From an uncultured Caryophanales bacterium (lineage in GTDB: Bacteria > Bacillota_I > Bacilli_A > RFN20 > CAG-826): a stretch of DNA of 40,812 nt. The notes under the pieces were generated by a model. It was not told where the DNA came from, searched no databases, and saw only the letters and a list, made by a program, of their open reading frames with translations. The stretch spans positions 1 through 40,812 of the forward strand of contig CAMOEI010000001.1 in assembly GCA_946612115.1 (NCBI GenBank). The letters are read 5' to 3'. The translations under genes were made by a program, and so were the position numbers. This document shows, in pieces, positions 1-40,812 of the stretch; within the stretch, counting starts at the first letter, position 1, and each line of letters begins with the position of its first letter.

Positions 1-2
1 CT

Positions 3-743
3 AGCGCTGCGAAGTTTGTCATCAACACAGTCAACGCTTTATCAATGGACGCTAATTGTTTCAAAGTTGGTAAAGTTCACGTCGTTGAAGTCATGGGAAG
101 AAACGCTGGCTGGTTAACTGCTTCTGCTGATTTACTCCCAGAACAAACTAGACCTCATTTAATCTATATCCCTGAGAATAAATTCGATTTAGAAGAATTC
201 TTAGTGGAAGTTAAAAAAGTCTACGATGAAAAAGGCTATGCGATGGTTTGTATTTCCGAAGGAATTGAATTCCCAAGAAGTAACAAAAACGCTCGAGTGG
301 ATGGCTTTGGTCACGCTCAATTAGGCGGAGCCGCTGCTGGATTATGCGAAATCATTGAAGATCGATTAGATTTACCAACTAGAGCGGTGGAACTCTCTTT
401 AACTCAAAGAGCCTGCCCACTTGCTATTTCTAAAGTTGATAGAGAAGAAGCTATTAGAACTGGTGAAACCGCTGTTAAAGCAGCCTTAGATGGTGTTACT
501 GGTAAGATGGTTATCTTCAAAAGAGTTTCTCAATCTCCATATAAGATTGATTTAGAACTTGCAGACTTATCTTTAGTTGCTAACGCTGAAAGTGTTATTA
601 GACCATCTATGATGGTGGATCACACTAGAATGAGCCAAGAATTTAGAGACTATGTCGCTCCACTTATCGTTGGAGAAGTTGAACTCAAGACTAAAGACGG
701 CATCGTCACTATGGCTAATTGGAAGAAAGTTCGCGTTAAATAA
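3..743 (+). CDS. pfp: 6-phosphofructokinase, probably PPi-dependent (5' truncated by window edge)
   Basis: Phosphorylates fructose-6-phosphate to fructose-1,6-bisphosphate in glycolysis. The frame is open from the first bases, so the N-terminal third, including the GGD phosphoryl-donor loop, lies outside the window. The visible part holds the family motif VEVMGRNAGWL, the SEGIEF segment and the TGKMV motif. The stretch from VEVMGR to the stop is about 215 residues, longer than in ATP-dependent Bacillus PfkA (about 160), and with the C-terminal PLIVGE it resembles the roughly 400-residue PPi-type or mixed-substrate group. Family membership is clear; the donor (PPi or ATP) is inference because the deciding residues are not visible. 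Its stop codon overlaps the next start by one base (taATG), so it is probably co-transcribed with the ATP synthase genes. Confidence 0.85.
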   Translation, partial: SAAKFVINTVNALSMDANCFKVGKVHVVEVMGRNAGWLTASADLLPEQTRPHLIYIPENKFDLEEFLVEVKKVYDEKGYAMVCISEGIEFPRSNKNARVDGFGHAQLGGAAAGLCEIIEDRLDLPTRAVELSLTQRACPLAISKVDREEAIRTGETAVKAALDGVTGKMVIFKRVSQSPYKIDLELADLSLVANAESVIRPSMMVDHTRMSQEFRDYVAPLIVGEVELKTKDGIVTMANWKKVRVK

Positions 744-1144
744 TGCAAAGGATTAAAAAAATATCTATTCCGTTTCGCACCTCGATTATTGTTACTTTCG
801 TAGCGATAGTCGGGTTTTGTGCTTCTTGCTGGTTGATTAACTCAGACTTATCCTTGATTCCTTTTGGATTCTTAATCGCTGGAGGAATTATTGGACTAGT
901 TTACGCGTTAAGTGGATTATTCCTCATCATCGATGAAAAGAAATCATCATCAGGATTTTCTATCGCTTCTATCGCCATTAGAAACTTCATTCTTATTGGA
1001 GCGATGATTGCGATGGCGTTAATAGATAAATTTAATAACATTCCATTTTATAACCTCTATGTTTTTGTTGGAGTTTATACAGTTGGAATTGCAACTTACA
1101 TCATTTTCAATTTAATCGAATCTAAAAAGGAGAAAAATGTATAG
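743..1144 (+). CDS. Small four-helix membrane protein, AtpI-like by position
   Basis: A 133-residue hydrophobic protein with about four predicted membrane segments (roughly residues 14-33, 38-62, 77-94 and 104-125) and a lysine-rich C-terminal tail. It has no soluble domain and no motif I can name. Its place directly before atpB, its size and its topology match AtpI/UncI, the poorly conserved protein that helps assemble the c-ring, but sequence similarity is not obvious by eye. It starts within the pfk stop codon and overlaps atpB by 8 bases, so translation is probably coupled. Function is inferred from position only. Confidence 0.6.
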   Translation: MQRIKKISIPFRTSIIVTFVAIVGFCASCWLINSDLSLIPFGFLIAGGIIGLVYALSGLFLIIDEKKSSSGFSIASIAIRNFILIGAMIAMALIDKFNNIPFYNLYVFVGVYTVGIATYIIFNLIESKKEKNV

Positions 1145-1910
1145 CGTAGTCAACCTTGACATTGCTGGACAATTCCTTGATACCTCTAAAGGGTTATCAG
1201 GGGAAACCATTAGCTCACTTATCGTAGTGGGCGTTTTGGTTTTACTCTCTATTTATATTGCGATTAGAGCGAGATTTGCTGACCCACTAAAAAAACCTAA
1301 AGGAATTTTATTCCTTGCTGAAGCAGGAGTAAGTTTCTTTGATGGGTTAGTGGAATCTCTTATGGGCAAAAGATATAACGGCTTTGGTGGACTGATGATG
1401 GCTATTGGAGTGTATTTATTCCTCGCCTTCATTTTCGGTTTAACAGGTTTACCTGCTCCGATTACTAATCTAGCCACTCCTTTATCTTTAGGATTAATCA
1501 CATTTACTTTGATTCACGCTAATGCGATTAGATTTCAAAAGTTTAGATATTTTAAACGTTATATTGATCCTATTCCGGTATTTTTACCGATTAACTTAAT
1601 ATCCATGTGGGCCCCGTTGCTCTCTCTTACTATGCGTTTATTTGGTAACGCTTTAGCAGGATGGACTTTAATGACTTTACTATATTCTGCGATCGGTGGA
1701 ATTGGAGATGCGGTTATTGAATACGCTGGGCAAGTTATGCACGTTGGAGGATTTATCGTTCCATTTGTGACACCGATCTTGCACGCTTATTTTGATTTAT
1801 TCTCTGGATTTATCCAGACTACTGTCTTCTTGTTCCTATCAATGATCTTTATTTCAAATGAAGGACCGGAAGATGATATTGAAGAAATTGCAATGAAAGG
1901 AGGAAATTAA
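1137..1910 (+). CDS. atpB: F-type ATP synthase subunit a
   Basis: Membrane subunit that forms the ion half-channels against the c-ring. The 257-residue protein has about five to six hydrophobic segments. The signature helix MRLFGNALAG includes the essential arginine, Arg167, which separates the two half-channels. A conserved C-terminal HAYFDLFSGFIQ segment follows. The start at 1137 has a purine-rich ribosome binding site (AAAAGGAG) inside the end of the upstream gene. It is followed after one base by atpE. First subunit gene in the standard a-c-b-delta-alpha-gamma-beta-epsilon order. Confidence 0.96.
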   Translation: MYSVVNLDIAGQFLDTSKGLSGETISSLIVVGVLVLLSIYIAIRARFADPLKKPKGILFLAEAGVSFFDGLVESLMGKRYNGFGGLMMAIGVYLFLAFIFGLTGLPAPITNLATPLSLGLITFTLIHANAIRFQKFRYFKRYIDPIPVFLPINLISMWAPLLSLTMRLFGNALAGWTLMTLLYSAIGGIGDAVIEYAGQVMHVGGFIVPFVTPILHAYFDLFSGFIQTTVFLFLSMIFISNEGPEDDIEEIAMKGGN

Positions 1911-1911
1911 T

Positions 1912-2127
1912 ATGGGTAATGCCTTAGCAGCCGCTATTGCTATTTTAGCTGTTATGCCTTCCGCGTTAGGCGAAGCGTGGGTGTGTGCTAAAACTGCAGA
2001 AGGAATGAGTAGAAATCCAGATATGTATAGCAAGCTTAGAACTAACATGATTCTTGCATGTGCGCTTGTCGAAACTACTGCGATTTATTCTTTATTAGTC
2101 GCTATTTTGATTATTTTCGTTGCATAA
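1912..2127 (+). CDS. atpE: F-type ATP synthase subunit c, two-carboxylate Na+-type ion site
   Basis: The 71-residue proteolipid forms the rotor ring. Helix 2 contains the ion-carrying Glu54 in the context VETTAIY. Thr55, Thr56 and Tyr59 fall where Na+-translocating rings have Ser/Thr66, Thr67 and Tyr70. Helix 1 has Glu21, exactly 33 residues before Glu54; this is the spacing of Gln32/Glu65 in Ilyobacter and of the Glu32/Glu65 pair in the Fusobacterium two-carboxylate ring. Helix 1 is alanine-rich (AAAIAILA) rather than carrying the usual GxGxGxG. The polar loop has the conserved RNP. Strong Shine-Dalgarno GGAGG. Sodium coupling is inferred from these residues. Confidence 0.95.
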   Translation: MGNALAAAIAILAVMPSALGEAWVCAKTAEGMSRNPDMYSKLRTNMILACALVETTAIYSLLVAILIIFVA

Positions 2128-2140
2128 AGGAGGGCAAATA

Positions 2141-2713
2141 ATGAAAAAGACAAAGATTTTAATCTTGTCTCCGCTTGTGATTTTCTTAACAAGCTGTGAT
2201 ATTAATATCACCAGTGAAGATTTTACAAGCAAACTCATCCCTAATTGGCCAAGTTTTGTTGCTCAATTAGGTGCTTTAATTGTCCTTATTTTAGTCGTTA
2301 TCATTTTTGCTTATAAACCAGTGAAAAAGATTATTAATAAACGACAAGAGTACATCGAAAATAACATCAAAGAAAGCGAGAAGAGTAAAGCGGTTTGGCA
2401 AGAGAACGAACTCAAATCCAAGGAAACCATTATCGCAAGTAATAAAGAAGCTGATCGCATTATTAGCGAAGCCAAAAAACAAGCTAATGAAGAAAAAGCC
2501 GCAATTCTTGAACAAACTTCTAAAGATGTCGAAAAGATGAAGCTAACCGCTCAAGAAGATATTGCAAGAATGGAATTAGAAGCTCAAGAATCCATTAGAA
2601 AAGAAATGGTGGATGTCGCTTTAGATGCTTCTAAAGAATTACTTGGAAGAGAAGTTGATTCCAAAGATAACAAACGTTTACTCGAAGAATTTATTGAGGA
2701 TATGAAGAAATAA
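2141..2713 (+). CDS. atpF: F-type ATP synthase subunit b, predicted lipoprotein
   Basis: Peripheral stalk subunit. I place the start at ATG 2141, just after the ribosome binding site AAAGGAGGG; an upstream TTG at 2120 would put that site inside the gene. The N terminus is a typical lipoprotein signal, with MKKTK, a hydrophobic stretch and the lipobox LTSC (Cys19). A normal b-subunit membrane helix follows at about residues 31-54. The rest is a long charged alpha-helix rich in Glu, Lys and Ala, as expected for the stalk. A lipoprotein subunit b is known from Mycoplasma pneumoniae and is not the rule in Bacilli. 190 residues. Confidence 0.93.
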   Translation: MKKTKILILSPLVIFLTSCDINITSEDFTSKLIPNWPSFVAQLGALIVLILVVIIFAYKPVKKIINKRQEYIENNIKESEKSKAVWQENELKSKETIIASNKEADRIISEAKKQANEEKAAILEQTSKDVEKMKLTAQEDIARMELEAQESIRKEMVDVALDASKELLGREVDSKDNKRLLEEFIEDMKK

Positions 2714-2715
2714 GT

Positions 2716-3252
2716 ATGAATGAACTCGCGAATCGTTACGCTACAGCTTTATATTCGTTAAAGTTAGATTCTAATAAGTTAGTCGAAACTCAAAACGAAG
2801 TTAAAGAATTGAAGAAGATTATCAAAGATAATCCTGATTTCATTATGATCTTATCTTCCTCATATTATGATTTCAAAAAGAAAAGCGAGATTATTGATAT
2901 AACACTAGTGAATGTTGATGAAGATATTAAAAATCTCCTCAAGATTGCGGTTAAAAATCATCGCGCGAATCTCATTGTTGAAATCTTTGAAGAATTTAAT
3001 TCTTTAGTAAACGAATATCGCGGAATCATTGAAGGATTAGTTTATAGCTCAATGCCTTTAAAAGAAGACGAGCTAACTAAACTCAATAAAGCTATTAGTG
3101 AAGTAGAATCCCGTCCTACCGATCTAAAAAATATTATCGACCCATCTTTAATCGGTGGAGTCAAAGTGGTCATCAACGATCACATTTATGACGGAAGTAT
3201 TAAACATCATATCGACGAGATGAAGAAAGCCTTACTACATAAGGAGGATTAG
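2716..3252 (+). CDS. atpH: F-type ATP synthase subunit delta
   Basis: Peripheral stalk cap that joins subunit b to the top of the alpha3beta3 head. The 178-residue protein begins with [13 protein letters not shown], typical of the family, and ends with the characteristic [16 protein letters not shown] segment, close to the usual GG-(I/V)-x-(I/V)-GD-x(3)-DGS consensus. It starts two bases after the atpF stop and ends two bases before atpA, with the atpA ribosome binding site AAGGAGG inside its last codons. Length is normal for the family. Confidence 0.95.
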
Positions 3253-3254
3253 TT

Positions 3255-4766
3255 ATGAAAATTAACGCTAATGAGATTAGTGCTTTAATTAAAGAACAAA
3301 TCAAAAACTACAACCACGAAATCGATAGCAGTGACGTTGGAACAGTTGTCACTGTAGGAGATGGAATTGCTTTAGTTTACGGCTTAAGTCAAGCTATGCT
3401 TGGTGAACTTTTATTGTTCCCAAATGACATCTATGGCTTAGTGATGAATCTAGAAGCAGATCACGTCGGTGCAGTTTTACTTGGCGACGATTCTTTAATT
3501 AAAGAAGGAGATGAAGTCAAGCGCACAAAACGCGTTATGGAAGTTCCTGTTGGAGATGCTTTACTTGGTAGAGTAGTTAACGCTTTAGGTCAACCTATTG
3601 ATGGACTTGGACCTATTGAAACTAAAAAGCTTAGACCAATTGAAGTTATCGCTCCTGGAGTTATCACTCGTAAAAGTGTTGATACCCCACTTCAAACAGG
3701 AATTACCGCTATTGATGCGATTACCCCAATTGGAAGAGGTCAAAGAGAACTTATTATCGGAGACCGCCAAACCGGAAAAACCGCAATTGCTATTGACACT
3801 ATTATTAATCAAAAAGATCAAAACGTCCTCTGTATTTATGTCGCTATCGGTCAAAAAAATTCAACTGTTGCCCAAATCGTCGATAAATTAAAATCTCATG
3901 ATGCACTTAGTTACACTCTTGTAGTAAGCGCAACAGCTAGTGAACCTGCTCCAATGCTTTATGTTGCTCCTTATGCTGGAGTTGCTATGGCGGAAGAGTG
4001 GATGAGCCAAGGTAAAGATGTCTTAATCGTCTATGACGATTTAAGTAAACATGCGGTTAGCTATCGTACTTTATCTTTGCTTTTAAAACGTTCCCCAGGA
4101 AGAGAAGCTTATCCTGGAGATGTCTTCTATCTACATAGTAGATTACTCGAAAGAGCGTGTAAGTTAGATGATAAATATGGTGGAGGTTCAATTACCGCTT
4201 TACCAATTGTTGAAACTCAATCTGGAGATATCAGTGCTTATATTCCTACTAATGTAATTAGTATTACTGATGGACAAATCTTCTTAGTGACCGATTTATT
4301 TAACGCTGGTCAAAGACCTGCAATCGACGCTGGATTATCAGTTTCTAGAGTTGGAGGAGCCGCTCAAACTAAGGCGATGAAACAAGTTGCTAGAAGTATC
4401 AAGATTGATATTGCTAGTTATAACGAGATGAAATCATTTGCCCAGTTTGGTAGTGATTTAGATGCTTCAACGTTAGCAATTTTAAATCACGGCGATGCTT
4501 TAAATGAGGTTTTAAAACAAACTCAATATCACCCATATTCACTAGATAAAGAGATCTTCTATCTTTTCATGGCGAAAAATAAATATCTAGATTCGCTTAA
4601 AAAAGATAAAGTTAGTGAGTATGTCGCTAAAGCGTATGAATACGCTACTAATAACGCTAAAGAAGCCTTAAAGGCGATTAATAATGAAAAAGAGATTTCA
4701 GATAAAACTGAAAAAGCTTTAACCGAATGTATTAATAAATTCGTTGAAATCTCTAAAGAAGAATAG
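3255..4766 (+). CDS. atpA: F-type ATP synthase subunit alpha
   Basis: Regulatory, non-catalytic nucleotide-binding subunit of the F1 head. The 503-residue protein has the N-terminal beta-barrel, then Walker A GDRQTGKT at residues 169-176, the segment [10 protein letters not shown] (Walker B region), the alpha signature around [20 protein letters not shown], and a helical C-terminal domain. The arginine-finger region [15 protein letters not shown] is intact. The C-terminal region is somewhat Lys/Glu-rich but full length. Preceded by AAGGAGG. Confidence 0.98.
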
Positions 4767-4775
4767 AAATAATTT

Positions 4776-5615
4776 ATGTCTACTGGTGTTAGTAAAATTA
4801 AAACTCGAATCAAATCCATTACTGGGGCATATAAAGTCACTAGTGCGATGAAACTAGTTTCCACTGTTAAACTTAAGCAGTGGAGAAATAAAATGCTCGC
4901 CAATAAGGAATATATCCATGAACTTCATGAAGTGATGGGGATTATTTTATCTAACGCTAATAAGAGTGATTCACCATTACTACAAAATAATGAAAACGCC
5001 AAGAAATCACTTTATGTGATTATCTCTTCAACTTTAGGACTTTGTGGTAGTTATAACACTAATATCTTTAAAGAAGCTGACGCTAAAATCTCTAAAGACG
5101 ATGAAGCAATCATTATTGGAGAAAAAGGAATAAGTTATTACGAAAAAGAAGAGTTCAAAAAGATTGAAGGATTCGATTATCGAAATAAAGTTGAAAAAGG
5201 ATTAGTTAATGAACTTGCTAACTATATCGTTAACGAATACGAAAAAGGAACTTATAAAGAAATTCACCTCATCTATTCTGAATATAAAAATTCCTTAGTG
5301 TTCCTTGCTAAAGATTTCAAACTATTACCTTTAGATTTATCTACTATTGATCTTAACGGCTATCCACCAATTATTGAACCTAACGCGAATGAATTACTTT
5401 CTAGTTTGACTAGATTCTATCTAGACGCTGAAATTTATAGCAAATTATTAGAAAGTGAAGTCTGTGAGCAAGGGGCTAGAAGTAATGCGATGGAAAACGC
5501 CACAAATAACGCTAAAGAATTACTCGAAGACTTACAAATTGAATTTAATAAAGCTAGACAAGCCGCCATCACTCAAGAAATTACCGAGATTGTCGCGGCT
5601 AGTAAAGCAATTTAA
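4776..5615 (+). CDS. atpG: F-type ATP synthase subunit gamma
   Basis: Central rotor shaft. The 279-residue protein starts with STGVSKIKTRIKSI and continues with ITGAYKVTSAMKLVS, the conserved N-terminal coiled-coil helix. The C-terminal helix has the conserved ARSNAMENATNNAKEL and FNKARQAAITQEITEIV segments that pair with it. There is a 9-base gap after atpA with only a weak ribosome binding site (AGAAATAAT), so translation may depend on coupling to atpA. Length is normal. Confidence 0.96.
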   Translation: MSTGVSKIKTRIKSITGAYKVTSAMKLVSTVKLKQWRNKMLANKEYIHELHEVMGIILSNANKSDSPLLQNNENAKKSLYVIISSTLGLCGSYNTNIFKEADAKISKDDEAIIIGEKGISYYEKEEFKKIEGFDYRNKVEKGLVNELANYIVNEYEKGTYKEIHLIYSEYKNSLVFLAKDFKLLPLDLSTIDLNGYPPIIEPNANELLSSLTRFYLDAEIYSKLLESEVCEQGARSNAMENATNNAKELLEDLQIEFNKARQAAITQEITEIVAASKAI

Positions 5616-7039
<1,424 letters not shown>

Positions 7040-7040
<1 letters not shown>

Positions 7041-7447
7041 TGGAAAAGGATTTTCAAGTAACAATTTACACTCCACTCGGAAAATATCTCGTCACTAGGG
7101 CGGAATATTTAAGTGTGAAAACAACTGTTTCAGTTATTGGTGTTTTACCTAATCACGCTCCATTAATTTCCACTTTGGAAGTTTGTAAGTTGACCATTAA
7201 AATCGCTGGAAAGACTTATACATATGCGATAAGTGGTGGAGTGATTGATATTAAGAAAAACACTGATGTTGTTTTACTTTTGAATTCTATTGAAAGACAA
7301 GATGAAATCGATATTTTAAGAGCAAAGGCCGCTAAAGATAGAGCGGAAGAGTTACTTAAACATAGCGATGAAATCGATGTTAAACGCGCCAAAGCATCTT
7401 TAGCTAGAGCGCTTAATCGTATTTCTGTTTACGAAAATAAATTATAA
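7040..7447 (+). CDS. atpC: F-type ATP synthase subunit epsilon
   Basis: Regulatory subunit of the rotor that can inhibit ATP hydrolysis. The 135-residue protein has the N-terminal beta-sandwich with the conserved GVLPNHAPL segment and a complete C-terminal helical hairpin (DILRAKAAKDRAEELL and KRAKASLARALNRI), so the inhibitory domain is not truncated. It is translationally coupled to atpD by a one-base overlap and is the last ATP synthase gene of the operon. Confidence 0.95.
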
Positions 7448-7467
7448 TTTATATAGGAGGATGTTTT

Positions 7468-8028
7468 ATGCACCCATGGCATGATGTCAAAGCAAGTCGA
7501 GTTACTCCAGATAAGTTTCTCGCGTTAATCGAAATTTCTAAGGCTAGTAAAAATAAGTACGAACTAGATAAAGAAACAGGTCATCTTATTCTTGACCGCG
7601 TCTTATTTACTTCTACTCACTATCCACAAAACTATGGTTTTATTCCAAGAACCTACGCTAGAGATTATGACCCTTTAGATGTTTTAGTTTTATGTAGTGA
7701 ATCAATTATTCCAATGTCTTTTGTGGAATGTAAACCAATTGGAGTTCTCATTATGAAAGATAATGGTTTGTTTGATGAAAAGATTATTGCTGTTCCTTTA
7801 AATGATCCATTTTATTCTCCTTACGATAATATTACTGATATCCCATCTCACATCATGGATGAGATCAAACACTTCTTTGCGGTCTATAAGACTTTAGAAG
7901 GAAAATCTACAGCGATTGACGAAGTCAAAGATGTAAATGTCGCTAAAGAGATTATCGCTGAATGTATCAGCGCTTATAAAACAATTATTGAACCAAAGCA
8001 TTTAGCAGAAAGAAAAGCTCACTGTTAA
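7468..8028 (+). CDS. ppa: Inorganic pyrophosphatase, family I
   Basis: Hydrolyses pyrophosphate to phosphate in the cytosol, pulling biosynthetic reactions forward. The 186-residue protein contains the family I signature DYDPLDVLVL with the metal-binding aspartates, plus the upstream YPQNYGFIP segment and Lys/Glu ligands near the start (IEISKASKNKYELD). Family I is less common than the DHH family II enzyme in Bacilli. Its own ribosome binding site AGGAGG lies in the 20-base gap after atpC. It overlaps trmL by one base (taATG). The nearby phosphofructokinase seems to use PPi, so the two enzymes may compete for one substrate. Confidence 0.95.
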   Translation: MHPWHDVKASRVTPDKFLALIEISKASKNKYELDKETGHLILDRVLFTSTHYPQNYGFIPRTYARDYDPLDVLVLCSESIIPMSFVECKPIGVLIMKDNGLFDEKIIAVPLNDPFYSPYDNITDIPSHIMDEIKHFFAVYKTLEGKSTAIDEVKDVNVAKEIIAECISAYKTIIEPKHLAERKAHC

Positions 8029-8549
8029 TGATTCATATCGTTTTGTATCGTCCTGAAAAACCACAAAACACTGGTAATATTATGAGAACGTGCGTCGCTA
8101 TCGGCGCCGTTTTAGATATTATTGGACCTCTTTCTTTTTCTTTAGATCATAAAGATCTTCTTAGAGCGGGATTAGATTATATCGATTCATTGAAATATAA
8201 TATCTTTCCTACCTACGAAGAATATTTAAAAGAATACCCTAATGCGGATACTTACTATGTAACTAGATATTCAAATAAGGTTTATTCCTCTTTTGATTTT
8301 ACTGATTCTAATAGAAATATCTTTTTGATGTTTGGAAGAGAATCAACCGGCATCCCTCATGATATTTTAAGAAGTCATCCTGATAGACTACTTAGAATTC
8401 CAATGGTGCCAGAAGCGAGAAGCTTAAATTTATCTAACTCAGTAGCAATAGTGGTTTATGAAGTATTAAGACAACAAAAATTCACTAATCTTTCGACTAG
8501 TGAACAAATTAAAGGAGAAAACTTTTTATTTGATGAAGTTAACCATTAA
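8028..8549 (+). CDS. trmL: tRNA (cytidine/uridine-34-2'-O)-methyltransferase, SPOUT family
   Basis: Methylates the ribose of the wobble nucleotide in tRNA-Leu isoacceptors, using S-adenosylmethionine. The 173-residue protein shows the three SPOUT motifs: PQNTGNIMRTC near the N terminus, FGRESTGIP in the middle, and the knot-forming IPMVPEARSLNLSNSVAIVVYE at the C terminus. This is the short YibK/CspR form with no extra RNA-binding domain. Its last 11 bases overlap the end of rqcH on the other strand. Confidence 0.93.
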   Translation: MIHIVLYRPEKPQNTGNIMRTCVAIGAVLDIIGPLSFSLDHKDLLRAGLDYIDSLKYNIFPTYEEYLKEYPNADTYYVTRYSNKVYSSFDFTDSNRNIFLMFGRESTGIPHDILRSHPDRLLRIPMVPEARSLNLSNSVAIVVYEVLRQQKFTNLSTSEQIKGENFLFDEVNH

Positions 8550-9924
8550 ATCTACGTTGGTTTTTCATTAAGAGTTTAGTGGACTCTCTAACGCTATGTA
8601 AGGTATAAGTTTCATAGTTTAATAAATTAACTTCTCCCTTAGCTTGACCTTTACGAAGGTCTTTTATTTTGCTGACTTGGACTTCCCCTAATTCTTTATT
8701 TGAAAGTATTAAGGCAATTTCACTAGCCACCAGTAACTCTTCTTTACTTGGATTATTGCTATAGATAACAACGTGAGATCCATGATAATTAGCGATATGG
8801 ATAAAGACAAAATCTTTATTAGCCTTTTTAAAAGTTAAATAATCGTTTTGATCTTTATTTTTACCAAAGGCAATTTTAGTTTTGCCTAATTCGATATAGT
8901 AAGGTTCTTTATAGTCGATTTTGATCTTTCTTTTAGTTTTATATTTCCCTGGAAGATATTTTTCATATAATTCATAGATTTCTTCTTCATCTAAATAATC
9001 AAAGATTTCTAAGATATGACTAATTTCTTCTATTTCGTTAGTAGCGATATTAATTTCTCTATTATCATTTTCGATTGTTCTTTTACTCTTTTTATATTTA
9101 GTAAAATAATTATTCGCATTACTTAAGACGTCTAAATCATAGTCGTAATCTTTTAAATCTAAAGATTTAATATAGTTATTTAATTCCTCTTTATCATTTT
9201 GTAATGTTAATAAAGTTTGACCGATATTGACATATTCAATCTTCGCTTTTGCCTCTTCAATTTCTTTATTTAAAACGGTTAACTTTTTATTTAAAGATTT
9301 AACTTTTCTTTTTAATTGTTCATATAAAGGAAGAGCGTTTTCCTTAGCTTTTTTGTTATCCATCTCTAAAACATATCGATTAACTTCTTCTTTATATTTT
9401 TCATAATCTGATTCATTTACTTTTAAGGTTTGGTTTTTCTTTATTGGTTGATAAATAAATCCTCTAATGACGACATGATTATTAGTTAAATCTGAATAAT
9501 GTTTCGCAAAGATAACTTTTTCTTCATTATCTAGAAGGATGAGATTATTGATTGTTGGGATGAGTTCAATGATTAGGTAATAGGTTTGTTTGACATAAAA
9601 CTCATCGCTTTTATGTAAGGTAATTTTTATAACGCGATCTTCATTAAGAATTTCGCTTTTAATAATGTACGATCCTTTTAGATATTTTCTTAAATTATCG
9701 TTATATTGACCTAATTCTGTATGGCTAGAATAATTTGAATCGATAAATCCAATAAATGGGGAGTTGTGATTTAGACTTATTAATAGTTTCTCTTTGGAAT
9801 AAAAAGAAAAGGAAAGTAGGACATCGCTAGAATTAATGACCACAACATTGGTGATGAAATTGTTTGCTATCTTTTTATTGATGTCTTCGTTAATTTTTCT
9901 TAATATCGAGAGGTCTAATTTCAT
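8539..9924 (-). CDS. rqcH: Ribosome quality control factor RqcH (NFACT protein)
   Basis: Binds stalled 50S subunits carrying peptidyl-tRNA and adds C-terminal alanine tails for degradation. Domains in order: NFACT-N (about residues 1-165) including the Asp96-Arg97 pair in NEDRVI that matches the DR motif needed for tailing; a charged helical and coiled-coil middle (about 175-310); and a C-terminal NFACT-R domain with GKNKDQNDYLTFKKA and HIANYHGSHVVI. At 461 residues it is shorter than Bacillus RqcH (about 570); the coiled coil and C-terminal tail look reduced. Start at ATG 9924 after GAGGAAAG. Formerly annotated as fibronectin-binding protein. Confidence 0.9.
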   Translation of the reverse strand: MKLDLSILRKINEDINKKIANNFITNVVVINSSDVLLSFSFYSKEKLLISLNHNSPFIGFIDSNYSSHTELGQYNDNLRKYLKGSYIIKSEILNEDRVIKITLHKSDEFYVKQTYYLIIELIPTINNLILLDNEEKVIFAKHYSDLTNNHVVIRGFIYQPIKKNQTLKVNESDYEKYKEEVNRYVLEMDNKKAKENALPLYEQLKRKVKSLNKKLTVLNKEIEEAKAKIEYVNIGQTLLTLQNDKEELNNYIKSLDLKDYDYDLDVLSNANNYFTKYKKSKRTIENDNREINIATNEIEEISHILEIFDYLDEEEIYELYEKYLPGKYKTKRKIKIDYKEPYYIELGKTKIAFGKNKDQNDYLTFKKANKDFVFIHIANYHGSHVVIYSNNPSKEELLVASEIALILSNKELGEVQVSKIKDLRKGQAKGEVNLLNYETYTLHSVRESTKLLMKNQRRFNG

Positions 9925-9939
9925 AATCTTTCCTCTTTA

Positions 9940-9968
9940 TCTATAACTTTTTCTTTGAAAGATGTCAA
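9940..9968 (-). promoter_or_regulatory. rqcH promoter
   Basis: On the minus strand a consensus -35 TTGACA (9968-9963) is followed after 17 bases by -10 TATAGA (9945-9940). The predicted transcript would start near 9933, about 9 bases before the rqcH ATG, so the leader is very short. The elements overlap the gmk promoter on the opposite strand. Confidence 0.7.
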
Positions 9969-9982
9969 TTTATCATTATAAT
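9955..9982 (+). promoter_or_regulatory. gmk promoter, near-leaderless
   Basis: -35 TTGAAA (9955-9960), 16-base spacer, perfect -10 TATAAT (9977-9982). The transcript would start near 9989, only about 5 bases before the gmk ATG at 9994. No Shine-Dalgarno sequence is present upstream of that ATG. Confidence 0.7.
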
Positions 9983-9993
9983 TTCTTACAAGT

Positions 9994-10569
9994 ATGAGAA
10001 AAGGCTTATTAATTATTCTTTCAGGTCCTTCTGGTGTTGGCAAAGGCACAGTCAGAAGATATATCATGGATAACTTCAATTTAGAGTTCTCCTATTCTAT
10101 TTCTATGACCACTAGACCAATTAGAGAAAAGGAAGTCGATGGAGTGGATTATTATTTCGTTTCTCAAGAAGAATTCCAAAGAAATATCGACGAAGGTAAT
10201 TTCCTTGAATGGGAAGAGTTTGTTGGTAATCGATATGGAACCCCAAAAGATAAAGTAGAAGAACTTCGTAATAAGGGTAAAAATGTCTTATTAGAAATCG
10301 AAGTTAACGGGGCAACCGAAGTGATGAATAAGGTTAATGATGACCGCGTTGTTTCAATCTTCTTAATGCCTCCAAATTTACAAGCCTTAGAAAATCGCAT
10401 CAGAAGAAGAAAAACTGAAAGTGAAGAAGTTATCAGATCTCGACTTGAAAAAGGTAAAAAAGAGATGAAAATGTCTGACCGTTACGAATATGTTGTCTTA
10501 AATGACGATGTAAGTAGAGCAAGCCAAGAGATTGTTGATATAATTAAAGCAAGAATCAAAAGAAAATAG
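9994..10569 (+). CDS. gmk: Guanylate kinase
   Basis: Phosphorylates GMP to GDP with ATP, feeding GTP and dGTP pools. The 191-residue protein has the P-loop GPSGVGKGT (residues 11-19), the GMP-binding segment STTRP-like SMTTRPIREKEVDGVDYYF, and the lid region RRRKTESEEVIRSRL. Length is normal. The start has no ribosome binding site and sits just downstream of a good promoter, so the mRNA is probably nearly leaderless. First gene of the gmk-priA-...-rpe cluster; rpoZ, which usually follows gmk in Bacilli, is absent here. Confidence 0.96.
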   Translation: MRKGLLIILSGPSGVGKGTVRRYIMDNFNLEFSYSISMTTRPIREKEVDGVDYYFVSQEEFQRNIDEGNFLEWEEFVGNRYGTPKDKVEELRNKGKNVLLEIEVNGATEVMNKVNDDRVVSIFLMPPNLQALENRIRRRKTESEEVIRSRLEKGKKEMKMSDRYEYVVLNDDVSRASQEIVDIIKARIKRK

Positions 10570-10578
10570 CTGGACGAT

Positions 10579-12774
10579 ATGAAAATAATTGAACTGTTAA
10601 TCGAAAGAAATAATTATTCCTTAAATCGTCCTTTTTCTTACCTTTATAGCGGTAATAAGAAAGTTGGAGAAGGATTTCGAGTATTAGTCACTTTTAATCA
10701 TCAATCTTTAGTGGGCTATGTCACTAAAGTCATTGAAACTAGTGAAACTAAACAAGAAATCGAAAATCGACTTGGTTTTTCTATTAGTGAAATTGATGAT
10801 GTTATCGATCAAAGCGCTTTATTAAGTAAAGATTTATTAGATTTAGCGGATCAAATCGCTGATTATTATCTCGCTAGTAAAATCTCTGTTTTACAAACGA
10901 TGCTTCCTCCTAGTTTATCTCCTAGAAGAAGTTCTTTAAAGGCTCCAAAAATTGCTTACACTCAATATGTTGAAATTAGTAAATATGATGAAAGTGATTT
11001 AACCTATAAACAAATTGAATTGTTAAGGCTTATTAAGGAAGAAAAGAAAGTCAAAAAAAGCGAGATTAAACAAGTCTCTATCTTAAATAAATTAATCGAA
11101 AAAGGTTTAGTGAAAATCACCAAAGAAGAAAAGAGTCGATTAGAATTACCTAATTACGACGTTACTCCTATCCCTAGTCTTACTAGTGATCAACAAAAAG
11201 TCGTGGATGAATTCTTATCTAGTGATGATGAAGTTTATTTATTACAAGGAGTTACTGGAAGTGGGAAAAGCGAAGTCTATTTATCTTTGTCTGAAAAATA
11301 TTTAAAAGACGGCAAATCAGTTTTGATGTTAGTGCCTGAAATTAGTTTAACTCCAATGATGGTGAGAAACTTTATTTCTCGTTTTCATGATAATGTCGCG
11401 ATTTTACATAGTGAGTTAACTCCAGCAGAAAAATATGATGAATATCGTAAGATCGCCAGAGGTGACGCAAAAATAGTGGTTGGTGCACGTAGTGCAATCT
11501 TCGCACCTTTACCTAATATTGGATTAATCATATTAGATGAAGAACATGTTGAATCATATAAACAAGATGTTTCTCCATTTTATCACGCTAAAGACGTTGC
11601 AATTTTAAGAGCGAAGGCCCATCACGCTAAGGTTTTATTAGGTAGTGCGACCCCATCTTTAGAAAGTCGAGCCAGAGGTCAAAAAGGTGTCTATCATCTT
11701 TTAAGATTAGATAAAAGAATTAATGAACAACCTCTTCCAAAAACCACAATCGTGAATCTATCTGATTATCATAATATCGATAAAGAAAGTTATATCTTCT
11801 CTCATAAATTAAGAGACGCGATAAAAATAAATCTAGAAAAAGGTAATCAAACGATTTTATTAATTAATCGTAGAGGTTTTTCTAGTTCGGTTTCTTGTAG
11901 GAGCTGTGGATATATTTTTAAATGTCCAACTTGCTCTATACCTCTAACCTACCATAAAAAAGATAGAATGCTTAAGTGCCATCACTGTAATTATGTTGAA
12001 GAGGCTGTTGATAATTGTCCGATGTGCGGCTCAAAATATTTGATGAGAAGTGGATTTGGCACTGAAAGAATTGAAGAAGAAGTCCATCGATTATTCCCAG
12101 AAGCAAGAACATTAAGACTCGATAGTGATTCTGCGAAAATTAGAACAAAGATTTCAAAAACAATTGAAGCATTCAGAAATAAAGAAGCCGATATTTTAAT
12201 CGGCACTCAAATGATCGCTAAAGGACATGATTTCCCTGATGTCACTTTAGTCGGCGTTGTTTTAGCGGATATCGGATTATCTTTACCAAGTTATCGAAGC
12301 GCTGAAAGAGTGTTTGAATTAGTCACTCAAGCAGTCGGTAGATGTGGTAGAGGAGAGAAAAAAGGTGAAGCGATTATTCAAACTTATTCTCCAAGTCACT
12401 ACGCAATCACTATGGCGGCAAGACAAGATTATGATGTTTTCTACGCTAGAGAAATGCAGGCAAGAAAAGTTCAAGGATATCCACCTTATATGTATCTTGC
12501 TAGTGTGACTGTTTCTAGTAAGAGTGAAGAGGCAGTTATCGATTTAACTTATCAATTAATTGATAAACTTAATTTTATGCTCAAAGATAATGCAGTTATT
12601 TTAGGTCCAACAACCCCTTATGTTCCATATCAAAATAATTCATATGTGAGACTAATTCTCATCAAATATAAAAACTATGATTTAGTTCATGATTCATTAA
12701 AGAAGATTCTAGATTCCAATAGCGGGAAATCTAATGTCTCTATCAGTATTAATATTGACCCTTACAATTTATAA
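10579..12774 (+). CDS. priA: Primosomal replication restart helicase PriA
   Basis: 3'-5' DNA helicase that reloads the replisome on stalled forks. The 731-residue protein has an N-terminal DNA-binding domain, Walker A GVTGSGKSEVY, Walker B ILDEEH, the GSATPSLES motif, then a zinc-binding insertion with paired cysteines (CRSCGYIFKCPTC and CHHC...CPMC), and helicase motifs V-VI around IGTQMIAKGHDFPDV and QAVGRCGRGEK. It is complete. It follows gmk after 9 bases; in Bacillus rpoZ and coaBC lie between them. Only a weak ribosome binding site is visible. Confidence 0.96.
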   Translation: MKIIELLIERNNYSLNRPFSYLYSGNKKVGEGFRVLVTFNHQSLVGYVTKVIETSETKQEIENRLGFSISEIDDVIDQSALLSKDLLDLADQIADYYLASKISVLQTMLPPSLSPRRSSLKAPKIAYTQYVEISKYDESDLTYKQIELLRLIKEEKKVKKSEIKQVSILNKLIEKGLVKITKEEKSRLELPNYDVTPIPSLTSDQQKVVDEFLSSDDEVYLLQGVTGSGKSEVYLSLSEKYLKDGKSVLMLVPEISLTPMMVRNFISRFHDNVAILHSELTPAEKYDEYRKIARGDAKIVVGARSAIFAPLPNIGLIILDEEHVESYKQDVSPFYHAKDVAILRAKAHHAKVLLGSATPSLESRARGQKGVYHLLRLDKRINEQPLPKTTIVNLSDYHNIDKESYIFSHKLRDAIKINLEKGNQTILLINRRGFSSSVSCRSCGYIFKCPTCSIPLTYHKKDRMLKCHHCNYVEEAVDNCPMCGSKYLMRSGFGTERIEEEVHRLFPEARTLRLDSDSAKIRTKISKTIEAFRNKEADILIGTQMIAKGHDFPDVTLVGVVLADIGLSLPSYRSAERVFELVTQAVGRCGRGEKKGEAIIQTYSPSHYAITMAARQDYDVFYAREMQARKVQGYPPYMYLASVTVSSKSEEAVIDLTYQLIDKLNFMLKDNAVILGPTTPYVPYQNNSYVRLILIKYKNYDLVHDSLKKILDSNSGKSNVSISINIDPYNL

Positions 12775-12810
12775 TTGAAATGTTGTAATATTATAGCGAG
12801 GTTTTTTGAA

Positions 12811-13263
12811 ATGATTAATGTAAATGTTTATGGTTTAGATCAATTCGTTGTTGGCGATTTATCTAAGGAAATTACCCCAAAATTAGCAAAGCTATACGAA
12901 GTTGAAGAAGATGATATTTTCTTCACCTCCACAAATAATATGATCTTTCACGATGGAATGGATCAAACTTCTTGGAGAACAATTATTGAAGTTAACGCTC
13001 CTAAAAAAGTTGAAGTCCTTCAAAATCAAGTTGTGGAATTACTACAACATTATTTCTCTTCAGTAGCGATTCACATCGAATATTTATTTAAATATTTCTC
13101 CGTTGATCATTACGTAAAAAGAATCAATCCAGATTACCCACTTTTCATGAGAGAAGATAATCTCGTTAATTTAGAAACCGAATACACCGAAGATATGGAA
13201 GAAGGAGAAGAGGAAGACCAAATCTACACCGGAAATATCTTTGATGATATGGATATTAACTAA
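12811..13263 (+). CDS. Hypothetical protein, DUF1904/tautomerase-fold-like, acidic tail
   Basis: A 150-residue protein from ATG 12811 (site GCGAGG upstream; an in-frame TTG at 12775 is less likely). Residues 1-115 resemble DUF1904, a small MIF/tautomerase-like family: a short start strand, a helix before VEEDDIFFTSTNNMIFHDG, then a strand WRTIIEVNAP followed by an amphipathic helix. The match is by pattern only and is not secure. The catalytic Pro1 of true tautomerases is missing (the second residue is Ile). The C-terminal 35 residues are very acidic (EDMEEGEEEDQ). It occupies the place where def and fmt stand in Bacillus, but resembles neither. A terminator follows. Confidence 0.55.
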   Translation: MINVNVYGLDQFVVGDLSKEITPKLAKLYEVEEDDIFFTSTNNMIFHDGMDQTSWRTIIEVNAPKKVEVLQNQVVELLQHYFSSVAIHIEYLFKYFSVDHYVKRINPDYPLFMREDNLVNLETEYTEDMEEGEEEDQIYTGNIFDDMDIN

Positions 13264-13296
13264 TTTTTGCTCAAGTTTTTTATTCACTTGTTTAAT

Positions 13297-13333
13297 AAAA
13301 GAGAAAGTAGACACCTAGTCTATTTTTTCTTTT
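13297..13333 (+). terminator. Intrinsic terminator after the priA unit
   Basis: Perfect 16-bp inverted repeat, allowing G-T pairs: left arm 13297-13312, loop ACCTA, right arm 13318-13333. The A-rich outer left arm and T-rich outer right arm make it able to act in either direction. The -35 region of the next promoter begins within its right arm. Confidence 0.75.
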
Positions 13334-13357
13334 CATCTAACTTAGTTAGAGTATAAT
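13330..13357 (+). promoter_or_regulatory. Promoter of the rsmB-like/rlmN/prpC/prkC unit, leaderless
   Basis: -35 TTTTCA (13330-13335, 4 of 6 consensus), 16-base spacer, perfect -10 TATAAT (13352-13357). The expected start of transcription, about seven bases downstream, falls on the ATG at 13364. No Shine-Dalgarno sequence could fit. Confidence 0.6.
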
Positions 13358-13363
13358 TGAAAT

Positions 13364-14617
13364 ATGAACCAATTCGAACTCGCTAAAACTATCTTAACGA
13401 AAATCGTCCTTAAGGACATTCCTTTTACGATTGCTTTACGCGTTTCATTTAAGGAAAGCGATGTTGAACCTCAAATCAAATCTAATATCTCTGCCCTTAT
13501 TGGCTGTGAGCTTAGACATCATCTTATCTTTGATAATTTAGTGGAAAGATATGTCGGCGAAGTTGAATTTGAGAAGACTATTTATCTACGATTTGCTTTA
13601 GCAAATTCATTATTCCTAAAACGATTTAATGAAGAAGAACTTTATGAACTTTCTAAGGAAGATATTGATGAAGAAAAAGTTGATTACATTCGTGAATTCG
13701 CTTTATCGACATTAGAAATCATTCCTTCTGAACTTGATAAATTCTCCCCTGAATATTTATCGATGAGATATAACACTCCTACATGGGTGGTGAGGATGTG
13801 GCAAAAGCAATTTGGTAAATCAATTGCCTTTAAGACTTTAAAAGTTAATTATCGTCCTAGTGTTTCCACAGTGAGAATTGATGAAACTAAAGTCGATAAA
13901 GAAGCTTTTTTAAGAAAACATCCAGATTTCTCGACCTCCACAGTGGATAATATCTTGGTTTTCCATGGACGAGGGACACCAAGTTATCTAGAAGAGTTTA
14001 AAGACTATCGTATTTTCTATATGAAAATGGCGACTAAATATCTTCTTGATCAATTAGACCTTGATCCAATTAAAAAATATGCGGTTTATAGCGATGTTCC
14101 AAATAACATCTATCTAGATTTGTATACTAGATTCGGCAAAGAACTCAAATGCGATTATATTTGTAATCATACAAAAGCGTATTTTGAAACTAAAAAGGTT
14201 TTAGAGGATTTATCTATACCTCATTTATATCTATATGAAGCTGGATATTCTAGTGTTGTTACTTGTTTATCAAGTAAAGCTAATATTTTCTTCTGCATGC
14301 CTAAAAATTCAACTTTTGATTTATTTAGAAGTACTCCTGATTACTTTTTAAGAGTGAAACAAGATGAACTCTCTAATCTTATTGAAAATGAATCTAAAGC
14401 TTTAGAGGAATGCTCTAAACAAGTGGAATTAGATGGGGAACTCATTTATATGGTTCCAACATTATCTAGAAAAGAAACAAGCACTTTAATCGCTAATTTT
14501 TTAATCAATCATAAAGATTATGAATTAATCGAAGAGAAACAGTTCTTCCCTTATGAAGTTTTTGATTCTTGCTTATATTACGCAAGACTTAGAAAAGTGA
14601 AATTAGAAAATGATTAA
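13364..14617 (+). CDS. RsmB-like protein with degenerate methyltransferase domain (probable pseudoenzyme)
   Basis: A 417-residue full-length relative of RsmB, the 16S rRNA m5C967 methyltransferase. Residues 1-125 have the helical NusB-like character; 127-172 match the linker (FSPEYLSMRYNTPTWVVRMW, then the T-(I/V)-R strand); the C-terminal pattern TPDYF...LDGELIYMVPTL...YYARLRK matches the catalytic domain. The key residues are gone: motif I (usually DxCAAPGGKT) reads YAVYSDVPNNIY at 239-250, motif IV (DAPCSG) reads CMPKNS at 311-316, and motif VI (STCTL) reads MVPTL at 363-367. Both catalytic cysteines and the SAM glycines are missing. Position directly before rlmN is that of rsmB in Bacillus. 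It may be a non-enzymatic rRNA-binding protein. Confidence 0.7.
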   Translation: MNQFELAKTILTKIVLKDIPFTIALRVSFKESDVEPQIKSNISALIGCELRHHLIFDNLVERYVGEVEFEKTIYLRFALANSLFLKRFNEEELYELSKEDIDEEKVDYIREFALSTLEIIPSELDKFSPEYLSMRYNTPTWVVRMWQKQFGKSIAFKTLKVNYRPSVSTVRIDETKVDKEAFLRKHPDFSTSTVDNILVFHGRGTPSYLEEFKDYRIFYMKMATKYLLDQLDLDPIKKYAVYSDVPNNIYLDLYTRFGKELKCDYICNHTKAYFETKKVLEDLSIPHLYLYEAGYSSVVTCLSSKANIFFCMPKNSTFDLFRSTPDYFLRVKQDELSNLIENESKALEECSKQVELDGELIYMVPTLSRKETSTLIANFLINHKDYELIEEKQFFPYEVFDSCLYYARLRKVKLEND

Positions 14618-15659
14618 TTTATACGGAGTACAATTAGAAAAGCTTAAAGACTTAATGGTGAGTTATGGTCAAAAGCCATATCGAGCGATTCAGTTATATA
14701 CTTGGCTATATGAAAAGAAAGCCACATCATTTGATGAAATGACCGACATCTCTAAATCATTCAGAGATGTTTTAAACGCAGATTTCATTTTAGACATTCC
14801 AAAGATCGCTATTAAACAAGTTAGTAGTGATGGGACGATTAAATTACTTTTAGAACTTGAAGATGGCTACAAGGTAGAAACCGTTTTAATGAGATATAAC
14901 TACGGTAATGCGGTCTGTGTTTCTAGCCAAGTTGGTTGCAACATGGGGTGCAGTTTTTGTAGTAGTGGAGTATTAGGAAAACAAAGAAATCTAAGACCAG
15001 AAGAAATGGTTGGACAAGTCTTAGTGATCAATAATCTTCTTAGAGAAGAAAATAGAGGTCAAAGAGTCTCTCATATCGTTGTTATGGGAACTGGAGAACC
15101 TTTTGATAATTACGATAACGTCATTGATTTTATTAGAATTGTTAACGCTCAAAAAGGGCTCGCTATTGGGGCTAGACACATCACTGTTTCTACATGTGGC
15201 ATTCCAGATAAAATAAGAAAATACGCTAGTGAGGGACTACAAACTAATTTAGCGATTTCTCTACACGCTCCTAATAATAAACTTCGTAACGCTTTAATGA
15301 AGATTAATAAAGTTTATCCATTAGAAGTTTTAATGGAAGCAGTTAAAGATTATGAAAGTGTTGCTGGTAGAAGAGTGACATATGAGTACCTTCTTTTAGA
15401 AGGTATTAATGACACCAAAGAATGTGCCCAAGAATTAATCGAATTAATTAAAGGCACTAATGGATATGTCAATTTAATCCCATATAATGAAACAAATAAA
15501 AACGACTATAAACGTAGTAGCGGTAATCGCGTTCACGCATTTTTAGATATGTTGATGAAAGGTGGAGTAAAAGCCACTATTAGAAAAGAGTTTGGTAGCG
15601 ATATTGATGCTGCTTGTGGACAACTTCGCGCTAAAGAAAAGGAGAGAAACGATGAGTAA
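14610..15659 (+). CDS. rlmN: Dual-specificity RNA methyltransferase RlmN
   Basis: Radical-SAM enzyme making 2-methyladenosine at A2503 of 23S rRNA and at A37 of some tRNAs. The 349-residue protein has the 4Fe-4S motif CNMGCSFC, the GxGEP-type SAM segment VVMGTGEPFDNYDNV, the ISLHAPNN segment, and the C-terminal catalytic cysteine in DIDAACGQLR that forms the methyl-carrying intermediate with the second conserved cysteine (STCGIP). It starts 8 bases before the end of the rsmB-like gene and overlaps prpC by 8 bases, so translation is coupled. Confidence 0.96.
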   Translation: MINLYGVQLEKLKDLMVSYGQKPYRAIQLYTWLYEKKATSFDEMTDISKSFRDVLNADFILDIPKIAIKQVSSDGTIKLLLELEDGYKVETVLMRYNYGNAVCVSSQVGCNMGCSFCSSGVLGKQRNLRPEEMVGQVLVINNLLREENRGQRVSHIVVMGTGEPFDNYDNVIDFIRIVNAQKGLAIGARHITVSTCGIPDKIRKYASEGLQTNLAISLHAPNNKLRNALMKINKVYPLEVLMEAVKDYESVAGRRVTYEYLLLEGINDTKECAQELIELIKGTNGYVNLIPYNETNKNDYKRSSGNRVHAFLDMLMKGGVKATIRKEFGSDIDAACGQLRAKEKERNDE

Positions 15660-16401
15660 TTACCTCTCTGGGCATTACGCCAATTTATCTAACAAAGGAA
15701 AAGTTAGAAATAATAATGAAGATTATGCTGCTAGTAGAATAAACCCATACGGCAATCTTTTGCTCGTTGTTGCGGATGGGATGGGTGGAGCGAATAAAGG
15801 TGAATATGCCTCTAAAAAATGCGTTACAACGATTGAAAACGCCTTTATGAGTTTAGAAGAAGAATTTAAAAGCGAAAGACAAGTTATTAAGTGGCTTAAT
15901 GAAGTTATTAATATCGCTAACGATGAAGTGTATAAAAAATCTATTTCTGATAAGCGTTATGAGAAGATGGGAACAACCTTATCTTTAGTTCTTCTTATCA
16001 AAGATAAGATGTATACTGCTCAAATCGGTGATAGTAGAATTTATATGGTCAAAGATAAAAAACTTGTTCAAGTCAGTGTTGATCAAACTTATGTTCAATA
16101 TCTTCTTAACCAAAAGAAATTATCGTTACAGCAAATCGCTACTCATCCTGATCGACATAAACTCACTAATGCTTTAGGTTTAAAAAAGAATGTCTCTATC
16201 GATATCAATGTCTATGATTATCATAACGAATCGATTTTACTTTGCACTGATGGAGTCTATAACAATGTTCCTTTAATTGATATTGAATCGATTATGAAAG
16301 GGACAGAATCTAGCGAGAGAAAATGCCAACAACTTATCTTATTTGGTAACGCTAATGGTGGTAGCGATAACATGGCAGTGGTCGTTTGGGAGAGCAATTA
16401 A
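15652..16401 (+). CDS. prpC: PP2C-type protein phosphatase PrpC
   Basis: Metal-dependent Ser/Thr phosphatase that opposes PrkC. Start at ATG 15652 after AAAGGAGAG. The 249-residue protein has the PP2C motifs in order: RNNNEDYA, VVADGMGGANKGEYAS, the GTTLSLVLL region, AQIGDSRIYMV, CTDGVYNN and GGSDNMAVVVW. All aspartates for the dinuclear metal centre are visible. It overlaps rlmN by 8 bases and shares one base with prkC (taATG). Such phosphatase-kinase pairs are standard at this locus in Bacilli. Confidence 0.95.
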   Translation: MSNYLSGHYANLSNKGKVRNNNEDYAASRINPYGNLLLVVADGMGGANKGEYASKKCVTTIENAFMSLEEEFKSERQVIKWLNEVINIANDEVYKKSISDKRYEKMGTTLSLVLLIKDKMYTAQIGDSRIYMVKDKKLVQVSVDQTYVQYLLNQKKLSLQQIATHPDRHKLTNALGLKKNVSIDINVYDYHNESILLCTDGVYNNVPLIDIESIMKGTESSERKCQQLILFGNANGGSDNMAVVVWESN

Positions 16402-17264
16402 TGCCAATTGAACTCAACAAAATCATTGAAAACCGTTATTTTGTTTTAAGGCATCTCGCTAGTGGTGGGATGGCGGATATCTATGAAGCTAAGGATATTG
16501 TTACTTCTAAAGAAGTAACTTTAAAATTTTTAAAAGAGAAATCTTTAGATAACGATTTAGAAGTTGAACAATTTAAAAGCGAAGCTAGATTTTTAGCGAT
16601 GTTTAATCATCAAAACATCATGAAGATTTATAACATTGGGGAATTTGAAAATGTTCCTTTTATGTCTTTAGAACTATTAAAAGGGAAGACTTTAAAAGAT
16701 GTTTTAGATAACCGCGGGAAATTATCTTTAGATGAATGCATTGATTATATGCTTCAAATCTTAAATGCGACTAGCTATATCCATGAAAGAGGAGTGTTAC
16801 ATAACGATTTAAAATTAGATAATATCTTTGTTCAAAATGATGGTTATTTAAAGATTATTGATTTTGGAATTTCCACTCATAACAATTCAAAAGAAAAGAA
16901 GAATCTATTAGGTTCTTTAAATTATCTGGCCCCAGAAGTAATGATTAATAAAAAATATAGTGTTCAAAGCGACATCTATTCCTTAGGAATTATTTTTTAT
17001 GAATTATTAACCGGAACTCTTCCATATAGAGGAAATGATTTAGAATCGATTTATAAATCGAAAGTTAATGATCAAGTTAATTCTATTAGTAAATATGTTT
17101 TATCTAAAAACTATCACGATGTCGATTACATCATTTTAAAAGCAATTGATAAATCGGTTTTGAATCGATATAAGAGTGATAAAGAATTTATTGCGGATCT
17201 AACAAAGCTAAAAAGAAGAGAGCCATTAAAAGAAACATCTATCTTCAAGAGGATTTTTAAATGA
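16401..17264 (+). CDS. prkC: Ser/Thr protein kinase PrkC, kinase domain only, non-RD
   Basis: Hanks-type kinase, partner of PrpC. Start at ATG 16401 inside the prpC stop. The 287 residues are essentially one kinase domain: glycine loop LASGGMADIYEA (19-30), Lys42 in TLKFLK, Glu61, catalytic loop HNDLKLDN (134-141, Asp136), DFG 154-156, APE 178-180 region. There is no membrane helix and no PASTA repeats, both present in Bacillus PrkC (about 650 residues). The catalytic loop reads HND where PrkC has HRD, so it is a non-RD kinase. The short activation loop retains Ser and Thr residues. The basic C-terminal tail ends in FKRIFK. Confidence 0.92.
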   Translation: MPIELNKIIENRYFVLRHLASGGMADIYEAKDIVTSKEVTLKFLKEKSLDNDLEVEQFKSEARFLAMFNHQNIMKIYNIGEFENVPFMSLELLKGKTLKDVLDNRGKLSLDECIDYMLQILNATSYIHERGVLHNDLKLDNIFVQNDGYLKIIDFGISTHNNSKEKKNLLGSLNYLAPEVMINKKYSVQSDIYSLGIIFYELLTGTLPYRGNDLESIYKSKVNDQVNSISKYVLSKNYHDVDYIILKAIDKSVLNRYKSDKEFIADLTKLKRREPLKETSIFKRIFK

Positions 17265-18103
17265 GAAGTGGAGTTGTTTCTTTAATTAAATATGGAGTCA
17301 ACTCAGTTAACTGCGATGGAAAAATTTATTCTTGCTCAGTTAAAGGAAGTTTAAAACATAAATTTGGAAAGATTGAAGTTGGAGATTATGTCGAATTTGA
17401 CGAGACTAATTTAGTGATTGAAAATGTTAAAGAAAGAGTGAGCAAATTAATCCGTCCTTCAATTGTTAATGTCGATCAAATCTTATTAGTGTTTTCTTTA
17501 AAAGAACCAGACTTCTCATATTACCTCGCTTTTAAATATCTGACTTACGCGAACTTTAATAATGTAAAAGCCTCGATCGTTTTATCTAAAAGCGATAAAA
17601 GCGAGAATAAAGAAATAGAAGAAATTAAAAAGATATTCAATTTATTGAATATCGATGTTTATGTTACCTCTTGTAAAAAATTAGAAGGTATTGATGAAAT
17701 TAAAGATATTTTTAAAGATAAAATCACTGTTTTAATGGGTCAATCTGGAGTGGGAAAATCCTCCTTGCTAAATGCGATTGACTCTAATTATTCTCGAGAT
17801 ATTGGAGAATATAGCGTCGCTTTAGGAAGAGGAAAACATCAAACTAAAGAAACAATCTTACTTCCATATAATAATGGCTATATCGCTGACACTCCTGGAT
17901 TCTCGTCTTTAGAATTAAAATTATCTAAATTACAAATCGCTCAGTCATTTCCAGTATTTAATGTTGAACACGTAAACTGTCGATATTCTAACTGTTTGCA
18001 TATCTCTGAACCAGACTGCGCAATTAAAAAATTAATTGAGGAAGGAAAAATTCCTTTAATTGCGTATCAGTCTTATTTAAAATTATTAGAGGAAGAAAAA
18101 TAG
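17261..18103 (+). CDS. rsgA: Small ribosomal subunit biogenesis GTPase RsgA
   Basis: Circularly permuted GTPase acting late in 30S assembly. The 280-residue protein has an N-terminal OB-fold (about residues 1-65), then the permuted G domain with G4 (VLSKSDK), G1 (GQSGVGKSS), G2 threonine in the KHQTKET segment and G3 (DTPGFSS), then a C-terminal zinc-binding domain with CRYSNCLHISEPDC. It starts within the prkC stop (ATGA). Known in Bacillus as a target of PrkC phosphorylation, which fits the shared operon. Confidence 0.96.
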   Translation: MRSGVVSLIKYGVNSVNCDGKIYSCSVKGSLKHKFGKIEVGDYVEFDETNLVIENVKERVSKLIRPSIVNVDQILLVFSLKEPDFSYYLAFKYLTYANFNNVKASIVLSKSDKSENKEIEEIKKIFNLLNIDVYVTSCKKLEGIDEIKDIFKDKITVLMGQSGVGKSSLLNAIDSNYSRDIGEYSVALGRGKHQTKETILLPYNNGYIADTPGFSSLELKLSKLQIAQSFPVFNVEHVNCRYSNCLHISEPDCAIKKLIEEGKIPLIAYQSYLKLLEEEK

Positions 18104-18106
18104 CTT

Positions 18107-18775
18107 ATGAGTAAAATTTTAGTCGCCCCTTCAATTCTAAGCGCAGACTTCAATCATCTTTTAGATGATATTAAAAAAGTGGAAGCTGCAGGAGCTGATT
18201 GGTTACATTTTGATGTGATGGATGGACATTTCGTTCCGAACATTTCCTTTGGCCAACCAGTATTAAAATCAATCTCTAAATCACATAGTCTAGTTAACGA
18301 TGTTCACATCATGATTTCTGATCCGTTTAAATACGCTCCAGAGTTCATAAAAGCAGGCGCTGATATTTTAACCTTCCATTATGAAGCTTGTCATAGCGAT
18401 AAAGAAGTCTTCCAAGTCATTGATTTGATTCATGATTACGGCTGTAAAGCTGGATTAAGCATTAAACCTGGAACGCCAGTAGATAAAGTATTTCCATTTT
18501 TATATTCATTAGATTTAGTTTTAATTATGTCAGTTGAACCTGGATTTGGCGGACAATCCTTTATTACGGATTCTTTAAGCAAAGTTATTAGATTAAGAAA
18601 TAAGATCGATGAAGAAAACATTAAGTGTTTAATTGAAATCGATGGTGGAATAAATGATCAAACAGGCCCATTAGCCGCTTCTATGGGCGTTGATGTTTTA
18701 GTAGCGGGAAGCTATTTATTCGGTCACGAAGATTTAGCTAATCGATTAGAAAGATTAAAGAAACAAGATGGTTAA
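18107..18775 (+). CDS. rpe: Ribulose-phosphate 3-epimerase
   Basis: Interconverts ribulose-5-phosphate and xylulose-5-phosphate in the pentose phosphate pathway. The 222-residue TIM barrel shows APSILSADF at the N terminus, the metal-binding HFDVMDGHFVPN, HIMI, the MSVEPGFGGQSF loop and the IEIDGGIN phosphate-binding segment. Starts three bases after the rsgA stop and overlaps the next gene by 8 bases. Same relative place as in Bacillus. Confidence 0.96.
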   Translation: MSKILVAPSILSADFNHLLDDIKKVEAAGADWLHFDVMDGHFVPNISFGQPVLKSISKSHSLVNDVHIMISDPFKYAPEFIKAGADILTFHYEACHSDKEVFQVIDLIHDYGCKAGLSIKPGTPVDKVFPFLYSLDLVLIMSVEPGFGGQSFITDSLSKVIRLRNKIDEENIKCLIEIDGGINDQTGPLAASMGVDVLVAGSYLFGHEDLANRLERLKKQDG

Positions 18776-19412
18776 AATTGCTTTAGTGGTCGCTATTGGA
18801 ATTGCCTTCTTTTCTTTTTTGACTTATGTTTTTTTAGTCAATTATTCCTACAAAGCCCTATTTAAAAATAAAATTAGTATTAAAAACCAATTCTTATTTG
18901 AGACTTGTCCTCATCATAATGGCCCAATTGGGTATGTTAATTACATTCAATATTTTTCCTATACATTAGTATTAGGATTACTTATCTATAATCTAGTTTA
19001 TCGACTAAGTGTTACTAATGTGATCTTTACTATCCTAGCGGTAATCTATATTTTCTGTTTAGTTTTCATTCCTTTAGTGAGTTTTAATCACCTAAAAGAA
19101 CATTTCTATTTAGATTTAGGGGCGATGATGTCTTTATTTGCGATGAATGTTTTTAACTGCTTTGAAAGTAGTAGATATCTGAGATATGAATATAACCTTA
19201 TATATTTAATTCCTTTAATTTTATCGGCGATTCTCACTTTAATTTCCTTATATTTTGTTTTTAGACCAGGTTTATTCTCCTTTAAAAACGAAAGAGATAG
19301 CGAAGGAAATATCATTAGAGCTAAGTACATTCCTTTAGCGTTAGTTGAAAGAGCGTTATATCTATTATTCTATTTATCGATTATCCCGTTAATTTTAATT
19401 GCAGTTATTTAA
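18768..19412 (+). CDS. Uncharacterised multi-pass membrane protein
   Basis: A 214-residue protein I do not recognise. It has about six hydrophobic segments (roughly residues 4-28, 58-78, 82-105, 114-131, 140-165 and 190-212), a short loop containing ETCPHHNGP after the first helix, and a charged loop (FKNERDSEGNIIRAKY) before the last. It overlaps rpe by 8 bases and is followed by a strong terminator, so it is the last gene of the unit. In Bacillus thiN (thiamine pyrophosphokinase) is found at this place; this protein bears no resemblance to it. Confidence 0.75.
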   Translation: MVKIALVVAIGIAFFSFLTYVFLVNYSYKALFKNKISIKNQFLFETCPHHNGPIGYVNYIQYFSYTLVLGLLIYNLVYRLSVTNVIFTILAVIYIFCLVFIPLVSFNHLKEHFYLDLGAMMSLFAMNVFNCFESSRYLRYEYNLIYLIPLILSAILTLISLYFVFRPGLFSFKNERDSEGNIIRAKYIPLALVERALYLLFYLSIIPLILIAVI

Positions 19413-19417
19413 GAATA

Positions 19418-19452
19418 AAAAAATAAGACCAATCGAATCGGTCTTATTTTTT
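19418..19452. terminator. Bidirectional terminator between the rpe unit and rpmB
   Basis: A 13-bp stem (19418-19430 with 19440-19452) and a 9-base loop, flanked by A-runs on the left and T-runs on the right. It serves the plus-strand membrane protein gene and the minus-strand rpmB. Confidence 0.85.
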
Positions 19453-19467
19453 ATATCAGTTAATAAC

Positions 19468-19656
19468 TTATTTTTCCGCTTTGTTTAAGGTTCTATAAGC
19501 ACGAGTAGACATACGTACACGAGTTTCCTTACCATCGACCATAACTGTGCGAACTTGTAAGTTGGTGTTCCATTTTCTACGAGTCGCTCTTAAAGAATGG
19601 GAACGGTTATTACCACTGACTGGTCCTTTACCTGTAACTGGACATACTCTTGACAT
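19468..19656 (-). CDS. rpmB: Large ribosomal subunit protein bL28
   Basis: The 62-residue basic protein starts with SRVCPVTGKGPVSGNN and contains RATRRKWNTNLQ and STRAYRTLNK, typical of bL28. It keeps the first cysteine, but a full set of four zinc-binding cysteines is not visible, so it is the C-minus type. Strong ribosome binding site AAGGAGGTAA. Located at the end of the rpe block on the opposite strand, as in Bacillus. Confidence 0.96.
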   Translation of the reverse strand: MSRVCPVTGKGPVSGNNRSHSLRATRRKWNTNLQVRTVMVDGKETRVRMSTRAYRTLNKAEK

Positions 19657-19688
19657 AGCCTTACCTCCTTAAGTGCCTAAAAGACTTT

Positions 19689-19694
19689 ATCATA
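19689..19694 (-). promoter_or_regulatory. Possible rpmB -10 element
   Basis: TATGAT on the minus strand, 33 bases before the rpmB start. No convincing -35 lies at 16-18 bases; the best hexamer there is TTTATT. Weak call. Confidence 0.3.
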
Positions 19695-19729
19695 AGATAA
19701 TGAATAAATGCAATAAAATATTAAAAACA

Positions 19730-20209
19730 TTAAAGTTTTTCTTCTGGATGACGTCTTCTAAATTCTTCAATAGAGAGTCGATTTGGACATTTTTTAAGTA
19801 AAGTTTTGTAGACTTTATTTTCTTTATCAGCGAGCAAAGAGACCATTTGGGTCTTCTCGGTGTAGAAGATAATTTTCTTTTCTTTTTCACTTCTATCTTC
19901 ATTAATGAAGATAATATTATCATAACTATATTGAATTACTTTGCTATATCTTCTGACAGTGAAATATTTATCTTCAATCTCATAATAAAACGATCTCATG
20001 GTCAAAATATAAAAGACAACGGAGATGCCAAGAATAATTGAGACAAATAAAATTTGTCGATAGTCCCATTTGATGATATATAGTCTTCCAGTAGAAAAAT
20101 CAAAATAGAAGAATAATGAATAAGATAATAAAGAGATGATTAACACCACAATCGCAAAAGCGACAAGGAATCTCCAAGTTAATCTCCAAGGTTCAGTTTT
20201 ATATTTCAT
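19730..20209 (-). CDS. Small membrane protein with bacterial PH-like domain
   Basis: A 159-residue protein with two N-terminal membrane helices (about residues 11-36 and 51-72) joined by a short loop, then a cytosolic part of about 85 residues. That part opens with YYEIEDKYFTVRRYSKVIQYSYDNIIFI, the strand pattern of bacterial PH-like (YdbT/DUF304-type) domains, and ends in a basic helix. The family call is by pattern only; function unknown. The ATG lies about eight bases after a TATAAT box and lacks a ribosome binding site, which suggests a leaderless message. It is divergent from glgC and upstream of rpmB. Confidence 0.7.
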   Translation of the reverse strand: MKYKTEPWRLTWRFLVAFAIVVLIISLLSYSLFFYFDFSTGRLYIIKWDYRQILFVSIILGISVVFYILTMRSFYYEIEDKYFTVRRYSKVIQYSYDNIIFINEDRSEKEKKIIFYTEKTQMVSLLADKENKVYKTLLKKCPNRLSIEEFRRRHPEEKL

Positions 20210-20216
20210 GAGTAAA

Positions 20217-20222
20217 ATTATA
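20217..20222 (-). promoter_or_regulatory. -10 box of a leaderless promoter (PH-like membrane protein)
   Basis: Perfect TATAAT on the minus strand, separated by 7 bases from the ATG at 20209, so transcription should begin at or next to the start codon. The -35 region is poor (best TTCCCT at an 18-base spacing). Confidence 0.5.
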
Positions 20223-20392
20223 CCCTAAAAAAATAGAGATAGGGAAAAATTCGTTAAATATAACCTACTTATATATCTTTTTGAAATAAATTTTCATATA
20301 TACGCTAAATTTTAAATCAAATAAATTTTATATTTATTTCTTTATAAATTAACGCGCACGTGAGAAAATAAGAGCAGAGGTAAGACATATTT
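20223..20392 (+). other. AT-rich intergenic region upstream of glgC
   Basis: No gene is seen here. It holds two identical copies of AAATAAATTTT (20284-20294 and 20319-20329) with a further AAATTTT between them (20307-20313). A possible glgC ribosome binding site, AGAGGT, lies about 11 bases before the ATG. A TTGAAA at 20281-20286 may be a -35 element but lacks a good -10 partner, so the glgC promoter is unresolved. Confidence 0.5.
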
Positions 20393-21517
20393 ATGCAAAC
20401 TAAAAACAAAGTTGTCGCAATGATTCTTGCTGGTGGAAAGGGAACCAGACTTGAATCTCTTACAAAAAAGACAGCGAAACCAGCAGTAAGCTTTGCTGCT
20501 AAATATCGCATTATCGATTTCCCAATATCAAACTGCGCTAATTCAGGAATTAATGTTGTTGGAGTATTACTCCAATATGAATCAGCAGAACTTGATGCCT
20601 ATATTGGTAATGGAGAAAAGTGGGGATTAAACGGTATTCACTGTTTAATGTCAACTCTTGCTCCAAAGCAAACCGAAAAAGGCGCAAACTGGTATAAAGG
20701 TACCGCAGACGCGATCACTCAAAACATTGATTTCTTGGATAAGGCTAATCCAGAATACGTTTTAATCCTTTCTGGAGATCATATTTATAAGACAAGTTAC
20801 ACCCAAATGATTCAACTTCACGAATCTAGCAAAGCTGATGTGACGATTTCAGTTATCGAAGTTGATCCAAAAGAAGCTAGTAGATTTGGCATTATGGCGG
20901 TTGACAAAAAAGACCGTATTACTGAATTCCAAGAAAAACCAAAAGTTCCAAAGAGTAATTTAGCCTCTATGGGTGTTTATGTTTTCTCTTGGAAAGCTTT
21001 AAGAGAATATCTCATTAGAGATGATAAAGATCCTGAAAGCGAACATGACTTTGGTAAAAACATCATTCCTCAAATGCTTAAGGACAAGAAAAAACTTCAA
21101 GCTTATCGATTTGAAGGCTATTGGAGAGATGTTGGAACTTTAGCAAGCTTGCATGAAGCTAATATGGATATTGCTTTAGATAAAGCCGGTTTAGACCTAT
21201 ATGATGAGGATGATTCAAACAAAATCTATACAGAAGATGTTTATAGCGTTCCTCAATACGTCGGTAAAAAAGGCTCGATTAGAAGCTCAATTGCTAATCA
21301 AGGCGCAATTATCTTAGGTGATGTTGAATCTTCTGTTATTTCTAGCGGTGCATTAATCGAAAGTGGCGCTAAGCTCACTAGATGTGTCGTTATGGAAGGC
21401 GCACGAATTAGAAGCGGAGCAAAAATTCATAATGCGATTGTTGCCCCTTATGTCGACATTGAAGAAGGTCGACAAATTAATCTAGGCTCTGATGAAGTTG
21501 TCCTAGTTAGTAAATAA
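20393..21517 (+). CDS. glgC: Glucose-1-phosphate adenylyltransferase, catalytic subunit GlgC
   Basis: Makes ADP-glucose from glucose-1-phosphate and ATP, the first step of bacterial glycogen synthesis. The 374-residue protein has the nucleotidyltransferase loop MILAGGKGTRL with downstream Lys in KTAKPAVSF, the FPISNCANSGI segment, KGTADAITQN, SGDHIYKT and the RFEGYWRDVGT segment. A left-handed beta-helix follows at the C terminus (repeats such as VVMEGARIRSGAKIHNAIV). Catalytic residues are intact, unlike in the GlgD paralogue next to it. First gene of a long plus-strand unit. Confidence 0.96.
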   Translation: MQTKNKVVAMILAGGKGTRLESLTKKTAKPAVSFAAKYRIIDFPISNCANSGINVVGVLLQYESAELDAYIGNGEKWGLNGIHCLMSTLAPKQTEKGANWYKGTADAITQNIDFLDKANPEYVLILSGDHIYKTSYTQMIQLHESSKADVTISVIEVDPKEASRFGIMAVDKKDRITEFQEKPKVPKSNLASMGVYVFSWKALREYLIRDDKDPESEHDFGKNIIPQMLKDKKKLQAYRFEGYWRDVGTLASLHEANMDIALDKAGLDLYDEDDSNKIYTEDVYSVPQYVGKKGSIRSSIANQGAIILGDVESSVISSGALIESGAKLTRCVVMEGARIRSGAKIHNAIVAPYVDIEEGRQINLGSDEVVLVSK

Positions 21518-21530
21518 GGAGAATTTGATC

Positions 21531-22646
21531 ATGAAAAAGATTATTGGAATTTGTGATTTACATAACGATCCAGAATTAGGTGAATTAACGGCGAAACGTC
21601 CTTTAGGTTCTGTCTCCTTCTTAGGAAGATATGGTTTAATCGACTTTACCTTATCTAATTTCTCTAATTCAAATATCGATAGAGTCTATATCTTAGCCAA
21701 AAACGGTGCATCTAGACTTAGAAAGCATCTCGGTAATGGCGCGATTTGGACCAACAACACAAAACGTGGATTTGTCGGCTTATATTTAAACGAAAAAGGC
21801 TTGGCTAATCCAACATTTAACACTGATATCAGCAATATCAAAGAAAACTTAAATATTAATGATATCGACTTTGATTACGCGATTGTTGCTCCTAGCTATA
21901 TGCTTGCGAGTATGGATTTTAGACCAATTATTAACGCTCATGAAGCTAGTGAAGCTGATGTCACAGTGATTTATTCACATGTTGATAACGCTGATAGCGA
22001 TTTCATTAGATGTGACAAATTAAAAGTTAGTGATGATGGAAGTATTGCTAAAGTTAGTAAGAATCTTGGAAGATCCGCAAATGCAGATATCTCCTTAGAT
22101 ACCTATATCATTTCTAAAAAAGCTTTTAAGAAATTAATTTCAGATAGCTCTAAAGTCAGTGAACTTTACTCTATTAAAGATATGATTAACTACTATATCG
22201 AAGACGAAAGCCTAATTGTTAAAGGCTACCGCTTTGAAGGATATGTCGTCCCAATCTTATCTTTAAATAAATATGTTGAACACTCCCTTGATTTATTAAA
22301 TTACCACATTAGAAATAAACTTATGTTACCTGAGTGGCCAATTTATACAACAACGCATAACACCCCACCAGCCTTATATGGAAGAAGTGCGGATGTTGAA
22401 AATAGTTTTATCGCTAATGGAGCGATTATTAAAGGACGCGTTAGAAACTGCATTATCTCTAGAGATGTCGTTATTGAAAAAGACGCTGATTTAAGAAACT
22501 GCATCATCTTTACTCATTCTCAAATCGGTAAAGGAGTGAAGATGGAATATGTCGTCTGCGATAAAGACGCCAAAGTTAGTAATGTTGAAAAACTAATTGG
22601 AAAAGAAGATGAGATTATTCTCATCGACCAAGGAGCAAGAGTCTAA
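21531..22646 (+). CDS. glgD: GlgD, non-catalytic paralogue of GlgC
   Basis: Regulatory partner of GlgC in Bacillota; GlgC/GlgD hetero-oligomers are more active than GlgC alone in the species studied. The 371-residue protein starts at ATG 21531 (site AAGGAGAA; an upstream in-frame TTG at 21525 is too close to it). It keeps the fold (GRYGLIDFTLSNFSNSNI, YRFEGYVVPI, beta-helix repeats) but lacks the GGKGTRL catalytic loop, which here reads GICDLHNDPELGELT as in other GlgD proteins. Ends in the overlap taATG with glgA. Confidence 0.93.
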   Translation: MKKIIGICDLHNDPELGELTAKRPLGSVSFLGRYGLIDFTLSNFSNSNIDRVYILAKNGASRLRKHLGNGAIWTNNTKRGFVGLYLNEKGLANPTFNTDISNIKENLNINDIDFDYAIVAPSYMLASMDFRPIINAHEASEADVTVIYSHVDNADSDFIRCDKLKVSDDGSIAKVSKNLGRSANADISLDTYIISKKAFKKLISDSSKVSELYSIKDMINYYIEDESLIVKGYRFEGYVVPILSLNKYVEHSLDLLNYHIRNKLMLPEWPIYTTTHNTPPALYGRSADVENSFIANGAIIKGRVRNCIISRDVVIEKDADLRNCIIFTHSQIGKGVKMEYVVCDKDAKVSNVEKLIGKEDEIILIDQGARV

Positions 22647-24070
22647 TGAAAATCGCCATGGTCTGTTCTGAAGCTAACCCATTTGTTAAAACCGGTGGAC
22701 TAGCGGATGTCACTTACTCATTGAGTAAAGAATTAGTGAAAATGGGAGAAGATGTCGCTATCTTCGTCCCTTTTTACTCCATTATTAAAGCTAAAAACCT
22801 TCCTTTAAAATTCTTAGGAAGTGTTGATGTTGAATTATCTTGGAGAAAAGAAATCGGTAATGTTTTATATCTCGAACATGAAGGTATCAAATATTACTTC
22901 ATCGAGAATCAACATTATTTTGAACGTGACCATATCTATGGTTATTACGATGATGGAGAAAGATTTGCGTTCTTCACTCAAGCAGTCATCAAAGCGATGA
23001 TGCTTGTTAAATTTAAACCAGATATCATTCACACTCATGACTGGCAACCAGGAATGTTGTTCTGCTGCATTAGAGAAAATAAGATTTCTTATTTTGATAA
23101 ATCTAAATTTGTTTTATCGATCCATAATCCAGCCTTCCAAGGTTTTATTCAAAAGATTAGCCTTTGGGATTTATATAACATGCCTGAATATCTTTACGAT
23201 AACGGAACTCTTGAATTTAAAGGACAAGTATCAACCTTAAAAGCAGCGATTATGTATGCGGATAAGATTATTACTGTTTCTCCAACTCATAGAAGTGAAT
23301 TATTAACTCCCGAAGGAAGTATGGGTTTAGATTCAGTACTTCAATATCGTGAATATGATTTCACTGGTTATCTTAACGGTATCGACTATGTCGAATTTAA
23401 TCCTAGCGAAGATAAATATGTCTCTTTCCCGTATGGTGTTAATAACTTTGTTAGCAACAAAAAGAAAAACAAAGCGGAACTATGTGAAAGATTTAATCTT
23501 AAAAATAAAAAAGCTCCATTATTCTCTTTAGTCAGTAGAATTACTTGGCAAAAAGGAATGGAACTCGTCTTCCCTGCAGTTAGAGAGCTTGCTAGAAGAG
23601 GGGCGAATGTCGTCTTGCTTGGAAGTGGAGAATATGACTGCGAACAAGAGATGGAAAGAATTAGAAGAGAATTCCCTGATAACATCGGAATTTATATCGG
23701 CTACTCTAATGAATTAGCCCATAAGATTTACGCTTCTAGTGATTTCTTCTTAATGCCTAGCTTATTTGAACCATGCGGCTTAGGACAAATGATCGCTCAA
23801 AGATATGGAAGTTTACCAATCGTTAGAAGAACAGGTGGATTAAGAGACTCTGTTATTAACTATGACGGAAATAATGCTGATACCTCTAACGGCTTTGGAT
23901 TTGATAATTATTCCGTTTTCGATATGGTTCAAACATGTTTATATGCGTTAGATGTTTATGAAAATCATCAAGATGTCTACCGTAAATTAGTGAAAAACGC
24001 TTTAACTACCGACAATAGTTGGCTTAAGAGTGTTAAACAATATTACGCTTTATACAAATCTCTTTTATAA
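22646..24070 (+). CDS. glgA: Glycogen synthase (ADP-glucose type, GT5)
   Basis: Extends alpha-1,4-glucan from ADP-glucose. The 474-residue protein has the KTGGLADV sugar-nucleotide loop near the N terminus (residues 15-22), HTHDWQPGM, the YLNGIDY segment, SRITWQKG, and the C-terminal FEPCGLGQMIAQRYGSLPIVRRTGGLRD, including the catalytic glutamate of the E-x7-E motif. Complete and at family length. Coupled to glgD. No glgB, glgP or debranching gene is in the window. Confidence 0.96.
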   Translation: MKIAMVCSEANPFVKTGGLADVTYSLSKELVKMGEDVAIFVPFYSIIKAKNLPLKFLGSVDVELSWRKEIGNVLYLEHEGIKYYFIENQHYFERDHIYGYYDDGERFAFFTQAVIKAMMLVKFKPDIIHTHDWQPGMLFCCIRENKISYFDKSKFVLSIHNPAFQGFIQKISLWDLYNMPEYLYDNGTLEFKGQVSTLKAAIMYADKIITVSPTHRSELLTPEGSMGLDSVLQYREYDFTGYLNGIDYVEFNPSEDKYVSFPYGVNNFVSNKKKNKAELCERFNLKNKKAPLFSLVSRITWQKGMELVFPAVRELARRGANVVLLGSGEYDCEQEMERIRREFPDNIGIYIGYSNELAHKIYASSDFFLMPSLFEPCGLGQMIAQRYGSLPIVRRTGGLRDSVINYDGNNADTSNGFGFDNYSVFDMVQTCLYALDVYENHQDVYRKLVKNALTTDNSWLKSVKQYYALYKSLL

Positions 24071-24090
24071 AGAGATAGAAAGGAGAGAAG

Positions 24091-26496
24091 ATGGGTTACG
24101 ATTATTTGAAAATTGAAAAAAAGTGGCAAAAAGTCTGGGAAGAGAACAAGACTTTTAAATGTGACACCCATGATTTCTCTAAACCAAAATATTACATTCT
24201 CGATATGTTTCCTTACCCAAGCGGACAAGGCTTACATGTCGGTCACCCAGAAGGATACACTGCTAGTGATATTTTAGCGAGAATGAAAAGAATGCAAGGG
24301 TATAACGTCCTTCATCCAATTGGATGGGATTCTTTTGGATTACCTGCTGAACAATATGCGATGAAGACCAATCAACATCCTTCGATTATCACTGAAGCAA
24401 ATATTAATAATTTCCGTAGGCAAATTAAATCCCTAGGATTTTCTTATGACTGGGAAAGAGAATTCGCCACAAGCGATCCTAAATATTACAAATGGACCCA
24501 GTGGATCTTCCTTAAATTATTTGAAAATGATTTAGCGTATATTGATTATCGCCCAGTTAATTTCTGTCCTACTCTAGGAACAGTTTTAGCAAATGAAGAA
24601 GTCATTAACGGCAAAAGTGAAGTCGGAGGTTATGATGTCATTCGTAAACCGATGAGACAGTGGTTACTTAAAATCACTAACTATGCGGATAAATTATTAG
24701 AAGATTTAGATTCTTTGGATTGGCCAACCTCAACTTTAGAAATGCAAAAAAACTGGATTGGAAGAAGTGAAGGAGCGAAGATTACATTCAAAATCAAAGA
24801 TTCTAAGGAATCTTTTGATGTCTTCACCACTAGAGTGGACACTCTTTATGGCTGCTCTTATTGCGTTTTAGCTCCTGAACATCCTTTAGTGAAGAAATTA
24901 ACCACAAAAGAACAATTAGAGGCAGTTAATGCTTATTTAAAAGAAGTCGAATCAAAAAGTGATATGGAAAGAACCGAACTTAACAAAGATAAGACCGGTG
25001 TCTTTATTGGTCGCTATGCGATTAATCCAATTAATGGAGAAGAAGTCCCAATTTATATCGGTGACTATGTTTTAGGTAGTTATGGTACAGGCGCAGTTAT
25101 GGCGGTGCCAGCTCACGATGAAAGAGATTACGCTTTCGCAAAGAAATATAATTTACCAATTAAGCAAGTCTTAGAAGGAGATATCTCCTCTAATGCCTTT
25201 ACTGATGATGCACCTCATATTAATAGTGAGATTGCTAATGGTTTAAATATCGCTGAAGCAAAGAAAGTTATTTTAGATAAACTTATTAAAGAAGGTAATG
25301 GTTCTAAACAAATTAACTATAAGTTAAGAGATTGGCTATTCTCACGTCAAAGATATTGGGGAGAACCAATTCCGATCTTAATTAAAGATAATGGTGATTT
25401 AATCCCATTAAAATATGATGAACTTCCTTTAGTGCTTCCTGAGATGGAAGAATATAAACCTAGTGGAACCGGAGAATCTCCTTTAGCTAATGCTAAAAAG
25501 TGGCTTAAGGTCACTTTGACTGATGGAGAAATCGCTACTAGAGAAACTAACACAATGCCGCAATGGGCAGGAAGCTGTTGGTATTATATCCGCTATATCG
25601 ATCCACATAATGATAACGTTTTAGCGGATAAGAAATTATTAGATCACTGGTTACCAGTTGATTTATATATCGGTGGAGCAGAACACGCTGTTTTACACCT
25701 TCTATACGCTAGATTCTGGCATAAGTTCCTTTACGATCAAGGAGTGGTGTCTTGTAAAGAACCATTCAAGAAATTATTCCACCAAGGAATGATTTTAGGA
25801 AGTAATGGAGAAAAGATGTCTAAATCTAGAGGTAATGTCATCAACCCTGATGATGTCATCAAAGATTATGGAGCGGATGCTTTAAGATTATACGAAATGT
25901 TTATGGGCCCATTAGAAGCTTCTTTACCTTGGAGTGATACTGGACTAGATGGGGCAAAAAGATTTTTAGATAGAGTGTACCGCGTCTATGAAGGCGAAGA
26001 ATTTAAAAAGAAGTATTCTTCCTCTAATGACGGGAAATTAGATTACATCTATAACTATTCTATCAAAAAGATAAGCGAAGACTTTGAATCATTAAGATTC
26101 AACACTGCGATTTCTCAAATGATGATTTTCATCAATGAAATCTATAAAGCTGAAAGTATTTATCTTCCATACTTGGAAGGATTCACCAAAGCTTTAGCGT
26201 GTATCGCCCCTCACTTAGGTGAAGAGCTTTGGAATATGTTAGGTCATAATAATTTAATCGATTATGAACCTTGGCCAACTTATGACGAATCTAAAACTAT
26301 CTTGTCGACGATTAAAGTTGCTGTCAGTGTTAACGGTAAACTCCGTGGTACTTTAGATGTTTCTTTAGATGAGTCTGAAGAAGTTTTAAAACAAGAAGCC
26401 TTAAAACTCGAATCAGTCATTAGACAAATCGAAGGAAAGGAAATAAAGAAAATCATTGTTGTTAAAAACAAGATTGTCAATATTGTCGCGATTTAA
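24091..26496 (+). CDS. leuS: Leucyl-tRNA synthetase
   Basis: Class I synthetase charging tRNA-Leu. The 801-residue protein has the HIGH-type motif HVGH (residues 49-52), the zinc/CP1 region, the editing-domain segment TTRVDTLYG and the [15 protein letters not shown] motif of CP1, KMSKS at 575-579, and an anticodon-binding domain plus C-terminal extension. The editing segment usually begins TTRPDT; a Val replaces the Pro. Starts after AAAGGAGAG in a 20-base gap behind glgA; that gap is too short for a T-box leader, so leuS depends on the glg transcript or an internal promoter. Confidence 0.97.
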
Positions 26497-26497
26497 T

Positions 26498-27235
26498 ATG
26501 AAATTATTTGTTGATATCGGTAACACGATGATGAGGTTTGCTGTGCTTGAAGATGAGCATATCCTCGATTATCGCAATATTAAAACTAAAGACTTTGATG
26601 AAAGCTTTGACTTTTCAGTTTTTAAAATACACGAAATAGATGAAATCTATTTTTCAAGTGTAGTTCCTAATGTTTCTGAACTTTTAACTAATTTATTAAT
26701 TAAAGAATTCAAAATCAAACCTCGTGAAATCAATACTTCCTATAAGACTTCTTATAAGATTGAAATCGATGATAAGAAAGAATTAGGAGTGGATTTATTT
26801 TGCGATCTTGAGGGCGCTTATATTGAATATGGTCCTTCAACTTTGGTGGTTGATTTAGGAACAGCGAGTAAATTTCTTTTATTAGACGATAAAGGAGTTT
26901 TTTCAACTTGTGCGATTGTTCCAGGAGTGGAACTAATGGGAAAAATCCTTCATAGTGACACCGCTTTACTACCGGATGTCGATATTGACGATATTAAACC
27001 AATCATTAGTTGTCATAACACTGTTGATGTTTTAAAAAGTTCAATCTTTTATTCACATCTAGATGTTGTAAACGGAATGATTAACCGATATCAAAGAGAT
27101 CTTGGCTATAACTTAAAAGTGGTTTTTACAGGCGGTAACGCCCCTAAGATATACGAAGCGATCGATAATCACTTATTTATCTTAGATAAATATTTAATGT
27201 TTAAAGGTATGAAATCCTTAAGTGAAAGGAATTAA
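26498..27235 (+). CDS. coaX: Type III pantothenate kinase
   Basis: First step of coenzyme A synthesis. I choose ATG 26498, one base after the leuS stop; an upstream in-frame TTG would overlap leuS. The 245-residue protein has the ASKHA motifs: LFVDIGNTMMRF at the N terminus, ELGVDLFCDLEGA, VVDLGTASKF (usually GTAT) and VVFTGGNAP. The type III enzyme is not feedback inhibited by CoA. No ribosome binding site is seen, which points to translational coupling with leuS. Confidence 0.93.
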   Translation: MKLFVDIGNTMMRFAVLEDEHILDYRNIKTKDFDESFDFSVFKIHEIDEIYFSSVVPNVSELLTNLLIKEFKIKPREINTSYKTSYKIEIDDKKELGVDLFCDLEGAYIEYGPSTLVVDLGTASKFLLLDDKGVFSTCAIVPGVELMGKILHSDTALLPDVDIDDIKPIISCHNTVDVLKSSIFYSHLDVVNGMINRYQRDLGYNLKVVFTGGNAPKIYEAIDNHLFILDKYLMFKGMKSLSERN

Positions 27236-27236
27236 T

Positions 27237-28625
27237 ATGAAAACGTATTACGATAAAATTACATCAAAATATCAAAAAGAATTAATGAAGTCTCTTGCAG
27301 AATTTATTGCGATTGATTCTCAATATGATGAATCTAGTGCGAGCGAATTAAATCCGTTTGGATTTGGAGTCTCTGACGCATTAAAGTTCATTGAAGATTT
27401 AGCCAGAAAAGACGGCTTTGAAGTGACTAATTACGACAATAAAGTCGTAGAAATAATTTATGGAAGAGGAAAATCTAATCTCACCATTATGGCTCACGCG
27501 GATGTTGTTCCTGAAGGAACGGGCTGGGATCAAAATCCTTTTGAACTAGTCGAAAGAAAAGGCGGTGTCCTTACCGGTAGAGGAGTAGCAGATGATAAAG
27601 GACCATTACTTGCCTCTTATTACGCTTTAAAAGCTCTTAGAGATAACGGCCTACTAGGCGGATATCAAATTAGATTTTTAGTCGGAGGAAATGAAGAAAG
27701 TGGTTCGTTATGTATGGAACACTATTTCAAAACTCTTAAAAAGCCTATGCCGACATTAGGATTTTCTCCTGATAGTGATTTCCCACTTATCTACGCTGAA
27801 AAAGGAATTATCAATTTTAAAATTGAAGATGATATTGAAATCCCTGGACTTATTTCCGTTGAAGGTGGAGTGGCCAGTAATTCCGTTATTGAAAAATGTG
27901 TTTTAAAACATGAATTAGAACCAAAATTCCTCACTTATATCATGGAAAACTTTAAGCGAGATGAAGCAGTTATCCAAACTAAAGATGATGTGACTACGGT
28001 GACATTTGTTGGAAAAGCAGCGCACGGCTCCACTCCTGAAAAAGGAGTTAACGCTGGTTTACTCGCAATTAAAGCTTTAGCGGGATATACAAAACACCCG
28101 CATTTACAAATTCTAGAAAGACTATATTCTGCCACTGATGGAAGCGGATTTAGATGTGAAGGAGATTCTCCTGATATGGGACATAATTCCTCAAATGTAG
28201 GTTTATTCTCTATCTTTGATAATCACCTTTCTTTAACTGTTAATTTCCGCTACGTTGATACATGTGAAAAATCCAAATTAATCGGCAATATTAAAGTGAG
28301 TAATAAAGCCTTTGATTTAACTTTTTTAGGTGAATCACCTCTGTTATTTTATCCTAAAGATACATTACTTATTTCTACCTTATTAAAGGCTTATAGAGAT
28401 GAAACTGGAGATTATGATAGTGAACCTCTTGCAATTGGAGGAGGAACTTACGCTAAAGAAGCAGATAATGTTGTCGCTTTTGGTATGCAGTTCCCTGGCT
28501 GGGAAAGTAATATGCACTCTCCTGGAGAACAAGTCAAAAAAGAAGACTTATTTAAAGCGATGAGTGTTTACGCTAGAGCGATTGTTTTACTTGGAAAAGA
28601 ATTAAAAGATGAGAGTCAAATTTAA
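27237..28625 (+). CDS. pepV: Dipeptidase PepV (M20 metallopeptidase)
   Basis: Zinc-dependent dipeptidase of broad specificity, cytosolic. Start at ATG 27237 after GAAAGGA; an in-frame GTG at 27222 lies before that site. The 462-residue protein has MAHADVVPEG, the bridging aspartate in GRGVADDKGP, the catalytic glutamate in GGNEESGS, the SPDSDFP ligand segment, a lid/dimerisation domain with AAHGSTPEKG, and the last histidine in SNMHSPGEQ. All zinc ligands are visible. It shares 17 bases with trmB. Confidence 0.94.
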   Translation: MKTYYDKITSKYQKELMKSLAEFIAIDSQYDESSASELNPFGFGVSDALKFIEDLARKDGFEVTNYDNKVVEIIYGRGKSNLTIMAHADVVPEGTGWDQNPFELVERKGGVLTGRGVADDKGPLLASYYALKALRDNGLLGGYQIRFLVGGNEESGSLCMEHYFKTLKKPMPTLGFSPDSDFPLIYAEKGIINFKIEDDIEIPGLISVEGGVASNSVIEKCVLKHELEPKFLTYIMENFKRDEAVIQTKDDVTTVTFVGKAAHGSTPEKGVNAGLLAIKALAGYTKHPHLQILERLYSATDGSGFRCEGDSPDMGHNSSNVGLFSIFDNHLSLTVNFRYVDTCEKSKLIGNIKVSNKAFDLTFLGESPLLFYPKDTLLISTLLKAYRDETGDYDSEPLAIGGGTYAKEADNVVAFGMQFPGWESNMHSPGEQVKKEDLFKAMSVYARAIVLLGKELKDESQI

Positions 28626-29217
28626 GCCTTGGGCTGAACCATATATTAAAGAACATCCTGAAGCTAGTTTAGATATTGAGTCTGATCTACCTAAACTTGA
28701 TCAGTTTTATTTAGATATCGGTAGTGGAAAAGGCGAATTTTTAGCTAAGATGGCCACTAGATTTCCTAATCTTACTTTTATTGGCGTAGAGAAAAATGTC
28801 ACTTGCGCTGGAATATCCACTAAAAGACTTGTGGAAAGTGAAATTACTAACGCTAAATTAATTTGGGCGGATTTTGAAAGAATTTCAGCTTTCATCAAAG
28901 ATGAATCAGTGAAAATTATCTTTTTAAATTTCTCAGATCCTTGGCCAAAAGTGAGACATCATAAAAGAAGATTAACAAGCAATCGCTTTTTAGAAGAATA
29001 TAAAAGAATCTTAACTAAAGACGGTAAACTTATCTTTAAAACCGATAATGTTGATTTATTTGATTATTCTTTAGAAACTTTTTCTGATGCAGGATTTAAA
29101 GTTATTTCCGTCACTAGAGATTATAGGCAGTTAGATGAATTCGATGAATTAACTGACTATGAAGAATGTTTCAGAAAAGAAGGAACTCCGATAAATAGAG
29201 TGGTGCTAAGTAAATGA
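28609..29217 (+). CDS. trmB: tRNA (guanine-N7)-methyltransferase
   Basis: Makes m7G46 in tRNA with SAM. The 202-residue protein has motif I LDIGSGKGEFL, GVEKN at the end of strand 2, FSDPWPKVRHHKRRL (the family signature) and TDNVDLFDYS. It starts 17 bases before the end of pepV in another frame, and its TGA stop overlaps the next ATG (ATGA). That TGA shows UGA is a stop codon here. Confidence 0.95.
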   Translation: MRVKFKPWAEPYIKEHPEASLDIESDLPKLDQFYLDIGSGKGEFLAKMATRFPNLTFIGVEKNVTCAGISTKRLVESEITNAKLIWADFERISAFIKDESVKIIFLNFSDPWPKVRHHKRRLTSNRFLEEYKRILTKDGKLIFKTDNVDLFDYSLETFSDAGFKVISVTRDYRQLDEFDELTDYEECFRKEGTPINRVVLSK

Positions 29218-29693
29218 GAAAAGATTACGGAATTTATAATAACCACGAATTAGATAACACTTTGTTAATCCTTTTTTCTGATGAAGAAGTCACTAATAGT
29301 AAGAAAAAAGATGAAATAGAAGTTTTATATCACGATATGGAGATAATCGGATATAAGATCTCTAATTTTATTAGATACGCAAAGATTAAATATTCTGGAA
29401 TTATCTTTTTGCCGTCAAACACATTAGTGGACGTTATTAATTCCGTATTAAAAAACCATCAATTAGAAACATTAGAATATAAAACTAGTTCTGGATATAT
29501 CACAAAAAGAAATGGCAATAATCTAGGAGTATTCGCCTTAAAGGGAACATTTTTAAGAGATCAAAGTGTCTCTAAAGGTAAATTTGTGACCTATTTTGAT
29601 TTATATATTAAAAACGAAAATAGTGACGAATTAGTTACTATTGATGAAAGCATAAATGAAGGGGTAGATTTCTTCCAAATGGAGGTTAAATAA
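29214..29693 (+). CDS. Hypothetical protein resembling the N-terminal (DUF4479) half of YtpR
   Basis: A 159-residue soluble protein. Residues 1-95 resemble the N-terminal domain of YtpR: a TLLILFSDEEV strand, then IEVLYHDMEIIGYKISNF, then a segment SGIIFLPSNTLVDVINSVLKNHQ. In YtpR an OB-fold tRNA-binding domain with HPDADKL follows. That motif is absent; the last 60 residues are unlike it. In Bacillus ytpR lies near trmB, which supports the match. The call is by eye and may be wrong. Overlaps trmB by four bases. Confidence 0.5.
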   Translation: MRKDYGIYNNHELDNTLLILFSDEEVTNSKKKDEIEVLYHDMEIIGYKISNFIRYAKIKYSGIIFLPSNTLVDVINSVLKNHQLETLEYKTSSGYITKRNGNNLGVFALKGTFLRDQSVSKGKFVTYFDLYIKNENSDELVTIDESINEGVDFFQMEVK

Positions 29694-29694
29694 A

Positions 29695-30792
29695 ATGAAT
29701 GAAGTAGAATTAAAAAAGCAAGGTAAAATCTCTCGTCTTACTAACAAGACATTTGAGTTTGAAAAAGAATTAGGAACTGGCTTTTACGCGGCTAATTATT
29801 TCTTAAAGAGCAATAAGATTGTTAAAGAGCACGCTCCTAACCATATCGTCACAATGCAGTGGTTTCAAAGAAGAGATGATTCTATGCTTTGCGGTGTAGA
29901 TGAAGCAATTGCTTTATTACATACTTATGCGATTCATCCTGAAGAACTAGAAATAGAAGCCTTAAATGATGGAGATATCATCAATAACATGGAACCTGTT
30001 TTAAAAGTTACAGGCAAATATGAAAACTTTGGATTTTTAGAAAGTGTTATCGATGGAGTTTTAGCTAGAAGAAGTAGTGTCGCCACTAATGTTAGAGAAG
30101 TTTTAAAGGTTGCTGGAGATGTCCCTGTATTTTCTATGGCGGACCGTCAAGATGATTATCATACCCAAGTTGGAGACGGCTATGCTACTTATGTAGCAGG
30201 TATTAGTAAAGTTTCTACAGACGCCCAAGGAAAATGGTGGGGTGGTAAAGGCATGGGCACGATGCCTCATGCTTTAATTCAAGTTTGTAATGGAGACGTT
30301 ATTAAAGCAGCGGAAATCTATCATAAAACTTTCCCTAATGAAAAAGTTACTGCCTTAATCGATTACAATAATGACGTTGTTACTGATTCTTTAAAACTTG
30401 CTAGGGTCTTAAAGCACGACCTTAACGGAGTGAGAATTGATACTTCTAAATCCTTAATCGATCATTATTTTGATGATAAAGATACTTCAGGATTTGATCC
30501 TCATGGAGTCTGTAAAGAACTCGTTTTCGCTTTAAGAGAAGCATTAGATAAAGAAGGATTTAACTATGTTAAAATCATTGTTAGTTCCTCTTTTAACCCA
30601 GAAAAAATTAAAGAATGGAATAAGTTAAAAGTTCCGGTGGATTTATATGGAGTTGGAACTTATTTTGTCAATAATATGACGTGTGGGTTTACTGGGGATT
30701 TAGTGATGCTTGACGGTAAACCTCAAGCAAAAGAAGGAAGAGCGAACTATCCTTCCACTAGATTAAAGAAAGTCCCTTATCCAATTTATTAA
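29695..30792 (+). CDS. pncB: Nicotinate phosphoribosyltransferase, short form
   Basis: Converts nicotinate and PRPP to nicotinate mononucleotide in NAD salvage. The 365-residue protein shows YFLKSNKIVKEHAPNH, the segment with RRSSVATNVREVL, MADRQDDYHTQVGDGYA near the active site, KGMGTMPHALIQ with the catalytic histidine, GVRIDTSKS and VPVDLYGVGT. The short length (about 365 against 480-490 in Bacillus) resembles the compact archaeal-like NAPRTases. Good ribosome binding site GGAGG. Confidence 0.9.
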   Translation: MNEVELKKQGKISRLTNKTFEFEKELGTGFYAANYFLKSNKIVKEHAPNHIVTMQWFQRRDDSMLCGVDEAIALLHTYAIHPEELEIEALNDGDIINNMEPVLKVTGKYENFGFLESVIDGVLARRSSVATNVREVLKVAGDVPVFSMADRQDDYHTQVGDGYATYVAGISKVSTDAQGKWWGGKGMGTMPHALIQVCNGDVIKAAEIYHKTFPNEKVTALIDYNNDVVTDSLKLARVLKHDLNGVRIDTSKSLIDHYFDDKDTSGFDPHGVCKELVFALREALDKEGFNYVKIIVSSSFNPEKIKEWNKLKVPVDLYGVGTYFVNNMTCGFTGDLVMLDGKPQAKEGRANYPSTRLKKVPYPIY

Positions 30793-30805
30793 TATAGGAG
30801 ATAAT

Positions 30806-31951
30806 ATGAAAAAACTAGTGAAGTTATTACCATTTATCGCCATTTTATCTTTAGCGGGTTGTGCTGGTGTTTTTGCTCCGTCAAATCCAGAACCAACTCC
30901 AGAGCCAGTTGATCCGCCTTATGTTCCTACCTATACAGTAGATAAACAAACTTTTGAATATTACGCGCATGGAGATTTCCAAGTTGCAGAAGAAGCCAAT
31001 TTTAAAATTACATACGTTACTCGTTATGATGAAGGTGAAGAATTCACCATCAATGAAATGGCTGTGGAATATGACCATAATTATGTTAAGCGCAGCGAGA
31101 ATCGTTATCTCGGCGTTAATCTTGGATTTAAAGAAGATTATTATAAAGATTCTACTTTAAGTTATTTCCACGAAATAAAATCTCGTAATGCTAGCTCTAT
31201 TACTGGTGATTATTATGAACTTTTCGGTGTTAGATGGAATAAAACAGAAAATACTGAATTAGATACAAAAATCATCAAATATAAAGATATCAGTTTTGAA
31301 GACGCTAGATATAATGAAGTAACCCATACGTATGTCGCTGAGCATAACTATGGAGGCAATACAACATTTGTTTATTTACTTAAATTTCTAGATGGAAAAT
31401 TAATTGCCTTTAACAATTATTTAAAAAACGGAATCGTTCCAGAAGGAATGTATGAAGTATCTAGTTACGGTGAAGTGAGTTTAACTCCACCTCAAAGCGA
31501 ATATTGCTTTAGCAATGAAATTATGAATAGCGTTGATTTATATATGAGAGATACTTTGAGTCATTTTTATCAAGAAAACACTTATTCAACTGCCATTCAA
31601 ACTTTTTATAAAGACGAAGGAGATGTAAATATTACCTATAACTATCAAGATGATGAATGGGTAACAACAGATGACACTAGTGGACTGACTCCTTTTTATC
31701 AACTTGATACTTGTTTTAATGAAAATTTTGGACAATTTATTGCTAAATATCCAAATCTCACTGACTTTAGATTAAATGTTAGAGATGATAATCGTTCAGT
31801 TGGTGTCATCTTTAAAGAAACATCTTTAACTGGGCAATTTGTTAGTGATGCAGCGTTCTCGATGCTTATAAATGAATACGGTCAAGTAATTGAATTGTCA
31901 CATACCGACAATTCATTCACCATCATGGATTTCACTGTCGAGTTACACTAA
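30806..31951 (+). CDS. Uncharacterised secreted lipoprotein
   Basis: A 381-residue protein with a lipoprotein signal: MKKLVKLLPF, hydrophobic core, lipobox LAGC (Cys19), then a Pro/Glu-rich linker (residues 26-43) and a large hydrophilic domain rich in Tyr, Asp and Asn with alternating beta-type segments. There is no metal-binding, transporter solute-binding or enzyme motif that I recognise. It sits on the outer face of the membrane. It is the last gene of the glg-to-lipoprotein unit; strong ribosome binding site ATAGGAG. Function unknown. Confidence 0.8.
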   Translation: MKKLVKLLPFIAILSLAGCAGVFAPSNPEPTPEPVDPPYVPTYTVDKQTFEYYAHGDFQVAEEANFKITYVTRYDEGEEFTINEMAVEYDHNYVKRSENRYLGVNLGFKEDYYKDSTLSYFHEIKSRNASSITGDYYELFGVRWNKTENTELDTKIIKYKDISFEDARYNEVTHTYVAEHNYGGNTTFVYLLKFLDGKLIAFNNYLKNGIVPEGMYEVSSYGEVSLTPPQSEYCFSNEIMNSVDLYMRDTLSHFYQENTYSTAIQTFYKDEGDVNITYNYQDDEWVTTDDTSGLTPFYQLDTCFNENFGQFIAKYPNLTDFRLNVRDDNRSVGVIFKETSLTGQFVSDAAFSMLINEYGQVIELSHTDNSFTIMDFTVELH

Positions 31952-31952
31952 T

Positions 31953-31980
31953 AAAAAAGAGTTACTATCTAGTAACTCTT
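31953..31980 (-). terminator. tyrS terminator, overlapping its last codons
   Basis: A perfect 11-bp inverted repeat (31957-31967 and 31970-31980) followed on the minus strand by a run of six T. The tyrS stop codon and the codons for its last residues are inside the stem. On the plus strand there is no immediate T-run, so the lipoprotein transcript may not stop here. Confidence 0.8.
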
Positions 31981-33158
31981 AAGAATGTCTTTTTACCTTT
32001 TTTAATCATCACCGATTCTTCAATTTCAATTAATTGATTTGGGTCGGTGATTTTATTATTGTCCACAGATACTCCGCCTTGTTCAATAAGTCTTCTAGCT
32101 TCACTTTTTGAGGAACATAAGTTGGTGGCAACTAATAGATCAACGATAGTAGCAGGAGTGTAGTTATTTAATTTAACTGAAGGAATGTTTTCGTTATTCG
32201 CATTTCCTGAGAATAAGCTTTTAGCGGCCTCTAATGATTTTTTGGCTTCTTCTTCACCATGCACTAATTTAGTTAATTCATAAGCGAGAATTTCTTTTTT
32301 CTCGTTGATGCGATTATCTGGCCAAGATTCCATTTCCTTAATCTTATCTAACGAAATGAATGTAAGAAGTTTGATACATTTCATGACATCAGCGTCATCA
32401 ACGTTTCTCCAGTATTGGAAGAATTCATATGGTGTAGTTTTATTAGCATCAAGCCAAACCGCTCCGCTAGCGGTCTTGCCCATTTTCTTGCCTTCACTAT
32501 TTAATAATAGTGTAATAGTCATCGCATAGGCATCTTTACCAGTTTTCTTTCTGATTAATTCAGTACCTGCAAGCATATTGGACCATTGGTCATCTCCACC
32601 AAATTGCATATTACAGCCATATTTTTGATTGAGATAATAAAAGTCATAAGCTTGCATGATCATATAGTTAAATTCTAAGAAGGAGAGACCTTTTTCCATT
32701 CTTTGTTTGTAGCATTCCGCTCTTAACATGTTATTGACAGAGAAATGAGGTCCAACATCTCTTAAGAATTCGATGTAATTAAGATTTAATAACCAATCAG
32801 CGTTATTGACCACTAAAGCGCGATCAAAGTCGATGAATCTAGACATTTGCTTTTTAAAGCAATCGACATTGTGATCGATGACTTCTTTAGACATCATTTG
32901 TCTTAAATCACTTCTTCCTGAAGGATCTCCAACGTGACCAGTTCCACCTCCGATAAGAACAACAGGGGTGTTACCAGCATCTTGTAAGCGCTTCATTAGG
33001 CATAAGGCCATAAAGTGACCGACATGTAAAGAATCAGCGGTAGGATCAAAGCCAATATAAAACTTTGCTTTTCCAGCGTTGACTAATTCTTTTATTTCTT
33101 TTTCATCAGTAACTTGAGCGACTAAGCCACGAGCTTGTAATTCTTCATAGATGCCCAT
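31965..33158 (-). CDS. tyrS: Tyrosyl-tRNA synthetase
   Basis: Class I synthetase charging tRNA-Tyr. The 397-residue protein has the HIGH-type motif HVGH (residues 45-48), GGGTGHVGDPSGR, the tyrosine pocket segment YMIMQAYDFYYL, GGDDQWSNM, the KMSKS-type loop KKMGKT, and a C-terminal S4-like RNA-binding domain (LLVATNLCSSKSEARRLIEQGGV). Complete. It lies directly downstream of rpsD, an arrangement also seen in Bacillus. The upstream gap of about 107 bases contains the rpsD terminator and is too short for a T-box. Confidence 0.97.
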   Translation of the reverse strand: MGIYEELQARGLVAQVTDEKEIKELVNAGKAKFYIGFDPTADSLHVGHFMALCLMKRLQDAGNTPVVLIGGGTGHVGDPSGRSDLRQMMSKEVIDHNVDCFKKQMSRFIDFDRALVVNNADWLLNLNYIEFLRDVGPHFSVNNMLRAECYKQRMEKGLSFLEFNYMIMQAYDFYYLNQKYGCNMQFGGDDQWSNMLAGTELIRKKTGKDAYAMTITLLLNSEGKKMGKTASGAVWLDANKTTPYEFFQYWRNVDDADVMKCIKLLTFISLDKIKEMESWPDNRINEKKEILAYELTKLVHGEEEAKKSLEAAKSLFSGNANNENIPSVKLNNYTPATIVDLLVATNLCSSKSEARRLIEQGGVSVDNNKITDPNQLIEIEESVMIKKGKKTFLRVTR

Positions 33159-33217
33159 ATATCTAATCCTGTCTTTCTTTTCTTAAACAACTATAACATA
33201 AGTTAAATCGGCTTAAA

Positions 33218-33249
33218 AGTAAAAAGGCCCACACAGATGTGCGAGCCTT
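33218..33249 (-). terminator. rpsD terminator
   Basis: On the minus strand a 12-bp stem with two G-T pairs (33224-33249 in total) is followed by TTTTT. It lies between rpsD and tyrS, so tyrS needs read-through or its own promoter; TATAGT about 35 bases before tyrS is a candidate -10 without a good -35. Confidence 0.75.
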
Positions 33250-33265
33250 ATACTTTTTCGGCTGA

Positions 33266-33871
33266 TTAGAGTTTACGGTTGTAGTATTCAACGATTTGTG
33301 ATTCGGTGATTTGTTGAGTTAATTCATTTCTCTCTGGTTCTCTAATATATTTACCACAGAGTTTTTCAGCATCAACTTCAACCCAACCGACTTTAGTAGC
33401 GATACTTTCAAGGGATTCCTTGACGACTTTCATGTCTTTAGAGTTTTCTCTAATGGCGATGACGTCATTTAAGCTACATAAGTAGGATGGAATATCAACT
33501 TTCTTACCGTTGACTTCGACGTGACCGTGATTGACTAATTGTCTTGCACCTTTACGAGTGCGAGCAAATCCCATACGATAGACTAAGTTATCTAAACGGG
33601 ATTCAAGTAATTTCATGAAAGCAAAGCCAGTGACTTCCTTGCTCCTAAGAGCAAGCATGAATAATCTTCTGAATTGTCTTTCATTGACACCGTACATTTG
33701 TCTTAATTTTTGTTTTTCGACTAATTGCTTACCATATTCGGAAGGCTTCTTTTTACGGTTGGCGCCATGTTGACCAGGGCCATAAGGACGTTTTTGAAGT
33801 TCTTTGTTGGTTTCAAGAGTTGAAAAACCTAATCTACGGCTTCTTTTCCAATCTGATCCAGTATATCTCAT
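33266..33871 (-). CDS. rpsD: Small ribosomal subunit protein uS4
   Basis: Primary 16S rRNA-binding protein that nucleates 30S assembly. The 201-residue protein starts MRYTGSDWKRSRRLG, continues with RPYGPGQHG, and contains the S4 RNA-binding domain LESRLDNLVYRMGFARTRKGARQLVNHGHVEVNGKKVDIPSY. There are no zinc cysteines, so it is the C-minus form. It is preceded by a structured leader and a good promoter, and is probably autoregulated. Confidence 0.97.
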   Translation of the reverse strand: MRYTGSDWKRSRRLGFSTLETNKELQKRPYGPGQHGANRKKKPSEYGKQLVEKQKLRQMYGVNERQFRRLFMLALRSKEVTGFAFMKLLESRLDNLVYRMGFARTRKGARQLVNHGHVEVNGKKVDIPSYLCSLNDVIAIRENSKDMKVVKESLESIATKVGWVEVDAEKLCGKYIREPERNELTQQITESQIVEYYNRKL

Positions 33872-34034
33872 GATAATACTTCCTTTCCTTTTAGTTTCTT
33901 TGCAGAATGACTAAGGCTTGAATTCTTTGCCCCGGATGTTTAGTTTAACATTTCACCGCATAGCTTTGGTTACTTTGTCACAGCCGTACCAAACATCAGA
34001 CGAGTTATATTCAAGTGCTGCTGCATTACATGCA
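33872..34034 (-). ncRNA. Probable S4 autoregulatory leader RNA of rpsD
   Basis: The untranslated leader of about 160 bases folds well on the minus strand. It has a 5' hairpin CTGCAT-GTA-ATGCAG (34035-34021), an enclosing 7-bp helix CTTGAAT (34015-34009) with ATTCAAG (33923-33917), and inside it a 10-bp helix (33997-33988 with 33944-33935) closing a loop that holds ACGGCTGTGAC and GCTATGCGGTGAAATG. The ribosome binding site GGAAAGGAAG lies after the structure. Bacillus rpsD is known to be repressed by S4 through such a leader; the equivalence here is inferred from position and fold, not from an alignment. Confidence 0.65.
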
Positions 34035-34040
34035 GTAATA

Positions 34041-34069
34041 AATATATAGGAAAATCTATTTTATCTCAA
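34041..34069 (-). promoter_or_regulatory. rpsD promoter
   Basis: -35 TTGAGA (34069-34064), 17-base spacer, -10 TATATT (34046-34041), each 5 of 6 consensus. The predicted start near 34034 places the leader hairpin at the very 5' end of the transcript. Confidence 0.75.
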
Positions 34070-34162
34070 CAAAAAATTTAATTTTTTTCTAGCGTTTATT
34101 TTTGGCCAGGAATTAATAACAAAAAATAGTAGAAAAAAATGAGCGATAAAATAACCTACTAA

Positions 34163-34267
34163 TTGACAATTTTCTTAATAAAATTTTATTGACATTTTCA
34201 TTTTGAAATTGATTATTTTTATAAAAATATCAAATTGTTTCCTTTTGTAGATGAATTTCGATACAAT
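34163..34267 (+). promoter_or_regulatory. ezrA promoter region
   Basis: Two consensus -35 boxes TTGACA occur at 34163-34168 and 34189-34194, 26 bases apart. The first pairs at 16 bases with TTTATT (34185-34190), the second at 16 bases with GATTAT (34211-34216). A further -10-like TACAAT is at 34262-34267 with no good -35. A near-perfect 12-bp AT-only inverted repeat lies between them (34209-34233). Which element is used cannot be told from sequence. Confidence 0.5.
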
Positions 34268-34305
34268 ATATGTAAGTAATCTATGATTAAAGGAGGAGTA
34301 TTAAG

Positions 34306-36018
34306 ATGATTCTAGCCGTATCAAATAGCATCATTGCTCTAATAGTGGTAGCTTCAGTAATTGTTTTAGTTGGCGGAGGGCTACTTCTTTATTTCTTTGT
34401 GATCTCGCCACTCAACTATAAGAAACAAGTCAAAAATATTGAAAAGCAATATTCATATTGCGACGCTTTACTCGTTGGTCAAGATACTCAATATATTCAT
34501 AGATTAGAAATCATCTCAAGAACCAACTTACTTTACCTTGATAAATATGAAGGATTCTATCGTCGATTCAAATCTATCTTTGATAGTGAAGATAAATATG
34601 TCGACTCTATCCTTAAGCAATTAAAATCTTTGATTGCCGCTAAACAATATAAAGGCATTAAGTCTGTAATCCAAGAAGCTAAAAAAGCAGTTGATACACT
34701 TCAAGAAAGTGTTAATGCTTTAGATAGAGATTTATACCAAGTTATTAAACTTGAAGAAGATTGTAGAAAATCTATCGATCATTTAAGAGAAGTTTATCGT
34801 CACGTCAAACAAACGTATTACTCTGAATCAAATGATTTAGAGATGGTTGCTCCAACATTTACAAAGATGTTCGATAAAATCGATACATCCTTTGCGAAGT
34901 TTGATGATCTGCTTGAAGGGGCAGAATATGATGAGATCAATAGCTCAGTTGAATCCCTTAATAATGTTTTAACTGTTGTTGGACACGTCTTAATTGAATT
35001 ACCAAAACTATGTAAATTAGTTTCAAAAACTATTCCTCAAAAAATTACTGAACTTCAAGCTAAATACAAAGAAACTGAAAAGCAAGGAGTTCCTTTATTC
35101 CATCTAGCCTTTAAAAAACAAGTCGATGAATGGCAAAGTCAGCTCAAGGAATTGAACAAGAGAATAATTAACCTTCAATGTGGTGGTGTTAACACTCAAT
35201 GTGATGCGATTATTAAAGAGATCGAAAAGATGGGCGAACAACTCGATAATGAAGTTAGAGACCGCGATTATTTCAATGAAAAATTCGACACGATTTACCG
35301 TAATGTCAATGAAGTAGAAAAGATGTTCTTACGCATTTGTGCGATGCTTCCTGAAATCAAACAAATCTACTCTATCGGTCAAGGTGAGTTAGATAAAATC
35401 AATGAACTTAAATACTCAATCGATAATTTAAGTAACTCTAAAAGATATCTTGATGGATTTGTCCATAGTGGAACTCGTCAACCATTCTCATTATTAAGAG
35501 AAAAACTTGATGAATTAGAAACTAACTACAATATCGTTTTTGAAGGAGTTAGTAACTTTAAGAACTATATTGATGGATTAAAGAACACTGCTGAAGAAGC
35601 ATTTGAACTTATTTCTGTATATTATTACCGCATTAAAGAAGCTGAAAAAGCGATTGCGGAAATCAATTTAAAAGAAGTCAGCGATAAATACACTGAGAAA
35701 TTTGAAAGTGCATATAATGCACTTAATGAACTTTACGATGCTGTTCAAACTAAACCAATTGATGTTGAAGATGTCACTAATAAGACTCAGTTTATCAAAA
35801 ATCTCACCGACCCAATGTTTGAAGAGATCGATGAGCAAATGAGAAATATGTCTTTAGCGGAAACTTCCATCGTTAGTTTGAATAAAGATAGAAAGGAAAA
35901 CGATGTTGAGCAAGCTTTATCAACATTGGAAGTTAGTTTTGATAAAGGAGATTTCGCTACTGTATTCTCTCAAGCTAACGCTATTTATAAGAATAAACAT
36001 TTAGATGCCGATCGATAA
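34306..36018 (+). CDS. ezrA: Septation ring formation regulator EzrA
   Basis: Membrane-anchored regulator of FtsZ ring assembly, linking division to envelope synthesis. The 570-residue protein has one N-terminal membrane helix (about residues 10-32, short outside part) and a long cytosolic region that is almost wholly helical, with spectrin-like repeats. The family-typical stretch ELPKLCKLVSKTIPQKITELQ is present. Length matches Bacillus EzrA (562). The C-terminal QNR patch is not evident. Strong site AAAGGAGGAG. Order ezrA-desulfurase-thiI close to rpsD matches Bacillus. Confidence 0.88.
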   Translation: MILAVSNSIIALIVVASVIVLVGGGLLLYFFVISPLNYKKQVKNIEKQYSYCDALLVGQDTQYIHRLEIISRTNLLYLDKYEGFYRRFKSIFDSEDKYVDSILKQLKSLIAAKQYKGIKSVIQEAKKAVDTLQESVNALDRDLYQVIKLEEDCRKSIDHLREVYRHVKQTYYSESNDLEMVAPTFTKMFDKIDTSFAKFDDLLEGAEYDEINSSVESLNNVLTVVGHVLIELPKLCKLVSKTIPQKITELQAKYKETEKQGVPLFHLAFKKQVDEWQSQLKELNKRIINLQCGGVNTQCDAIIKEIEKMGEQLDNEVRDRDYFNEKFDTIYRNVNEVEKMFLRICAMLPEIKQIYSIGQGELDKINELKYSIDNLSNSKRYLDGFVHSGTRQPFSLLREKLDELETNYNIVFEGVSNFKNYIDGLKNTAEEAFELISVYYYRIKEAEKAIAEINLKEVSDKYTEKFESAYNALNELYDAVQTKPIDVEDVTNKTQFIKNLTDPMFEEIDEQMRNMSLAETSIVSLNKDRKENDVEQALSTLEVSFDKGDFATVFSQANAIYKNKHLDADR

Positions 36019-37153
36019 TTTGATTTATTTAGATAATGCCTCCACCACAAAAGTGGATGAAAATGTCCTTAAAGTTTATGAACAAACTCATAAGGATTTT
36101 TTCGCTAATCCATCAAGTATTCATAAAGCTGGACAGCAAGCTAAATATCTATTGGATCGTTCTAGAGAAGATATCTTAAAGATTTTTAATCTTTATAATC
36201 ATCAAGTTATCTATTTAAGTGGGGCTACTGAAGCTAATAACTTAGCGATTAAAGGAGTTTGTTTTAGATATAAAAATAGAGGCAATCATTTAATCACATC
36301 GTCTTATGAACATCCTTCAGTGTTAGAAGCTTTTAGACAACTAGAAAAAGAATTCGGCTATCAAGTTACTTATTTAAATCCAAATAGTGATGGGGTTATC
36401 ACTAAAGAAATGGTTGTTAATGCGATTACAGATAAAACAATTCTTGTTTCTATTATGTATGTAAATAATGAAATTGGAGCGATTAATCCAATCAAAGAAA
36501 TTGGATTGGAATTAGCTAAATACCCTAAAGTAATTTTTCACACGGATGCCTCTCAGGCTATTGGGAAATTGAATGAAAATTTAGATTTCTCTAGCGTTGA
36601 TTTAGTCACCATCTCTTCACATAAGATTCACGGCCTAGTTGGTAGTGGTATTCTTCTTAAAAAGAAGAATTTAGAACTTTTACCTTTAGCTAGTGGTGGC
36701 GGACAAGAATATAACTATAGAAGTGGAACTGAAGATCTTCCTAATGCTTTAGCGACTAAAAAAGCAATCGAAATAGCAATGAAACATTCTAAAGAAAGAT
36801 ATGAATATGTCTCTAAATTAGCGGATAGATTAATTAATTATTTAAAATCTAGACCTGATTTATATGAATTAAATCTTCCTAAAGAGATTAATCCTTATAT
36901 TATTAATTTCTCAACTATTACCAAAAAGAGCTCTGTAGTAGTGGAAGCTTTAAGTAACAACAATATCTTAGTTAGTTCAGTTAGTGCGTGCCACTCCTCA
37001 AAAGAAAAAGGAAGTTACGTAGTAAAAGCTTTAGGAAAAGAATATAAAATCGCTAATAATACGATTAGAGTGAGTTTAGATTATTTAAATACTATGGAAG
37101 AAATTGAAATCTTTATCTCTACTTTAGAAAAGATAATAGGAGAAATCAGATGA
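36005..37153 (+). CDS. nifS: Cysteine desulfurase (IscS/NifS type)
   Basis: PLP enzyme that takes sulfur from cysteine as persulfide, here most likely for ThiI. The 382-residue protein has LIYLDNASTTK at the N terminus, the PLP-binding lysine in SSHKIHGLVGSG, and the active-site cysteine in SVSACHSS near residue 326, on a longer class I-type loop. It overlaps ezrA by 14 bases and thiI by four (ATGA); tight coupling to thiI supports a dedicated role in tRNA 4-thiouridine synthesis, like NifZ of Bacillus. Confidence 0.93.
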   Translation: MPIDNLIYLDNASTTKVDENVLKVYEQTHKDFFANPSSIHKAGQQAKYLLDRSREDILKIFNLYNHQVIYLSGATEANNLAIKGVCFRYKNRGNHLITSSYEHPSVLEAFRQLEKEFGYQVTYLNPNSDGVITKEMVVNAITDKTILVSIMYVNNEIGAINPIKEIGLELAKYPKVIFHTDASQAIGKLNENLDFSSVDLVTISSHKIHGLVGSGILLKKKNLELLPLASGGGQEYNYRSGTEDLPNALATKKAIEIAMKHSKERYEYVSKLADRLINYLKSRPDLYELNLPKEINPYIINFSTITKKSSVVVEALSNNNILVSSVSACHSSKEKGSYVVKALGKEYKIANNTIRVSLDYLNTMEEIEIFISTLEKIIGEIR

Positions 37154-38310
37154 TTAAATACGATTATATCATGGTGAGATTCGGTGAGCTTTCCACGAAA
37201 GGAAAGAATAAGAAAGATTTCATCTCAGCTTTATATTTAAATATCAAACATTCTTTGAAAGAATTTACTTCGTTACAAATTGAAACTAGATATGACCATA
37301 TCTATGTCAAACTCAATGATGAAGATGTAAATAAAGTAGTGGAACGATTAAAAGATGTCAGCGGTATTCAAGCTCTTTCTTTAGTTTATAAAGTTCCTAA
37401 CGATATCGAAGAAATTAAAAAGGGTGCTTTAGAGTTTATTAAACAAGTTGAAGGTAAAACCTTCAAAGTTAAAGTAAAACGCGGTAATAAACGTTTTTAT
37501 ATGAATTCTGAAGAGATTACTAGAGTAGTCGCTCCTGTAATTTTAAAAAACACTAATTTAAAAGTTGATGTTCATAATCCTGATATATTGCTTAATATCG
37601 AAGTTAGAGACGAAGGAACATACATTTTTGATGAAACGATTAAAGGAGCGGGAGGATATCCTTTAGGAGTTGGTGGGAAAGCCATGCATATGTTAAGTGG
37701 TGGAATCGATTCTCCTGTTGCAGCGTATTTACTTATGAAACGCGGAATCACTATTGAATGCATTCATTTTGCCTCTCCTCCATACACTCAAGAAGCAGTT
37801 ATTTATAAACTTGAAGATTTATTAAGAAAATTAAATCGATATCAACCAAAGATTAGATTAAATATTGTGCCATTTACCAAAATTCAAGAAGCGATCTACG
37901 ATAATGTTCCTGAAAGTTATTGTATAACTTTAATGAGAAGGATGATGTATCGACTTGCTGATAAACTGGCTAAAAGAAGAAATTGCCCAGTAATCTCTAA
38001 TGGAGAAAGTGTTGGACAAGTTGCAAGTCAGACTTTACAAAGCATCGCCACAATTAACGAAGTAACTAACACTCCAATAATTAGACCATGTGCTACATTA
38101 GATAAATTAGATATCATCGATATCGCTAAAAAGATTGATACTTACGAAATAAGTATTAGACCTTATGAAGATTGCTGCACAATCTTTACTCCAAAAGCTC
38201 CAAAGACTTCTCCTAAATTAAAGGATGTTAAGGAATTTGAAGCTAAATTTGAATGGGAATCTTTAATTAACGAAGCGCTTAATAATATTGATTCTAAATT
38301 TATTGAATAA
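37150..38310 (+). CDS. thiI: tRNA 4-thiouridine synthetase ThiI (no rhodanese domain)
   Basis: Adenylates U8 of tRNA and inserts sulfur from the neighbouring desulfurase. The 386-residue protein has an N-terminal ferredoxin-like and THUMP domain (about residues 1-165; KVKVKRGNKRFYMNS) and a PP-loop ATPase domain starting with LSGGIDSPVAAYL. Cysteines in PYEDCCTIFTP include the likely catalytic one. The C-terminal rhodanese domain of the E. coli enzyme is missing, as in Bacillus ThiI. Ends at a shared terminator. Confidence 0.95.
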   Translation: MIKYDYIMVRFGELSTKGKNKKDFISALYLNIKHSLKEFTSLQIETRYDHIYVKLNDEDVNKVVERLKDVSGIQALSLVYKVPNDIEEIKKGALEFIKQVEGKTFKVKVKRGNKRFYMNSEEITRVVAPVILKNTNLKVDVHNPDILLNIEVRDEGTYIFDETIKGAGGYPLGVGGKAMHMLSGGIDSPVAAYLLMKRGITIECIHFASPPYTQEAVIYKLEDLLRKLNRYQPKIRLNIVPFTKIQEAIYDNVPESYCITLMRRMMYRLADKLAKRRNCPVISNGESVGQVASQTLQSIATINEVTNTPIIRPCATLDKLDIIDIAKKIDTYEISIRPYEDCCTIFTPKAPKTSPKLKDVKEFEAKFEWESLINEALNNIDSKFIE

Positions 38311-38315
38311 AAAAA

Positions 38316-38336
38316 TACCCATCTATAAGATGGGTA
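38316..38336. terminator. Bidirectional terminator between thiI and rplT
   Basis: A 9-bp perfect stem (38316-38324 with 38328-38336) and 3-base loop, with an A-run on the left and T-rich sequence on the right; it can end both converging transcripts. Confidence 0.8.
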
Positions 38337-38356
38337 ATTTTATTTTAAGACGCTAG

Positions 38357-38710
38357 TTATTTAACGTTCTTTTTAGCAGTTTTCACTAAGTCGCTGAATG
38401 CGGCTGGATCATTAATTGCGAGTTCAGATAACATTTTTCTGTTAACTTGAATGTTGGCAACTTTTAATCCATACATGAATTTGCTATAGGAGATGTCGTT
38501 CATTCTGCATGCGGCATTGATACGTCTAATCCAGAGTTTACGATAGTCTCTTTTAACGGTTCTTCTTGAGGCGTAAGCGTAGCGTAAGCTATGCATTACT
38601 TGCTCTTTAGCAGTCTTATAAAGTAAGTGTTTGCTACCGAAGTAACCTTTTGCTCTTTTGAGCATTTTTTTACGACGAGCGTGTGTAACTGTTCCACCTT
38701 TAACTCTCAT
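38357..38710 (-). CDS. rplT: Large ribosomal subunit protein bL20
   Basis: The 117-residue basic protein contains the conserved [24 protein letters not shown] and NRKMLSELA segments. It binds 23S rRNA early in assembly and, in Bacillus, represses its own operon by binding the infC leader. Strong site AAGGAGGAAG. Last gene of the infC-rpmI-rplT operon. Confidence 0.97.
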
Positions 38711-38723
38711 GATTACTTCCTCC

Positions 38724-38918
38724 TTACTTTACGATGAGATACTTTATTCTCTTATAGTCGGTCTTATGAACAGACGCGCCTTTCATTAAGTGTCTCTTTT
38801 GTTTTGTGGTTTTGTGTGGGGCTAAATGTGATGTGTAAGCGTGATGTCTTGTGACTTTTCCGCTTCCAGTGACTTTAATTCTTTTCATCAAAGCACTTTT
38901 GCTTTTCATTTTTGGCAT
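38724..38918 (-). CDS. rpmI: Large ribosomal subunit protein bL35
   Basis: The 64-residue highly basic protein begins [21 protein letters not shown] and has the conserved [14 protein letters not shown] segment. Between infC and rplT, separated from rplT by 13 bases, with site TAGGAGGAAAC. Confidence 0.96.
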
Positions 38919-38935
38919 GAATGTTTCCTCCTACT

Positions 38936-39487
38936 TTACTTTTTCTTTGGTGCTAATACAGCAAGTAGCCATCTACCTTCCATTGCGGCAGGCTTTTCAA
39001 TAACGGCTAACTCGCCTAATAATTCGATGAATTTATTAAGAGTTTCTTCTCCAACCTCGAGGTGAGTCATTTGTCTTCCGCGATAGCGGACTCCAACTTT
39101 AATCTTGTTTCCTTCGGAAAGGAACTTGGTTGCAGCGCGAGCCTTGGTTTCTAAATCGTGCATTCCAATTTGCGGAGTTAATTGAATTTCTTTAACTTCG
39201 ATTTTGGTTTGGTTTTTACGATTTTCCTTAGCTTTCTTTTGTTGCTCATAACGGTATTTACCGTAATTGAGAATTTTACACACTGGTGGATTAGCAGTAG
39301 GGGCGACACAATATAAATCTAAATTATAATTATTAGCTTTTAATTGAGCTTCTCTGCTGCTCATGACGCCTAATTGTTCTCCTTCAGGTCCGATAAGTCT
39401 AACTTGTGGGAATCTGATGAGTTCGTTAAGTAATTCTTTTGGTTGGTTTGGCTTTTTGTTATTGCCATAGTTTTGCTCTTGGATAAT
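38936..39487 (-). CDS. infC: Translation initiation factor IF-3, non-AUG start likely
   Basis: Prevents subunit joining and checks start codons. Motifs: RLIGPEGEQLGVMSS, NLDLYCVAPTANPPVCKI and FGKYR-like LNYGKYRYEQQKK in the N-terminal domain, then KVGVRYRGRQMTHLEVGEE in the C-terminal domain; about 183 residues. The start region reads AAAGGAG followed at once by ATG ATT ATT ATC. The ATG at 39493 touches the Shine-Dalgarno and is too close; the second ATT (39487) has a 6-base spacing and the ATC (39484) a 9-base spacing. infC is known in other bacteria to start at AUU as part of IF-3 autoregulation. The exact start is not settled. Confidence 0.93.
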   Translation of the reverse strand: MIQEQNYGNNKKPNQPKELLNELIRFPQVRLIGPEGEQLGVMSSREAQLKANNYNLDLYCVAPTANPPVCKILNYGKYRYEQQKKAKENRKNQTKIEVKEIQLTPQIGMHDLETKARAATKFLSEGNKIKVGVRYRGRQMTHLEVGEETLNKFIELLGELAVIEKPAAMEGRWLLAVLAPKKK

Positions 39488-39493
39488 AATCAT

Positions 39494-39629
39494 CTCCTTT
39501 TGAAATAAAAACGGATGCAAGCGTATTGCACCCGTTAACAATCATAGCCCGATGATTTGTAGCGTTAGCCAACCAACGTTGTCGGTCTGGCGAGAAGCGG
39601 GTGCCTCTGCTTTCTACCTTTTATTTGCG
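39494..39629 (-). ncRNA. L20-type leader RNA of the infC-rpmI-rplT operon
   Basis: The untranslated leader ends in an intrinsic terminator placed just before the infC ribosome binding site. An upstream GCACCCG (39604-39598) is exactly complementary to CGGGTGC (39534-39528) in the left arm of that terminator, giving an antiterminator pairing. Between them lies a region able to form further helices. Architecture and position match the Bacillus L20 leader, where L20 binding favours termination. Identification is by structure and synteny. Confidence 0.75.
39507..39535 (-). terminator. Attenuator terminator in the infC leader
   Basis: On the minus strand a 10-bp stem with one G-T pair (39535-39526 with 39520-39511), loop TACGC, then TTTT and more T. 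It lies upstream of the infC start, so it can only be a regulated terminator. Confidence 0.85.
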
Positions 39630-39635
39630 TTAATT

Positions 39636-39664
39636 ATCTTACATTAATGCTTACTTTATGTAAA
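39636..39664 (-). promoter_or_regulatory. infC operon promoter
   Basis: -35 TTTACA (39664-39659), 17-base spacer, -10 TAAGAT (39641-39636). Transcription would start near 39629, before the leader. The promoter lies in the gap after thrS; a 16-bp AT-only palindrome (TTATTTTATAAAATAA) next to it lacks the GC needed for a strong thrS terminator. Confidence 0.55.
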
Positions 39665-39683
39665 CATTTATTTTATAAAATAA

Positions 39684-40812
39684 TTAATTTTTGCCTTTTG
39701 ACTTAATGTCTCGTTTTAAGAGTTCTACGAACTCTTCATATGGGACGGTCACTTGGTCCTTACTACCAAATTTACGGTAGGTGACTGAGTGATCTTTGAC
39801 TTCGTTATCTCCAATGACAAGAGTATAAGGAATCTTTTTCATTTGAGAATTACGTAAGCGATAACCAAGTTTTTCATTGGTATCATCTTTTTCCACTCTG
39901 AATCCTTCGTCCCTTAAAGAGTTAAATAATTCATTAGTGTAATCTAAGTGATACTCATTATTAACTGGAAGTAAGATGACTTGAATTGGACTTAACCAGG
40001 TTGGGAAGGCTCCTGCGTAATTTTCAGTGATCATTCCAACAAATCTTTCGATACTTCCAAAGCATGCGCGGTGAATCATAATTGGCATTTCTTTTTCTCC
40101 ATCTTTATTGATGTAGAAACAATCAAATCTCGCTGGTAAATTCATATCAAGTTGAACTGTACCACACTGCCAAATTCTTCCCATTGAATCTCTTAATTTA
40201 AAGTCGAGTTTAGGACCGTAGAAGGCTCCATCTCCTGGATTGATTTTGAATTCTTTTCCAGTTTTTAAACAGACTTCTTTAAGGATTGCTTCAGATTTAT
40301 TCCAGATATTTATATCTCCGATATATCCTTCTTCAGGACGAGTGGATAATTCGATTTTATAATCTAATCCGAAGACGTTATAGATTTCATCATATAATTT
40401 GATAATTGAAGAAATTTCATCTTCGATTTGATCCGCTCTAACAAAGGTGTGAGCGTCATCTTGGGTGAAGCTTCTAACGCGGAATAATCCGTTAAGAGCA
40501 CCGCTAGCTTCGTGTCTATGAACATGTCCTAATTCAGCATATCTTAAAGGTAAATCTTTATAACTATGTAAAGAATTCTTGTAGACAAGAATGGAACCTG
40601 GACAATTCATTGGTTTAATCGCAAAGTCTTTATCATCGACTTTGGTAGTGTACATATTATCTTGATAGTGGTCCCAGTGACCTGAAGTCTCCCATAATTC
40701 TCTAGAAAGCATAATTGGAGTATCGATCACTTGATATCCATAACGGTAGTGGACATCTAACCAATAATTCTTTAATTCTCTAAGTAAGAGCATTCCGTTT
40801 GGAAGCCAGAAT
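39684..40812 (-). CDS. thrS: Threonyl-tRNA synthetase (5' end outside window)
   Basis: Class II synthetase. The fragment of about 375 residues covers the catalytic core and anticodon-binding domain; the TGS and editing domains lie beyond the window edge, where the frame stays open and reads FWLPNGM, a conserved core segment. Visible are the zinc-ligand cysteine in KPMNCPGS, motif 2 in LGHVHRHEASGALNGLFRVRSFTQDDAH, and motif 3 in the HRACFGSIERF segment (usually HRAxLGSxERF). Order thrS-infC-rpmI-rplT resembles that of many bacteria. Confidence 0.96.
   Translation of the reverse strand, partial: FWLPNGMLLLRELKNYWLDVHYRYGYQVIDTPIMLSRELWETSGHWDHYQDNMYTTKVDDKDFAIKPMNCPGSILVYKNSLHSYKDLPLRYAELGHVHRHEASGALNGLFRVRSFTQDDAHTFVRADQIEDEISSIIKLYDEIYNVFGLDYKIELSTRPEEGYIGDINIWNKSEAILKEVCLKTGKEFKINPGDGAFYGPKLDFKLRDSMGRIWQCGTVQLDMNLPARFDCFYINKDGEKEMPIMIHRACFGSIERFVGMITENYAGAFPTWLSPIQVILLPVNNEYHLDYTNELFNSLRDEGFRVEKDDTNEKLGYRLRNSQMKKIPYTLVIGDNEVKDHSVTYRKFGSKDQVTVPYEEFVELLKRDIKSKGKN

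Follow-up and report, generated by a model that had tools for sequence, protein, structure and literature searches.

In most bacteria, the product of rsmB is an enzyme that methylates ribosomal RNA. What, then, is encoded by the open reading frame at the rsmB position (13364–14617, + strand) of the window, the 40,812-nucleotide stretch of DNA from an uncultured Caryophanales bacterium that we analyzed, and why has it been kept? A preliminary description, made from the sequence alone, had proposed that this frame specifies a full-length RsmB homologue that has lost its SAM-binding and catalytic residues and is maintained for a non-catalytic task. We find that the gene, which spans 417 codons without an internal stop and faces no competing in-register frame on the opposite strand, encodes a catalytically dead RsmB orthologue of 417 amino acids, which we call pseudo-RsmB.

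Identification as an RsmB orthologue is based upon the agreement of sequence profile, fold, and locus. First, the NCBIfam RsmB model NF011494 matched the window protein with an E-value of 8.7e-19 at 67.6 bits, a score below the equivalog cut-off of 319, and other NCBIfam RsmB models also gave significant matches far under their cut-offs. The Pfam families PF01189 and PF22458 matched below cut-off as well, covering only the ferredoxin-like domain and the C-terminal half of the methyltransferase. A profile built from 39 relatives found the Fmu/RsmB structures 2yxl (1.6e-19) and 1sqf (1.1e-12), and hhalign against live RsmBs of the same order returned a probability of 100% and an E-value of 1e-55 over 421 columns. 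Second, an AlphaFold2 model of the window protein was confident across all domains (pLDDT 93.8, pTM 0.89), and its best match in a fold comparison, rather than a protein of a different family, was E. coli Fmu (Foldseek TM 0.80; Z 35.7 over 400 residues). The model matched 1SQF/1SQG over residues 1–412, with NusB-like, linker/ferredoxin-like, and Rossmann domains in the order found in RsmB. Third, comparison of gene layouts across relatives showed that the gene lies in a priA-X-rsmB-rlmN arrangement orthologous to the RsmB locus, with priA (10579–12774, +) as the upstream and rlmN (14610–15659, +; TIGR00048, 435.5 bits) as the downstream syntenic anchor. We conclude that the window gene descends vertically from the rsmB of its lineage and has become a pseudoenzyme. 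We rejected RsmF as its identity: RsmF models are not its best match and its motif IV is not of the RsmF type, and a separate paralogue in the same genome (G000:C15) is RsmF (NF008898, 225.9 bits). Replacement of NusB was also rejected; the window protein does not match the NusB model TIGR01951, and the sole match to that model in the genome is a separate nusB gene (G000:C1:174698).

The sites at which RsmB binds SAM and attacks cytosine are gone. In a 109-sequence alignment that included 87 distinct dead-clade orthologues from three families of the order (f1, f3, and f5), the motif-I SAM loop (residues 239–250; 14078–14113, +), DxCAAPGxK in live enzymes, reads YSDVPNNI in the window protein. 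Motif VI (residues 361–367; 14444–14464, +) changes from YSTCTL to YMVPTL, so that residues 364–367 are VPTL in place of TCTL and Pro365 occupies the column of the nucleophile. Motif IV (residues 310–317; 14291–14314, +) changes from DAPCSG to MPKNST (M312-P313-K314-N315-S316-T317). The preliminary description had correctly noted the loss of the motif-IV cysteine, but its reading of a PK in place of PC was one column out, as Asn315 stands in the cysteine column and P313 lies under the alanine. The motif-I Asp, Cys, and Lys and the motif-VI Cys were present in none of the 87 dead-clade sequences and in all live relatives, and therefore their absence is not a matter of chance. The acidic residue after β2 and the motif-IV Asp were likewise absent from all 87. 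At the motif-IV cysteine column, six of the 87 retained Cys, and Ser was the commonest substitute. No nearby cysteine was conserved across these 87 sequences, which speaks against displacement of the catalytic cysteines to neighboring positions. As judged from the alignment and the structural model, pseudo-RsmB should neither bind SAM nor form a covalent adduct with cytosine, and for this reason would be unable to make m5C967 by RsmB chemistry.

Where the chemistry has been lost, the architecture has been retained with altered charge. The all-helical NusB-like N-terminal domain comprises residues 1–120 (13364–13723, +; modeled helices between residues 3 and 115), the net basic linker and ferredoxin-like domain residues 121–205 (13724–13978, +), and the Rossmann methyltransferase domain, whose fold is kept and whose active site is lost, residues 206–417 (13979–14614, +). 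Columns preserved across the alignment include P139, W141, D337, G358, Y362, E371, and the linker motif NTPxWxxxMWxKxxG, and these look structural. By net counts of charged residues, rather than surface maps, the NusB-like domain carries −6.7 charges per 100 amino acids in the window protein and −1.6 in the dead clade, compared with a mean of +4.8 in live RsmB, whereas the linker/ferredoxin part shifts from −0.6 in live enzymes to +3.9 in the dead clade. The NusB model recognizes the N-terminal domain of live RsmB and no longer recognizes that of the dead clade.

How widely is the dead form distributed? Orthologues with 54–60% identity to the window protein were present in nearly all genus-mates, and the search for relatives with the same losses found them throughout families f1, f3, and f5, in 112 genomes at more than 100 bits. 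Most of the genomes compared are metagenome-assembled; the named relatives carry labels such as uncultured Erysipelotrichaceae, Bacillales, or Bacilli, and many come from rumen or other gut samples. Canonical RsmB scoring above the NCBIfam cut-off occurred in eight genomes of families f2, f6, f7, and f8, and these four sister families, together with outgroups, retain the full catalytic set. Family f4 lacks RsmB at the corresponding locus. In one f4 genome, the place of rsmB, between a DUF1904-like gene and rlmN, is taken by thyX (L233:1438-2283); a 477-residue frame at the rsmB position of another f4 locus (L234) was considered as an extreme RsmB and rejected, having no convincing family match. 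A tree of rlmN by itself gave too little resolution, and we therefore used a tree of priA, rlmN, and rsgA, in which every dead-form genome fell on one branch (SH-aLRT 99). This placement suggests that catalysis was probably lost in a single event within the clade, and the fall of identity among members to about 20% suggests that the event is old. Six loci (L042, L043, L045, L047, L048, and L049) encode short live RsmB/F-type methyltransferases of about 300–310 residues that lack the NusB-like domain; they belong to genus f1g6, which has no pseudo-RsmB, and genus f3g50, which has both proteins.

A survey of the class, in which 218 genomes were scanned and 20 loci were read, revealed a second dead RsmB in another order. 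Two genomes of family f23 (G198 and G243) encode rsmB products of 359 and 364 residues that lack all three motifs, are 33% identical to each other, and lie in a PHP-rsmB-rlmN-rsgA locus. The linker/ferredoxin region is shortened in both (L277:3296-4372 and L278:3166-4257). In these genomes, which are 95 and 98% complete, the dead RsmB was the only RsmB/F-family protein found. The f23 proteins are most closely related to live RsmBs of their own family, and two independent changes are needed to fit the tree. Sequence comparison thus indicates that dead RsmB has two origins, one in the clade of f1, f3, and f5 and one in f23.

Multiple observations support maintenance of the protein for a non-catalytic purpose, as had been proposed. 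For close pairs of orthologues, whole-gene dN/dS values calculated by the Nei-Gojobori method, with some pairs near saturation, ranged from 0.04 to 0.13, were low in the NusB-like, linker/ferredoxin, and dead methyltransferase parts alike, and can be compared with values of 0.01–0.13 for the adjoining rlmN. These values show, indirectly, that purifying selection keeps pseudo-RsmB for a binding function. An open frame, purifying selection, and catalytic residues missing across orthologues together mark the protein as a pseudoenzyme. The losses are shared by three families, the dead form arose twice, and the gene has been cleanly deleted elsewhere: some clade genomes (G023, G134, and G151) lack it and can therefore dispense with it. 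Outright loss of RsmB has also been described in several Mollicute sub-groups (PMC4014445), and together with the clean deletions this means that a protein without its chemistry is not kept as a matter of course. Because the catalytic parts are lost and yet the gene is intact and under strong selection, pseudo-RsmB probably has a second, non-chemical job in ribosome building.

The gene also probably has its own promoter. The preliminary description had assigned one, and a consensus scan by itself did not bear this out (1 match found, 1.6 expected). Recurrence makes it probable: a TATAAT −10 box (13352–13357, +) with a six-base spacer to the ATG is exact in 11 of the 16 genus loci listed and has one mismatch in two more, and among fetched loci six bases is the commonest spacing, contributed nearly entirely by pseudo-rsmB. 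This arrangement predicts a leaderless transcript that would start at the ATG. Upstream, a hairpin seen by eye (TAGAC-ACCTA-GTCTA followed by six T residues; 13308–13328, +) is a possible terminator of the preceding gene; similar hairpins occur in genus relatives, and the scan did not flag this one. Elsewhere in the dead clade, pseudo-rsmB often begins a few bases before the upstream DUF1904 frame ends.

We found no support for changes in the target or in other rRNA enzymes as the cause of the loss of catalysis. Disappearance of the target base is not supported: position 967 of 16S rRNA is C in three genus-mates (G006, G011, and G017) and in all but one matched 16S sequence of the order, and a pattern search of the window's own genome gave no 16S match. 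The exception (L105; G131:C4:67697-67727) carries A in place of C967, differs again a few bases further downstream, and was the only match of this kind. Loss of the neighboring modification was rejected because RsmD, which makes m2G966, is retained in nearly all genomes, including that of the window, and acquisition of RsmF was rejected because RsmF occurs in live-RsmB and dead-RsmB genomes alike.

What might the non-chemical job be? A 2026 single-molecule study reported that E. coli RsmB and RsmD together reduce a misfolded class of the nascent 16S 3′ domain in which H30 is accessible and do so independently of SAM; its authors propose that the helix-31 loop is transiently sequestered (PMC13004024). 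Human NOP2/NSUN1 has a part in pre-rRNA processing that does not require catalysis (PMC9561284). By analogy with E. coli RsmB and RsmD, the role of assembly chaperone or rRNA-binding factor suggested in the preliminary description is plausible, and we tentatively favor the reading, at somewhat less than an even chance, that pseudo-RsmB is kept for the SAM-independent action of RsmB on helix 31 of nascent 16S rRNA. In this mechanism, a protein with the RsmB fold but no capacity to hold SAM or form the cytosine adduct would, with RsmD, bind helix 31 transiently and thereby keep the 3′ domain from misfolding while the 30S subunit is assembled. Loss of chemistry with retention of fold, twice, fits a SAM-independent assembly role. 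Several points count against the helix-31 reading. The acidic NusB-like domain would weaken RNA binding of the RsmB type, while the linker/ferredoxin part has become basic, and if pseudo-RsmB binds RNA, it would do so differently from RsmB; the E. coli effect was seen with RsmB and RsmD tested together; and the gene is dispensable in the genomes with clean deletions.

Pseudo-methyltransferases can support active partners, and pseudo-RsmB might instead serve another protein as a scaffold or non-catalytic subunit, the candidates being RsmF, the adjoining RlmN, or the protein encoded directly after priA, a DUF1904/tautomerase-fold protein with an acidic tail (12811–13263, +; PF08921, 24.4 bits against a gathering threshold of 24.1; top fold match 4m1a). 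We regard a scaffold role as unlikely, though deserving of weight. The DUF1904 tail is conserved and ends in (D/E)EIYTGDIF. Nearly every dead-clade genome carries the gene, in most cases directly upstream of pseudo-rsmB; it occurs weakly in family f4 and is absent from every canonical-RsmB genome of the order. The basic linker/ferredoxin part could offer a contact for its acidic tail (median pI 4.4), and pseudo-rsmB often extends into the start of rlmN. However, DUF1904 remains beside priA where pseudo-RsmB has relocated (f5g35, G038) and persists where pseudo-RsmB has been deleted, no DUF1904 was seen at the two f23 loci, and RsmF is common to live and dead genomes. Moreover, co-occurrence is weak evidence because DUF1904 and pseudo-RsmB both arose on the same single branch. 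Being present without pseudo-RsmB and more tightly linked to priA, DUF1904 is weakened as an obligate partner, and we regard it as a marker co-inherited within the clade and only possibly a partner.

It is improbable that the protein was recruited to work unrelated to RsmB and outside 16S maturation, with the NusB-like domain serving protein contacts. The inverted charge of that domain and its loss of recognition by the NusB model would suit such a change, but RsmB's linker motif and C-terminal helix-strand region persist, with all six preserved columns noted above, and neither fold nor locus has changed. That the gene is the remnant of a lost enzyme in decay is very hard to credit; catalysis is gone, and gene loss is documented in Mollicutes and in a few clade genomes, but dN/dS is well below 1, frames are open across three families in more than a hundred genomes, and the promoter is conserved in the genus. 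Continued methyltransferase activity with displaced cysteines or other chemistry, which the intact Rossmann fold and the six motif-IV cysteines might suggest, is the remotest of these prospects given the universal absence of the SAM loop, the acidic residue after β2, and the motif-VI Cys, and the want of any conserved cysteine nearby.

Pseudo-RsmB shares domain order, fold, and the priA/rlmN locus with RsmB/Fmu, the 16S m5C967 methyltransferase (1SQF, 1SQG), but differs in lacking the SAM loop and the PC and TC cysteines, in its acidic NusB-like domain, and in an NCBIfam score far below cut-off. NOP2/NSUN1 belongs to the same superfamily and has a catalysis-independent role in ribosome biogenesis, but retains its active site, whereas pseudo-RsmB has lost it in a whole clade. 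KsgA, which methylates bacterial 16S rRNA, is reported to act in subunit biogenesis as well (PMC3534330); it differs from pseudo-RsmB in methyltransferase family and site and is conserved as an active enzyme. NSUN4, an m5C-family protein found with MTERF4 in a mitoribosome assembly complex (4FZV, 7O9K; fold match Z 23), differs in being an active enzyme with a partner protein and in acting on the other subunit. We found no RsmB pseudoenzyme described in the open-access literature.

For annotation, the name RsmB assigned by locus or by a weak profile score does not imply m5C967. More broadly, rRNA methyltransferases are widely conserved although their knock-outs are nearly silent, and one way to explain this is that the protein matters and the methyl group does not. 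It is possible, and we offer this with reserve, that selection has twice, in separate lineages, kept RsmB for SAM-independent RNA folding rather than for m5C967, which would make pseudo-RsmB a natural separation-of-function mutant fixed clade-wide in Bacilli. Evolution appears to have run the experiment, removing the chemistry twice and keeping the protein.
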